Shown here in pieces: positions 1-49,832 of a stretch of 49,832 nt of DNA. Origin of the DNA: Actinomycetes bacterium (GTDB lineage: Bacteria; Actinomycetota; Acidimicrobiia; Acidimicrobiales; GCA-2861595); NCBI GenBank assembly GCA_023264975.1, contig JAHFUS010000028.1, positions 1 through 49,832 on the forward strand. The letters are read 5' to 3'. The notes beneath the pieces were generated by a model that saw nothing but the letters and a program-made list of their open reading frames with translations, was not told the origin of the DNA and did not search any database. The translations under genes were made by a program, and so were the position numbers. The number at the start of each line of letters is the position of its first letter. Within the stretch, counting starts at the first letter, position 1.

Positions 1-1
1 C

Positions 2-202
2 CTTCGCCGCCTGGCGAAGACGGAGGCCGGTCGGGCGAAGGTCCGCCTGCTGCGGGAGTTCGACCCCGCCTCGGCAGGCGCACCCGACCTCGACGTGCCC
101 GACCCGTACTTCGGCGCCGGGGGCGATGGCTTCGAGCGGGTCATAGACCTGATCGACGCCGCCTGCGTCGGCCTGCTCGCCCAGCTGCGTGCCGCTCGCT
201 GA
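2..202 (+). CDS. Low-molecular-weight protein-tyrosine phosphatase, C-terminal part
   Basis: Only the last 66 codons are in the window; the 5' end lies upstream. The visible tail contains the late-family motif DLDVPDPYFG, followed by GFERVIDLIDAAC, as in low-molecular-weight protein-tyrosine phosphatases, where the Asp of the DPYF/Y loop is the general acid of catalysis. The active-site CX5R loop is N-terminal and not visible. These are cytosolic enzymes that remove phosphate from tyrosine or act as arsenate-reductase relatives; the substrate cannot be told here. The stop overlaps the GTG of the next gene by 14 nt, so the two are probably co-transcribed. Family assignment is good; the exact role is unknown. 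Confidence 0.85.
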   Translation, partial: LRRLAKTEAGRAKVRLLREFDPASAGAPDLDVPDPYFGAGGDGFERVIDLIDAACVGLLAQLRAAR

Positions 203-1048
203 CGATCTCTCCGTTGCGCTCGGGGCGCCGGTCGTCTGCCTGCGCCGGATCGCCGGCGGGGACCTGGACGAGGCGTACGCGGCCGACCTCGCCGGCGGGA
301 TGCGGGTCTTTGTCAAGACGGCGCAGGACGCCGCACCCCACGCCTATCGCCGCGAGGCGGGAGGCCTGGCGTGGCTGGCCGAGCCGGGCGCCCTTCCCGT
401 GCCCGCCGTTCTGGCGGTCGCCGACGAGCCAGGGGCGCCCCGGTTCCTCGCCCTCCGCTGGGTCGAGCACGGGCGCCGGCCGCCGGCGACCGACGAGCAG
501 CTCGGCCGCGGTCTGGCCGCCGTCCATGCCGCCGGAGCGCCGTCATTTGGCGGCCCGCACGACCTCGTGCTCGGACCGCTCACCCTGCCCAACGATCCTT
601 GCGACGACTGGCCGTCGTTCTATCTGACGAACCGGCTTGGCCCGCTCGTGCGCATGGCCGCAGACCGCGGCGCGCTTCCGCCCGGGGCGGCGGGCGTCCT
701 GGACGCACTGGCCGCCAGGCTGCCCGACGTCGCCGGACCGAGCGAGCCCCCCGCCCGCCTCCACGGAGACCTGTGGAACGGCAACGTGCTCACCGCGGCC
801 GACGGTCGCCCGTGGCTCATCGACCCCGCCGCCTACGGGGTCACCGCGAGGTCGACCTCGCCATGCTGGCTCTGTTCGGCGAGCCCGGGCCCGCCTTCCT
901 GGCCGCCTACGAGGAGCACACGCCGCTGGCGGACGGTCACGAGGAGCGTGTCGAGCTGTGGCAGGTCCTGCCGTTGCTCGTGCACGCCGTCCTCTTCGGC
1001 GGTGGCTACGGCGCTTCGGCCTTGGCCGCCATGCGGCGCTACCTGTAG
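189..1048 (+). pseudogene. Fructosamine/ketosamine-3-kinase family protein, frameshifted
   Basis: The GTG at 189 starts an aminoglycoside-phosphotransferase-fold kinase of the fructosamine-3-kinase family, which phosphorylates ketoamine adducts on glycated proteins. Visible motifs are the nucleotide-binding FVKTA lysine near residue 44 and the catalytic loop HGDLWNGNV followed by LIDPAAYG. Right after LIDPAAYG the frame is lost. The rest of the family signature (GHREVDLAMLALFGEP, ending in AAMRRYL) continues in the +2 frame to the stop at 1046-1048. One missing G in the GGGG run at 837-840 explains this: GGGGG would restore TYR-Gly-Gly-His. It is either a genuine inactivating deletion or a base-call error in a homopolymer. 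Pairing with an LMW phosphatase upstream is a common actinobacterial arrangement. Confidence 0.85.
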
Positions 1049-1129
1049 TGGTTCGGCGGCCGGTTCAGGGCGCGCCTCAGCTCCAGGTGATCGCCGGGCA
1101 CAGACAGCTGGCTGACGGTGCAGCGCCGG

Positions 1130-1345
1130 CGTCGTGGGCGGGATCGACGTGGCGGCACACCAGGCGCCCACCTGGTCCTCGCTAAGCGCCCCGTCGGCGA
1201 AGGCAGCCGACGCGGCCGGCCACGCCGCCAGCGCCAGCGCATGCGCCACAGCGACCAGGCGCCGGGCCCGGGAGGACGTGACCCCGCAGCGCAGCGCCAC
1301 CCACTGCTCGGGGGTCAACAGTCCCTTCGTCCCGGCGCACCCGAA
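1130..1345 (-). pseudogene. DUF222 (HNH-endonuclease-associated) fragment
   Basis: On the minus strand the segment TPEQWVALRCGVTSSRARRL is followed by VAVAHALA, then FADGALSEDQVGAW. This is the typical pattern of the helical DUF222 domain found in actinobacterial HNH endonucleases of the 13E12-repeat type (a W-x-A-x-R-C-G-x-S/T-x-x-x-A-R motif, then A-F-A-x-G-x-L-S-x-D-Q-V). Only about 70 residues are recognisable, with no start codon in a sensible place and no HNH motif downstream. I read it as a decayed relic of these highly repeated mobile-like genes. It fills most of the space between the kinase gene and the sigma factor. Confidence 0.6.
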
Positions 1346-1385
1346 CGAGCGGAACGGTGAGCGCCCCACCCCGGTGTCGTCCCTT

Positions 1386-2471
1386 TCACCGGGGTGTGGT
1401 GCTCTCACCGTCGTCCGTCACCTCCGAGAAGTCGAGGTTGGCGGGCCGGTCCAGGTGCCTGCGGTTCGTCGTGGCCACGTCGTCGCCCACCCTGTCGATC
1501 CGGAGATCGGCGATCCCGAGCTCGCCGTCACCGGAGAGCAGGACGCCGTACGCCAGCAGGGTCGCTCCCTCGGGGACGTCGAGGACGACGTCGTAGCGCG
1601 CCCACTCGGTCGTGCCCTTGACGGCCCGGTCCTGCATGTTGTCGAAGGACAGGCTCTTTCCCGTCTTACCGTCGACCCGGAACCACAGCCCGCCCCAACC
1701 ACCGACGTCCCGGCTCCTCAGCGCGCCCGAGAAGCGGATCCGTTCGCCCACGTACTGGTCGGGCGCGCACTGCTGCATCAGCGTCCCGAACCCGGTCGGC
1801 TTGTCGGCGACGCAGCGGAGGGTCACGACCCGCTTTCCCGCGTACACGTCCTCTGCAGCGGCGACGTCCTCGTACTCATGTGGGTGGCTGCCCGCCATGA
1901 ACCAGTCCTTGACCGTCATCGTCCTCGCCTCCTTCAGGCCGGCTCCGGCCTCTGTCCGTCCGAGCAGTCCGGCCAACCTGGCGCGGGCCCTGTGCAGTTG
2001 TCGCTTGACCGTCCCCGTCGACACGCCGAGCTCGGCGGCCACGTCGTCGACGCTGCGGTCCTCGAGATAGTGCAGCTCGACGGCGCGGCGCTGCCCGTTC
2101 GAGAGGTGGTCGAGGGCGTCGAGCCACTCCAGCCTGCCCACCACGTCATCCTGACCGTCGCGCGTGCTCGCCGGCGGGCCGAGTCGCCCGAGGGCCCGGG
2201 CTTCGGCGTCGCGTCGGCGCAGGTCGCTGCGGGCACAGTTGCGGGCGACCGACCGCAGCCAGCCGTCCAGTGACTCGATCTCCCCCGGGGGCTGTAACCA
2301 GGCGCGCACCACCGCCTCCTGGACGGCGTCCTCGACATCGACGCCATCGGGACTGCGACCGGCCATCCACCCGAGGAGCCCCCGGTAGCCGTCGCGGAAG
2401 AAGTCTGCGATCGGGTCTTCGACTGTCCTCTCCTCCTCAGGCTCGGTGACCGGTCGTGTACTTGGACGCAT
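1386..2471 (-). CDS. ECF-type RNA polymerase sigma factor with fused C-terminal domain
   Basis: This 361-residue protein has sigma region 2 at about residues 20-90 (DVEDAVQEAVVRAW, then SLDGWLRSVARN) and region 4 at about 115-170 (LSNGQRRAVELHYLED, then the helix-turn-helix around DDVAAELGVSTGTVKRQLHR). It should direct RNA polymerase to a small regulon. After the HTH comes an extra module of about 160 residues (from TVKDWFMAGSHPHEYE to ADLRIDRVG) rich in Gly/Trp strands. It resembles a beta-sandwich module known as the tail of some AraC-type and sigma-like regulators; I infer a ligand-sensing or anti-sigma-like role. No separate anti-sigma gene is adjacent. ATG 2471 is the best start; no clear ribosome site is visible. 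Confidence 0.8.
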   Translation of the reverse strand: MRPSTRPVTEPEEERTVEDPIADFFRDGYRGLLGWMAGRSPDGVDVEDAVQEAVVRAWLQPPGEIESLDGWLRSVARNCARSDLRRRDAEARALGRLGPPASTRDGQDDVVGRLEWLDALDHLSNGQRRAVELHYLEDRSVDDVAAELGVSTGTVKRQLHRARARLAGLLGRTEAGAGLKEARTMTVKDWFMAGSHPHEYEDVAAAEDVYAGKRVVTLRCVADKPTGFGTLMQQCAPDQYVGERIRFSGALRSRDVGGWGGLWFRVDGKTGKSLSFDNMQDRAVKGTTEWARYDVVLDVPEGATLLAYGVLLSGDGELGIADLRIDRVGDDVATTNRRHLDRPANLDFSEVTDDGESTTPR

Positions 2472-2566
2472 GCCGGACCGCGACAGGTTGACGCCGGGGG
2501 GGGTCTGGTCCGCCGGACAGGGCCGTGCCGGTCCTGATCGGCTGACCAATACCCGGCGGCAGGGAG

Positions 2567-5434
2567 TCAGTCGCCCGGCGGGTCGGCGTCGAGCGCCTCC
2601 AGGACGGCCAGAATCTCCTCGCCGTAGAGATCGAGTTTGGTGGGGCCGATTCCGTCGACCGTGCGCAACTGGGCGAGGGTGGACGGGCGCTTGGTGGCGA
2701 TGGCCCGCAGATGGCGGTCGTAGAGGACGATGAAGGCCGACACCTTGTCGCGTTTGCACCGCTCGGTGCGCCACGCCCGCAGCGCCTCCTCCGCCCGCTC
2801 GACGTCGGGAGCGAGGTCGGGGCGGGCCACCAGGACGGCGGAGCGCCCCCTGATGGTGACCTGCTCGCCGAAGGCCACCCGCAGGGACGCGCCGCCCTCC
2901 ACTCCGAGCAGCACGCCGCCGTCGTCCACCGACACGACCGCGCCCTCGAAGCCGCCGTTGGCCATGAAGGTCAAGCCGGGGCGGGCCTCGAGGGTGGAGG
3001 CCTTGCCTGCGCCTGCGCCCCCCGTGTTATAGGCCGCCTTGGCCGCCGTGCGGGTGACCGCCGCCTTGGCCCGGTCGGTCTCCGACAAGCGGGGGGCGGT
3101 GCCGGCCAGCTCGTCGAGGAAGGGTGACGGGCGGGTCTCGTCGACCAGCAGGGCGACCCGGTGGCGCCCGCGGGTGACGGCCACATGCAGCACCCGGCGC
3201 TCCTCCTCCTCGTCCTCGGCCAGGCGGTGGGGCATGAGGCCGCCGGTGACGCCGAACACGGCGACCCGGTCCCACTCCCGCCCCTTCACACGGTGCACGG
3301 TGGACAGGGTGACGCCGCCCGGCTCGGCCTCCCGGTGGAACACGGTGCGCAGCCACGACTCGAAGGTGGCGGGGTCGGGGTGGAGGCCGGCGACCTGCTC
3401 GAGCGCCTCCAGGTCGTCGAGGTGGCTGGAGCCGCCCTCGCCGGCGCGGGAGGCGTCGAGCAGGCCCATGGCCCCGCCCAGCCCGACCCGGTCCTTCACC
3501 ACGGCCAGCACCTGGCGGGTGGTGCCGCGGGCGGCAGCGGCTGCCACCAGTTCCAGGTCGTCGACCAGGTCGGCCATCTTGGCCGCCACCTTGGTGTCGT
3601 CCAGCTTCTCGCCGATGGCCCGCAACCGGTCGAGGGTGAAGCGGCCCCGGAGCCACTTGGTGATCCAGTTGGGGAAGCCGCGCGACGGCCGGCGGTAGAC
3701 CTCGGCCACGTCGTCGCCGTCGATGTGGGTGGGGTCGGCGCCGATGCGCAGGTAGGCCAGGGCGGCCCGGACGCCGGTGCGGTCGAGGACCTCGGGGCGC
3801 AGCACCGAGTCGAGCGGAACGCCCGCCTCGGCCAGGGCCACGTGGGGGGCGAGCAGGAGCGAGTTCACGCGGGCGAGGACGGCGATGCTCCCGGGGGTGA
3901 CCCCGTCGTCGGCCAGCCACCCCCGCACCACCTCCTGGAGGGCGCCGGCGCCCGCGTCGGCCGGGTGGCGGTGGACCGCCAGCGCACACGGAGCGGAGTC
4001 GGCCGCGGGCCCGGGCCGGATCTCCTTGGGCACCCGCCGGTCGTTGTAGGTGAGCAGCGTGCGGGCGCCGTCCACCACTGACGCCGGGCAGCGGTAGTTC
4101 ACCTCCAGGCGGTGGTCGCCGGCGCCGGGGAAGTACTTGCCGTAGTCGACCAGGAATGCGGGGTCGGCGCCGGCGTGGCCGTAGATCACCTGGTCGTCGT
4201 CGCCCACGCCGAACACGTCGAGGCCGGGTGAGGCGAGGAGGCGGAGCAGGAGGACGTGGGCGGGCGTGAGGTCCTGGAACTCGTCCACCAGCAAGTGGCG
4301 GCACCCGGCCTGGGCCGTGCGGCGGAAGGGGCCGTCGGCCAAGAGGACCTCGATGGCTCCGTACACCTGGTCGTCGAAGTCCACCGCCCCGGAGGCCGCC
4401 AGCTTTCGCCGGTAGGGGCCGAACGCCTCGGCCAGCCCCGGCACGTCGTCGCGCCCCGCCTCCACCTCGGCCGGGTCGCGCAGGCCGAGGCGGATCAGCG
4501 AAAGGCCCTCGAGGTAGGGCCCGATGGGGTCGGTGTTGGCCCGGCGCTGGCGGCGGGGGAGCAGCTCGTCGACGATGCGGCGCACCTCCCGTTCCTCCAG
4601 CACCCGGGGCGGGCGGCCCCGGGCCCGGGTGAGCAGGGAGTAGCCGAGGGCGTTGAGCGTCTGCACCCGGGGCTGGAAGGAGGCGCACCGCTCCTGGAGC
4701 TCCTCCTGCGCCTTCTTGTTGTAAGCCACGGCCAGCACGCCCTCGGCCTCGAATCCCCGGTCGACGATCAGGTGGCGGAGCCGCTCGGTGAGGACACGGG
4801 TCTTGCCCGACCCGGCCGGGGCGATCACCCGGGCCGGGCCGCTGTGGTGGGCGACGGCGGCCAGCTGGTCGGGCGCCAGCTCGGCGTGCGGTTCCGTGGG
4901 GGGTGGGCCGGCGACGACCCTTCCCTGCTCCACCGTGTCCGTGTGGACGACCACGGCCCCGAGGGCGGCCGGGTCGAAGGGCGCCCGGGGGCCACCGTCC
5001 ACCCACGCCGGGCGGCCGTCGGGCAGCAGCACGTCGCCGGGGCCACCGGGGTCGGACTTCACCGCCGCGCCGGCCCGCTCCGCCTTGCGGGCCCACCACC
5101 AGATCGGCGCCCCGTCGCCGCGGGCGTCGTAGGTGTTCGCCCACACGAGGAACTGGAGACGGTCGCTCCACGCCTCGAAGTCGGGGGCCAGCGCCCACGG
5201 TTCGTCGTCCCAGGTGGCGGGGGAGCGGAACAGGCCCGGGTCCACGGCCAGGGCCACCACCACCGGCCACCGGGCCGTCCACGCCTGGTGGAGGGCGGCC
5301 ACGGTGGGGCCGGGGTCGGCCAGCGCGTCCTCGTCGACGGTGACCACCGGGGCGCCGGCCCAGGGGTCGGGCACCGGTGTGCCGGCGTTGACCACAACCC
5401 CGCGCCCGAGTTCAAGAGGCCCGGGCGCAGTCAC
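2567..5434 (-). CDS. UvrD/PcrA-family (SF1A) DNA helicase with C-terminal HRDC domain
   Basis: An ATP-dependent 3'-5' helicase of 955 residues, probably acting in DNA repair or clearing of replication blocks. Visible motifs: Q-motif Gln near 190, Walker A APAGSGKT (205-212), motif II DEFQD (384-388), motif III GVGDDDQVIYG (409-419), motif IV NYRCP (446-450), motif V STVHRVKGREWD and motif VI VAVTRGRHR. The C-terminus (about 875-950) is an HRDC fold with the TVDGIGPTKLDLYG signature, expected to bind DNA. The first 185 residues, rich in Trp, precede the helicase core and match nothing I recognise. GTG 5434 is preceded by TAGGCT (minus strand, 5441-5446) with a 6-nt spacer, so it is probably leaderless. 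Confidence 0.92.
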   Translation of the reverse strand: MTAPGPLELGRGVVVNAGTPVPDPWAGAPVVTVDEDALADPGPTVAALHQAWTARWPVVVALAVDPGLFRSPATWDDEPWALAPDFEAWSDRLQFLVWANTYDARGDGAPIWWWARKAERAGAAVKSDPGGPGDVLLPDGRPAWVDGGPRAPFDPAALGAVVVHTDTVEQGRVVAGPPPTEPHAELAPDQLAAVAHHSGPARVIAPAGSGKTRVLTERLRHLIVDRGFEAEGVLAVAYNKKAQEELQERCASFQPRVQTLNALGYSLLTRARGRPPRVLEEREVRRIVDELLPRRQRRANTDPIGPYLEGLSLIRLGLRDPAEVEAGRDDVPGLAEAFGPYRRKLAASGAVDFDDQVYGAIEVLLADGPFRRTAQAGCRHLLVDEFQDLTPAHVLLLRLLASPGLDVFGVGDDDQVIYGHAGADPAFLVDYGKYFPGAGDHRLEVNYRCPASVVDGARTLLTYNDRRVPKEIRPGPAADSAPCALAVHRHPADAGAGALQEVVRGWLADDGVTPGSIAVLARVNSLLLAPHVALAEAGVPLDSVLRPEVLDRTGVRAALAYLRIGADPTHIDGDDVAEVYRRPSRGFPNWITKWLRGRFTLDRLRAIGEKLDDTKVAAKMADLVDDLELVAAAAARGTTRQVLAVVKDRVGLGGAMGLLDASRAGEGGSSHLDDLEALEQVAGLHPDPATFESWLRTVFHREAEPGGVTLSTVHRVKGREWDRVAVFGVTGGLMPHRLAEDEEEERRVLHVAVTRGRHRVALLVDETRPSPFLDELAGTAPRLSETDRAKAAVTRTAAKAAYNTGGAGAGKASTLEARPGLTFMANGGFEGAVVSVDDGGVLLGVEGGASLRVAFGEQVTIRGRSAVLVARPDLAPDVERAEEALRAWRTERCKRDKVSAFIVLYDRHLRAIATKRPSTLAQLRTVDGIGPTKLDLYGEEILAVLEALDADPPGD

Positions 5435-5440
5435 AGCCGA

Positions 5441-5446
5441 AGCCTA
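5441..5446 (-). promoter_or_regulatory. -10 box TAGGCT of the UvrD-family gene
   Basis: On the minus strand TAGGCT ends 6 nt before the GTG start at 5434. This is the spacing expected when transcription begins at the start codon. No Shine-Dalgarno sequence fits in between. Confidence 0.5.
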
Positions 5447-5581
5447 TGCAGCGGGTGCGACAGCCGGGCGGCCGGCGGAACTGCGCGCTACGGGCCCATG
5501 CGGCGGGAGCGTTCGGAAACCGGACTCTGATGCCGCATGAACGTGGACGGGCCCGGCGGCGCGGCCACCGGCCGGCAGTCG

Positions 5582-5860
5582 CTAGCTCGGGTCGTCGTCG
5601 GCGCCGCCGCCCATGTCGAGCAGGCCGTTGGCGGCGGCCAGGGCCGTGGCCGCCTTCACCGCCTCCTCGTAGACCACCGACAGGTGGTGCTGGGCGGCGG
5701 CGGCGTTGATCGAGAGAGGCGGGTCGCCGAGCGACCGGGGGACGGCGGACGGGTCGATGGTGGGCGTGATGGGCGCGGTCGGCGCGGGCGCCTCCTCGCG
5801 GCGGCCCCAGAACGCGTCGGACGGGCGCCCCTGGAGCCGGCCCCGGCGTCGCCGGCTCAC
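5582..5860 (-). CDS. Small uncharacterised protein downstream of SNF2 ATPase
   Basis: A 92-residue protein starting at GTG 5860, 22 nt after the stop of the SNF2 gene and probably in the same transcript. The N-terminus is basic (SRRRRGRLQGR). The middle is Pro/Thr-rich and likely disordered. The C-terminal 45 residues are Ala-rich and predicted helical (HHLSVVYEEAVKAATALAAA), ending in an acidic GGGADDDPS tail. I do not recognise the family. Its position suggests an accessory to the SNF2 ATPase, in place of the SWIM zinc-finger partner often found beside actinobacterial SNF2 genes; this is inference. The start is chosen because an earlier start would lie inside the SNF2 gene. Confidence 0.6.
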   Translation of the reverse strand: MSRRRRGRLQGRPSDAFWGRREEAPAPTAPITPTIDPSAVPRSLGDPPLSINAAAAQHHLSVVYEEAVKAATALAAANGLLDMGGGADDDPS

Positions 5861-5882
5861 CGGCGCACTGTTCGGCGGGCGT

Positions 5883-8800
5883 TCATGCGGCCGTCTCCTC
5901 CTCGCCCAGGCCGGCCCGCTCGGCCGACTCGGCGATGACCTCGTCGGGCCGCAGTCCGAGGGCGGCCCGCAGTTGGTCGGCGCCGAGGTCGCCGAGGGAG
6001 CTGCTGGCTGGCAGGGCCAGGTCGGCGATGCGGCGCTTGCCGGCCACGACCTCCTCGACCCGCTCGTCGACGGTGCCGGGGCACACCAGGCGGTGGCTGA
6101 CGACGGCGTTCTTCTGGCCGATGCGCCACGCCCGGTCCCGGGCCTGGTCCTCGACGGCCGGGTTCCACCAGCGGTCGTAGAGCACCACGTGGCTGGCGGC
6201 GGTGAGGTTGAGGCCCGACCCGCCCGCCTTGATGGACAGCACCAGGGCGCCCGGCCCCGCGCCCTTCTGGAACTCGTCCACCAGCCGGTCACGCACGGGC
6301 CGGGTGAGGCCGCCGTGGTAGCAGCGGATGGGCAGGCGGTTGCGCGCGCTGAGGTACGTCGCCAGCTTCTCCCCCCACGAGGCGAAGTGGGTGAAGATCA
6401 GCACCCGCTCGCCCGCCGCGAAGATGGCGTCGAGGAGCTCGTTGAGGCGGGTGAGCTTGCCCGAGCGCCCCTCGAGGGGCTCGTCGTCGTCGTGCAGGTA
6501 GGCGGCGGGGTGGTCGCAGATCTGCTTGAGGGCGGTGATGGCGGCCAGGACCTGGCCCTTGCGGGCGCTCGGGTCCTCGCCCGCAGGCACGGCGGCGCCG
6601 GCCGGCACCAGCCGGTCGAGCACGGCCTGGTAGAGGCCGATCTGCTCGGGCGTCATGCCGCAGTGGTCGAGCTCGTCGATCTTGTCGGGCAGTTCGGCGG
6701 CGATCTCGGGCTCGGCCTTGCTGCGCCGGAACACGAGCAGGCCGTTGAGTGCCCGCAGCGCCGCCTCGCCGGGGCGGGTGCCGCTCTCGGCCTTGGACAG
6801 CTGCTCCACAAACATGGGGCGGGACCCGACCAGGCCGGGGTTGGTGAAGTCGAGGATCGCCCACAGGTCGCCCAGGCCGTTCTCGATGGGCGTGCCGGTG
6901 AGGGCCAGGCGGCTGCGGGCGGGGACCCGCCGGAGCTGCTTGGCCGTCTCGCTGGCCGGGTTCTTGATGGTCTGCGCCTCGTCGACCACCACCCGGTGCC
7001 ATTTCACCGCGGCCAGCGCCTCCACGTCGCGCACGGCGGTGGCATAGGTGGTGAGGATGACGTCGGCGCCCGCCACCTCCTCGGCCAGCTCGGCGGCCGT
7101 CGCCCGGGCGATGCCGTGGTGGACGCGCACCCGCAGCTCGGGCGAGAAGCGGGCCGCCTCGGCCGCCCAGTTGCCGAGCACGGCCGGCGGTGCCACCACG
7201 AGCGAGGGGCCGTCGCCGCGCGTCTCGAGCAGGTGGGCCAGCACCGTGGGCGTCTTGCCCAGGCCCATGTCCATGGCCAGGCAGCCGCCCAGCCCGGCGC
7301 CGTCGAGGAACCGCAGCCAGCCCCGGGCCTCGGCCTGGTACGACCGCAGCTCGCCCACGAACCCTTCCGGCGCGGGCAGCGGCTCGGGCGGGGAATCGGT
7401 GGCGCCCCGCACGAGGTCGACGGCCCAGCCGCCGCCGTCCACCACGACCGACCCGCCGAGGGCCGACCCCTCGAGGCCTACGGCGTGACGCAGGATGGCG
7501 GCGCCGGACAACTCGGTGGTGCCCACCGCCTCGGCCAGAGCCCGGGCGGCGGCGTCGAGGTCGCCCCGCTCCAACTCCACCCACTTGCCCTTCACCCGCA
7601 CGAGTGGGCGGGCCTGGGCGGCCAGGCGGGCGATCTCGGCCGCGTCCAGCTGCGTGTCGCCGAACAGTACCGACCACCGCACCTCGGACAGCTGCTGGGC
7701 ACCCACCTTGGAGTCCTTGGTGAAGGCGTCGGCCTGCATGTGCAGGCGGGGCCCGGTGCGCCGCCGGGACGCGGCGGGCACCCGCACGTCGAACCCGGCC
7801 GCCACCAGGGCGGCACCGGTGCGGGTCATCAGGTCCCAGGCCTCGTCGGCGCCGAGCACCACCGTGCCGCGGGTGCGGGTGGGCCGCAGCAGCGGCGGGA
7901 GCAGGCGCTCCAGGCGACGCAGCTGGACGTTGGCCTCCTGCGCCTTGGCCCGGTTGGGCGAGGCCAGGGCCTGCTCCACCGGGACCAGATGGCGCTCGAT
8001 CCCCGACGCCTCGACGTGCAGGAGCCAGCCGCCGTCTTTCTCGGGGGGGTCGAGGCGGACGGTGAGTCCGACGGTGCCGGCGGACAGCACGGGCGACGTC
8101 CACCGCTTGAGCTCGTCGGCCATCTCGCCGGCCGGGCGGGCGTTGGCCGTGAACGGCTCGCCGTCCAGCCGGGCCAGGACGGTCTCGGCCATATCGCCCC
8201 GGGTGCGGGCGATGGCGGCGGTGGCGGCGGTGACCAGGCGGCGGGCGCCGGCGCGGCAGATGGCGTCGACGGCGGCGGCCAGCACGGCCCGGCACAGGCG
8301 CTCGGGGCTCGACGGAGTCGGCGTGAGGGCGGCCACCGCCCCGGGCATGCGGGCGGCCAGCTCCCGCAGGCGGGCGGCGTCGACAACGGCCGGCGCCCAC
8401 CGCACGGCGAAGCGGCCGGTGCCGTGGCGGGCCGGGGCACCGTTCTTGTCGGAGCGGGTGAGCGTTGGCGCCATGCGGCCGAGGGCGACCAGCTCGGTGG
8501 CCCACACGGCCACGTCCCCCAGCCATCCCACGCTGGGTGCTGCATCGGCGCCGAGCTGGCCGGCACCCACGCCCACCAGCCAGCCGAGGGCCCCGCTCAC
8601 CGGTGCGGTGACGCCGGCGGCCGCGTCGCCCGTGGGCAGTGGCACGCCGCGGTGCAGGCCCCAGTCGACGGTGGCGCCGCCGGCGTCGGCCACCAGGGAG
8701 TGCAGCTCGTCGGGGCCGGCGGCGGCGACACCGCGGCCGGCGGCCCACACCACCACGTCTCCGGCGTCCCACGAGGCCTGCAGCGCCACGACGCCGGGTT

Positions 8801-9044
8801 CGTCGATCTCGTCGTCCTCCTCGCCGTCGCCGACTGCGGGGGAGGACCCTGGGCCGGCGTTGCGGCCGGTGAGGCGGTGGAGAGCGGCCCGGAGGCGCGA
8901 GAGCTCGCCGGTCAGGTCGGCCAGGATCTGGTCGCGCTCGTCGCCGGTGATGCGGGCGGCTCCGGCCAGGGCGTCGGTGGTGTCGACGATGAGGCGGTGC
9001 AGGGCGGCAGCCCACTCGGCGGGATCGGCCCGCAGCAACTCCAC
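5883..9044 (-). CDS. SNF2-family (SWI2/SNF2, SF2) DNA-dependent ATPase
   Basis: A 1053-residue protein. The N-terminal ~550 residues form the SNF2-associated region typical of bacterial members. The RecA-like motor then follows: Walker A DMGLGKTPT near residue 592, VVVDEAQTIKN (Walker B as DEAQ) near 690, LTGTPIEN, then the helicase C-terminal domain with ILIFTHF-like VLIFTHFASWGEKL, LSIKAGGSGLNLTAA and the Arg-finger motif RDRAWRIGQ. Such enzymes translocate on duplex DNA and remodel protein-DNA complexes. In bacteria they are linked to transcription recycling or repair, and sometimes to phage defence. GTG 9044 is used because no ATG, GTG or TTG lies between it and the upstream in-frame stop, although coding-like residues extend upstream of it. 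Confidence 0.92.
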   Translation of the reverse strand: MELLRADPAEWAAALHRLIVDTTDALAGAARITGDERDQILADLTGELSRLRAALHRLTGRNAGPGSSPAVGDGEEDDEIDEPGVVALQASWDAGDVVVWAAGRGVAAAGPDELHSLVADAGGATVDWGLHRGVPLPTGDAAAGVTAPVSGALGWLVGVGAGQLGADAAPSVGWLGDVAVWATELVALGRMAPTLTRSDKNGAPARHGTGRFAVRWAPAVVDAARLRELAARMPGAVAALTPTPSSPERLCRAVLAAAVDAICRAGARRLVTAATAAIARTRGDMAETVLARLDGEPFTANARPAGEMADELKRWTSPVLSAGTVGLTVRLDPPEKDGGWLLHVEASGIERHLVPVEQALASPNRAKAQEANVQLRRLERLLPPLLRPTRTRGTVVLGADEAWDLMTRTGAALVAAGFDVRVPAASRRRTGPRLHMQADAFTKDSKVGAQQLSEVRWSVLFGDTQLDAAEIARLAAQARPLVRVKGKWVELERGDLDAAARALAEAVGTTELSGAAILRHAVGLEGSALGGSVVVDGGGWAVDLVRGATDSPPEPLPAPEGFVGELRSYQAEARGWLRFLDGAGLGGCLAMDMGLGKTPTVLAHLLETRGDGPSLVVAPPAVLGNWAAEAARFSPELRVRVHHGIARATAAELAEEVAGADVILTTYATAVRDVEALAAVKWHRVVVDEAQTIKNPASETAKQLRRVPARSRLALTGTPIENGLGDLWAILDFTNPGLVGSRPMFVEQLSKAESGTRPGEAALRALNGLLVFRRSKAEPEIAAELPDKIDELDHCGMTPEQIGLYQAVLDRLVPAGAAVPAGEDPSARKGQVLAAITALKQICDHPAAYLHDDDEPLEGRSGKLTRLNELLDAIFAAGERVLIFTHFASWGEKLATYLSARNRLPIRCYHGGLTRPVRDRLVDEFQKGAGPGALVLSIKAGGSGLNLTAASHVVLYDRWWNPAVEDQARDRAWRIGQKNAVVSHRLVCPGTVDERVEEVVAGKRRIADLALPASSSLGDLGADQLRAALGLRPDEVIAESAERAGLGEEETAA

Positions 9045-9439
9045 CTCGGCGGGCGCGGCGTAGCCCCACGCCTCCGCTGAGACGAGTGCCTCGAGATTGC
9101 TTCGGTCCAGTTGAGTCTCCAGGATCGTTTCGCCACCGGGAACCCCCCGACGGCTGGGCCGCTGCCCCCAGGACGCCGTGGTGCTTCACGCCTGCTGCGC
9201 ATGGCCGTCGACCCCGGCGGGGACAGCCAACGCCTCCATCGTACGCTCTTTTCCGCAGGAGCGGGGACGGGGGCGGGTGGGGGGGCGGGGGCGGGACGGG
9301 GGCAGGTGGGGGACGGGGCGCGTGGCTGGCGGCGGGCGGCCGGGCGATCAGTCCCCCTCGGGGTTCACGGGCGTCACCGGTCGGGTACATCCGACTACGA
9401 CCCGAATCCCCGGGCGCGAGGGCACAAGGAGGCGTTTCC
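9045..9439. other. Intergenic region with G-rich tract
   Basis: This 395-bp stretch separates the divergent SNF2 gene and a small membrane-protein gene. It holds a dense run of G-tracts on the plus strand from about 9262 to 9320 (at least nine runs of three or more G within 60 nt). It also contains overlapping TACG-type -10-like hexamers on both strands at 9238-9247. No convincing coding sequence is visible. Confidence 0.6.
9262..9320 (+). repeat. G-tract cluster, potential G-quadruplex
   Basis: Runs of 3-7 consecutive G separated by 1-3 nt loops occur repeatedly here. They far exceed the four runs needed for an intramolecular quadruplex. The tract lies on the coding strand about 120 nt upstream of the small hydrophobic protein start at 9440, so it may be in its promoter or leader. 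Function is inferred only. Confidence 0.5.
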
Positions 9440-9589
9440 ATGGGCTTCGTGTTGCTGCTTCTTCTGCTGGCGTTGCTTTTCGGCGGGCTCGGCCTGTTCG
9501 TGGAGGGCCTCAAGTGGGTCCTCGTCATCGCCCTTGTACTCGTGATCGCGGGCGCGCTCAACGGTTTCCGAGGCCGCCGGGTCGTGTGA
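9440..9589 (+). CDS. Small hydrophobic membrane protein (49 aa)
   Basis: ATG 9440 has an ideal ribosome site, AAGGAGG at 9426-9432, which makes this short gene convincing. The product is almost entirely hydrophobic: a Leu-rich segment (GFVLLLLLLALLFGGLGLFV) and a second one (WVLVIALVLVIAGAL), ending in a basic tail GFRGRRVV. It therefore has one or two membrane helices with the C-terminus probably inside. It resembles the tiny hydrophobic proteins common in actinobacterial genomes, whose role is not established. It could affect envelope stability or be stress-induced; no function can be assigned. Confidence 0.75.
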   Translation: MGFVLLLLLLALLFGGLGLFVEGLKWVLVIALVLVIAGALNGFRGRRVV

Positions 9590-9656
9590 CCCGCCGGCCC
9601 CGGTGGCCGCACAAAGCTGAGAAGGCGGCAGGGCTCCGGCCCTGGCACCTTCTGGT

Positions 9657-9815
9657 TCAGCGCGAGAGGACGTACACGCAGAAGGCGAGGATGCCGACTG
9701 CGATGAGGATACCGAGGATCACCTTCTCAAAAAGGGAATCCAACGCCTTTGCGGGGTCGGGTGCATGGCGGGCCTGGTGGTGGGACAGCGAACCCCGGGT
9801 GTTGACCTTGCTCAT
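9657..9815 (-). CDS. Small single-pass membrane protein (52 aa)
   Basis: A short gene on the minus strand with ATG at 9815, stop at 9657-9659 and a good purine-rich ribosome site (AGGAGAGG) about 6 nt upstream. The product starts with a polar His/Arg-rich stretch (VNTRGSLSHHQARHAPDP) and ends in one hydrophobic segment (VILGILIAVGILAFCVYVL) plus SR. This suggests a tail-anchored, single-helix membrane protein. It faces the 49-residue hydrophobic protein convergently. No family is recognised. The good ribosome site and clean membrane helix are the main evidence. Confidence 0.6.
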   Translation of the reverse strand: MSKVNTRGSLSHHQARHAPDPAKALDSLFEKVILGILIAVGILAFCVYVLSR

Positions 9816-9964
9816 GTGATGCCTCTCCTGCGTCGCTCGAAGCCGCGTCCGTCGGCGGCGGACCTGAAGATACAGCGGGTATGCACACCGGGTAAAGGTG
9901 CAAAGGTCCTCTGTCGCGGGTTTTCACCTAGCAGGCGGCAGGGACCTCGGCCTGCGCCGGTCGG

Positions 9965-9970
9965 TAGGCT
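9965..9970 (+). promoter_or_regulatory. -10 box TAGGCT of the cupredoxin gene
   Basis: TAGGCT lies 27 nt upstream of the ATG at 9998. The intervening leader carries GGGAGAGG at 9987-9994 as a ribosome site, so this gene, unlike many neighbours, would have a short leader. Confidence 0.4.
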
Positions 9971-9997
9971 CGCCGCTCTGGCGACGGGAGAGGTCCG

Positions 9998-10360
9998 ATG
10001 GTGAGCAAGCGCGCGGTGTGGGCTGCGGCGGCGGCGGTCGTCCTGGTGGGGGGCGCGTGCGGCGGGCCCGACGCCGGCTCAGGCGCCCCCACGCCGGCCG
10101 GCCGGCCCGAGCCGGGCACGGTGATCCTGCGGGACATCGAGTTCAAGCCCGACAAGGTCACGGTGAAGGTGGGCGGCACGGTCACCTGGAAGTTCGAGGA
10201 CCAGGGCATCCCGCACGACGTGGTGGCCGACGACGAGTCCTTCGGGAGCGAGGTCCAGGACGAAGGGACGTTCCGCCACACCTTCGACAAGCCTGGCACC
10301 TACACCTACAAGTGCTCGCTGCACCCCGTCCGGATGAAGGGGACGGTCACGGTCCGATGA
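9998..10360 (+). CDS. Cupredoxin-type (plastocyanin/azurin-like) copper lipoprotein
   Basis: A 120-residue exported electron carrier. A hydrophobic signal (AVWAAAAAVVLVGGAC) ends in a possible lipobox with Cys21, followed by a Gly/Pro-rich linker. The type-1 copper site is complete: His73 (IPHDV) and Cys106, His109 and Met113 (YKCSLHPVRM). It should sit on the outer face of the membrane and shuttle electrons, possibly to a terminal oxidase or a reductase. No redox partner gene is adjacent. The ATG is supported by GGGAGAGG upstream. It is convergent with the Hsp20 gene, with 34 nt between the stops. Confidence 0.88.
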   Translation: MVSKRAVWAAAAAVVLVGGACGGPDAGSGAPTPAGRPEPGTVILRDIEFKPDKVTVKVGGTVTWKFEDQGIPHDVVADDESFGSEVQDEGTFRHTFDKPGTYTYKCSLHPVRMKGTVTVR

Positions 10361-10394
10361 GGGAACGTTGCCCGTCCGTAGCCGTTCCGACCCG

Positions 10395-10784
10395 CTACGC
10401 CGGCTTGACCTCCACCGGGCCGCCGCCGGCTCCCCGCATGAGCCTGATGGCGAGTTGGCCGTTGCCGTAGGTGGCCGACCCGCCGCCACCGAAACCGTCG
10501 GGCAGTTCCACGCTGCGCTCGAACGGGCCGTAGTGCCACTCGTGTACCAGGTACTCCTTCGCCGCCGGCGTCCGCATGGCGGCGGCGATGTGCAGCTCGC
10601 CGCCGTCCACCACCACGGTGATGTCGTCGGGCATCACGCCGGGCAGCGGAGCCACCACCACCAGCGCCTCCCCGGCCTCGTAGATGTTGATGGGCACCCG
10701 CATCACCTCGCCTCCGGACTCCCCGCTGCGGCCGTCCCGGCGGTCCTGGAGGTCCTGGATGCGGTCGTCGATGTCCTTGGCCAT
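10395..10784 (-). CDS. Hsp20/alpha-crystallin family small heat shock protein
   Basis: A cytosolic ATP-independent chaperone of 129 residues. The alpha-crystallin domain is visible from about residue 30 (VPINIYEAGEALVVVAPLPG, then the strand-rich DDITVVVDGGELHI) to the conserved late motif YGPFERSVELPDGF, then a strand ending GQLAIRLMR. The C-terminal I-x-I-like anchor is weak and the N-terminal arm is short and charged (DDRIQDLQDRRDGR), so oligomer size is uncertain. It is divergent from the PBP gene across 61 bp. A weak TAGAAG box ends 6 nt before its ATG on the minus strand, so it too may be leaderless. Confidence 0.85.
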   Translation of the reverse strand: MAKDIDDRIQDLQDRRDGRSGESGGEVMRVPINIYEAGEALVVVAPLPGVMPDDITVVVDGGELHIAAAMRTPAAKEYLVHEWHYGPFERSVELPDGFGGGGSATYGNGQLAIRLMRGAGGGPVEVKPA

Positions 10785-10832
10785 GGTGCGCTTCTACCCC
10801 CCTGGTGGCCCGATGACCCTCGCGGCGGCGGG

Positions 10833-10838
10833 TAGCGT
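10833..10838 (+). promoter_or_regulatory. -10 box TAGCGT of the first PBP gene
   Basis: TAGCGT is separated by 7 nt from the GTG at 10846, which fits leaderless initiation at that codon. Confidence 0.5.
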
Positions 10839-10845
10839 ACGGGCG

Positions 10846-12942
10846 GTGCGACCCCTGGCCCGCTTCGCTGTCACCGTCGCAGTGGCCGGCACCGGCCTCG
10901 CCGTGGGCTTGGCGCTGCTGGCGCCGATCGCCGGGAACGTGCTCAGCGCCGGCTCGGGCAAGCCCGAAGACGTCCAGGCGCTGGGCGAGGTGGCGCAGAA
11001 CTCGGCCGTGTACAGCCGCGACGGGAAGCTGCTCGCCGTGCTCCATGCCGAGGAGAACCGGTCGCCGATCACCCTCGCCCAGGTCCCCCGGCACCTAGTG
11101 AACGCCATCGTCGACGTGGAGGACGAGAAGTTCTGGGACCACGGCGGGGTCAACCTGCGCTCCACGCTTCGCGCCCTCGTCACCAACGTGTCGTCGGGCG
11201 AGGTGCTCCAAGGCGGCTCCACCATCACCCAGCAGCTCGTGAAGAACGCGCTGCTCACGCCCGAGAAGAGCGTTGACCGCAAGGTGAAGGAAGCGGTCCT
11301 CGCAGTGCGCCTCGAGAACCGCCTCTCCAAGGAGGAGATCCTCGAGCGCTACCTGAACATCGTCTACTTCGGCAACGGCGCCTACGGCCTCCAGGCGGCG
11401 GCCGAGACCTACTTCAACACCCGGGTGGAGAACCTCACGCTGGGCCAGGCGGCCCTGCTGGCCGGCGTCATCCGCAACCCCGTTGGCTACGACCCGGTGA
11501 AGCAGCCCCAGCGGGCCCGTGACCGCCGCGACCTCGCCCTCGACCGCATGGTGGTGAACGGGCACCTCACCGACGCCGAGGCCGATGCCGCCCGCACCGA
11601 CCCGGTGCCGACCGAGCTGTTCACGCCGCTGCCTCCGCCCAACGACTACTTCGTGGAGGAGGTGAAGCTGCGCCTGCTGGCGGACCGGCGTCTGGGCGAG
11701 ACGGTCCAGGAGCGGTACAACGCAGTGTTCAAGGGCGGCCTGCGCATCCAGACCAGCCTCGATCCGAACCTGCAGGCGCTGGCCGAGAAGTCCCGTTCCC
11801 GGGTGCTGCCGCAGTCGATCCTGCGGGGCCGCTTCACCAGCGCCGTCGTAACCGTGGAGCCGGGCACGGGCTACGTGCGGGCCATGATTGCGGGTGACGA
11901 CTTCGGCACGGCCAAGTACAACCTGGCCACCCAGGGCAAGCGCCAGCCGGGCTCGTCGTTCAAGCCCTTCGTGCTTCTGGCCGCCCTGGAGGAGGGCTAC
12001 AGCCCGAATGACACCATCAACGGGTCGTGCGGCACCCTCAAGGTGCCCGGCTTCGACCCGTACAAGCCCGGCAACTACGAGGGCTCCGGCGGCGGCGTGA
12101 TGACCCTCACACAGGCCACGGCCAAGTCGGTCAACTGCGCCTACGCCCGCCTCGGGGTCATCGTCGGCCTCGACAAGGTGGTCGACATGGCGGTGAAGCT
12201 GGGCCTCCCGAGGGACCGCCTCGACGCCTTCCCGTCGATCTCCCTCGGCGCCGAGGAGGCCACCCCGCTGGAGATGGCGGCCGCCTACGCCACCATCGCC
12301 AACGAGGGCGTTTACAACGCTCCGTCGTTCGTCGAGAAGGTCGTCGACCGCAAGGGCGACGTGCTGTTCGAGGGCCCCTCGAAGGGCAAGCGGGCCTTCT
12401 CGGTGGAGACGGCCCGGGTGGCCGAGCAGGTGATGCAGCAGGTCGTGCAGCGGGGCACCGGAACAGCCGCCCGCCTGCCCGGCCGTGAGGTCGCCGGCAA
12501 GACGGGGACCTCACAGGAGTGGCAGAACGCGTGGTTCGTCGGCTTCACCCCGCAGCTGGCCACGGCTGTGTGGATGGGGTCACCCATCGGCAACGTGTCG
12601 ATGAAGGGCGTCGGCGGGCGCAACGTCACCGGCGGCTCGTTCCCGGCCCAGATCTGGGCCGGCTACATGCGGGAAGCCCTCAAGGGGGTGGATGCAGAGA
12701 ACTTCGTCGAGCCGGCAGGCAAGCCCAAGCCGGGCAAGTACCTGCGCGACAAGACTTCGCCCGACGATCGGCCGCGTTCCCGCCGCACCGCCACCACCAC
12801 CGACGCCCCCAGCGCCGATGCGCCGATGGCCACCGAGGGCATCCAGCCCGCCCCCGGCGCCGCGCCCGCGCCCGCGCCCGCCGTCACCGTCGCACCGGTC
12901 CCCGCTGCCACCGCCCCTCCTGCCCCACCGGCGTCGCCGTGA
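10846..12942 (+). CDS. Bifunctional class A penicillin-binding protein (glycosyltransferase + transpeptidase)
   Basis: A 698-residue membrane-anchored cell-wall polymerase. One N-terminal membrane helix (FAVTVAVAGTGLAVGLALLA) leads into a GT51 glycosyltransferase domain with catalytic Glu92 (VEDEKFWDHGG) and GGSTITQQLVKN. The transpeptidase domain follows with SxxK as GSSFKPF (Ser370), SVN as SVNCAYARLG and KTGT as AGKTGTS. It polymerises lipid II and cross-links stem peptides outside the membrane. The tail after about residue 630 is a Pro/Ala-rich disordered extension. GTG 10846 is chosen because of TAGCGT 7 nt upstream; ATG 10813 in the same frame is an alternative. The stop overlaps the next start by 4 nt (GTGA). 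Confidence 0.92.
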   Translation: MRPLARFAVTVAVAGTGLAVGLALLAPIAGNVLSAGSGKPEDVQALGEVAQNSAVYSRDGKLLAVLHAEENRSPITLAQVPRHLVNAIVDVEDEKFWDHGGVNLRSTLRALVTNVSSGEVLQGGSTITQQLVKNALLTPEKSVDRKVKEAVLAVRLENRLSKEEILERYLNIVYFGNGAYGLQAAAETYFNTRVENLTLGQAALLAGVIRNPVGYDPVKQPQRARDRRDLALDRMVVNGHLTDAEADAARTDPVPTELFTPLPPPNDYFVEEVKLRLLADRRLGETVQERYNAVFKGGLRIQTSLDPNLQALAEKSRSRVLPQSILRGRFTSAVVTVEPGTGYVRAMIAGDDFGTAKYNLATQGKRQPGSSFKPFVLLAALEEGYSPNDTINGSCGTLKVPGFDPYKPGNYEGSGGGVMTLTQATAKSVNCAYARLGVIVGLDKVVDMAVKLGLPRDRLDAFPSISLGAEEATPLEMAAAYATIANEGVYNAPSFVEKVVDRKGDVLFEGPSKGKRAFSVETARVAEQVMQQVVQRGTGTAARLPGREVAGKTGTSQEWQNAWFVGFTPQLATAVWMGSPIGNVSMKGVGGRNVTGGSFPAQIWAGYMREALKGVDAENFVEPAGKPKPGKYLRDKTSPDDRPRSRRTATTTDAPSADAPMATEGIQPAPGAAPAPAPAVTVAPVPAATAPPAPPASP

Positions 12943-13652
12943 GCGTCTTCGAGGTTCTGCTCGAGGTCCAGGCCTCCGACACGGCCGCCGATCAGCTGCG
13001 CCACCGGCGGGCCACCCTGGCGGAGCGGGCGGAGCTGGCGGCCGCCGGGACGCGTGCCGTCGAGGTGCAGGCGAAGCTGGCGGAGACGAAGGCGCAGCGG
13101 GCCGAGGTGCTGGCCCGCCAGGCCGGGGTGGACGCGGCGATCGGCACGGCGGGGGAGCGGATCAAGGAGATCGAGGGTCGTCTCTACTCGGGCCAGGTCT
13201 CGGCCACCAAGGACATCCTGGCCATGACGGCCGAGGTCGAGTCGATCAAGTCCCGCCGCTCGGGGCTGGAGGACGACCTCATGGCCACCATGGAGGCCGA
13301 GGAGCCGCTGGCCGCCGAGATGGCCGAGCTCGAGGGTGTCCTCGCCGGCCTCGAGGCGGACGCCGACCGGCTGCGCGGGCTCATCGCCGATGGTGAGGGT
13401 GTGATCGACGCCGAGCTGGCCGACGTCAACTGCGTGCGCGAGGAGCAGGCGGCCCGGATCCCGGCCGACCTCCTGGCCACCTACGAGAAGCTGCGGGCCC
13501 GCCTCCGGGGCGAGGGAGCGGCGCGCGTGTCGGGCCGGTCGTGCTCGGGGTGCCACCTCACCCTTCCGGCCCAGGAGGTCGAGCGCATCAAGCGGGCGGG
13601 GCCCGACGACCTGGTCCTTTGCGACCAGTGCGGCCGCATTCTCGTCCATTAG
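12939..13652 (+). CDS. Coiled-coil protein with C4 zinc ribbon (CT398/DUF164-like)
   Basis: A 237-residue cytosolic protein. A long heptad-rich coiled coil covers about residues 5-175 with the conserved mid-motif GRLYSGQVSATKDILAMTAE. It is followed by a zinc ribbon with CxxC pairs CSGCH and CDQCG and ends in GRILVH. This is the architecture of the CT398/DUF164 zinc-ribbon family, proposed to bind nucleic acid or act in sigma-54 or flagellar contexts in other bacteria; the role in actinobacteria is unknown. The GTG overlaps the PBP stop by 4 nt, so it is translationally coupled to cell-wall synthesis. The next gene starts 7 nt after its stop. Confidence 0.88.
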   Translation: MSVFEVLLEVQASDTAADQLRHRRATLAERAELAAAGTRAVEVQAKLAETKAQRAEVLARQAGVDAAIGTAGERIKEIEGRLYSGQVSATKDILAMTAEVESIKSRRSGLEDDLMATMEAEEPLAAEMAELEGVLAGLEADADRLRGLIADGEGVIDAELADVNCVREEQAARIPADLLATYEKLRARLRGEGAARVSGRSCSGCHLTLPAQEVERIKRAGPDDLVLCDQCGRILVH

Positions 13653-13659
13653 GGTTTTC

Positions 13660-14172
13660 GTGCTCCTCTGGTTCGCCGGCTGCTCGCTGGTGGCGGTGTG
13701 GCTGGTCTTCAAGGACCCTGCGATCGACTACCGGCTGGTGGTGGCCGGCGCCCTGCTCCCCGATGCCGTCGACGTGTTCCTCGGCGGCCCCCGTTACCTG
13801 CACAGCCTGGCTGCCGGCGTCGCCACCCTGACACTGGTGATGCTGGCCACCCGGGGCCGGCGGGGCCTGCGCCGGCGCCTGCTGGCGCTGCCCATCGGCA
13901 TGTTCCTCCACCTCGTGCTCGATGCCATGTGGGCCCGAACCGAGGTGTTCTGGTGGCCCGCCTTCGGCCTCGACCTGACCGGCGACGAGCTGCCCAGCCT
14001 GGCCCGGCCGGCCGGCGTGCTGGCGCTGCAGGAGGTGGCGGGCGCGGTCGCCCTGGCGTGGTGGTGGGGGAGGTTCCGGCTGTCGGAGCCGGAGCGCCGC
14101 CGGCGGTTCATGACCACCGGCAGGCTCAGCCGCGACCTGGCCGGCCGGGGGCCCGGCTCCGGTCGCTCCTGA
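13660..14172 (+). CDS. Multi-pass membrane protein, possible metal-dependent hydrolase (YdjM/DUF457-like)
   Basis: A 170-residue membrane protein with about four helices. Conserved-looking polar residues sit near the membrane: LLPDAVDVF, RYLHSLAAG and FLHLVLDAMW. The spaced Asp/His pattern (PDxxD, HS, HLxxD) matches the membrane-bound metal-dependent hydrolases of the DUF457/YdjM type, so a hydrolase activity is plausible but not proven. GTG 13660 starts 7 nt after the zinc-ribbon gene stop, making this the third gene of the PBP operon. The C-terminus is a basic cytosolic tail (ERRRRFMTTGRLSRDL). Confidence 0.65.
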   Translation: MLLWFAGCSLVAVWLVFKDPAIDYRLVVAGALLPDAVDVFLGGPRYLHSLAAGVATLTLVMLATRGRRGLRRRLLALPIGMFLHLVLDAMWARTEVFWWPAFGLDLTGDELPSLARPAGVLALQEVAGAVALAWWWGRFRLSEPERRRRFMTTGRLSRDLAGRGPGSGRS

Positions 14173-14268
14173 GGAGCGGGCCGGGGTCGCTGCTGATTCC
14201 CGGTACGGAACCCCACCTCGGAGCGCGTGCGTTCCCGCACCGGCCGGCTCATGGGAGGCTTGACGCAA

Positions 14269-15300
14269 ATGACCGACGTCGCCATCTCCGCCGAAGGCGT
14301 CACCAAGCGGTTCGGTGACGTGCTGGCCCTCGATTCGGTGGACCTGGCCGTGCCCGCCGGTACCGTGTTCGGCCTGCTCGGCCCCAACGGGGCGGGCAAG
14401 ACCACGATGGTGCGGATCCTCACCACCATCCTCCAGCCCGACGGCGGGCGGGCGAGCGTGCTCGGCGCCGACGTCGTGCGCGAGGCCGACAGGGTGCGGT
14501 CGCGCATCGGGCTGGCCGGCCAGTACGCAGCGGTCGACGAGAACCTCACCGGGCGTGAGAACCTGAGGATGATCGGTCGGCTCACCCACCTGGCCCGCCC
14601 TGTCGCCGCCCGCCGGGCCGACGAGCTGCTCGAGCGGTTCGGGCTGGCCGACGCCGCCGACCGCACCGCCCGTACCTACTCGGGCGGCATGCGCCGCCGG
14701 CTCGACCTGGCCGCCGCCCTCGTGCACCGCCCGCCCGTGCTGTTCCTCGACGAGCCCACCACCGGCCTCGACCTCCGCAGCCGGTCCGACCTGTGGGCCG
14801 TCATCGCCGAGTTGGTGGCCGAGGGCATGACCCTGCTGCTCACCACCCAGTACCTCGAGGAGGCCGACCGCCTGGCCGACCGCATCGGCGTGGTCGACGG
14901 CGGGCGGGTGGTGGCAGAGGGCACGGCCGCCGAGCTCAAGGCCGGCCTGGGCACCACCGTCGTCGAGGTCGGGTTCGGCGACGACGGCCTGGCTGCCCGG
15001 GCGGCCGAGGCGTTGGCCCGCTTCGGCGTCTCCGGGCCCGAACGGGACGGCGCCCTCGTGCGTTTCGAGGTCGACGACGGGCCCCGTGTGCTCATCGCTG
15101 TCCTCGGCGAGCTCGACGAGCGGGGCATCGTGCCGGCGACCGTCGCCATCCGCGAGCCCAGCCTCGACGACGTCTTCCTCGCCCTCACCGGCCACCGCAC
15201 CGAGGAGGCGACGGCCGACCAGGCGGAGGCGGCCTCGGGAGGCCATGACGGCTCCGCGCCGGCCCGAGGCCGCCGCGTCCCCACAGGAGGTCGCCGATGA
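14269..15300 (+). CDS. ABC transporter ATP-binding protein, DrrA (daunorubicin-resistance) family
   Basis: The 343-residue nucleotide-binding subunit of an exporter. It contains Walker A GPNGAGKTT (38-46), the DrrA-type Q-loop region GLAGQYAAVDENLTG, signature YSGGMRRR, Walker B FLDEPTTGLD and the H-loop region as LLTTQYLEEAD, where the usual H-loop His is replaced by Gln as in DrrA proteins. The DrrA-type C-terminal domain with EPSLDDVFLALTGH follows. ATG 14269 has GGAGG-like purines upstream; ATG 14251 is an in-frame alternative. The stop overlaps the permease ATG by 4 nt. Substrates of such pairs are drugs or lipids; this one is unknown. Confidence 0.92.
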   Translation: MTDVAISAEGVTKRFGDVLALDSVDLAVPAGTVFGLLGPNGAGKTTMVRILTTILQPDGGRASVLGADVVREADRVRSRIGLAGQYAAVDENLTGRENLRMIGRLTHLARPVAARRADELLERFGLADAADRTARTYSGGMRRRLDLAAALVHRPPVLFLDEPTTGLDLRSRSDLWAVIAELVAEGMTLLLTTQYLEEADRLADRIGVVDGGRVVAEGTAAELKAGLGTTVVEVGFGDDGLAARAAEALARFGVSGPERDGALVRFEVDDGPRVLIAVLGELDERGIVPATVAIREPSLDDVFLALTGHRTEEATADQAEAASGGHDGSAPARGRRVPTGGRR

Positions 15301-16109
15301 CCACCGTCACCGCCCCGTCCGCCGTACCTGCCGCCCCGCCCGGGAGCAGGCTCGGGTGGGCCGTCGCCGACACGCTCACCATCGCCGGGCGCAACCTCAC
15401 GACCATCCGGCGCCTGCCCCAGTTGCTGGTGTTCGCCACCATTCAGCCGGTCATCTTCGTGCTGCTGTTCCGCTACGCCTTCGGGGGCGCCATCCGCACG
15501 CCGGGCATTCCCTACGTCGATTACCTGATGCCCGGGATCTTCGCCCAGACGGTCACTTTCGGCAGCCTCGGCACCGGCATCGGGCTCGCCGACGACCTCC
15601 AGAAGGGCCTCATCGAGCGCTTCCGGTCGCTACCCATGGCCCGCTCGGCCGTGCTCGGCGGGCGCATCGTGAGCGACCTCGTGCGCAACACGTTCGTGGT
15701 CTTCCTCATGTGCGTGGTGGGCTACCTGGTCGGCTTCCGGGTCCACACCAATCCAGTGGCGTTCGCCGGCGGGCTGGTGGTGCTCCTGCTCTTCGCCTGC
15801 TCCCTATCTGTGATCTTCGCCCTCGTCGGCCTGTCGGTGCGCACGGCTGAGAGCGCCCAGGCGGCCGGCTTCCCGATGCTCGCCCCGCTGGTGTTCGCCT
15901 CGTCGGCCTTCGTGCCGGTGGCCACAATGCCCGGCTGGCTCCAGGTCTTCGCCCGCCACCAGCCCCTGTCGGTCACCGTCGACGCCGTGCGGGCGCTGTC
16001 GCAGGGCGGTCCCACCACCAGCTTCGTCCTTCAGTCGCTGGCGTGGACGGTGGGCATCATCGCCGTGTTCGGTCCCCTGGCCGTGCGCAAGTACCGCCGT
16101 ACAGCCTGA
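15297..16109 (+). CDS. ABC-2 type transporter permease, DrrB family
   Basis: The 270-residue membrane partner of the DrrA-like ATPase, starting at an ATGA overlap. The N-terminal cytosolic stretch carries the coupling region (AGRNLTTIRRLPQLLVF). About six membrane helices follow, with the ABC-2 hallmark LPMARSAVLGGRIVSDL between helices and FVPVATMPGWLQVFARHQPL before the last helix. It exports a hydrophobic compound across the cytoplasmic membrane. The strict overlap implies coupled translation and a two-gene exporter. No regulator gene is immediately adjacent. Confidence 0.92.
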   Translation: MTTVTAPSAVPAAPPGSRLGWAVADTLTIAGRNLTTIRRLPQLLVFATIQPVIFVLLFRYAFGGAIRTPGIPYVDYLMPGIFAQTVTFGSLGTGIGLADDLQKGLIERFRSLPMARSAVLGGRIVSDLVRNTFVVFLMCVVGYLVGFRVHTNPVAFAGGLVVLLLFACSLSVIFALVGLSVRTAESAQAAGFPMLAPLVFASSAFVPVATMPGWLQVFARHQPLSVTVDAVRALSQGGPTTSFVLQSLAWTVGIIAVFGPLAVRKYRRTA

Positions 16110-16222
16110 CAGCGGTCCGAAAAATCAGGCCTGGCCTGGAACTCGTACGGCCCGGCCGTCGTTCTTCTCATCGGTTCACGAAAACAGTCCCACCTGTCTT
16201 TGACCGAACCGCCGGTGGGCCG

Positions 16223-16460
16223 CCCCCGTCCCGGATTCGTCCCTTCCCAGGGACGGGGGTGGCCGTACCGGATCCCTCCGCCGCCGGCGCGCTCTCCCGC
16301 TCCGGGCGGATGGGCCATATGCCCGATGGAAGTGCAGTGCCGACCTTCTACCGTTCCCCGTAGGGGCGGAAGGCAGGAATCGGTTGCCCGCAACGTGGCG
16401 GACGCCGGCAACTCCTGCCGTATGACGAAGAAGGGACCTCCCGGGGGGCGGGGGGTCCTT
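16223..16460 (+). ncRNA. Candidate structured RNA in a 620-bp intergenic region
   Basis: A series of strong inverted repeats lies between the DrrB-like gene and the K+ channel gene. A 10-bp stem pairs 16223-16232 with 16250-16259 and competes with an alternative stem 16238-16243/16250-16255. CCTTC/GAAGG (16344-16348/16369-16373) encloses CCCCgtaGGGG. A long hairpin pairs 16372-16378 with 16413-16419 and 16383-16388 with 16407-16412. A final GC-rich hairpin spans 16431-16460. The dyads give no strand, so plus is assumed from the downstream gene. It matches no riboswitch class I can name. The flanks (16110-16222, 16461-16730) hold no convincing gene. Confidence 0.45.
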
Positions 16461-16730
16461 CCTCGCGTCCTGCCCCGGGCCACGGGCCGCTCTACCTGCG
16501 GACTGTGTACCGCCAGGCGGACGACGACCGGGGTGTTCCATCTGTGGGCCGGCCTCGACGGGCCCGAGGACCTGTCGTTCGCCGACGACCCGGCCACCTT
16601 CCCGCCCGCCTCGCCTCCCCATGGCCGTCGGCGTCGAGAACCTCGACGGCAGTGGCGGCGACTACCGGACGACGCCCCCCACCGGAGCGAGCGGGCCGCT
16701 GTAGGAGGTCGCCCGGCGGGCGGGCGCCGC

Positions 16731-16736
16731 TACGCT
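16731..16736 (+). promoter_or_regulatory. -10 box TACGCT upstream of the K+ channel gene
   Basis: TACGCT ends 9 nt before the ATG at 16746 of a 7-codon open frame and 29 nt before the channel GTG. Transcription would start almost at the ATG of the mini-ORF. Confidence 0.5.
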
Positions 16737-16745
16737 CGCCCGCCG

Positions 16746-16769
16746 ATGCGACGAGAAGCGCTCAGGTGA
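16746..16769 (+). CDS. Putative 7-codon leader peptide overlapping the channel start
   Basis: ATG 16746 opens the peptide MRREALR, ending at TGA 16767-16769. This stop overlaps the GTG start of the K+ channel (16766-16768) as GTGA. With TACGCT just upstream, the ATG would be the natural leaderless start, and the channel would be read by re-initiation at the overlap. This is a prediction from spacing only; the same frame is open further upstream without coding character. Confidence 0.35.
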   Translation: MRREALR

Positions 16770-17800
16770 GCTTCGGCCACCGTCGCCGTCACGTGCTTGC
16801 TGCGGACGAGCGCTGGTCGAGCCTGGTGCGGGCGGTCGGGATGCTGCTCGCAGTGCTGGGCGTGGGGACGATCGGCTACCTGATGCTCGGGCTTGCGCCG
16901 CTCGACGCGCTGTACCAGTCGGTCACCACGGTAACGACTGTCGGGTTCCGCGAGGTGGGGGAGCCGACGGCCGCCTTCCGCTGGTTCACGATCTTCCTTG
17001 TCCTGCTCGGGGTGGGCACCGTGCTGTACGCGCTCGGTGTGCTGCTGGAGGCGCTGGTCGAGGGCAGGATCACGGAGCGGTTCGGGAGGAGACGCATGGA
17101 ACGCCAGATGGCGGGGCTCGAGGACCACGTTGTCGTCTGCGGCTGGGGGCGCGTGGGGGAGGCGATCGGCAGCGCCCTGGGCGGGAGCGACGGGTGCACC
17201 GTCGTGGTGGTGGAGCGTGATCCGGCCCGGGCGGCCACCGTGTTCGGCCTCGTGGTCGCCGGCGACGCCACCGAGGACAGCGTGCTGCGGCGGGCCGGGG
17301 TGGAGCGGTGCCGAGCCCTCGTGGTGGCCCTCCCGCAGGACGCCGACAACGTCTACGTCACCCTGTCCGCCCGCCGTCTGCGGCCGGACGTGTTCATCGT
17401 GGCGCGTGCCCACGTAGCCACCGCCGAGGCGTTGCTGATCCAGGCCGGCGCCAACCGGGTCGTGAACCCCCAGGCCATCGGCGGCGCCCGCATGGCCGCC
17501 CTGATCGCCCAGCCCCACGTCGCCGACTTCCTCGACGTGGCCATGCACAACGCAAGTCTGCAGTTTCGGCTATCGGAGCTCACCGTGTCGGCGGGGTCGC
17601 CCGTGGCTGGCCGCTCGCTGCGTGAGTCGCACCTGCGCGACGCCACCGGGGCCCTCGTCCTGGCCGTGCGGAACGCAAACGGTGATTTCCGCACCAACCC
17701 CGACCCGGCCGAGGTGATGGAGGCGGGCGAGGTCCTCATCGCCATCGGCACCGAGGTGCAACTGGCCGCCCTGCGCAAGCTCGTCACCGGCGCCGGCTGA
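16766..17800 (+). CDS. Two-TM potassium channel with TrkA/RCK regulatory domains
   Basis: A 344-residue channel subunit. Two membrane helices flank a pore loop with filter TTVTTVGFREV (TVGF at about 58-61). An RCK/TrkA-N Rossmann domain follows, with the nucleotide motif VVCGWGRVGEAIG, and then a TrkA-C domain (FRLSELTVSAGSPVAGRSL). It should form a tetrameric K+ channel gated by ligand binding to the RCK ring. The filter has Phe-Arg where most channels have Tyr-Gly-Asp; TVGFREV is seen in a known bacterial subgroup. GTG 16766 is used. The region before it shows no channel-like sequence. Confidence 0.88.
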   Translation: MSFGHRRRHVLAADERWSSLVRAVGMLLAVLGVGTIGYLMLGLAPLDALYQSVTTVTTVGFREVGEPTAAFRWFTIFLVLLGVGTVLYALGVLLEALVEGRITERFGRRRMERQMAGLEDHVVVCGWGRVGEAIGSALGGSDGCTVVVVERDPARAATVFGLVVAGDATEDSVLRRAGVERCRALVVALPQDADNVYVTLSARRLRPDVFIVARAHVATAEALLIQAGANRVVNPQAIGGARMAALIAQPHVADFLDVAMHNASLQFRLSELTVSAGSPVAGRSLRESHLRDATGALVLAVRNANGDFRTNPDPAEVMEAGEVLIAIGTEVQLAALRKLVTGAG

Positions 17801-17990
17801 CCTGCACAGCCGACGCCCGCCGGGCCGGCATGAAGCGTGGTGGGGACGACCCGGGTGATCGAGACCGACGGGAAAGTCGTCACCTCGATGCGGGCGGGCA
17901 GGCACCGGAGGTCGAGACCGTCCTCGGCTGCTGACGGTGGCGCAGCGGGGAATATCCGATTCGGGCGGTCCTTGTCCTGCGCCCCAATGG

Positions 17991-18737
17991 TCATGCGTCG
18001 CCGGTGGCATAGACGACCAACCGGCGATCGTGGGTCCCGTTCCTGAACGTGCCGGCACAGGTGATGAGCGTGAGGTGAGCGCGACCGTCGGCCGAGGGCT
18101 GTGGGCTGGTTCCTGCCACCGGTCCGACGCCGTAGATGCGGCGCAGCACCGAGGGGTCAGCTGCCTCCCGCAGTGAGTACGTCTCGGAGGATCCCACGGT
18201 GAAGCGCACGTCGAGGCCGGTTCGGGTGTCGCGGACGACGATGGGGTCTCCCGACCGGAGCTCGTCGATGTGGCTGAAGACCGCCGGCCTTCCGTGGGGG
18301 CTGTTGACGTGGCCGGCGAGCACGGCTGTACTCGCCGCGCCGGGCACCGCGCTGCCCCGGTACCAGAACGCTTCCTGCCACACGGGGCTGTCGGCCGACC
18401 CCATCGGCGCGTCCATGACGCCGGCCGTCGTAATACCCACCCCTGCCACCAGCGCCCGGACGCCGAGCGTCGGGATCAGCAGATGCAGGGGCACGGCCAC
18501 CGGCCCCTCGCGCAAACCGAGGTCGGACCTGATCAAGGCGGAGGGAACGCCGCCGGCAACCGCGGGGGCAGGCATGCCCGACGGTGCCGGCGCGGCCGCA
18601 ACGGTCGGTGCCGTCCCCGCGCGGGCCGGCCCGGCGGGCCCTCGCGGCGCGACCGCCGCCCCCCCGAGCAGTGCGGTCAAGGCCATGCAGGCCGCGAATC
18701 GTCTCGTCGACGGGAAGAGGGACGTCACGGAGATCAT
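17991..18737 (-). CDS. Sortase (class E/F-like)
   Basis: A 248-residue membrane-anchored transpeptidase. An N-terminal hydrophobic segment (FAACMALTALLGGAAVA) is followed by an Ala/Pro-rich linker and a sortase domain from about residue 80 (PLHLLIPTLGVRA). Catalytic His143 (LAGHVNS), Cys227 (LITCAGTF) and Arg238/239 (HDRRLVVYA) are all present. It cleaves a C-terminal sorting signal and transfers the protein to a cell-wall amino group. The start overlaps the stop of the upstream DUF3494 gene by 4 nt, so the DUF3494 protein is the obvious substrate. Small actinobacterial sortases of this type often work with a single dedicated substrate. Confidence 0.9.
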   Translation of the reverse strand: MISVTSLFPSTRRFAACMALTALLGGAAVAPRGPAGPARAGTAPTVAAAPAPSGMPAPAVAGGVPSALIRSDLGLREGPVAVPLHLLIPTLGVRALVAGVGITTAGVMDAPMGSADSPVWQEAFWYRGSAVPGAASTAVLAGHVNSPHGRPAVFSHIDELRSGDPIVVRDTRTGLDVRFTVGSSETYSLREAADPSVLRRIYGVGPVAGTSPQPSADGRAHLTLITCAGTFRNGTHDRRLVVYATGDA

Positions 18738-19915
18738 CGGTCGCCGCCGTCGGGCCGCGCACCGTCAGGCCGACGCCGGCGCTGCCGGACGGCGCCCGCG
18801 GCGCCGGCGCCGAGGCCGCCCAGGAGCACCGCAGGCCACGGCCCACCGCCGCCCTCCGACGGTCCCGCGCCTGTACGAGGCGGTCCGACGACGCTCGGGA
18901 CGTCAGGGCCGCCAGGCCCACCGCCCCCAGGCCCACCCGAGGTGAGGCCGGTGCCGGTGCGGGTCAGCCCCGTCGACGTGGCGGCGCCGGGGGTGGCGCC
19001 GGCCGTGGTGCCGCTCGCCGAACCGCCAGCCGATGCGCCTGCGGTGGCCCCGGGTCCCCGGCCGCCTGCGGCCGGAGTGAAGCTGCCGGTGGTATCGGAG
19101 GCGACCGTCGTGGTCGTACCGGCGGTGGGTGTGGTCGTCGTCGTGCCCGGCGCAACCGTCGTCGTGGCGGCGGGGGGCGACGCGCAGGTGGGCTTGGTGA
19201 ACGTGTCGTTGTCCAGGGTCACGGCCCCGTTCCTGGCCAGTGCCCGGCCGTGAACGACCACGCTGTTGTCCACGGTGATCGACGTAAGGGCCAGGATGTT
19301 CCCGGTGAACACGGAACCGGTGCCGAGCGTGGCCGAGCTTCCGACCTGCCAGAACACGTTGCACTCCTGCGCTCCGTTGATGAGGCTCACGGTGCTGCCG
19401 GAACCGGTGATGAGGGTCGAGTCGGTCTGGAAGACGAACACCGAGTTGAAGTCCCCGGCCCCGTCGAGCACCAGCGGGCCGGTCAGGCTGAGCGGGGACT
19501 TGCCGGGACCGGCGTAGACGCCGGCCTGGAGGTTGAGGTTCGCCAGGTCCGCGGTGGTGGTGGCAGTGACCGGGCGACCGGCGGCGTCCACGTAGGCGAC
19601 CGTCAGGTCGGACTGGGCGTCCTGGGCCATGCCGTCGGAGAGGTTGACGCTGCCAGGGGGTAGCACGAGGCCGGGTGGGAAACCGGTGACGGATCCGCCC
19701 GGCCACAGGCCGAGACTCCCGTCGAGGGTGCTGTTGCCGGTGTTGGTGACCGTCGACGCCCCGAGGACGGCATAGTTCTGCGCCGAGGCGAGGGGGACGG
19801 TGGGGACGATGGCGGCGTCGGCGGCATTCGACAGGGACAGCAGGGTTGCTGCCGCGACGGCGACTGCCAGCAGCGCTCCTCCCGTGACGCGGGGACTTGA
19901 CGGGCGCGTGGTCAT
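18734..19915 (-). CDS. Secreted DUF3494 (ice-binding-like) surface protein with sorting signal
   Basis: About 393 residues. A signal peptide (GGALLAVAVAAATLLSLSNA, cut near ADAA) precedes a DUF3494 beta-solenoid domain (AQNYAVLGASTVTNTGNS, GVYAGPGKSPLSLTG, DFNSVFVFQTDSTL, VFWQVGSSATLGTGSVFTGN). A long Thr/Gly/Ala-rich stalk ends in a sorting-like tail: PPRTGAG, a short hydrophobic stretch AVLLGGLGAGAAGAV and a basic RQRRRRP end. DUF3494 proteins bind ice or act as adhesin-like surface proteins. The overlapping sortase gene supports wall anchoring. ATG 19915 is preferred; GTG 19939 in frame is possible. The hydrophobic tail is short and Gly-rich, which weakens the sorting-signal call slightly. 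Confidence 0.85.
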   Translation of the reverse strand: MTTRPSSPRVTGGALLAVAVAAATLLSLSNAADAAIVPTVPLASAQNYAVLGASTVTNTGNSTLDGSLGLWPGGSVTGFPPGLVLPPGSVNLSDGMAQDAQSDLTVAYVDAAGRPVTATTTADLANLNLQAGVYAGPGKSPLSLTGPLVLDGAGDFNSVFVFQTDSTLITGSGSTVSLINGAQECNVFWQVGSSATLGTGSVFTGNILALTSITVDNSVVVHGRALARNGAVTLDNDTFTKPTCASPPAATTTVAPGTTTTTPTAGTTTTVASDTTGSFTPAAGGRGPGATAGASAGGSASGTTAGATPGAATSTGLTRTGTGLTSGGPGGGGPGGPDVPSVVGPPRTGAGPSEGGGGPWPAVLLGGLGAGAAGAVRQRRRRPDGARPDGGDR

Positions 19916-20326
19916 GGGGGCTCGATTCCGCGACCTCACTGGAACGCCAGAGGCGACGAAGGTGGGCCAACCTGTTCACGACCTTTGTCGACATCGCGGA
20001 GCCTGAGGAGTAGCTCTAGTTTCAGGCCTTGCCTGTCGAGGTCACCCACCTCCGGCGCCGAGGCATCCGAGGAAGATCTGCAGCGCTACCGCAGGGCCGA
20101 CGAAAAGCGCATCGGACAGCCGGCCGGCTACCCGAATTCTCCCGCCTGCCTCGCCGGCGCGAAGGGCCGCGATCGATGACGGCACGAGGACGACGACGAG
20201 CCCCCGACGCCCACGTCGTCGCCTGAACGCGGCGCCAGTCGTCGATGCCGGTGGACTCGTCTTCCATCGACGATTGCGCTTTGTCGAATAGCGACCATTT
20301 GGGCGCGGCCGGGCCATTCGTGATGG
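19916..20326. other. Intergenic region between response regulator and DUF3494 gene
   Basis: About 410 bp between two leftward genes. It must hold the DUF3494 promoter and the end of the regulator transcript. A 91-codon open frame at 20042-20317 lacks coding-like features. No clear terminator or TANNNT start-proximal box is visible. Confidence 0.4.
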
Positions 20327-20980
20327 TCACGACACCCAGTCCCGCCGCATCGCCTCCGCCACTGCCGCCGACCGCTCGTTGACCCCGAGCTTGCGGTAGA
20401 GGCGGTGCAGGTGGGTCTTCACCGTGGCCTCCGACAGGTACAGGCGCTCGGCGACCTCCCGCGAGGTGGCCCCGCCCACGAGCAGGCGCAGGATCTCGCT
20501 CTCTCGGGGCGAGGGGACGGCGTCGGAATCGTCGGCCCGGGCCCGAACCGCCTCCATGAGGCAGGCCTGGGCCGAGGGCGAGAAGGCCGACCCCCCGGCG
20601 CTGACGCAGTGGAGCGCGTCCAGGACGGCGGCTCCGGGCTCCTGCTTCACCAGGTACCCGCGGGCGCCGAGGGCCACCACGGCATGGACGATATCGGGGT
20701 CGACGACGCCAGCCAGCACCACCACCTTGGTGTCCGCGCTGGCCTCCATCACGCTTTGCACCAGCTCGACCCCGCGCCGGCCGGCGAGAAAGTAGCCCAC
20801 GAGGGCGACGCACGGGTGGGTGGTGGCACACAGCTCCACCGTCGCCGGCCCGTCGCCGGCCACGCCGACCAGACGGAAGCGCCCGTCGTCCTCGAGGCGC
20901 TGGCACAGCGCCTCCAGGTAGAGCGGGTAGTCGTCGGCGACGGCGACTGTCGTCGGCCACTGGGTGGGTTGCCCCGCCAT
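20327..20980 (-). CDS. NarL/FixJ-type response regulator lacking the phosphoacceptor Asp
   Basis: 217 residues, starting at ATG 20980 with GGGAGGAA just upstream. The receiver domain keeps the acidic pair (VADDYPLYLEAL, Asp16-Asp17) and the switch Lys in YLVKQEP. The phosphoacceptor position reads VALVGYFLAG, giving Gly62 instead of Asp, and the usual Ser/Thr reads Ala (VVVLAGV). The C-terminal LuxR helix-turn-helix is intact (PRESEILRLLVGGATSREVA, then YLSEATVKTHLHRLYRKLGV). It should therefore bind DNA independently of phosphorylation. No histidine kinase is adjacent. It is co-directional with the upstream ECF sigma gene, 101 nt away. Confidence 0.88.
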   Translation of the reverse strand: MAGQPTQWPTTVAVADDYPLYLEALCQRLEDDGRFRLVGVAGDGPATVELCATTHPCVALVGYFLAGRRGVELVQSVMEASADTKVVVLAGVVDPDIVHAVVALGARGYLVKQEPGAAVLDALHCVSAGGSAFSPSAQACLMEAVRARADDSDAVPSPRESEILRLLVGGATSREVAERLYLSEATVKTHLHRLYRKLGVNERSAAVAEAMRRDWVS

Positions 20981-21081
20981 GGTTCCTCCCGTGCTCGGTC
21001 GTCCCGCCGCTCGGCCCCGACGTGCGTCGCCGGCGCTCGACCCAGTCCAGTATGCCCGGAATATCGGTACTTGGAAAGGCG

Positions 21082-22134
21082 TCAGCCCGTGGGTCCCGTC
21101 GTCGCCTGCGCGCCGGCCCCCTCCGGGCATGGGCCCGGGAGGGAGATGCCGATCGGGCCGACGAGGCCGTCAGCCAGCGGGCCGGCGAGCGCCGTCGGTG
21201 GCGTGGCCGCGTCGAGCGTGGAGCACAGCGAGCCGAGGGCGAGGTCCGGGACGCCGGCCGGCGGGACGGCCGTTCCCGGAGCAGCGCCGTCCAGGGCGCC
21301 GACGGTGGTGGGCATCGTGGCCGGCGGCGGGTTGTCCGCCGACTCCTCCGTCGTCGGCGCCATTGAAGCCTCCGGCGGGGCGATTCCGGCGGTTCGTGAG
21401 ACGGCGAGCGGATGCCCCTGCGCCGGCAGCGCGGGCGCCATACGGCGGTCGTGCAGCGTCACACCAGCGGTGACCGAGGCGGTGGCCACCGCGCCGGCCA
21501 CCGCCATGGCCCGCCAGTAACGCGCGATCCACGCCCACAGCACTGCTGCCGTGCCGAGAACCGCTCCGGCACCGACCCGCACGGAGCCGTCGTCGCGGGA
21601 GGCGCCGGCGGCCGCCAGGTGGTGACGGAGCCCGGACCGGGCCCGGCTGATGAGGCTCTCGGCGGCATGGACCGAGACGCCGAGCTGGCTGGCCACGCCG
21701 GCCACGCCGCTGCCGCTGTCCCCGCCGAGGACGGCGGCCAGCGCCGCACGCTGGCGGTCGGGCAGGCATCGCGCCCCGGCCACCAGCTTGGCGTACAGCT
21801 CTCCGCCGTCCAGCCGCTCGTCGGCCCCCGACGGGACGGACGCGTCGAGGTGAGCCTCATCCACGGGCACGGCCCGCCGCCGACGGATCTCGTCGACGGC
21901 CAGGTTGTGGGCCACACCGCGCACCCACGCCCCGACCTGGATGGGGCCGGGCTGACGCAGGCGGATCAGCAGGCGGACGAACACCTCTTGGACCAGGTCG
22001 TCCTCTTCCTGCGACCGGCCGAGAACCCGCCGCAGCGCGTCGCGGGCGTCCCGGTCGTGGGTGGCCACCAGCGCGGCGATGGCGTCGTCGGCGAGCCGGT
22101 CGGCGCCGGTCGACTGCGAAGAGAGGGTCTGCAT
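21082..22134 (-). CDS. ECF sigma factor with C-terminal membrane segment and extracytoplasmic tail
   Basis: 350 residues. Sigma region 2 (EEDDLVQEVFVRLL, AWVRGVAHNLAVDEIRRRR) and region 4 (CLPDRQRAALAAV, then the HTH around GVASQLGVSVHAAESLISRARS) occupy residues 1-175. A hydrophobic block at about 186-228 (VLGTAAVLWAWIARYW, MAVAGAVATASVTAGV) then suggests one or two membrane helices, followed by a Pro/Ala/Thr-rich tail of about 120 residues. Such tails can let the sigma factor sense envelope state directly; no separate anti-sigma gene is visible. The ATG has an AAAGGA-like ribosome site. Neighbours are a response regulator and a secreted protein. Confidence 0.85.
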   Translation of the reverse strand: MQTLSSQSTGADRLADDAIAALVATHDRDARDALRRVLGRSQEEDDLVQEVFVRLLIRLRQPGPIQVGAWVRGVAHNLAVDEIRRRRAVPVDEAHLDASVPSGADERLDGGELYAKLVAGARCLPDRQRAALAAVLGGDSGSGVAGVASQLGVSVHAAESLISRARSGLRHHLAAAGASRDDGSVRVGAGAVLGTAAVLWAWIARYWRAMAVAGAVATASVTAGVTLHDRRMAPALPAQGHPLAVSRTAGIAPPEASMAPTTEESADNPPPATMPTTVGALDGAAPGTAVPPAGVPDLALGSLCSTLDAATPPTALAGPLADGLVGPIGISLPGPCPEGAGAQATTGPTG

Positions 22135-22334
22135 GGTCTTCGTCCTTTGCGCGCGAGCTCATCGGCTCTGTTGTTTTCGGGGCGATCGGCCTGCAACCGG
22201 AGAGCGGACGGTTGGGCCCCTGGTCGCCGTAATGGATGTCATCCGGTCGGGGCCGGTGCGACGCGGGGCGGCGGCTCTCCAGGAGGGAGAGCCGCCGCCG
22301 GCGAGGGTGGGACTGCCCTGACCCCGGTCAGTTG

Positions 22335-22985
22335 CTAGCCGAGCTTGATGCCGAGGTTGCCGGTGAGGGAGCTGGCGGCGCTGGTCGCCGGTGCCGACAC
22401 ATTGGTGTCTGAGCGGGCGTCGCCGGAGATCTGGGCCGTGAGCTGCGGCTGGGGGACCGACGGCTGGGGGAGGGACACCTTGGTGGAGGTGAGGGCCTTG
22501 ACGGCGGCCGCACCCGAGGTGGTGGCCACCGTGCGGGCGGCGGCCAGCTGGGTGTCGACGGCGCTGACCAGGTGGGTGCCGGTGTTCACCGAGGCGTTGG
22601 CCGTGGCGCCCGCTGTGATGGCCAGGCTGTTCACCAGCTTGGTCGTCTGCGACGTGAAGGTGGCGATGCCGTCGACGGCGGTCTTGGAGCCGGCGTCGAC
22701 TGCCGCCTTCATGCTGACACTGGCGTCGTCCAGCTTGGTGGCGCTGGTCTCCAGCAGGCCCTTGGCCTGGGCCTTGACCGACGCATCGGTCGACGACAGG
22801 GCGGTGACCGCCTTGTCGTGCGCCTGCTGGGCGGCGGAGAGTTCGGCGTCGGCCTTCGCCGACAGCCGCGCGGCGGCGTCGACCTGGCTGGGGGGCGGCG
22901 GGTTGCAGGCGAGGACGGCGGCGGAGCCGGACCCGGCGGTGGCGAGAGCTGCGGCGGCGATGGCGATGCGGGTGAAGCCGAACAT
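22335..22985 (-). CDS. Secreted Ala-rich helical protein, possible lipoprotein
   Basis: 216 residues, ATG 22985 with a perfect AAGGAGG site. The signal peptide (RIAIAAAALATAGSGSAAVL) ends in AC, a possible lipobox Cys27, then NPPPP. The mature part is Ala/Ser/Thr/Lys-rich with long amphipathic-helix character (SAKADAELSAAQQAHDKAV, VKAQAKGLLETSATKLDD), like an extended helical bundle or apolipoprotein-type protein. No family is recognised. It precedes the membrane-tailed ECF sigma gene by 200 nt on the same strand, so it may belong to its regulon; this is inference. Confidence 0.75.
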   Translation of the reverse strand: MFGFTRIAIAAAALATAGSGSAAVLACNPPPPSQVDAAARLSAKADAELSAAQQAHDKAVTALSSTDASVKAQAKGLLETSATKLDDASVSMKAAVDAGSKTAVDGIATFTSQTTKLVNSLAITAGATANASVNTGTHLVSAVDTQLAAARTVATTSGAAAVKALTSTKVSLPQPSVPQPQLTAQISGDARSDTNVSAPATSAASSLTGNLGIKLG

Positions 22986-23358
22986 TGGAATTCCTCCTTG
23001 GGTGGGCTGCCCGGGGCGGGCGGCGGTTGTCGGAGGAACTGATCGCTTCAGGAGGCGGGTTCCGTCGCTCCGAACCGGTGGTTCCGAGCCGACGGCGGCC
23101 GCCCCGTTCGGCTGTCGTCCGGTTCGCCACCCGGGGGGTTCGCCGGCGCCACGGTAGAGGCGCTGTCCCGGGCCCCGGCAGCGGTCGTTTGTTCGACGAC
23201 GCACGGGGAGCTTGGGCAGTGCCATTGCGACGGGCTGTACTGGGACGGGCTGTACAGGAACGATGCCCTGCGCCGCACGACGGCAACGAGCGCGGCCGGG
23301 GTGAGGATGCGTCCGTACCGCAGGGTCGTTCCACTGCACGTCGCGGGCCGGCGCGGCG
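22986..23358. other. Divergent intergenic region with a 12-bp direct repeat
   Basis: This 373-bp gap lies between the leftward secreted-protein gene and the rightward metzincin gene. It contains GACGGGCTGTAC twice (23229-23240 and 23244-23255, 15-bp period), followed by AG, which makes CTGTACAG. It may be an operator. No coding sequence is supported. Confidence 0.4.
23229..23255 (+). repeat. Direct repeat GACGGGCTGTAC x2, possible operator
   Basis: Two exact 12-bp copies start 15 bp apart, about 105 bp upstream of the metzincin -10 box. The second copy forms a partial palindrome with the following bases. A regulator-binding role is inferred. Confidence 0.35.
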
Positions 23359-23364
23359 TACGTT
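23359..23364 (+). promoter_or_regulatory. -10 box TACGTT of the metzincin gene
   Basis: TACGTT is followed by 6 nt and then GTG 23371, which fits a leaderless start. Confidence 0.5.
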
Positions 23365-23370
23365 CTTCCC

Positions 23371-24999
23371 GTGGCTCTTTCGGTTTCCCTCGGCGCGTCC
23401 GAGCTGACGGTCGACCCGGGGAGCTTCGTCCGCACCGAGGTGCGCATCCGCAACACCTCGGCCGAGGCCGAACGGGTGCGCGTCCGGGTGACCGGGCCCG
23501 CCGCCCCGTGGTCGTGGGTGGTGCCGCCCGAGCTCGACGTGGCCGCGGGCCGGGAAGTCGCCGTGAACGTCGGGTTCCGCGTCCAGCGGACTTCGGAGCC
23601 GGCCGCCGGCGTGCTCGCCTTCGAGATCGTGGCGGCAGCAGCCGTCGGCCACGCCACCGGGAGCGGCGCCGGGGAGAAGGTCGTGGAGACGATCGAGGCC
23701 TCGGCGGGCGGCACTCTCACCGTGGTGGCCTTCCGTGACGTGGCTATCGAGCTCGACCCGCCCGATGCCCGCACCATGGTGCCCACCGAGCATTTCCTGG
23801 TCGTGGAGAACCGGGGCAACGTCGCCGTGAGCACCACCATCATAGGGTCGAGCGACGACCGGTACATGGACGTGGCCGTCGGCTCGGCTGTGGTCCACGC
23901 GCCGCCGGGTGAGCGCATCTGCGTGCCGGTCACCCTGCGCCCCGGCAAGCGGCCCATGTTCCAGCCCCGGTCGCGGCCGTTCGTCGTGTCCGCCGTGCCC
24001 GAGGCAGGCGAGCCCGTCACCTTGTCGGGCGCCATGGCCCACCCCGCCCGCCTCAGTGGGCGCTCCGCCGCCATCGTCGCAGTCGCAGTCGCCGTGCTGG
24101 TGCTGGCCGCCGGACTGCGGTTCACGGTCCTGGCCCCCGACGACAAGCCGACCGACCTGCAGGCCGGCGCCGGCGCCACCGGTACGGCGGGCACCGGGAC
24201 CGACGACGCCGGCGCGTCGAGCACGCCGGGGGGGGCGGAGGAGGGCGGCTCCTGCGCCGCCGAAGGCCACCGTGACACCCGGGCCACCGGCCTCACGCCC
24301 GACGACATCCCGAGCCTGCCGCCCGACTACGCCTTCTTCCAGGTGGCGATGGACAACTGCTCACCCGTGCGCTGGAACCCGTGCGAGCCGGTGCACTTCG
24401 TCATCAATCCGTCCAACGCCCCGCCCACCGGCGTGGTCGACGTGCACGAGGCGTTCAAGCGCCTGGCCAAGGCCACCGGGATCACCTACGTCGATGACGG
24501 CATGACCGACGAGGACAGCCAGGGCAACCGGGCCTACCAGCCGGAGCGCTACGGCGAGCGATGGGCGCCGATCCTCATCCACTGGATGTCCGGCCGCCGG
24601 CCCCAAGGTGACATCCAGGTCGTGGGCGGTGGGTTCCCGACGCAGGTGGGCGACGTCTACGTGACCGGCAACCTGTTCCTCAACCCCACCGTTGTCACCG
24701 ACAAGGAGACCCGTAGCACCGTGGCGGGCGGCTTCGGCTCCCAGGGGGGCCTCGGCCCCATCGGGCCAAAGGGCGTCACGTGGGGTCGCATCATCCTCCA
24801 CGAGCTCGCCCACATCACCGGGATGGGCCATACGAGCAATCCGTCCAACCTCATGTACCCGGAGACGAGCGACCAGACCGGTGACGCCGACTTCTCGAGG
24901 GACGACCTGGCCGGCATCAAGCTCATGGGCAAGGACGCCGGGTGCCTGGAGACACCGAAGCCCGGCACGCCTGTCAACGAACGAGCACGTCGCCGGTAG
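23371..24999 (+). CDS. Membrane-anchored matrixin-like metalloprotease with N-terminal cytosolic domain
   Basis: 542 residues with an unusual order. Residues 1-225 have no signal peptide and form two beta-sandwich-like domains (VRTEVRIRNTSAEAERVRVR; FLVVENRGNVAVSTTI). One membrane helix follows at about 232-252 (AAIVAVAVAVLVLAAGL), then a Gly/Thr linker. A zinc metalloprotease domain ends the protein, with HELAHITGMGH (His477, Glu478, His481, His487) and a Met-turn in NLMYPE. The full HExxHxxGxxH motif predicts an active extracellular protease of the metzincin clan. Topology would be N-in, protease outside. Four Cys around 290-365 may form disulfides. GTG 23371 fits the TACGTT box. Confidence 0.85.
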   Translation: MALSVSLGASELTVDPGSFVRTEVRIRNTSAEAERVRVRVTGPAAPWSWVVPPELDVAAGREVAVNVGFRVQRTSEPAAGVLAFEIVAAAAVGHATGSGAGEKVVETIEASAGGTLTVVAFRDVAIELDPPDARTMVPTEHFLVVENRGNVAVSTTIIGSSDDRYMDVAVGSAVVHAPPGERICVPVTLRPGKRPMFQPRSRPFVVSAVPEAGEPVTLSGAMAHPARLSGRSAAIVAVAVAVLVLAAGLRFTVLAPDDKPTDLQAGAGATGTAGTGTDDAGASSTPGGAEEGGSCAAEGHRDTRATGLTPDDIPSLPPDYAFFQVAMDNCSPVRWNPCEPVHFVINPSNAPPTGVVDVHEAFKRLAKATGITYVDDGMTDEDSQGNRAYQPERYGERWAPILIHWMSGRRPQGDIQVVGGGFPTQVGDVYVTGNLFLNPTVVTDKETRSTVAGGFGSQGGLGPIGPKGVTWGRIILHELAHITGMGHTSNPSNLMYPETSDQTGDADFSRDDLAGIKLMGKDAGCLETPKPGTPVNERARRR

Positions 25000-25043
25000 G
25001 CCGTAGCTGCGTCGGGTGGACGACCGGGGCCTCCTCCAGGTTC

Positions 25044-25880
25044 TCAGGCCTTCCGGCGGTCCATCACCGCCTGGAGGACCACGAGGCACGCCAGGTTCGT
25101 CACCAGGGCAACGGTGAAGCCGGCGACCGCCCAGTCCGGCCCCACGAAGTCGGCCCGCGCCCGGACGGCCCCCAGGCCCACCAGCACGAGGCCGATGGTG
25201 GCCGTCTGGAGGGGGATGCGGAAGCTGCTCCAGCGGTCCTCGAAAGCGAACGACAGGTAGGTGGCGGCCGGGAAGGCGACGAACGCGGCGATGGTGCGGG
25301 CGGTGAGTGGCGTGACCGTCCAGGGGAAGTCGCCCGCCCACCGCCGCGGGTCGATGAACAGGGCCGCCGCCACGCACATCTGGGCGATTCCGCCGGCTGC
25401 CGCTGCTCGGCGCAGGCCGGGAGGAAGGCGAAGGTCACCCATTTCGAGCCCGCCCGGGTCGGTGCGCCGGTTGTTGCGCCATAGAAGCGGCAGCAGGGGC
25501 GGGGTGACGATGTACAGCCCCAGCCACGCCCAGAACGACACGTGGCCGTGGTTGAACCGGTCCCAGTGCAGCAGTGTGGCCCCCAGCAGCATGCTCGTGA
25601 ACAAAGTGGTGGCCAGGAACCCGACGTGCACCCGGTGCCAGCGCCGGTCCCGCGCCACCCGGGCGAAGAAGTACGCGCCCGACAGATAGCCGCCGCCCAT
25701 GACGATGGCGGTCATGTCCGGCTTGATCGTCCACGCCCACAGCTGCTCGGTCCGCCCCGGGAAGAGGTAAAGGATGGTCCACGCCGCCACCAGGACCGGC
25801 ACGATGCACACGGCCGTCCACCACGTGGGCGCCAGCAGGCGGTCGGTGCGCCCCTCTCCCTCGGTCGTGACATCGGCCAC
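25044..25880 (-). CDS. Multi-pass membrane protein of unknown function
   Basis: 278 residues with about eight predicted membrane helices (WWTAVCIVPVLVAAWTILYL; TAIVMGGGYLSGAYFFARVA; VGFLATTLFTSMLLGATLL; FWAWLGLYIVTPPLLPLLW; four more). Notable polar residues inside or beside helices are HWDRFNHGHVSF and WRNNRRTD. No family function is known to me. The start is GTG 25880, preceded on the minus strand by TACAAC with a 6-nt spacer, so it may be leaderless. It diverges from the acyltransferase gene across 83 bp. Its stop converges on the metzincin stop, 44 nt away. Confidence 0.75.
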   Translation of the reverse strand: MADVTTEGEGRTDRLLAPTWWTAVCIVPVLVAAWTILYLFPGRTEQLWAWTIKPDMTAIVMGGGYLSGAYFFARVARDRRWHRVHVGFLATTLFTSMLLGATLLHWDRFNHGHVSFWAWLGLYIVTPPLLPLLWRNNRRTDPGGLEMGDLRLPPGLRRAAAAGGIAQMCVAAALFIDPRRWAGDFPWTVTPLTARTIAAFVAFPAATYLSFAFEDRWSSFRIPLQTATIGLVLVGLGAVRARADFVGPDWAVAGFTVALVTNLACLVVLQAVMDRRKA

Positions 25881-25947
25881 GAACGGGTTGTACCGGTTCT
25901 GCGTCCCACGCGCCAGCGCCGTTTGCGACCCGCCGCGGGCGGCCGAG

Positions 25948-25953
25948 TAGATT
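25948..25953 (+). promoter_or_regulatory. -10 box TAGATT of the acyltransferase-carbamoyltransferase pair
   Basis: TAGATT ends 10 nt before GTG 25964. Leader length would be zero to a few nucleotides. Confidence 0.45.
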
Positions 25954-25963
25954 TCGGGCGACG

Positions 25964-26638
25964 GTGAGTGACGGGGCGATGGCGCGCGAGGGTGACGAGA
26001 ACGCGGCGCCCTACCCGCCGGGGCTGAAGGGCGACATCGCCAAGCTGTTCTCGCCCGCCGGCACCCATGAGGGGACGCCCGACTTCCGCTCCGCCGCCCG
26101 GCGCGTCCTCACCCGGCCGGGCCCGCTGGCCCTGGCGCTGTACCGGGCGTCGCACCGGCTGTGGGCCATCGGCCACCCGGCGCTGGCCGAGGGGATCTGG
26201 CGGCTGAACCTCCTGCTAACCGGCGCCGACATCCACCCCGCGGCCGAGATCGGCGGCGGCCTGCGCCTCACCCACACCTCGGGGCTGGTCATCGGCAAGG
26301 GCGCCCGTCTCGGTTCGGACATGAACGTGCTGCACGGTGTCACCATCGGCGGGTCCGGGAAGCGCTGGTTCGACGAGACGTTCGAGGACGGGCTGCCCGA
26401 GATCGGCGACGGCACCGAGATCTGGGCCGGCGCCAAGGTCCTCGGCGCTGTGAAGGTGGGCAAGGGGTGCCACATCGGCGCCAACGCGGTCGTCACCAGG
26501 GACCTGGCCGACGGCGCGTCCTATACCGTCGGCCAGCCCGTGCGCGAGCTCCGCCGGCGGGTCGAGGAGTTGGAGGCCCAGGTGCGCGACCTGCAGGAGA
26601 AGCTGGACGGCCACCTCGGTGGGGTGGCGCACCAGTGA
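25964..26638 (+). CDS. Serine-acetyltransferase-like left-handed beta-helix acyltransferase
   Basis: 224 residues. A short N-terminal helical part (LARALYRASHRLW-like ALALYRASHRLW) leads into hexapeptide repeats with the CysE-type core: GADIHPAAEIGGGLRLTHTS, GLVIGKGARLGSDMNVLHGV, TIGG, then IWAGAKVLGAVKVGKGCHIG. The catalytic His is in LTHTSG/LHGVTIGG as in serine O-acetyltransferases. A C-terminal heptad helix (RVEELEAQVRDLQEKL) is unusual and could mediate trimer contacts. It transfers an acetyl group from acetyl-CoA, either to serine or to a sugar. Coupling to a carbamoyltransferase favours a tailoring role over cysteine synthesis. Start GTG 25964, alternative ATG 25979. Confidence 0.82.
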   Translation: MSDGAMAREGDENAAPYPPGLKGDIAKLFSPAGTHEGTPDFRSAARRVLTRPGPLALALYRASHRLWAIGHPALAEGIWRLNLLLTGADIHPAAEIGGGLRLTHTSGLVIGKGARLGSDMNVLHGVTIGGSGKRWFDETFEDGLPEIGDGTEIWAGAKVLGAVKVGKGCHIGANAVVTRDLADGASYTVGQPVRELRRRVEELEAQVRDLQEKLDGHLGGVAHQ

Positions 26639-28314
26639 CGGCTGTCCTCGGGCTCAACTGCTTCAGCCACGACACCTCGGCCTGCCTCCTGGTGGACGGG
26701 GCGGTGGTGGCCATCGGCGAGCAGGAGCGGTTCGACCGCGACCAGCACACCAAGCACTTCCCCCATGCGGCGATCGCCTACTGCCTCCAGCAGGCCGGCA
26801 TGGGGATCGACCAGGTCGACGCGGTGGCCTTCGCCCATCACGCCGCCCTTGACTTCGCCCGGGGAGCGGCCGACGCCGTGGCCCGGGTGTCTCCCAAGCG
26901 CCTGGCCGCCCAGGCCTACACCGATGCCCGCCTGGTGCTGAAGGAGCGCAACTTCCGTCGCATCTGGGGCTACAAGGGCAAGGTCTTCCACGTCGGCCAC
27001 CACTCGGCCCACGCCGCCGCCGCCTTCTTCTCAAGCCCCTACGACCGGGCCGCCGTTCTCACCCTCGACCGGGGCGGCGACTTCTTGTCCACCACCATGG
27101 CGATCGGGGAGGGCAACCGCCTACGCCAGATCAACCAGGTGCGCAACCCCCACTCGCTGGGCGAGGTCTACACCGCCTTCACCTGGCTGCTCGGTTTCCG
27201 GCCGAACGCCGACGAGGGCAAGCTCATGGGCCTCGCTCCCTACGGTCGCGACGTGCTGGCCAAGGACATCCGTGACCTCGTCCACCTCGGCGACGACGGC
27301 CGGTTCAAGGTCAACCTGCGCTGGTTCAAGTACCAGCGCGAGGGTGGCTCGTTCTCCAAGGCGGGCCTGGCCCGGTTCGGTCCTCCCCGGGTGCCGGAAT
27401 CGGAGATCACCGAGCGCCACCAGGACCTGGCCTACGCCTGCCAGGACCTCGTGGAGGAGGCCGGCCTGCACGTGGCCCGCGCCCTGCGCCAGGCGACCGG
27501 GATGGGCCGCCTGTGCCTGGCCGGCGGCGTGGCCCTCAACTCGGTGATGAACGCCCGGATCCTCGCCGAGGCCGGCTTCGACGAGATGTACGTGGTGCCG
27601 GCCGCGTCCGACGCCGGCAACGCCCTGGGCGCGGCCGCCTGGGTGTGGCACCAGGAGATGGGCAAGCCCCGGTCGTGGTCGATGGACCACGCCTTCTGGG
27701 GCCCGAGCTGGACTGAGAAGGACTGCGCCTCTGCGCTCACGGCCCGGGGTCTCGAGATCCGCAAGGTCGCCGACCCTGCGGCGGAGGCGGCCGAGCGCAT
27801 CGCCGGCGGGAAGGTGGTGGGCTGGTTCCAGGGGCGCTCCGAGATCGGCCCCCGCGCCCTCGGCGCCCGGTCGATCCTGGCCGACCCCCGCCGGGCCGAG
27901 ATGGTGGAGACGGTGAACGCCCGCATCAAGCGGCGGGAGGCGTTCCGCCCCTTCGCCCCGAGCGTCCTCGACGAGCGGGGCGCCGAGTACTTCGAGAACT
28001 ACTCGCACAATCCGTTCATGCTGCTGGTGCTGCCGGTGCGCCCCGACAAGCGCTCCGTGATCCCGGCTGTCACCCACGTGGACGGCACCGGGCGCATGCA
28101 GAGCGTGAGCCCGTCGTTCAATCCCGCCTACCACCGCCTAATCATCGAGTTCGACCGGCGCACCGGCGTCCCGGTCGTGCTCAACACCAGCTTCAACCTC
28201 CGGGGCGAGCCCATGGTGAACCGCCCCGAAGAAGCGGTGGAGGACTTCCTCAAGAGCGAGATGGACGCCCTCTTCCTGGGCGAACTGATGGCGGAGAAGC
28301 CCGAGCGAACCTGA
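26635..28314 (+). CDS. Carbamoyltransferase of the NodU/CmcH/TobZ family
   Basis: 559 residues, starting at a GTGA overlap with the acyltransferase. The N-terminal Kae1-like domain carries LGLNCFSHDTSACLLVDG and metal-binding His in FHVGHHSAHAAAAF, with LTLDRGGDF. The C-terminal YrdC-like-related part carries GWFQGRSEIGPRALGARSIL and REAFRPFAPSVL, hallmarks of the family. It makes carbamoyl-adenylate from carbamoyl phosphate and ATP and moves the carbamoyl group to a hydroxyl of a sugar or natural product. The acceptor is unknown: no polyketide, aminoglycoside or glycan cluster is visible here. Two hairpins follow the stop at 28320-28376. Confidence 0.92.
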   Translation: MTAVLGLNCFSHDTSACLLVDGAVVAIGEQERFDRDQHTKHFPHAAIAYCLQQAGMGIDQVDAVAFAHHAALDFARGAADAVARVSPKRLAAQAYTDARLVLKERNFRRIWGYKGKVFHVGHHSAHAAAAFFSSPYDRAAVLTLDRGGDFLSTTMAIGEGNRLRQINQVRNPHSLGEVYTAFTWLLGFRPNADEGKLMGLAPYGRDVLAKDIRDLVHLGDDGRFKVNLRWFKYQREGGSFSKAGLARFGPPRVPESEITERHQDLAYACQDLVEEAGLHVARALRQATGMGRLCLAGGVALNSVMNARILAEAGFDEMYVVPAASDAGNALGAAAWVWHQEMGKPRSWSMDHAFWGPSWTEKDCASALTARGLEIRKVADPAAEAAERIAGGKVVGWFQGRSEIGPRALGARSILADPRRAEMVETVNARIKRREAFRPFAPSVLDERGAEYFENYSHNPFMLLVLPVRPDKRSVIPAVTHVDGTGRMQSVSPSFNPAYHRLIIEFDRRTGVPVVLNTSFNLRGEPMVNRPEEAVEDFLKSEMDALFLGELMAEKPERT

Positions 28315-28319
28315 GGAGC

Positions 28320-28376
28320 GGACCGGAGCGGGCGGTCCGTCAGGGGGGCTCCGGCCGCCCGCCGCCGAAGGCGGCC
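28320..28376. terminator. Two consecutive GC-rich hairpins after the carbamoyltransferase gene
   Basis: GGACCG/CGGTCC (28320-28325/28333-28338) is followed by GGCCGCC/GGCGGCC (28353-28359/28370-28376). They lie between convergent genes and have no U-tract, as is common in high-GC actinobacteria. Confidence 0.45.
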
Positions 28377-28381
28377 ACCCC

Positions 28382-28476
28382 GGATGGGGCCAGGAGGAAC
28401 GGATGGGGCCAGGAGGAACGGATGGGGCCAGGAGGAACGGATGGGGCCAGGAGGAACGGATGGGGCCAGGAGGAAG
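28382..28476. repeat. Tandem 19-bp repeat, five copies
   Basis: The unit GGATGGGGCCAGGAGGAAC occurs five times head to tail with only the last base of the fifth copy changed. It sits between the 3' ends of the carbamoyltransferase and sigma-factor genes. Near-identity of copies suggests recent expansion by slippage. It is a likely variable-number locus. Confidence 0.9.
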
Positions 28477-28526
28477 CGGTGACTCGCCGAGGAACCTCCG
28501 GTTCCGGGCGCGAAAGCGAGAGCGCG

Positions 28527-29474
28527 TCAGCGCTGCAGCGTAAGCAGATCCCGCTGGCCCTCGGTGGAGGCCCGGCGCAACTTGGCGAGCGCCTTGGACT
28601 CGATCTGGCGGATGCGCTCCCGGGTGACGTTGAACCGCTGGGCCAGCTCCTCGAGGGTGCGGGGGGCGCCCCGGTCGAGGCCGTAGCGCAGGAACAGCAC
28701 CTCGCGCTCGCGCTCGCCGAGCGACGACAGCATCAGCCCGACCGCCTCGGGCAGCAGGTTGGCCAGCACCTGCTCGTCCGGCGCCGGCGCGCTGGCGTCC
28801 TGCACGGTGTCGCCCAGCTCCATGTCGCCCTCGGAGCCGAGGCTCTCGGAGAACGACCGGGGCGAGCTGAGGTGGGGGAGCAGGTCCTCGACCTGGCGGA
28901 GAGGGAGGTCGACGGTATCGGCCAGCTCGGCCGAGCTGGGGTGGCGGCCGTGCACCCGCTCGAACTCCGACGTGGCCTTGCGCATGCGCAACACCTGGTC
29001 GCCGGTGTGCACGGGGAGGCGGATGGTGCGGCCGCTGTTGGCGATGCTGCGGGTCATCGCCTGGCGGATCCACCAGCTGGCGTAGGTGGAGAACTTGAAC
29101 CCCCGACGCGGGTCGAACTTCTCGACCGCCCGCAGGAGGCCCAGGTTGCCTTCCTGGATGAGGTCGAGCATGGGCAGGCCCGACGAGCGGTAGCGGCGGG
29201 CCAGAGAGACCACCAGCCGGAGGTTGGCCTGCACGAACTGGGTGGTGGCGTCGTCGCCGGCCCGGACGCGCGTGCGCAGCGCCGTCATCTTGGCCGCGCC
29301 CGGGTTGCTCGCCTCGACGAGTTCGGAAAGCTCGGCTGCCGCCGCTTTGCCGTCGGCCACCAGCTCGCCGAGGCGCACCTCGTCCTCGCGGGTCAGCAGC
29401 GGATGAGCGCTGATGTCCTGGAGGTAGATACCTACCAGGTCCTCGTCGCCTGTCTGTGCTCTCCCTCGTGCCAA
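28527..29474 (-). CDS. Group 2 (primary-like) sigma-70 RNA polymerase sigma factor
   Basis: 315 residues with the full sigma-70 core and no long non-conserved N-terminus. Region 1.2 is DLVGIYLQDISAHPLLTREDE. Region 2 is FVQANLRLVVSLARRYRSSG, LDLIQEGNLGLLRAVEKFD and FSTYASWWIRQAMTRSI. Region 3 and region 4 follow, with LGEREREVLFLRYGL and the HTH TLEELAQRFNVTRERIRQIE. It resembles SigB/HrdA-type alternative principal sigma factors that serve stationary or stress phases. The start is TTG 29474, supported by GAAGGGG 6 nt upstream; the first residue in the frame is otherwise unsupported. A GGGATAAT box lies about 48 nt upstream. Confidence 0.93.
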   Translation of the reverse strand: MARGRAQTGDEDLVGIYLQDISAHPLLTREDEVRLGELVADGKAAAAELSELVEASNPGAAKMTALRTRVRAGDDATTQFVQANLRLVVSLARRYRSSGLPMLDLIQEGNLGLLRAVEKFDPRRGFKFSTYASWWIRQAMTRSIANSGRTIRLPVHTGDQVLRMRKATSEFERVHGRHPSSAELADTVDLPLRQVEDLLPHLSSPRSFSESLGSEGDMELGDTVQDASAPAPDEQVLANLLPEAVGLMLSSLGEREREVLFLRYGLDRGAPRTLEELAQRFNVTRERIRQIESKALAKLRRASTEGQRDLLTLQR

Positions 29475-29521
29475 GCCGTACCCCTTCGCAGAGTGCTGCC
29501 CCGGCCCGCCGCCGACAAGAC

Positions 29522-29527
29522 GATTAT
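29522..29527 (-). promoter_or_regulatory. -10 box GATAAT upstream of the group 2 sigma gene
   Basis: On the minus strand GGGATAAT lies about 48 nt before TTG 29474. This allows a leader with the GAAGGGG ribosome site. Confidence 0.45.
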
Positions 29528-29576
29528 CCCTGATTCGGGGGACCCGCCGCGATCTGGGAGGGGATTGGCTATTTCG

Positions 29577-29816
29577 TCAGTTTCCGAGAGGCGTGCGGAG
29601 CAGGCGCAGGGCGAGCAGGAGCACGATGCCCCAGAGGATGAACCAGATGGACCCGGCCACGATCAGGGCGACGAGACACCCGGGCGGGAGCTCCTTCATC
29701 CTGGGGATGCCGTCCCCGAACGAGAAGCGCTCGCCGTCGCCGGACATGAGCCCGCTGAAGACCACGAAGAGGATGCCGCCGAGGACGATGCACAGGACCA
29801 CCAGAAAGATGAGCAA
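29577..29816 (-). CDS. Small two-helix membrane protein
   Basis: About 79 residues if read from TTG 29816. There are two hydrophobic segments (LIFLVVLCIVLGGILFVVFS and CLVALIVAGSIWFILWGIVL), joined by a polar loop containing RFSFGDGIPRMKELPPG. The 3' end lies about 50 bp before the sigma-gene promoter. No family is recognised. The start is uncertain: a GTG six codons in is possible and no clear ribosome site is visible. The two clean membrane helices and lack of competing genes support coding. Confidence 0.6.
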   Translation of the reverse strand: MLIFLVVLCIVLGGILFVVFSGLMSGDGERFSFGDGIPRMKELPPGCLVALIVAGSIWFILWGIVLLLALRLLRTPLGN

Positions 29817-29983
29817 CCCGGTTCGTCCCCGTGCGTTGTTAGCGGCCCGCCCCAGGGCTCGGGACCGCTGCTGATCGGCGTGGTGTGGTACCGGGCGAGA
29901 AGCCGCTCGGCAGGGCGAAGCCTATCCGGGTTGATCCGACCCGACGTTCACGCCGGCCTGTGCGCGTGACAGACTGATCGCCC

Positions 29984-32200
29984 GTGGAGAGCCCGTTCCT
30001 GGCGCGGATCGCCGCCATCACGATCGCCTTGGGGGCCATTGCGCCTGTGGTCGTGGTGGCCCTGTCGATGGTCGCCCTGGCCACGGTGCCCGTCCCCGAC
30101 AAGCTTCCGGTCGCACGGCCCCCGGATGGAAGCCAGGTCAGTCGGGTGTACGACGTCAACGGCCAGGAGATCGGCCAGTTCACCGAGTTCGAGCAGAACC
30201 GTCCTGTGAAGCCCGAGGACATCCCCGACATCTTGAAGAAGGCGGTCGTGGCCGCCGAGGACAAGAACTTCTACTCCCACGGCGGGGTCGATTTCGCAGC
30301 CACCCTGCGGGCCCTCGTCGCCGACCTGCGGGGCCAGGAGGTCGTGCAGGGCGGGTCGACGATCACTCAGCAGTACGTGAAGGCGGCGTACACCACCGGC
30401 GAGCGCACCGTCGCCCGCAAGGTGCGGGAAGGCCTGCTGGCCCGGGCGCTCTCCCGCAGAGCCGACAAGGAAGAGATCCTCTTCAAGTACCTGTCGGCGA
30501 TTTACCTCGGCGAGGGGGCATACGGGGTCGGAGCGGCGTCGGAGGCCTATTTCCGCAAGCCGGTCAACGAGCTCACGCTGTCGGAGGCGGCCCTGCTGGT
30601 GGGGCTGATCCCCGCTCCCAGCCGCTACGAGCCCAGGGCCAACCCGGGTGCCGCCGAGTCCAAGCGGGTGTTCGTGCTGGACCGCATGCTGGACGAGGGC
30701 TTCATCTCCCCCGACGAGCACGCCAAGGCCACCCAGGAACGGGTGTGGCTGGCCGCCGGCGGGCCGCTCTCCAGCCGGCCGGTCACCAACGTGTACCCGT
30801 CCCGCCCGACCTTCACCAAGTACCCCTACTTCGTCGACTACGTGCGGCGGTACCTCGAGGCCAAGCTCGGCCGCGACGCCGTGTACCGGGGCGGGCTGGA
30901 GATCCGCACCACCATCGATCCACGCCTCCAGGACGCAGCCGAGCGAGCCGTCGCCGACGGCCTCACCGGTGTCGACCCGGCCATCGAGATGGCGCTGGTG
31001 TCGGTGGAGCCCCAGACCGGTTACGTGAAGGCGATGGTCGGCGGGCGCGATTTCCTCGCCCCCGGCGGCCAGGTCAACCTTGCGCTCGGGAAGTGCGCGC
31101 TTGCGGCGCCCGAGATCAGGAGCAAGGTGGACGTGGCTGCCTCGTGCTGGGACCCCGACGCCGTCACGGTCGAGGGCGGCGGCACCGGCCGCCAGCCGGG
31201 CTCGTCGTGGAAGCCCTTCGTGCTGGCCGCCGCCTTCGCCAAGGGGATCTCCGACAAGAAGGTGTACTCGGCCCCCAGCCAGTACCGGATCCCGAACTGC
31301 AAGGGTGACAAAGGCTGCGTTATCGAGAACTTCGAGGGCACCTCGGGCGGCCGGGCCACACTGCGGGAGGCCACCGAAAACTCGTACAACACGGTCTACG
31401 CACAGGTCATCGGCGAGGTCGGCGTCCCCGAGGTGGGCGAGATGGCCAAGAAGCTCGGCATCACCTCAGCCTGGGTGGCCAACCCCGAGGTCCACGGTCC
31501 GAGCTACGCGCTCGGCGCCCAGGAGGTGTCGCCCCTCGACATGGCGTCGGCCTTCGGAGTGTTCGCCAACCGGGGCATCCGCAACGACGCCACGCCGGTG
31601 GTGTGGGCCAGGCAGCCCGACGGTAAGTACGCCGTCGACAACCGGGAGCCCGAGGGCCGGCGGGTGCTGGCCGAGATCATCGCCGACAACGTCACCGACG
31701 TCCTCAAGGGCGTCATCACCGGGGGCACGGGCACCAGGGCCAACATCAACCGGCCGGCGGCCGGGAAGACGGGCACCGCCCAGGAGTTCCGCGATGCCTG
31801 GTTCATCGGCTTCACGCCCACCCTGGCGGCCTCAGTGTGGATCGGTAACAAGGCCAAGCCCACGCCGCTGCGCAACGTGAAGGGCCTCGAGCGGGTCACC
31901 GGCGGCTCGATCCCGGCCCAGACGTGGAAGCTCTACATGGACGAGGCCATGAAGGACGTGCCGATCACCGAGTTCGCCGTGCCCCTGCCGCTCGAGTCCA
32001 CGTCGACCACGTCCGCCACGCTGTTCCCGCCCGAGTCGATCCCATACCAGTTCGAGGACACCACGACGACGTTCGACACCACCCCGTCGACCACCGGAGA
32101 CCCTTCGACGACGGCATCCACGTTCCCCGCCACCACGACCCCGTTGCCGACCACCACGCCGACCACCAGGCGCTGCGGGCTCCTGCTGCCCATCTGTTGA
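29984..32200 (+). CDS. Second bifunctional class A penicillin-binding protein
   Basis: 738 residues. The N-terminal helix (IAAITIALGAIAPVVVVALS) is followed by a GT51 domain with catalytic Glu92 (AAEDKNFYSHGG) and GGSTITQQYVKAAY. The transpeptidase domain has SxxK as GSSWKPF (Ser407), SxN as ENSYNTVYAQ and KTGT as AGKTGTA. The tail after about 660 is a Thr/Pro-rich disordered stretch outside the cell, ending CGLLLPIC. It polymerises and cross-links peptidoglycan. It is only distantly like the first PBP in this window, so the two are paralogues rather than a recent duplication. GTG 29984 is the start. Confidence 0.92.
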   Translation: MESPFLARIAAITIALGAIAPVVVVALSMVALATVPVPDKLPVARPPDGSQVSRVYDVNGQEIGQFTEFEQNRPVKPEDIPDILKKAVVAAEDKNFYSHGGVDFAATLRALVADLRGQEVVQGGSTITQQYVKAAYTTGERTVARKVREGLLARALSRRADKEEILFKYLSAIYLGEGAYGVGAASEAYFRKPVNELTLSEAALLVGLIPAPSRYEPRANPGAAESKRVFVLDRMLDEGFISPDEHAKATQERVWLAAGGPLSSRPVTNVYPSRPTFTKYPYFVDYVRRYLEAKLGRDAVYRGGLEIRTTIDPRLQDAAERAVADGLTGVDPAIEMALVSVEPQTGYVKAMVGGRDFLAPGGQVNLALGKCALAAPEIRSKVDVAASCWDPDAVTVEGGGTGRQPGSSWKPFVLAAAFAKGISDKKVYSAPSQYRIPNCKGDKGCVIENFEGTSGGRATLREATENSYNTVYAQVIGEVGVPEVGEMAKKLGITSAWVANPEVHGPSYALGAQEVSPLDMASAFGVFANRGIRNDATPVVWARQPDGKYAVDNREPEGRRVLAEIIADNVTDVLKGVITGGTGTRANINRPAAGKTGTAQEFRDAWFIGFTPTLAASVWIGNKAKPTPLRNVKGLERVTGGSIPAQTWKLYMDEAMKDVPITEFAVPLPLESTSTTSATLFPPESIPYQFEDTTTTFDTTPSTTGDPSTTASTFPATTTPLPTTTPTTRRCGLLLPIC

Positions 32201-32229
32201 CCGGGGTGCCGCTCCGGCGCGCCCGCTGG

Positions 32230-32853
32230 TCAGGTCGTGGCGGTGATGGAGAGCGACGACGTCGTGGTGGTCGGTGCCGTCGTGGTGGTCGGTGCCGTCG
32301 AGGCGGTGGTGGCCGCCGTCGTGGTGGTGCTCGCCGTTGTCGTGGTGGTCGTGGAGGCGGCGGTCGTCGACGTGGAGCTGGACGACGACGTCGACGAGCT
32401 GGACGAGGTGGTGGTGGGCAGGGTCGTGGTCGACGGCGCCTCGACGGTGTTGTCGTCCTGCGCCTGGGCGAACAGGACGGCGCCGAGGACCAGGATCACC
32501 AGGCCGAGGCCGGCGAGGGCGACCAGCGCCCAGTTGAACGGCGGCGGGCCGACCGGGGCGTAGGCGGGCCGCTGGACCGGCTCGTCGTCGACGAAGCGCT
32601 CCTCGCGCTCGACCACGCGAGCCGCCGGCATGACCCGCGTCGCGTCCGGTCCGACGGGGGGGGTCGGCACCGCCACGGCCGGCGGCGAAGGCGGCGTAGG
32701 CGGGACGTCGCCCCGAGCCGCCCCGCACTTCGTGCAGTACCGGGCCTCGGGTTGCAGGGGCGTGCCGCAGGAGGCGCAGAAGGCGCCCTCGTCTCTGCCC
32801 CGTCGGGGGCCATCCGGAGGCGTGGGCGGCAGGTTCTCGCTCATTGCGGGCAT
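32230..32853 (-). CDS. Zinc-ribbon membrane protein with Thr/Ser-rich outer tail
   Basis: 207 residues. A short Pro-rich N-terminus is followed by a zinc ribbon (FCASCGTPLQPEARYCTKCG), a Pro-rich linker, one membrane helix near 110-130 (NWALVALAGLGLVILVLGAV) and a tail of about 75 residues made almost only of Thr, Ser and Ala. The ribbon should be cytosolic and the low-complexity tail outside, probably glycosylated. Its partner and role are unknown. The start could be 32853 or ATG 32844. Its stop is 27 nt from the stop of the convergent PBP gene; it diverges from the AAA ATPase gene across 51 bp. Confidence 0.75.
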   Translation of the reverse strand: MPAMSENLPPTPPDGPRRGRDEGAFCASCGTPLQPEARYCTKCGAARGDVPPTPPSPPAVAVPTPPVGPDATRVMPAARVVEREERFVDDEPVQRPAYAPVGPPPFNWALVALAGLGLVILVLGAVLFAQAQDDNTVEAPSTTTLPTTTSSSSSTSSSSSTSTTAASTTTTTTASTTTTAATTASTAPTTTTAPTTTTSSLSITATT

Positions 32854-32891
32854 TCTTGTGCCTGCGAAGCCCCCAGATGTTCATGGACACG

Positions 32892-32897
32892 TAGGGT
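32892..32897 (+). promoter_or_regulatory. -10 box TAGGGT of the AAA-VWA operon
   Basis: TAGGGT is followed by 7 nt and GTG 32905, indicating a leaderless transcript. Confidence 0.5.
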
Positions 32898-32904
32898 TGC
32901 CGCC

Positions 32905-33993
32905 GTGACCAGCCAGAACACGGCCGTCGAGGCGCTCGGTATCGCCGTCGCCGCCCACGTGCCCGTGCTCCTGTGGGGTGCTCCCGGAACAGGGAAGTCG
33001 TCGGTGATCCGGGCCATGGCCGACGCCATGGGATGGCCGTGTGAGACGGTGATCGCCGCCATCCGGGAGCCGTCGGACTTCTCCGGCCTGCCCGTGGTGG
33101 TCGCCGGGGTCGTCCACTTCGCGCCGCCCCGTTGGGCCGAGCGGCTGTCGGCGTCGGGCCGGGGCCTGCTCTTCCTGGACGAGATCTCCACCGCCCCGCC
33201 CGCCGTGCAGGCCGCTCTCCTGCGGGTCGTGCTCGAGCGGGTGGTGGGCGACATCGAGCTTCCGCCCGACGTCGTGGTCGTGGCCGCCGCCAATCCCCCG
33301 GAGCAGTCGGCCGACGGGTGGGACCTGTCCGCCCCGCTGGCCAACCGGTTCTGCCACCTCGAGTGGGCGGTCGAGCCGGCCGTATTCGCCCAGGGTCTCG
33401 TCGGCGGTTGGGAACCGCCGGACGTGCCGGACCTGCCCGAGGAATGGGAGGCGGGCATCGGTCGCACCCGCAGCCTGGTGTCGGCGTTCGTCACCGTGCG
33501 CCCCGGCCTCACCTGCCAGGTGCCCACCGATGCGGCGCACGCCGGCCGGGGCTGGCCCAGCCCCCGCACCTGGGACATGGCGGCCCGGCTGTGGGCGGCA
33601 GCCCAGGCGTCCGGCGCCAGCACCGAGGCGGAGACGGCGCTCATCACCGGCTGCGTGGGTGAGGGGCCCGGCATAGAGCTGCTGATGTGGGAGATGGACA
33701 TGGACCTCCCCGACCCCGAGGAGGTGCTGGCCGACCCCGACGGCTTCGAGCTGCCCGAGCGGGGCGATCGCACCTACGCCCTGCTGTCGGCGGTGGCATC
33801 TGCGGTGGCGGCCCGCTCCACGCCCGAGCGGTGGCTGGCGGGCTGGCGGGTGCTCGGCCGGGCGGGCGAGAAGACGCCTGACGTGGCCGCCGTGGCCGCC
33901 CGCGTCCTGGCCGGCTGCCGTCCCCCCGGCGCTGTGGCTCCTCCCGAGGTGAAGTTCTTCGCCCCGCTCCTGAGGGACGCCGGACTGTTGTGA
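32905..33993 (+). CDS. MoxR-like AAA+ ATPase
   Basis: 362 residues. The AAA+ core has Walker A GAPGTGKSS (25-33), Walker B LLFLDEIS (Asp92, Glu93), the loop after it (TAPPAVQAALLRVVLERVVG), sensor-1-like VVVVAAANPPEQSADGW and a sensor-2 or lid region (PLANRFCHLEW). MoxR-type ATPases act as chaperones with a VWA-domain partner, loading metals or assembling complexes. The VWA gene follows in the same direction 231 nt later, consistent with such a pair. The C-terminal 150 residues are family-specific helices. Cytosolic. GTG 32905 is fixed by TAGGGT. Confidence 0.9.
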   Translation: MTSQNTAVEALGIAVAAHVPVLLWGAPGTGKSSVIRAMADAMGWPCETVIAAIREPSDFSGLPVVVAGVVHFAPPRWAERLSASGRGLLFLDEISTAPPAVQAALLRVVLERVVGDIELPPDVVVVAAANPPEQSADGWDLSAPLANRFCHLEWAVEPAVFAQGLVGGWEPPDVPDLPEEWEAGIGRTRSLVSAFVTVRPGLTCQVPTDAAHAGRGWPSPRTWDMAARLWAAAQASGASTEAETALITGCVGEGPGIELLMWEMDMDLPDPEEVLADPDGFELPERGDRTYALLSAVASAVAARSTPERWLAGWRVLGRAGEKTPDVAAVAARVLAGCRPPGAVAPPEVKFFAPLLRDAGLL

Positions 33994-34000
33994 TCGGTTC

Positions 34001-34216
34001 GCAACCGGAGGTTGCTCACCGAGTTGGCGGTGCTGCCCGCAGCCGGCAGAGCCGGCAGCAGGCAGCGCTGTCGTTCTCGCCGCCGGCTTTGCCGGCGGTG
34101 GCGCCCAGCCATGGGGGCCGCCTGCCGGCGGCGGCTATGGCCGGTCGCCCTGGCGACGGCGAAGAAGCAGGTGACTATCCCGACGCGGCCCCAGTGGCCG
34201 GTCGCCCTGGCGACGG
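34001..34216. repeat. Cluster of hairpins between AAA ATPase and VWA genes
   Basis: Six inverted repeats follow one another. They are GCAACC/GGTTGC (34001-34015), GCTGCC/GGCAGC enclosing GCCGGC pairs (34032-34066), CGCCGGC/GCCGGCG (34081-34097), GCCGCC/GGCGGC (34117-34132) and two copies of GTCGCCctGGCGAC (34144-34157, 34201-34214). The last two lie inside a 22-bp direct repeat (34138-34159, 34195-34216). The region is open in the VWA frame but the ribosome site argues it is untranslated. Confidence 0.6.
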
Positions 34217-34224
34217 AGGCTCCG

Positions 34225-35475
34225 GTGGTTGACCGCGACGCGGCGGCAGCCCCGGGCGTGGGGCCCGACCCCGCTGCTCAGGCGCCGCTGGATGCGCGCC
34301 GGCTGGCGGTTGCTCGACTGTGGGCGGTGTCGCGCCACCCCTACCTGGCGGCGGCGATCTTCGCTTCGCCTGTGGTGGCCGTACCCGGCCTGGGCAAGGT
34401 GACGGTCGACGAGTCGTGGCGGCTTTACGTCGACCCCGAGCTTGTCGAGCAGTGGAGCGTGGAGGTTCTGGGCAGCCTCCTGGTGCACCACGCCGGTCAC
34501 CTCGTGCGCGACCACGCCGGCCGGGCCCGAAGCCTCGGGGTGAGTGAGCACGTCACCAAGGACTGGGCGCTGGCGGCCGACGCCGAGATCAACGACGACC
34601 TGATAAACACCGGCCTGCGGTTCCCGTCCGAGCCGGTGCTGCCGCAGAAGTTCGGCTGGGAGCCGAGCAGGCTGGCCGAGGAGTACTTCCACTGCGACCA
34701 CCCCGACAGCGAGGCCGAGCCCGACTGCGGTAGCGGGGCCGACGCGCAGACCCGGTCGTGGGAGCTGCTGGCCGACCGCAAGAGCGGCCTGCCGCCGGGG
34801 GAGCGCCACCTCACCCGCGCCCAGGTCGCGTCCGACGTCCTGCGCTACTGCGAAGAGGGCCGGGGCAGGATGTCGAAGAGCTGGCTGCGGTGGGCCGAGG
34901 ACATGCTCGACCCCCAGGTCGACTGGCGGCGCGTACTGGCAGCCGAGATCCGCAAGGGCGTAGGCACCACGGCCGGGCTGGTCGACTACACGTACAAGCG
35001 GCCGTCCCGGCGGGCCGCCGCCAGCCCCGACGTGGTGCTGCCGGCCATGGAACGGCCGGTGCCCGAGGTGGTCGTTCTCTGCGACACGTCCGGCAGCATG
35101 GGCCAGAACCAGTTGGCCCGGCTGCTGGCCGAGGTCGACGGCCTGCTGCGGGGCGTGGGCCTCGGCCGCAGCCGCCTGCGTGTGCTTGCCGTCGACGCCG
35201 CCGTGCACGCCGTGCAGCGGGTGTCGAGCGGCCGGCGCCTCGAGCTGCTCGGCGGCGGTGGCACCGACATGGGCGCCGGCGTCATGGCGGCGGCCAAGCT
35301 GCGGCCCCGTCCCTCGGTGATCGTGGTGCTAACCGACGGCCTCACTCCCTGGCCGGCTGCCGCGCCCAAGGGCATCGCTGTGGTGGTGGGCCTCATCGGC
35401 GGCGGGCGGGCCAAGGGCAATCGCACCTGGGAACCGCCCGGGTGGGCCCGCGTCGTCCACATCGACGCCGCATGA
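34225..35475 (+). CDS. VWA-like domain protein with metallopeptidase-like N-domain (DUF2201-like)
   Basis: 416 residues from GTG 34225, which has GGAGG at 34215-34219. The N-domain resembles the peptidase-like part of DUF2201 proteins. However, the motif reads LLVHHAGHLVRDH, so the catalytic Glu of HExxH is replaced by His (His88-His89-Ala-Gly-His92). The C-domain is VWA-like with a MIDAS motif CDTSGSM near residue 287 and the second acidic site VLTDGLTPWP. Such proteins partner MoxR ATPases. Conserved middle motifs are KDWALAADAEINDDL and KSWLRWAEDML. An inactive peptidase fold that binds metal or scaffolds a complex is my inference. Confidence 0.85.
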   Translation: MVDRDAAAAPGVGPDPAAQAPLDARRLAVARLWAVSRHPYLAAAIFASPVVAVPGLGKVTVDESWRLYVDPELVEQWSVEVLGSLLVHHAGHLVRDHAGRARSLGVSEHVTKDWALAADAEINDDLINTGLRFPSEPVLPQKFGWEPSRLAEEYFHCDHPDSEAEPDCGSGADAQTRSWELLADRKSGLPPGERHLTRAQVASDVLRYCEEGRGRMSKSWLRWAEDMLDPQVDWRRVLAAEIRKGVGTTAGLVDYTYKRPSRRAAASPDVVLPAMERPVPEVVVLCDTSGSMGQNQLARLLAEVDGLLRGVGLGRSRLRVLAVDAAVHAVQRVSSGRRLELLGGGGTDMGAGVMAAAKLRPRPSVIVVLTDGLTPWPAAAPKGIAVVVGLIGGGRAKGNRTWEPPGWARVVHIDAA

Positions 35476-35491
35476 GGGACTGAGGCAGCAC

Positions 35492-36271
35492 GTGCCCGTG
35501 CGTGACCGGTGGTGCCACCACGTGGCGCCGGCCACCGCCGTCATCGCGTGCAACGGCGAACAGCACCGGATCAGCTGGCGGCGGGGCAAGCTCAAGATCG
35601 AGGACCACGACCTGGCTGCCGAGCGCACGATGCTGGCCTTCGGGGGCGACACGCCCGCCTGCCTCCAGGTGATGACCCTGTGGCGGAACCTCCACGCATG
35701 GGCCATGTCCGGCCAGCTCCTGCAACAGATGCAGTCCCGGCTCGGTCCCGACGTGCTGCTGGCGCCGGGCGACCTGCGGCGGGTCAGCGACCTCGGGCTC
35801 CTGCTCACGTGGGAGCGCGAGTGGCGGCGCTCCCGGTACTACTCCGAGCACGGTCGCCTCCTCTACGAGCAGCTCCGGTCGAAGGCCATGAACCCGCTGC
35901 GCGAGCACCTCAAGGTCTGGCTGGCCCGCAACGGGTCGCGCCGGATCTCCAGGATCGACCTCGAGCTCGGCCGCCGGGGCCAGCCCGCCGTGGTGCGCGG
36001 GCAGATGGACTCCGTCGGCGTGCGGGCCGGCGCAATCCTCGGCGTGCAGTGGATGGTGGAGGTCTGGGCCAGGGGACTCGCCGTGGTCGACGGCGCCTTC
36101 GTGCTCGAGGTGTCCGGCGAACCGGCGCGCAGCGTGCCCGAGGTGGTGCGGGTCCGGGCCGTGCGGTGGGACCCGGAGGGCAGCGGGCGTTGGGGCCCCG
36201 TGGCCGCGCCCGCTGTCGTCCGGCGCCTTCCGGCCGGTGAGTGCCGCCTGGAATGGGAATCCGGCCCGTAG
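35492..36271 (+). CDS. Unrecognised protein, third gene of the AAA-VWA operon
   Basis: 259 residues, GTG 35492, 16 nt after the VWA stop and clearly co-transcribed. No signal peptide or membrane helix. The N-terminus has CHH and CNGEQHRISWRRGKLKIEDHD, beta-like. The middle is helical and Trp/Arg-rich (LLLTWEREWRRSRYYSEHGR). The C-half is strand-rich (GAILGVQWMVEVWARGLAVV, EVVRVRAVRWDPEG). I recognise no domain. By position it may be an adaptor or client of the ATPase-VWA machine. Confidence 0.75.
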   Translation: MPVRDRWCHHVAPATAVIACNGEQHRISWRRGKLKIEDHDLAAERTMLAFGGDTPACLQVMTLWRNLHAWAMSGQLLQQMQSRLGPDVLLAPGDLRRVSDLGLLLTWEREWRRSRYYSEHGRLLYEQLRSKAMNPLREHLKVWLARNGSRRISRIDLELGRRGQPAVVRGQMDSVGVRAGAILGVQWMVEVWARGLAVVDGAFVLEVSGEPARSVPEVVRVRAVRWDPEGSGRWGPVAAPAVVRRLPAGECRLEWESGP

Positions 36272-36322
36272 GCTCCGCGTTGCCAACCAGACCGTCTGAT
36301 GCCCCGCCCCGGGTCGCAGTGC

Positions 36323-36463
36323 TCAGACGAAGGTCCAGCGGGTGGCGGTGTCGGTGAAGGACTCCTCGATCATCCCGAACGCCGCCGGCGGGCGGACGGC
36401 GATGAGCGGGTTGGTTGCCAGGTCCGGTGGCGCTGCTCCCGGTTGCGGCTGGACGCGCGCGGG
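36323..36463 (-). other. In-frame open tail (46 codons) after the TAG of the DUF4272-like gene
   Basis: Directly after the TAG at 36464-36466 the same frame stays open for 46 codons to TGA 36323-36325. The translation looks protein-like (PLIAVRPPAAFGMIEESF, then TDTATRWTFV). It may be a readthrough extension, a nonsense-split C-terminus or a relic of another gene. It fills almost all of the space to the convergent operon. Confidence 0.35.
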
Positions 36464-37522
36464 CTACACGCCGGTGCTGGAGTAGGTGCCTCCGGACATG
36501 AGCCACTGGCAGGCCCGAAGGCGTTCGGTGGTGATGCTCAGGGTGACGTCGGCGGCCGCCTCGCCATCGGCGGCGGCGCGCAGCTTGCTGTGGATGGCGC
36601 GGTGACGCTCCGCCTCGGCCTCGACGCCCAACTGGAACCGCCGCCTGCCCAGGTTGAGCACAGCCAGGGTCTTGGCTGCGTCCGGGAAGCAGAGGAGCCC
36701 GCTGAGGTAGGTGGGGTCAGCCGCCTCGTCTTGGGCCGGCAGTTCGTCGATGAGTTCGAGCGCCCACGCCAGCACGGTTGCGCCCTCCACCTGCCAGCTC
36801 CCGTAGGCGAGCTCGGCATCGTCGAACTCGCCGGCCGGCCGTTGGAGGAACGCCAGCTCGTGTGGCTCCAGCTCGTTCGTGAGGCCGACGGACTGGACCC
36901 AGCGGGTGATGCCGTCGCGCGCCTCGGCGAGGTCGCGACCGTCGTACTCGGTGAGGGCGCGGGCGGCCACGGCGAGGAGCGCCACCAGCCGGCCCCGGAT
37001 ACGGGCCAGCGAGGGGTCGACGGGCGTGGGCCCTTCGACCAGGAGGCGCTCGGTCGTGCCCAGGACCTCACCGGTCATGGAGACGAGACGGCCGTTGTGG
37101 AGGTCGAGGACGAAGCCGTCGACCCGTGCCGACACGTCGAGGGCGAGGTGGGTGAGGGGGCCGGTGGTGCGTAGGTGCGCGGGGTCGAGGGAGCTGAACG
37201 AGATGCCGATCCGCAGGTCGGGAATGGTCGCCAGCACGCCGTCGAGGCCGGGCCCGCGGACCGACCGGACGATGTCCTGGCGGACCGCCTGGCGGGCCTC
37301 GCTGCGCCCGGCGTCGAAGCCGGCGCCGTCCACTTCCACGATCAGGCTGGGCGGCCCCTGGCGGAACATGCCTTTCCTGCCGCCCACCGTCACCACGTAC
37401 AGCGGCCGGACCCTCTCGACGTGGGCGCCGGTGAGGGAGCGGGCGATGACCAGGGCGACCTCTTGGGCGTCGCCCCGGCGGCCGTACACCCGCAGCGGGC
37501 CCTGAAGGGTGGCGGTGGCCAC
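36464..37522 (-). CDS. DUF4272-like protein
   Basis: 352 residues, last of a three-gene leftward unit. The N-half is strand-rich (LRVYGRRGDAQEVALVIARS, RVRPLYVVTVGGRKGMF) with no known fold. The C-half shows the DUF4272 pattern: RLVALLAVAARALTEYDGRD, then LTNELEPHELAFLQRP, WQVEGATVLAWALELIDELP, ending ERHRAIHSKL. The function of DUF4272 is unknown. GTG 37522 starts 11 nt after the upstream stop, with no ribosome site. The gene ends in TAG with an open in-frame tail (36323-36463), described separately. Confidence 0.7.
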   Translation of the reverse strand: MATATLQGPLRVYGRRGDAQEVALVIARSLTGAHVERVRPLYVVTVGGRKGMFRQGPPSLIVEVDGAGFDAGRSEARQAVRQDIVRSVRGPGLDGVLATIPDLRIGISFSSLDPAHLRTTGPLTHLALDVSARVDGFVLDLHNGRLVSMTGEVLGTTERLLVEGPTPVDPSLARIRGRLVALLAVAARALTEYDGRDLAEARDGITRWVQSVGLTNELEPHELAFLQRPAGEFDDAELAYGSWQVEGATVLAWALELIDELPAQDEAADPTYLSGLLCFPDAAKTLAVLNLGRRRFQLGVEAEAERHRAIHSKLRAAADGEAAADVTLSITTERLRACQWLMSGGTYSSTGV

Positions 37523-37533
37523 GGGTTCGGTCG

Positions 37534-38019
37534 TCAGCGGGACATGGCCTGGAAGGCCAGGATCGAGGCGGCGATATCGCCCAACGCTTCGGCCGGCGTG
37601 GCGGTGCCGGCCTCCCCGCAGTACCGGGCCAAGGCGACGAGGTCGCCCGGCTCGGGCCGGGCGTCGGCCGTCACCAGCGACAGGGCGCTCGGGTAGCCCA
37701 GCTCGGCCCGCAGACCGTGGTCGTCTTTGACGACGGCGCCCCACAGCGCCACCTGCCCCAACACCAGGGGCTCGGCCGGCGCCATGCACAGGCCCTGCTC
37801 GCGCAGGACCTCGAGGCTCGGTTCGGCGTGGATGCCGCAGGCACAGCCCGGGGCGGGCGCCCGGTGGCCGCCGATGAGGCAGCGGGCGACCTGGGGCTCG
37901 TCGGGCCGCCACACGATGTGGCGGTGGGTCACCGAGCGCAGGAGGCCGTCGGGCCGCAGTTGCCAGTAGCGCCACCCGGTGACGGGGGAGGACTCGGGCC
38001 GTTGTTCGGTGGTGGTCAG
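37534..38019 (-). CDS. Unknown protein, probable CTG start overlapping upstream stop
   Basis: 161 residues if started at CTG 38019. The GWRYWQLRPDGLLRS start and the APAPGCACGIHAEPSLE motif match a widespread actinobacterial family of unknown function that begins with GWR-like and contains a PGCxCGI element. No ATG, GTG or TTG precedes the GWR motif in a reasonable place; the first GTG inside lies after it. The CTG forms a CTGA overlap with the stop of the upstream gene, like the ATGA and GTGA overlaps elsewhere here. I infer coupled initiation at CTG. Confidence 0.65.
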   Translation of the reverse strand: MTTTEQRPESSPVTGWRYWQLRPDGLLRSVTHRHIVWRPDEPQVARCLIGGHRAPAPGCACGIHAEPSLEVLREQGLCMAPAEPLVLGQVALWGAVVKDDHGLRAELGYPSALSLVTADARPEPGDLVALARYCGEAGTATPAEALGDIAASILAFQAMSR

Positions 38020-38375
38020 GCCGAGGGTCCCTCCGGCTCGGGGAGGTTGAGCCAGCGCCCCGTCTCCGGGTACAGCGGGTCGACCTCGCAGTACGACTCC
38101 GGCTCGGCCTCCCACATGACGGACGCCACCGCCCAGCACTCGTCGTGGAACGCCATCGGTGCCGGGCACATCGACGAGGCGACCGCCAACTCCTCGCGAT
38201 GCCCCTCGCCCGGGGGCACTTCCCTGCCGCACGCATCGCACATGTCACCGGGACGCGCCACCGCAACATCAGGCGGACGCGCCACCGCAACATCAGGCGG
38301 ACGCGCCACCGCAACATCAGGCGGACGCGCCACCGCAACATCAGGCGGACGCGCCACCGCATCAGACGCATTCAC
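38016..38375 (-). CDS. Octapeptide-repeat protein with Cys-rich domain
   Basis: 119 residues from GTG 38375. After NASDA come four exact VARPPDVA octapeptides and a fifth broken one (VARPGDM), encoded by a 24-bp tandem repeat. A Cys-containing domain follows (CDACGREVPPGEGH, MCPAPMAFHDECW), perhaps a zinc site, and an acidic Pro-rich end. The repeat is likely extended and disordered. The domain is unfamiliar. TAGCAT ends 7 nt before the GTG, so the transcript is probably leaderless. First gene of a three-gene unit with a CTGA overlap to the next gene. Confidence 0.7.
   Translation of the reverse strand: MNASDAVARPPDVAVARPPDVAVARPPDVAVARPPDVAVARPGDMCDACGREVPPGEGHREELAVASSMCPAPMAFHDECWAVASVMWEAEPESYCEVDPLYPETGRWLNLPEPEGPSA
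38251..38361. repeat. 24-bp tandem repeat encoding VARPPDVA
   Basis: Four identical 24-bp units (38251-38274, 38275-38298, 38299-38322, 38323-38346) and a 15-bp partial fifth. The frame is kept because the unit is 8 codons. Identity at silent positions shows recent duplication rather than protein-level selection. Two of the three genes flanking it depend on this region's promoters. Confidence 0.92.
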
Positions 38376-38381
38376 GCCTCC

Positions 38382-38388
38382 TATGCTA
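38382..38388. promoter_or_regulatory. Overlapping divergent -10 boxes
   Basis: The 7-bp TATGCTA contains TATGCT on the plus strand (9 nt before ATG 38397) and TAGCAT on the minus strand (7 nt before GTG 38375). Only one polymerase can open it at a time, so the two operons should compete. Confidence 0.55.
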
Positions 38389-38396
38389 CCGCCGCC

Positions 38397-39419
38397 ATGG
38401 CATCTACAGCGGTCGTAACCGGAGGACGAGGGTTCATCGCGTCCCACCTGCTACCCGCCCTCGTGTCCTCCGGTTGGGACGTCCGGACCTGCGGCCGGCG
38501 GCCCCGTCCCGACGACCTGGCAGGCGAGATCGGCTACTGCCAGGTCGATCTGGCCGACTCCTCGGCCGACCTGGCACCGGTCGTCGACGGCGTGAGCCAC
38601 GTGTTCCACCTGGCCGGCGCATCGAGCTCGCGCTCGTCCGAGGACGAGATGTTCCGCAATAACGTCGACGCCACGGCGCACCTGCTCGACGCCGTCTCGG
38701 CGGCCGGGGTCGAGGTCGTGGTGCACATGAGCTCGACGTCGATCTACGGCGAGGACGAGCAGCTGCCGTCGCCTGTCCCTGAGACGGTGCAGCCGGCGCC
38801 GAGCCGGGCGTACGGCAAGGCCAAGTGGCAGACGGAGCAGGTGGTGTGGCGGGCCGTCGAGGCCGGCCTGCCGGCGGTCGTGCTGCGCCCCGTGTCGGTG
38901 CACGGCGCGGGCGCGACCAAGCTGCTGGCCAGCGCCATGCTCGATGTCGCCATCGAGCGCTACGCCGGGCTCGGCACCGTTGTGGTCGGCCCCACGCCCG
39001 TCGAGCAGCGACTCCTCCACGTCGACGACGTGGTGGCCGCCACCTTGTACCTCGCCGACCACGCTCCCGCCCGCGGCCGCGCCTTCAACCTGGCCATGCC
39101 CCACTACCCGTCGAGTCACGAGGTCGCCGCCCTCCTGGCGGACGAGCTCGGCCTCGGCTTCGAGGTGGTCGACGACGCCGACTGCGGCCCGTCCACCGAG
39201 GAGCGGGCCGCCGCCCGCGTCCGCATGCTGGCCGAGGGGATGACGGACGACATCCTGTTCACGCCGGAGCGGTTCCGCTTTATGCGCAAGGCCAACCGGA
39301 ACAACCGCCTCGACCTTGGCGCCCTGCTCGGCACCGGCTTCCGGCTCGGCCAGACCGACCTCAAGGACGCGGTGGCCGAGCTCGGCGCCTGGTACGGCGA
39401 GCGGCGCTGGATCCTCTGA
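38397..39419 (+). CDS. NAD-dependent epimerase/dehydratase (extended SDR)
   Basis: 340 residues. The Rossmann motif is TGGRGFIASHLLPAL, with an unusual Ala in place of the final Gly of GxxGxxG. Asp in VDLAD, the segment HLAGAS, Ser in MSSTSIYG, and the active pair Tyr/Lys in YGKAK (RAYGKAKWQTE) follow. The late family motif is HVDDVVAATLYLAD. It should act on a nucleotide sugar or similar alcohol in the cytosol. Substrate unknown. ATG 38397 fits the TATGCT box. It is divergent from the repeat-protein operon and ends before a hairpin at 39429-39471. Confidence 0.88.
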   Translation: MASTAVVTGGRGFIASHLLPALVSSGWDVRTCGRRPRPDDLAGEIGYCQVDLADSSADLAPVVDGVSHVFHLAGASSSRSSEDEMFRNNVDATAHLLDAVSAAGVEVVVHMSSTSIYGEDEQLPSPVPETVQPAPSRAYGKAKWQTEQVVWRAVEAGLPAVVLRPVSVHGAGATKLLASAMLDVAIERYAGLGTVVVGPTPVEQRLLHVDDVVAATLYLADHAPARGRAFNLAMPHYPSSHEVAALLADELGLGFEVVDDADCGPSTEERAAARVRMLAEGMTDDILFTPERFRFMRKANRNNRLDLGALLGTGFRLGQTDLKDAVAELGAWYGERRWIL

Positions 39420-39428
39420 GGCGCGCTG

Positions 39429-39471
39429 GCGCCGGCCTTTGCATCCGGGAACCGAGCCCTGGTGCCGGCGC
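39429..39471. terminator. Hairpin between convergent epimerase and CAP genes
   Basis: GCGCCGGC at 39429-39436 pairs with GCCGGCGC at 39464-39471. The loop is 27 nt and there is no U-tract. It may terminate both convergent transcripts. Confidence 0.35.
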
Positions 39472-39509
39472 AACCGGAGTGACGCCCCGTCCTGAGCTTG
39501 CGGCGACGG

Positions 39510-40535
39510 CTAGGCGTAGCTGCGGCGGGGCACTAAGCAGCTCGCCGCCAAGGCGGCCATCAGGAGCACCGTGGCGGTCGCCAGTGGCATGACCGGATGC
39601 CCCGGGGCGGGTGGTGTGGTGGGAACGGCGCTGGAGACGGTGTCGATGTGCAGGACTTCCGGGGCCTCGACCGGAAGGGCCGTGGCCACCGTCGTGGGCG
39701 GCGCCGGGGCGGTCGCGGTCGGCCCAGGAGCGGGAGCGGGCGTGGCCGCCACGGCCGCCTTCCGGGGCACGGCGGGAGCGGCCGCGCGGGGAGCGGCGGC
39801 AGGCCGGGCGGCTGGCGGGGCGCCGGCCGGCTGGATGAAGTCCTGGGTCACGAAGTACCGACCGTCGGGCGCCAGCACCACCCCGATGCCCACCGCCGAG
39901 AAGCGGGGGTTGAGGATGTTGGCCCGGTGACCGGCGCTCGCCATGAGGCGGGCGTGGGTGTTGTCGATGTCGCCGTTGTAGGCCACGTTCTCACCCCGCG
40001 AGACGGCTTTCAGGAGGTTCTTCACAGCCGAGGCGAAGAAGCTGTCGCTGTGGAAGATGTCGCCCTTCTGGGCCATCTCCTGGCTGTGGGCGATGGCGAT
40101 GTCGACGATGTCGTCGCGTGAGGTCAGCCTCGAGAGGCCGGCGCTTTGGCGCTCACCGTTGACCAGGTCGAGCAGGCGCTGGGCGGCACCGGCGACCACC
40201 TGGGGCGTGGCGGGGCTGAGGATCGGGGCCAGCACGGGCGGCGCGGTCACCGGAGGAAGCTGCACGAGTGGTGCGGCGGTGGTCGGCGGCGTGCTGACCG
40301 GCGGAGCGGTGGTGGGCGTGGGCGTCGAGAACCCTATGACGATGCAGGCGGTCCGGTACTGGACCGTGCCGGCGGGGCAGTCGCCGGCGGCGGCGCCACC
40401 GGCCGATGCCAGGCCGGCGGCCATGCTCAGGCCGAGTGCAGCGGTGAGCATGCCGGCGACGCTGCGCCGGGTGCGGCCCCTACCGGTGTGGTGTGAAGCG
40501 TTCCCGCTGCCGTGCGGACTGGTCAACCAGGTCAT
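39510..40535 (-). CDS. Secreted CAP-domain (SCP/PR-1) protein with C-terminal membrane segment
   Basis: 341 residues. A signal peptide (RSVAGMLTAALGLSMAAGLA) follows a basic N-region and precedes a Pro/Thr-rich linker. The CAP domain runs from LLDLVNGERQSAGLSRL through HSQEMAQKGDIFHSDSF (conserved His), GENVAYN and HARLMASAGHRANIL to IGVVLAPDGRYFVTQDF. A second Ala/Pro linker leads to a C-terminal hydrophobic segment (MPLATATVLLMAALAASCLV) and RRSYA, suggesting membrane tethering. CAP proteins bind lipids or are linked to the envelope; no enzymatic role is established. GGGGGGA precedes the ATG. The 94-nt leader contains a GCCTTCC/GGAAGGC stem. Confidence 0.85.
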   Translation of the reverse strand: MTWLTSPHGSGNASHHTGRGRTRRSVAGMLTAALGLSMAAGLASAGGAAAGDCPAGTVQYRTACIVIGFSTPTPTTAPPVSTPPTTAAPLVQLPPVTAPPVLAPILSPATPQVVAGAAQRLLDLVNGERQSAGLSRLTSRDDIVDIAIAHSQEMAQKGDIFHSDSFFASAVKNLLKAVSRGENVAYNGDIDNTHARLMASAGHRANILNPRFSAVGIGVVLAPDGRYFVTQDFIQPAGAPPAARPAAAPRAAAPAVPRKAAVAATPAPAPGPTATAPAPPTTVATALPVEAPEVLHIDTVSSAVPTTPPAPGHPVMPLATATVLLMAALAASCLVPRRSYA

Positions 40536-40629
40536 TGGTCCCCCCTGAGGCGGTAAGCCTTCCTTGGCCTTAGGTGTCGGTTTGGAAGGCCTCGCGTCTT
40601 CAGGTCATTTCTGGGACCACCCGTTCGGA

Positions 40630-41460
40630 CTAGTCCCGCTGCGGCCGCCAGCTCACGATCGCGGCCGGGGTGCTCCGCACAGGGGGGCGCAGCCGTCCCT
40701 TCTCCTCCACCAGCCACGACGACAGCAGGCCCCGCAGCTCGTGACGCACCGCCGGGTTGTCCGGGAGGAGGAGCTGGTCGCGGTAGGCCTTCACCGCCGC
40801 GTTGATGTTCTTGTGGTGGGGACGAGTCGGTAGCTCGACGACTTCGACCTCGGCGGGGATTCCGAGCTCGGCCAGGACGTCGACCAGATCGAGGTAGGTG
40901 GGGCCGAGGCGGCGCGGCTTGCCGTGGAAGTGGCGCCACAGCGGGTCGGTGAGGAAGTCGAGGCTGGCGGCGTTGGTGTACACGAAGGCCTGCTCGATCG
41001 TGCAGGCATCGAGCCGGCGGAGGAACCGCTTGGCGTCGGCGATGAGGGGCAGCACGTACGAGCACACCGAGACCGATGCGGGCGCCACGTCGACGTCGGG
41101 CCACGCGCCCACCACGCCCTCGACGTTGGTGAGCCTCAGTCGCCGGGCCCTCCTGGCCACGATCTCGACCATGACGGCGCTTGAGTCGACCGCCACCACC
41201 CGCTCCACCCGCGGTGCGAGCGCGAGGGCGAACCGACCGGGGCCGGCACCGACGTCGAGCAGGGTGGAGCGTGGCCCTGTAGCCCTGCGCAGGCGGGCCA
41301 ACAGAGGGTCCCGCTCGGCGGTGCCGGCCATGGCGGCGGCGAACCGCTTGGCCCGCTTGTCCCAGAAGGCGGGTCCGACCTCACCGCGCCCCGGGTCCAG
41401 TCGCTGCATCTCGGCCAGCCGTGCCTTGACCAGCGTGGACCAACGGGTCGAGGCGCCCAT
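40630..41460 (-). CDS. Class I SAM-dependent methyltransferase
   Basis: 276 residues from ATG 41460 (TTG 41466 is an alternative). A Rossmann-type methyltransferase: motif I LLDVGAGPGRFALAL near residue 70, acidic end of strand 2 VVAVDSS, then VVGAWPDVDV and YVLPLIADAKRFLRRLDA. The N-terminus (WSTLVKARLAEMQRLDPGRG, PAFWDKRAKRF) resembles the small-molecule methyltransferase type. Substrate unknown. On the minus strand GATACT lies 5 nt before the ATG, so it may be leaderless. It diverges from the acidic/histone-tail protein gene. Confidence 0.85.
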   Translation of the reverse strand: MGASTRWSTLVKARLAEMQRLDPGRGEVGPAFWDKRAKRFAAAMAGTAERDPLLARLRRATGPRSTLLDVGAGPGRFALALAPRVERVVAVDSSAVMVEIVARRARRLRLTNVEGVVGAWPDVDVAPASVSVCSYVLPLIADAKRFLRRLDACTIEQAFVYTNAASLDFLTDPLWRHFHGKPRRLGPTYLDLVDVLAELGIPAEVEVVELPTRPHHKNINAAVKAYRDQLLLPDNPAVRHELRGLLSSWLVEEKGRLRPPVRSTPAAIVSWRPQRD

Positions 41461-41506
41461 GGGCAAGTATCACCCCGATCAGGGTGCGTGGGGGTCGTGG
41501 CACGCG

Positions 41507-41512
41507 TAGGAT
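41507..41512 (+). promoter_or_regulatory. -10 box TAGGAT of the H1-tail protein gene
   Basis: TAGGAT is followed by 7 nt and ATG 41520, consistent with a leaderless transcript. Confidence 0.5.
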
Positions 41513-41519
41513 TTCAGGG

Positions 41520-42779
41520 ATGAAGAAGCCGCGTTTCGGTGGAGACGGTCGGTCCTCACGTGAGGATGCCGAGCGCGAGGCCCAAGAGGAGCTCAATCGC
41601 CTGACCCGCCGGTCGGGCCCGCCGCCGCCGCAGGGCGGCCCACCGCCCGCACGATCCTCCAACGCGCCACCTGCGAGGCAGGCGTACACGCCGCCACCGC
41701 CTCCGGCCGCACGCACGCCCACCGAGCGGTCCTACGCCCCGGGGCCCCGGACCTCGTACACCCCGCCACCCGCCGCTTCGCGGTCACCCGGTTTCTCCGG
41801 TCGCGCCCCCGTGGCGGCAGGCGACTGGGATGACGAGGAGGAGTACGACGACGAGGACGAGATCTACCACGCGCCGCGCAGCGCCAAGGAGGAGGAGGAG
41901 GCCGTCACCGGTCTCGCTCTCCAGGACTGGGCGGCCTTGCGAGGGCGGGCCGACCGCGTGGAGGAGTTCGCCATGCCGCGCCTCGACCCCACGTCGATCG
42001 AGGCCCAGCGGGACAGGGCACTCCGCGAGGTCATGGAGCGCCAGGACCGGCTGCAGCGCGAATACCGCGAGCGGCTGAAGCCGGTTGAGGGTTCCGCCGA
42101 TGCGTCCGACCGGCGCAACGCCCACCAGATGAACGTGCTGCGCCGGGCCAAGCCGCCGGGGATGATGAACATGGCGGCCGTGCAGACCGGCAACTTCAAC
42201 CGCCAGCGCCGCGAGCGCATGGTGATCGAGGACGAGCTGGCCGCAGCTGCGGCGCCGGCGCCGGCCAAGGGCAGGGCCAAGAAGGCGCCGGCTGCCTCCA
42301 AGGCGGTGGCGGCCAAGAAGGCTCCCAAGGTGGCGCCGCCGGCAGCCAGGACACCCGTGGGCGGCAAGGCTGCCCCGTCGGCAGCGAAGGCGCCCTCGCG
42401 CGACAAGGCTGCTCCGCCCGCGGCCAAATCTTCACGGAGTGCTGCGGCGGTCAGGGCATCCACCAGGACGGCCGCCGCCGAACGCGCTGCGCCGGTGGCT
42501 CCGCCTGCCCCGAGAGGTCGGGTGGCGGCCACCCGAGCCACTCCATCCACTGCTGCCGGCGGCCGCAGGACGCCGGCCGCCAGGACGCCGGCCGCACCCA
42601 CCGGCCGGCCTGTGGCCAAGCCGTCGATCGCGACCAGAGCGGCCCCCGCGGCACGGGCGGTCAAGCCTGTCGTCAAGGCGCCCAAGCCCGCAGCCAAGGC
42701 GCCCAAGCCCGCAGCCAAGACGGCGAAGCCGGCGGCCAAGGCGGCGAAGCCGGCGGCCAAGAACCCCCGCCGGGGTTAG
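41520..42779 (+). CDS. Disordered protein with acidic middle and histone-H1-like Lys/Ala/Pro tail
   Basis: 419 residues with no known enzyme domain. The N-terminus is basic then Pro-rich. An acidic patch (WDDEEEYDDEDEIYHA) precedes a helical region (QRDRALREVMERQDRLQREY). From about residue 245 on it is built of Lys, Ala and Pro, ending in KPAAK repeats (KAPKPAAK, KTAKPAAK, KAAKPAAK). Such tails resemble eukaryotic H1 and bacterial HupB/Hc1-like DNA-binding tails, so DNA or RNA binding is my inference. The central GMMNMAAVQTGNFNRQRRER stretch is unfamiliar. The tail DNA is itself repetitive (42677-42770). Confidence 0.78.
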   Translation: MKKPRFGGDGRSSREDAEREAQEELNRLTRRSGPPPPQGGPPPARSSNAPPARQAYTPPPPPAARTPTERSYAPGPRTSYTPPPAASRSPGFSGRAPVAAGDWDDEEEYDDEDEIYHAPRSAKEEEEAVTGLALQDWAALRGRADRVEEFAMPRLDPTSIEAQRDRALREVMERQDRLQREYRERLKPVEGSADASDRRNAHQMNVLRRAKPPGMMNMAAVQTGNFNRQRRERMVIEDELAAAAAPAPAKGRAKKAPAASKAVAAKKAPKVAPPAARTPVGGKAAPSAAKAPSRDKAAPPAAKSSRSAAAVRASTRTAAAERAAPVAPPAPRGRVAATRATPSTAAGGRRTPAARTPAAPTGRPVAKPSIATRAAPAARAVKPVVKAPKPAAKAPKPAAKTAKPAAKAAKPAAKNPRRG

Positions 42780-42793
42780 CAGGGGCGAGCCGG

Positions 42794-43186
42794 GTGCGCT
42801 GGCTGGCGGCCGGGGAGCGGGAGTTGGAGGGTGCCTGCGGCCAGGGCTTCCTCCAGGGCATCCTGCTGAGCGAGGTTTCCGCGCCCCGCTACACCACCGC
42901 CACCGAGCGGCGGATCGTGATGTGCGACGGGGTCGCCCGTGACCGCCGGGGCAAGGTCACCGTCGCCAGTATCTCCCTTCAGGTCCCGTGGACGAGGGTG
43001 TGCGCCTACTGGCTCGGCGTCGTGCCCTTCCCGCCCGACATGTGGCGCGAGGGCCCCGATGGCGAGGTCATCATCTTCACCCTCGAGCCTGAGGCGGCCG
43101 ACGGCCGTGACATCGTCGTATGGCCCCGCACGGAGGCGTGGACGGCGGCCGCCACGGCTATGGGCGTCCCCGAGCTGAAGGACTGA
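42794..43186 (+). CDS. Unknown 130-residue protein downstream of H1-tail protein
   Basis: GTG 42794 follows 14 nt after the preceding stop, so it is likely co-transcribed. No signal peptide or membrane helix. The sequence mixes strand-like and Trp-containing stretches (RIVMCDGVARDRRGKVTVAS, VCAYWLGVVPFPPDMW, EVIIFTLEPEAADGRDIVVW), suggesting a small alpha/beta fold. I do not recognise it. No ribosome site is obvious; the start could be a few codons later. Coding is supported by codon-position composition and lack of a competing gene. Confidence 0.55.
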   Translation: MRWLAAGERELEGACGQGFLQGILLSEVSAPRYTTATERRIVMCDGVARDRRGKVTVASISLQVPWTRVCAYWLGVVPFPPDMWREGPDGEVIIFTLEPEAADGRDIVVWPRTEAWTAAATAMGVPELKD

Positions 43187-43305
43187 CGCCGAGCCGGGCT
43201 CGACGTGTCGGGATTGAGGGCACGTTCCGAGACACCGGTACCGTTCCACCACCATGGAGGCGATGGTCGAAGCCCCGTGCCGCCCCGACGAGCCATCCGC
43301 CCGGC

Positions 43306-43650
43306 CGGTTCACGCTCCCTCGGCCTGCTCGACGGTCCCCGCAGGTGCGGTTCGACCGGGTGACCCGCCCCGCCCAGTTGTTCTTCGACGTCCCGATCGC
43401 GCTGGTGAGCCTTGTCGACGAGGACCGGCATTGGTCCGCGTCCGTCCAGGGACTCGCGATTCGGGAGACACCCCGGGAGTTGTCCTTCTGTGTCCGCGCC
43501 ATCCTGGGCGACGACGTGCTGCACGTGGCGGCCGCACGGTCGACCCGCCGTTCGCAGGCAATCCGCTCGTCGTCGGTGATCCGGAGATCCGCTTCTGCGC
43601 CGGCGCGCCGATCTCCGGTCCAGCGGGCCCCAAGCTGGGGTCGCTAGGCG
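43306..43650 (+). pseudogene. Degenerate GAF-domain fragment
   Basis: One frame reads RFDRVTRPAQLFFDVPIALV, then SLVDEDRHW and ETPRELSFCVRAILGDDVL. This is a clear GAF domain of the type found in GGDEF and adenylate-cyclase sensors. After about 43530 the homology moves to another frame (TVDPPFAGNPLVVGDP, EIRFCAGAPI), and before 43340 the start (SLGLLDGP) is in yet another. At least two frameshifts and a missing 3' end mark it as a relic. It runs into the 3' end of the convergent ABC transporter gene. Confidence 0.75.
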
Positions 43651-45575
43651 AACCGACGGGGGTCGACGGCGCGGGCGACGAGTCCCCCCGAGCCATTCGG
43701 CCCCGAGGACCGGTTGCCCGCCGGCCGCTCGAACTGGATGCGCGCGAGCTCGGAGTACAGGCCGCCGGCCTGCACCAGCTCGTCGTGGCGACCCCGTTCC
43801 ACGACGCGGCCCTTGTCCAGCACGAGGATCTGGTCGGCCGCCACCACCGTCGACAGGCGGTGGGCGATCACCAGGCTTGACCGGCCCTGCAGCGCCTCGG
43901 CCAGCGCGTTCTGGATCAGCATCTCCGACTCGGAGTCGAGGTGGGCGGTGGCCTCGTCGAGGATCACGAGCGCCGGGTCCTTGAGCAGCAGCCGGGCGAT
44001 GGCCACCCGCTGCTTCTCACCGCCGGACAGGCGATGGCCCCGCTCGCCGACGACGGTGTCGTAGCCGTCCGGCAGCGAGGCCACCAGGTCGTGGATGCGG
44101 GCCGCTCGGGCCACGTCGATCATCTCGGTTTCGGTGGCGTCGGGGCGGGCGTAGAGGAGGTTGTGGCGGATGGTGTCGTGGAACAGGTGGGAGTCCTGCA
44201 GCACCATGCCCACCGCGCCGGTGAGGCTCTCGATGCTGACGTCGCGAACGTCGTGGCCCTCCACCTTCACCACGCCGGCGACGGCGTCGTAGATGCGGGG
44301 GAGCAGCATGGCGATGGTGGTCTTGCCCGCCCCCGACGGGCCCACCAGGGCCACGCTCTGGCCGGGCTCGATGGTGAACGACACGTCCTGGAGCACCCAC
44401 GCCCGTTCGTCGTAGCCCGAGTCGGTGTGCTCGCCCTCCAGTGAGGTCAAGGTCACGTCGGTGGACCGGGGGTAGCGGAACCACACCTCCGACAGCTCGG
44501 CCCGACCGGCCGGCTGGTCGATGACGACGGCCCCCTCGCGCTCGGCGATGGCGGACGGGAAGTCCAGCACCTCGAACACCCGCTCGAATGACACCACGGC
44601 GCCGGCCAGGTCGACCCGGGCGCCGGCCAGCATGGTCATGGGCCCGTACAGCTGGGTGAGGTAGGCGGTGAAGGCCACGATCGTTCCGAGGCTGAGCGTG
44701 CCTTCGATGGCCATGTGGCCGCCCGCCCAGTACAAGACGCCGATGCCCACGGCCGCCACCAGTCCGAACATGCCGTGAAAGACCCGGCTGTAGACCGCGG
44801 TGTCGATGCCCACGTCGCGCAGGCGGCCGGCCCGCTCCGAGAACCCCGCCGTCTCCCTCCGGGGCCGGCCGAACAGCTTCATGAGCAGGGCCCCGCCCAC
44901 CTGGAAGCGCTCGGTCATCTGGGCGTTCATGCCGGCGTTGGCGTCCATCTGCTCCGCCATCAGCCTGTGTAATCGGCCCCGCATGCGGCGGGTGACCACG
45001 ATGAAGAGAGGAGCGATCACCAGGGCGAGCAGGGTGAGACGCCACTGGAGCACGAACATGGCCACGAGGGTGACCGCGAGGCCGAACACGGTGGACGCCA
45101 TCGACGTGAGCGTCTCCATGAAGACCCGGTGGCCGCCCTGGAGGTCGTTGGTGAGGCGGCTAGTGACGGCGCCGGTCTGCGATCGGGTGAAGAACGCCAC
45201 GGGCATGCGCTGGATATGGTCGAACAGGGCGACCCGCAGGTCGAAGATCACGCCCTCGCCCACGTGGCTCACGAACCACCGGCTGGCCACCTGGGCCACG
45301 GTGCTGGCGAAGGCGACAAGCAGGATGGCGACGCACAGGAGGTTGAGGAGGCCGACCCGCTTGTCGCCGATCGCCTTGTCGATGACGGCCCGGTAGAGCA
45401 GCGGCGGGACGGCGCCGAGCACCGACGACACCACGATGAGCAGCAACAGGGCGGCGATCTTTCGCTTGTAGCGGCGGGCGAAGCCCCACACCCGCACGAG
45501 CAGCTCCCGCGAGATGGTGGCATCGTCGTCAACGGGGCCCGAATGGAGCATGCGCCACCCCGCGAAGCTGTTCAC
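43644..45575 (-). CDS. ABC exporter with fused membrane and ATPase domains (MsbA/LmrA-like)
   Basis: 643 residues. Six membrane helices in the first ~340 residues (IAALLLLIVVSSVLGAVPPL; LLCVAILLVAFASTVAQVAS; VFGLAVTLVAMFVLQWRLTL and more) precede an ATPase domain with Walker A GPSGAGKTT, Q-loop region MVLQDSHLFHDTI, signature LSGGEKQRVAIARLL, Walker B ALVILDEATAHLD and the H-loop in VIAHRLST. It acts as a homo- or heterodimer exporting lipids, peptides or drugs. GTG 45575 is preferred because GATAAT (45582-45587) ends 6 nt upstream; ATG 45551 is the alternative. Its 5' end overlaps the carbonic-anhydrase relic. Confidence 0.9.
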   Translation of the reverse strand: MNSFAGWRMLHSGPVDDDATISRELLVRVWGFARRYKRKIAALLLLIVVSSVLGAVPPLLYRAVIDKAIGDKRVGLLNLLCVAILLVAFASTVAQVASRWFVSHVGEGVIFDLRVALFDHIQRMPVAFFTRSQTGAVTSRLTNDLQGGHRVFMETLTSMASTVFGLAVTLVAMFVLQWRLTLLALVIAPLFIVVTRRMRGRLHRLMAEQMDANAGMNAQMTERFQVGGALLMKLFGRPRRETAGFSERAGRLRDVGIDTAVYSRVFHGMFGLVAAVGIGVLYWAGGHMAIEGTLSLGTIVAFTAYLTQLYGPMTMLAGARVDLAGAVVSFERVFEVLDFPSAIAEREGAVVIDQPAGRAELSEVWFRYPRSTDVTLTSLEGEHTDSGYDERAWVLQDVSFTIEPGQSVALVGPSGAGKTTIAMLLPRIYDAVAGVVKVEGHDVRDVSIESLTGAVGMVLQDSHLFHDTIRHNLLYARPDATETEMIDVARAARIHDLVASLPDGYDTVVGERGHRLSGGEKQRVAIARLLLKDPALVILDEATAHLDSESEMLIQNALAEALQGRSSLVIAHRLSTVVAADQILVLDKGRVVERGRHDELVQAGGLYSELARIQFERPAGNRSSGPNGSGGLVARAVDPRRFA

Positions 45576-45889
45576 CTCGCCATTATCGCGGCACTCATCC
45601 TCGGCCTGTCCGAGGGCGACGCCCACATCATCCGCAACGCGGGCGGCGTAGTGACTGACGACGCCGTGCGCTCGCTCACCATCACGTTCAAGGACGACGC
45701 GGTCAAGGACCAGATCCAGGCCGACACCGGGATCCGCCCGCCGTTCGCCCTCGAGGCTTTCCCGGATGCCGACGAGGACGTGCGCCAGTCGATCGCCCGC
45801 ATCAAGGCGAGCCCCTTCATCCCCACAAGGACAACGTGCGCGGCTTCGTCCACGAGGTCGAGAAGGGAATCCTTCGCGAGATCCTGTAG
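45543..45889 (+). pseudogene. Beta-carbonic anhydrase relic lacking both zinc-ligand motifs
   Basis: The frame from ATG 45543 gives LGLSEGDAHIIRNAGG, VVTDDAVRSL, then DTGIRPPFALEAFPDADEDV, RQSIARIKASPFIP. This is unmistakably beta-carbonic anhydrase. The segment with CxDxR before LGLSEG and the segment with HxxC after DAVRSL are both missing, so zinc cannot be bound. The final part (HKDNVRGFVHEVEKG to a TAG at 45887) is in another frame because one C is lost near 45820. It is a decayed gene overlapping the start and promoter of the ABC exporter on the other strand. Confidence 0.85.
45582..45587 (-). promoter_or_regulatory. -10 box GATAAT of the ABC exporter gene
   Basis: On the minus strand GATAAT is followed by 6 nt and GTG 45575. 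It lies inside the carbonic-anhydrase relic, so the promoter may have evolved within dead coding sequence. Confidence 0.5.
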
Positions 45890-45975
45890 GCGCGAAGCGC
45901 GCCAGGGCCGAGACCGGCCGGCCCCAGGGTCGCCGCGTCCTCGGTCGTCTCCGAACTGCGCCAGACTCTCCGCCA

Positions 45976-47787
45976 ATGATGCGGCGGACGGTCGGCTTCG
46001 TGCTGGCAGCGATGGTGGCGATGGGCGGCTCGGAGGCCGTGCTCGGGGCAGCGCCTGCTGGTGCGCTCACGCCCCCGCCTGCGGCCCGGGGGTACTGGTT
46101 CGTGGGGTCGGACGGCGGGGTGTTCGGTTTCGGTGGCGCCCAGTTCTTCGGGTCCACCGGCGCCACCAGGTTGAACAGGCCCGTCGTGGGCATGGCCACG
46201 ACCCGGAGCGGGCGGGGCTACTGGCTGGTGGCGTCCGACGGTGGCGTGTTCGCCTTTGGCGACGCCGTGTTCCGCGGCTCCACCGGCGCCCTGGTCCTCA
46301 ATGCGCCCATCGTGGCCATGGCGGCCACGCCCACCGGCGCCGGGTACTGGCTCGTCGCCTCCGACGGCGGCGTGTTTGCCTTCGGCGACGCCACCTTCCG
46401 TGGGTCGACCGGGGCCATCACCCTGAACAGGCCGATCGTCGCCATGGCGGCGACGCCCACGGGGCGGGGCTACTGGCTGGTGGCAAGCGACGGGGGAGTG
46501 TTCTCCTTCGGCGATGCCGTCTTCCGGGGCTCGTCCGGCGCCATCCGCCTCAACAAGCCGATCGTCGGCATGGCCACCACGCCGTCCGGCCGGGGCTACT
46601 GGCAAGTTGCATCCGACGGCGGCATCTTCGCCTTCGGCGACGCCCGGTTCAAGGGCTCGATGGGGGCGACCACGCTCAACAAGCCGATCGTCGCCATTGC
46701 GTCCACGCCCCGGGGCGAGGGGTACATGATGGTGGCGTCCGACGGTGGGGTCTTCAGCTTCGGCGACGCCACCTTCGCAGGAAGCACCGGCGGGCAGCAG
46801 CTTTCGTCGCCCATCGTCGGCGTGGTGGCGCCGCCGGTGCGCACCACCCCCGAGGTCGCCATCTTCTTCTACCCCTGGTACGGACGGCCGGACCGGGACG
46901 GTGAGTGGCGGCACTGGGAGGGCAACGGCCACATGCCGCCCGCCGACTTCGCCGCCAACTTCTCCCCGGCGCGGGGCCTCTACAGCAGCACCGACCCCAG
47001 TGTGCTCAGTTCCCAGATGGCGGAGATCAGCGCGGCCGGCGTCGACCTGCTCGTGACGTCGTGGTGGGGACGAGGCTCTTTCGAGGACAAGGGCCTCGAG
47101 GCGGTGCTGGTGGCGGCCGCCAACCGGGGCGTGCGCGTGGCCGTCCACATCGAGCCCTACGTGGGGCGCACGGTGGCGACCATCGAGCAGGACGTCGGCT
47201 ACCTCCGTTCGCTCGGTGTGCGCGACGTCTGGCTGTACGGCATCCAGGGCCTGTCGGCCACCGACCTGGCTGCCGCCCGGAGCCGCATGGCCGCCGACGT
47301 GCGGTTGATGGGCAACGGGACAAACCCCACCGCCTACCGGTCCGGGGCGTTCGCCTCCTTCGCCCAGGCGGCCGGCCTCGACGGCATCTACACCTACGAC
47401 GCCGTGCGGTACACGCCGTCCGACTTCGCCACCATCTGTGCGTCCGCCCGCCAGGCCAACGTGCTGTGCTCGCCGTCGCCGTCCCCCGGTTACGTGGCCA
47501 ACCGCACCAAGTCGAGCGACGCGCAGGTGGTGGCCAGGGAGGGCGGCGCCCGCTACGACGCCACCTGGACCGGCGCCATCGACGCCGCGGCCGACATCGT
47601 GAGCATTACCAGCTACAACGAGTGGCACGAGGGGACCCAGATCGAGCCGGCCGTGCCCTTCTGCTTCCCCGACGGTGTGTGCTCGCCCGGCTACGAGGGC
47701 GCGTACAACACCACCGGGGCGCCAGCCTCCCAGGGCTCGTACCTGCGGCGCACGACGCTGTGGTCGTCGCTCTTCAAGGGGCTGTAG
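45976..47787 (+). CDS. Secreted GH99-like glycoside hydrolase with N-terminal six-repeat propeller
   Basis: 603 residues. The signal peptide is GFVLAAMVAMGGSEAVLGAA. Six 42-residue repeats of the GYWLVASDGGVFAFGDA type follow, about residues 38-290, probably one six-bladed beta-propeller. From about 293 comes a catalytic domain starting VAIFFYPWYGRPDRDGEW, with the GH99/GH71-type landmarks LLVTSWWGRGSFEDKGL, HIEPYVGRTVATIEQDV and VSITSYNEWHEGTQIEP. GH99 enzymes are endo-acting mannosidases or mannanases; the catalytic Glu pair is likely in the HIEPY and NEWHEG segments. The repeats probably bind glycan. Start ATG 45976. A strong hairpin follows the stop. Confidence 0.88.
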   Translation: MMRRTVGFVLAAMVAMGGSEAVLGAAPAGALTPPPAARGYWFVGSDGGVFGFGGAQFFGSTGATRLNRPVVGMATTRSGRGYWLVASDGGVFAFGDAVFRGSTGALVLNAPIVAMAATPTGAGYWLVASDGGVFAFGDATFRGSTGAITLNRPIVAMAATPTGRGYWLVASDGGVFSFGDAVFRGSSGAIRLNKPIVGMATTPSGRGYWQVASDGGIFAFGDARFKGSMGATTLNKPIVAIASTPRGEGYMMVASDGGVFSFGDATFAGSTGGQQLSSPIVGVVAPPVRTTPEVAIFFYPWYGRPDRDGEWRHWEGNGHMPPADFAANFSPARGLYSSTDPSVLSSQMAEISAAGVDLLVTSWWGRGSFEDKGLEAVLVAAANRGVRVAVHIEPYVGRTVATIEQDVGYLRSLGVRDVWLYGIQGLSATDLAAARSRMAADVRLMGNGTNPTAYRSGAFASFAQAAGLDGIYTYDAVRYTPSDFATICASARQANVLCSPSPSPGYVANRTKSSDAQVVAREGGARYDATWTGAIDAAADIVSITSYNEWHEGTQIEPAVPFCFPDGVCSPGYEGAYNTTGAPASQGSYLRRTTLWSSLFKGL

Positions 47788-47801
47788 CAACCCTCAGGAA
47801 C

Positions 47802-47837
47802 GACAGTGGGGCCGGCGGTGAAGCCGGCCCCACTGTC
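47802..47837 (+). terminator. Strong hairpin terminator after the GH99 gene
   Basis: A perfect 15-bp stem pairs 47802-47816 with 47823-47837 around the loop GGTGAA, 14 nt after the stop codon. No U-tract follows, as often in high-GC actinobacteria. Confidence 0.75.
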
Positions 47838-47946
47838 ACGCGTTCAATGGCACCTGCTTGCCCGCCCTGGGTAGAGGAACATCACGGCTCATCCGGCACA
47901 GAGGGCAGGAGGGGTCCTCGCTCGAATCGGCGCTTCGAGCGGCAAG

Positions 47947-47952
47947 TAGGCT
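47947..47952 (+). promoter_or_regulatory. -10 box TAGGCT of the tRNA-Cys gene
   Basis: TAGGCT lies 12 nt upstream of the tRNA 5' end. An 8-bp dyad (CGCTCGAA/TTCGAGCG, 47919-47926/47934-47941) lies just before it. Confidence 0.45.
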
Positions 47953-47964
47953 GCCTGGACGCCT

Positions 47965-48036
47965 GGCGGCGTGGCCGAGTGGTTTAGGCAAGGGCCTGCA
48001 AAGCCCTGTACACCGGTTCGATTCCGGTCGCCGCCT
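47965..48036 (+). tRNA. tRNA-Cys (anticodon GCA)
   Basis: The 72-nt sequence folds as a cloverleaf. The acceptor stem GGCGGCG/CGCCGCC is followed by discriminator T. The D arm carries GCC/GGC, the anticodon stem AGGGC/GCCCT closes the loop CTGCAAA with anticodon GCA at 47998-48000, and the T arm ACCGG/CCGGT has loop TTCGATT. CCA is not encoded. It is followed by an intrinsic terminator, and a tyrosine integrase gene starts about 150 bp downstream, the usual layout of a tRNA attachment site. Confidence 0.95.
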
Positions 48037-48041
48037 CAAGT

Positions 48042-48078
48042 GCCTGACCTGGTAAAGTGCCAGGTCAGGCGCTGTTTT
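48042..48078 (+). terminator. Intrinsic terminator of tRNA-Cys
   Basis: The perfect 11-bp stem GCCTGACCTGG/CCAGGTCAGGC (48042-48052/48060-48070) has the loop TAAAGTG and is followed by GCTGTTTT. Confidence 0.8.
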
Positions 48079-48135
48079 CGTTGATCAGGCAGTGTCCGTT
48101 GGAGTCCTTGGTCAGCCCTCAGAATCCGTTGTTCT

Positions 48136-48163
48136 GGTCACCGGCCGGTCACTTTTCGGTCAC
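48136..48163 (+). repeat. Three GGTCAC repeats at 11-bp period
   Basis: GGTCAC occurs at 48136, 48147 and 48158, exactly one helical turn apart, directly upstream of the integrase start. This is a pattern typical of arm-type integrase, excisionase or repressor sites. The role is inferred. Confidence 0.45.
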
Positions 48164-48186
48164 CGGTGGCGGAGAGGGTGGTCAAG

Positions 48187-48981
48187 ATGGGCTTCATCGA
48201 GAGGCGGCCGGGGGAGCAGGGCTACCGGGCCCGCTACAACGACCCGTTGGGTCGCAAGCACAGCCGCACGTTCGCCCGCAAGGCCGACGCCCAGCGCTTC
48301 CTCGTCGAGATGGAGGGGGACAAGGCCCGGGGGTCGTGGATCGACCCCCGGGGCGCCGACATGCCGCTGGCGGCGTGGGCGGAGGAGTTCCTGTTGCTGG
48401 CCCGGCGTCTGTCGCCGACGACGGTCCAGACGTACCGACGGGACCTGACCCGCTACGTGCTGCCCCGCTTCGGCGACTACCGGATCGGTCGCATCCCGGC
48501 CGACGAGGTGGAGAACTGGCTCAACGACGAGGTCGAGGCCGGGATCGCCCCGAGCTCGGTGCACCGCCACTACCGCACGCTGCGGCGCCTGCTCCAGGTG
48601 GCGGTGGAGAAGCAACACCTCGAGCACTTCGCCGAGTCGGGCCTCGACGGTCTGGTGTTCCCCAACGGTGCGGGCAAGCCTGTGTCCTCGTCCAGCTTCT
48701 GGAACCAGCACTTCACGCCGTCCCTTCGCCGTGCCGGGGTGAAATGTCGAGTTCACGATCTCAGGCACACCAGCGTCGCCCTGGCCATCGCCGAGAGCGC
48801 CCATCCCAAGTCCATCCAGGCGCGCATGGGGCACTCGTCGATCAACGTCACCCTCGACCGCTACGGCCACCTGTTCCCCGAACTCGACGAGGCCATCGCG
48901 TCGGCGTTCGACGGCCGGTTGGCCGCCGTTCACGGCGCTCGCAGCTCGGTCGTGGTCAACGCTTCCTTCGGCAGCGAGTGA
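48187..48981 (+). CDS. Tyrosine recombinase (phage integrase) with internal deletion
   Basis: 264 residues from ATG 48187 (GGAGAGGG upstream); GTG 48166 is an alternative. The N-terminal arm and core-binding domain are present (GYRARYNDPLGRKHSRTFA, LSPTTVQTYRRDLTRYVLP, SSVHRHYRTLRRLLQVAVEK). The catalytic domain jumps straight to HLEHFAESGLDGLVFPNGAG. Box II HDLRHT (His190, Arg193), GHSSINVTLDRYGH and Tyr226 are present. The region with the first catalytic Arg and the beta-hairpin (about 100 residues) is missing, so the protein should be inactive. Location next to tRNA-Cys marks an integrative element site. Confidence 0.85.
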   Translation: MGFIERRPGEQGYRARYNDPLGRKHSRTFARKADAQRFLVEMEGDKARGSWIDPRGADMPLAAWAEEFLLLARRLSPTTVQTYRRDLTRYVLPRFGDYRIGRIPADEVENWLNDEVEAGIAPSSVHRHYRTLRRLLQVAVEKQHLEHFAESGLDGLVFPNGAGKPVSSSSFWNQHFTPSLRRAGVKCRVHDLRHTSVALAIAESAHPKSIQARMGHSSINVTLDRYGHLFPELDEAIASAFDGRLAAVHGARSSVVVNASFGSE

Positions 48982-49014
48982 AGTCTCAGCGCGAGATCCC
49001 CTGCGCCGGGCGAC

Positions 49015-49240
49015 CTAGTGCTGCTGCGATAAGTACAGCGGTGTAACTTTGGGGTAGCCCGGCCCTGATCGTCGCGGGAGGTTTCCGTGTCTCGTCCGTC
49101 GCCGTTCGTGGTCCGGTGTCGAGCGAGGACAGGGCGGTTCTGGACGAACGGGCGGGGTCTCGTTTGGCGTCGCATGCGGCGGCGGTGGACCCACAGCGCC
49201 TGGCTACCAAAGCTGCCGTTTCCGACACCGGCTGAGCAGT
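49015..49240 (+). mobile_element. IS630-like transposase relic
   Basis: GTG 49087 opens SRPSPFVV, the N-terminus typical of an actinobacterial IS630-family transposase. The continuation (SSEDRAVLDERAGSRLAS) is in another frame and soon loses similarity; it ends at TGA near 49234. About 70 bp upstream, from CTAGTGCTGCTGCGATAAGT at 49015, resembles an IS left end. Only a left-end scrap remains. The rest of 48982-49312 shows no gene. Confidence 0.5.
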
Positions 49241-49312
49241 TACCCGGGACGATGTCCCGGGCCGGGTCGGCCGCCCTTGCGCCCTGGGCAGGTTCGCGCA
49301 GACCATGCAGGT

Positions 49313-49832
49313 ATGACGCGAATTCGTAGTTTGTGCTCGGTTGCAGTCGGCGCTCTGATCGTTAGCGTCGTCGGTGCCGGATGCTCCAACGGTGGCGGCG
49401 CCAGCGCCGATGATGCAATAGCGACGGTTCGTTCCGTTGTGGTCGGGTTCGACAACTGGGACGGAGATGCACTCGCTGGGCTGATGACGCCAAGGCTGTG
49501 CAAGAGCGAGTTTGAGATTCACCCCTTCCTCGGCCGCAATGTCATCCGCTACGTCTACGGCAACGACGTGGTGACGCGCCTTCCTCCCCGCCCCACCGGC
49601 GACTTCGCCGACTTCGGCCGGGAGTACCGCTGCGACGCACGGGCGACGCCGCGCACGTGGATGCCGAGCGCCAAGCCGAGGACGCAGATCAGCAACCTGC
49701 TGGAGCTGGCCTTAGCGCCGCTCGCCTTCGTGAGCCGCCAGGTCCCGTGGCTCACCAAGGTCCATACCGGGGCGTCGCTGCACGACCACCTGCCCCACCA
49801 TTACGTATCCGCCCTCACGCCGCCCGATGTGC
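49313..49832 (+). CDS. Putative lipoprotein, 3' end beyond window
   Basis: ATG 49313 opens a frame that runs off the window after 173 codons. The signal peptide (RSLCSVAVGALIVSVVGAGC) ends in a good lipobox VGAGC with Cys24, then SNGGGASADD. The mature part (VVVGFDNWDGDALAGLMTP, RLCKSEFEIHPFLG) resembles small actinobacterial lipoproteins with an NTF2-like start, but the family is not certain. Several AT-rich codons (GCAATAGCG, GTTCGT) make it less GC-biased than the left side of the window, fitting the mobile context. No ribosome site is strong. Confidence 0.6.
   Translation, partial: MTRIRSLCSVAVGALIVSVVGAGCSNGGGASADDAIATVRSVVVGFDNWDGDALAGLMTPRLCKSEFEIHPFLGRNVIRYVYGNDVVTRLPPRPTGDFADFGREYRCDARATPRTWMPSAKPRTQISNLLELALAPLAFVSRQVPWLTKVHTGASLHDHLPHHYVSALTPPDV

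Follow-up and report, generated by a model that had tools for sequence, protein, structure and literature searches.

A predicted SigE-dependent trans-acting small RNA complementary to the translation start of a surface-protein gene in a family of Acidimicrobiales

The window analysed here, a stretch of 49,832 nt from an actinobacterial genome of the order Acidimicrobiales, carries genes for a DrrA-like ATPase and its partner, a DrrB-like ABC-2 permease, followed by a region that extends from the permease stop codon (16109) to a gene for a TrkA/ion-channel protein (referred to here as the K+ channel). This region is non-coding, as stated in an original prediction made on the same DNA, and contains a candidate promoter followed by a structured RNA unit (Table 1).

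Table 1. Coordinates of the features at the locus, and of a second, unlinked candidate RNA. G000, own genome; G001, same genus; G003, second genus of the family.
Feature	Position	Strand	Basis or remark
DrrA-like ATPase gene	14227-15300		partner of permease
ABC-2 permease gene, DrrB-like	15297..16109	+	Pfam ABC2_membrane, 97.5 bits
Candidate SigE-type ECF promoter, GGAAC-N17-CGTT	16138..16163	+	equal spacing in G000, G001 and G003
Inferred sRNA transcript, ~290 nt	16170..16463	+	ends placed by promoter spacing (5') and by terminator-like hairpin (3')
Hairpin 1, presenting targeting loop UCCCAC (16188-16193)	16172..16211	+	predicted fold, covariation
Seed ACAGUCCCACCUGUCU	16184..16199	+	complementary to translation start (SD, start codon) of G000:C105:8006, LPXTG surface protein gene
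Hairpin 2, long stem, C/U-rich loop GUCCCUUC (16239-16246)	16212..16271	+	fold; both-side changes in 5/15 pairs
3' segment, blocks kept in congener only	16272..16429	+	G000/G001 alignment; no G003 counterpart
Terminator-like hairpin without long U-tract	~16430..16463	+	fold; counterpart in congener
Second candidate sRNA	L092, G000:C98:37368-37488	minus	promoter search; counterparts L147 (G001), L225 (G003), L226 (G004), L227 (G002)

The original prediction had described the interval 16223-16460 as strongly folded. This did not hold for the interval as drawn, for which 42 of 200 shuffled sequences folded equally well (z = -0.74); the significant structure was found at 16168-16271, starting 55 nt before the proposed boundary, with a folding energy of -62.2 kcal/mol versus a mean of -40.1 kcal/mol for shuffled sequences (z = -6.34; 0/200 as good), and the 3' part (16272-16470) gave a z-score of -0.44. 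The sequence elements emphasized in that prediction, GGGACG at 16250-16255 and two upstream CGTCCC copies, are present as described; the copies start at 16227 and 16238, and all of these elements fall within hairpin 2. The expectation that the RNA fits no known class was also borne out, with no credible match to Rfam covariance models at the gathering threshold or at E<=10. The structured RNA of the region is real and belongs to no known class, but its business end was missed by the interval first proposed.

A DNA search of 59 relatives revealed a strong homologue of the RNA in a genome of the same genus (G001; 69% identity, E = 2e-28); G003, which belongs to a second genus within the family, gave a partial one. 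In all three RNA-bearing genomes the constant upstream neighbour is the DrrA/DrrB-like ABC operon, with permease orthologues directly 5' of the RNA that are 87% (G001) and 80% (G003) identical to the permease of the window. The gene 3' of the RNA, by comparison, is the K+ channel in the own genome, a secreted protein in G001 and neither of these in G003. Since the downstream gene differs while the RNA is kept, the conserved unit belongs to the intergenic region and not to the K+ channel, which the original prediction had named as the gene downstream. The RNAs of the two congeners differ by single-base gaps, which argues against a coding frame. In G003, an RNase P RNA gene (236.7 bits; L063 4362-4707, minus strand) lies ~650 nt downstream of the RNA core.

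The two-hairpin fold was predicted separately, and alike, in each of the three genomes, and a covariance model built from the two congeners only recovered the G003 homologue (59.6 bits, E = 8e-12). In a three-way alignment 95.5% of the pairs were kept and compensatory changes were found, with 8 pairs changed on both sides versus 0-2 when the pairing was slid, these counts being drawn from three sequences only, aligned to a model that two of the three had been used to build. A covariance search of 397 genomes of the order yielded no member beyond the three homologues; the weak hits it returned (best 28.5 bits) were taken as chance, none having the conserved promoter and seed. When 84,980 species genomes were scanned with a sequence pattern, the 34 matches obtained were rejected, none having the promoter or stem and most falling in one coding context. 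The RNA-bearing set therefore consists of three genomes from two genera of one family, and it is on these that the covariation and coevolution rest.

Judged from sequence alone, the RNA may form an independent transcription unit, bounded by a conserved promoter motif and by terminator-like hairpins, the latter with no clear U-tract. The homologous units span ~320 nt in G001 and ~165 nt in G003, the G003 unit closing with a different terminator-like hairpin. The 3' segment, which has no significant fold when taken alone, contains several strongly conserved blocks that the congeners alone share (CTACCGTT..GTAGGGGCGGAAGGCAGGA, CGCAACGTGGCGG, GTAGGGGCGGA and GGCAGGA). The hairpin 2 loop is invariant across the three genomes. 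Its complement is found in the 5' arm of the RNA's own terminator-like hairpin, at 16430-16437 (GAAGGGAC; GAAGGGGC in G001), which may reflect an antitermination pairing or a long-range contact.

The promoter motif GGAAC-N17-CGTT begins 29 nt past the permease stop codon. It occurs 24 times in the own genome, as opposed to 2 occurrences of a reversed control, and the variant GGAAC-N15-GTCGTT occurs 18 times in 11 relatives, as opposed to 4 for the control; a spacing one base shorter, used as a negative control across multiple genomes, showed no clear enrichment. One of the own-genome matches, with partly common flanks (GGAACTC..GCCGTCGTTC), is positioned directly 5' of an ECF sigma factor gene that NCBIfam assigns most closely to SigE (at 225.5 bits it falls short of the curated cut-off of 265, such that the name denotes a best match only). 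This SigE-like gene is preceded by a TatA-family gene and followed by a zf-HC2 anti-sigma factor gene (best NCBIfam match RseA), and its orthologues in G003 and in another relative, G018, carry GGAAC-N17-CGTT as well. The small RNA and the apparently autoregulated sigma factor gene hence have a promoter motif in common, as would be expected of members of a SigE regulon, and this motif points to SigE dependence of the RNA. Elsewhere in the window, an ORF on the minus strand (21082-22134) resembles, by eye, an ECF-type sigma factor with a long C-terminal extension.

The longest invariant block of the RNA is CAGTCCCACCTGTC (16185-16198), which comprises loop and stem of hairpin 1. Between the two genera this seed is identical at 14/14 positions, versus 51/89 for the remaining transcript core. 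As an exact 14-mer it is present in two copies in each of the three genomes, but it is missing from 56 further relatives, some of which do have homologues of the target gene. The second copy lies on the opposite strand, over the Shine-Dalgarno sequence (SD) and GTG start codon of orthologous genes in 3/3 genomes, and the predicted pairing between the mRNA (CGAGACAGGUGGGACUGUGGAAAAG) and the small RNA (AAAACAGUCCCACCUGUCUUU) covers about 17 bp. Such complementarity, maintained across genomes and directed at the start-codon region of a distant mRNA, is the pattern of a trans-acting small RNA.

The energy of the seed-limited duplex is -34.0 kcal/mol, and none of 29,990 control windows of the own genome was as good (lowest, -27.0 kcal/mol); where a genome has a target homologue but lacks the RNA, the start region of that homologue gave only -8.5 to -13.4 kcal/mol. 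This seed-limited calculation was used instead of free duplex prediction between the whole RNA and the target, which gave no discrimination owing to GC content. When AGGTGGGAC was searched for upstream of ATG or GTG in the three genomes, the surface-protein gene was the only gene start common to them; a lone extra exact copy of GACAGGTGGGAC in the own genome (L039) was set aside, as it falls inside a coding repeat and away from any start. Among the three genomes there was no case of seed and target changing together, and in G002 a search for a counterpart RNA matching that genome's own target start gave no candidate preceded by a SigE-type promoter. A point against the proposed pairing is that, when the small RNA is absent, most of the target site in G003 is paired within its own leader (mean unpaired probability 0.14).

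The target gene encodes a protein of 576-577 aa that in 3/3 genomes has a signal-like N-terminus, a C-terminal LPRTG motif, a hydrophobic stretch and an RRWARRP tail, features by which it is predicted to be a secreted surface protein with LPXTG (sortase) anchoring; it had no match in Pfam or NCBIfam. In each of the three genomes a likely vegetative promoter, TTGACG-N17-CATYCT, lies ~70 nt upstream, placing the seed-matching site in the leader RNA and not at the promoter. Homologues of the target occur in 13 of the 59 relatives. In other families (L068-L076), the leaders of such homologues contain a TGACTAGTC-like element and a spaced AAATGG...CCATGG motif, most of them together with a G-rich SD, and these elements are perhaps control sites of those homologues' own. 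A sortase is also encoded in the window (17991-18737, minus strand; Pfam Sortase, 67.7 bits), ~1.5 kb from the small RNA, whose predicted target is an LPXTG sortase substrate.

Combining these observations, we consider it probable (roughly 0.7) that the region encodes a SigE-dependent, trans-acting small RNA that represses the surface protein; transcription of the unit, its SigE dependence, the repression and the kissing-loop start of pairing are all inferred. In the model that we propose, cell-envelope stress would lead an ECF sigma factor that resembles SigE of mycobacteria most closely to start transcription from the candidate promoter. Hairpin 1, whose loop and stem (ACAG-UCCCAC-CUGU) are perfectly complementary to a small mRNA hairpin over the SD and GTG start, would engage that mRNA hairpin through an initial loop-loop (kissing) contact that then extends into a duplex of ~17 bp, and this duplex would block ribosome binding and lower production of the surface protein. 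Hairpin 2, with its C-rich loop, and the terminator-like hairpin would stabilize the RNA, and additional targets may exist for loop 2.

This last possibility can be carried further, into a reading in which the SigE-driven RNA is real and acts mainly on other mRNAs, through loop 2 or the 3' part, with the surface-protein pairing being minor. The invariance of loop 2 is compatible with such a role, as is the precedent of 6C/B11 RNA, whose C-rich loops bind G-rich leaders (PMC10470900). We regard it as unlikely, however, because no other invariant block comes close in length to that of loop 1, which has a single conserved, near-perfect partner, in a comparison restricted to partners of loop 1.

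Quite unlikely, too, is that the 14-mer, which contains the short dyad ACAG-N6-CTGT, is a shared DNA operator bound by a repressor or activator, with the RNA being incidental. The position of the block at about +15 of the RNA promoter and the presence of two sites per genome, compatible with a small regulon, would suit an operator. Yet its asymmetric centre, GTGGGA, is perfectly kept, the two copies having opposite orientation. It spans SD and start codon at the target, some 70 nt downstream of the conserved promoter, and at the RNA it coincides exactly with the loop of a covarying hairpin.

There is a slim chance that the structured RNA does no more than end or protect the mRNA of the ABC transporter operon, as its terminator or 3' UTR. 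It always directly follows the permease gene, and hairpin 2 is very stable; against this, a conserved ECF promoter motif lies past the stop codon, the invariant loop is antisense to another gene, and further conserved sequence continues up to a second terminator-like hairpin. The RNA may also be both a small RNA and a 3' region, by analogy with known 3'-derived sRNAs (MicL, PMC8103513).

A riboswitch or attenuator in the K+ channel leader, in line with the riboswitch-like feature named in the original prediction, is very improbable. A structured RNA does lie 5' of the channel gene, and its two CGTCCC copies can compete for GGGACG on paper, but the alternative pairing is 9.4 kcal/mol worse than the main fold (-40.8 vs -50.2 kcal/mol; ensemble probability ~0), the terminator-like hairpin lies ~300 nt before the channel gene, the downstream gene varies among the relatives and Rfam riboswitch models gave no match to the region (gathering threshold and E<=10). 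Neither two populated folds nor a conserved downstream gene was thus found, and the competing stem, as modelled, gives no switch by itself.

Beyond the predicted SigE-dependent RNA of the window, the same promoter search uncovered a second, unlinked element of ~95 nt, in which GGAAC-N17-CGTT precedes two hairpins with C-rich loops and a strong terminator followed by T-rich sequence. This element is nearly invariant in the genus, is present in 5 of the 6 family genomes examined and had no match in Rfam, the 6C family included. Taken together with the RNA of the window, it suggests that the SigE response has an arm made up of two sRNAs. It is conceivable, if not quite probable, that the SigE-type sigma factor of this family has a dedicated repressive arm of at least two unlinked, C-rich-loop sRNAs that silence sortase-anchored proteins by kissing hairpins, as an independent counterpart of RpoE-RybB/MicA/MicL. 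If the window RNA acts as proposed, two unrelated bacterial lineages would each seem to have given an envelope-stress sigma factor an sRNA repressor arm, by which abundant surface proteins are stopped under stress, and the RNA would represent an sRNA family absent from Rfam whose sigma factor, target and pairing site could all be read from the genome of a poorly studied group. The titles and abstracts that we surveyed on SigE- or ECF-dependent actinobacterial sRNAs contained no description of such an RNA.

In E. coli, RybB, MicA and MicL are transcribed from sigma-E (RpoE) envelope-stress promoters and repress the mRNAs of abundant envelope proteins, and MicL, which is derived from the 3' end of a gene, represses Lpp (PMC8103513). 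The window RNA resembles them in its predicted ECF envelope-stress promoter and in having an envelope-protein mRNA as its predicted target; it differs in that no sequence relation was seen, the phylum is another one, the sigma factor is a different member (SigE-like) and the predicted target is a sortase-anchored wall protein. The mycobacterial 6C/B11 sRNA (Rfam RF01066) likewise has two hairpins with C-rich loops, which bind G-rich leaders (PMC10470900). Loop 1 of the window RNA, in contrast, has a specific partner of 16-17 nt and not a short C-run, its promoter is of the SigE type, and the RNA did not match the 6C model RF01066 at gathering or E<=10. S. aureus RNAIII uses C-rich hairpin loops to base-pair at the ribosome-binding site of a surface- or exoprotein mRNA (spa/coa) (PMC2837412). 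The likeness here is that of a C-rich hairpin loop directed against the ribosome-binding site of a surface-protein mRNA. RNAIII is controlled by quorum sensing, is ~500 nt long and is unrelated in sequence to the window RNA. By analogy, and with no claim of membership in any of these families, the window RNA would work in the manner of RybB, MicA and MicL, using C-rich loops such as those of 6C/B11 and RNAIII.
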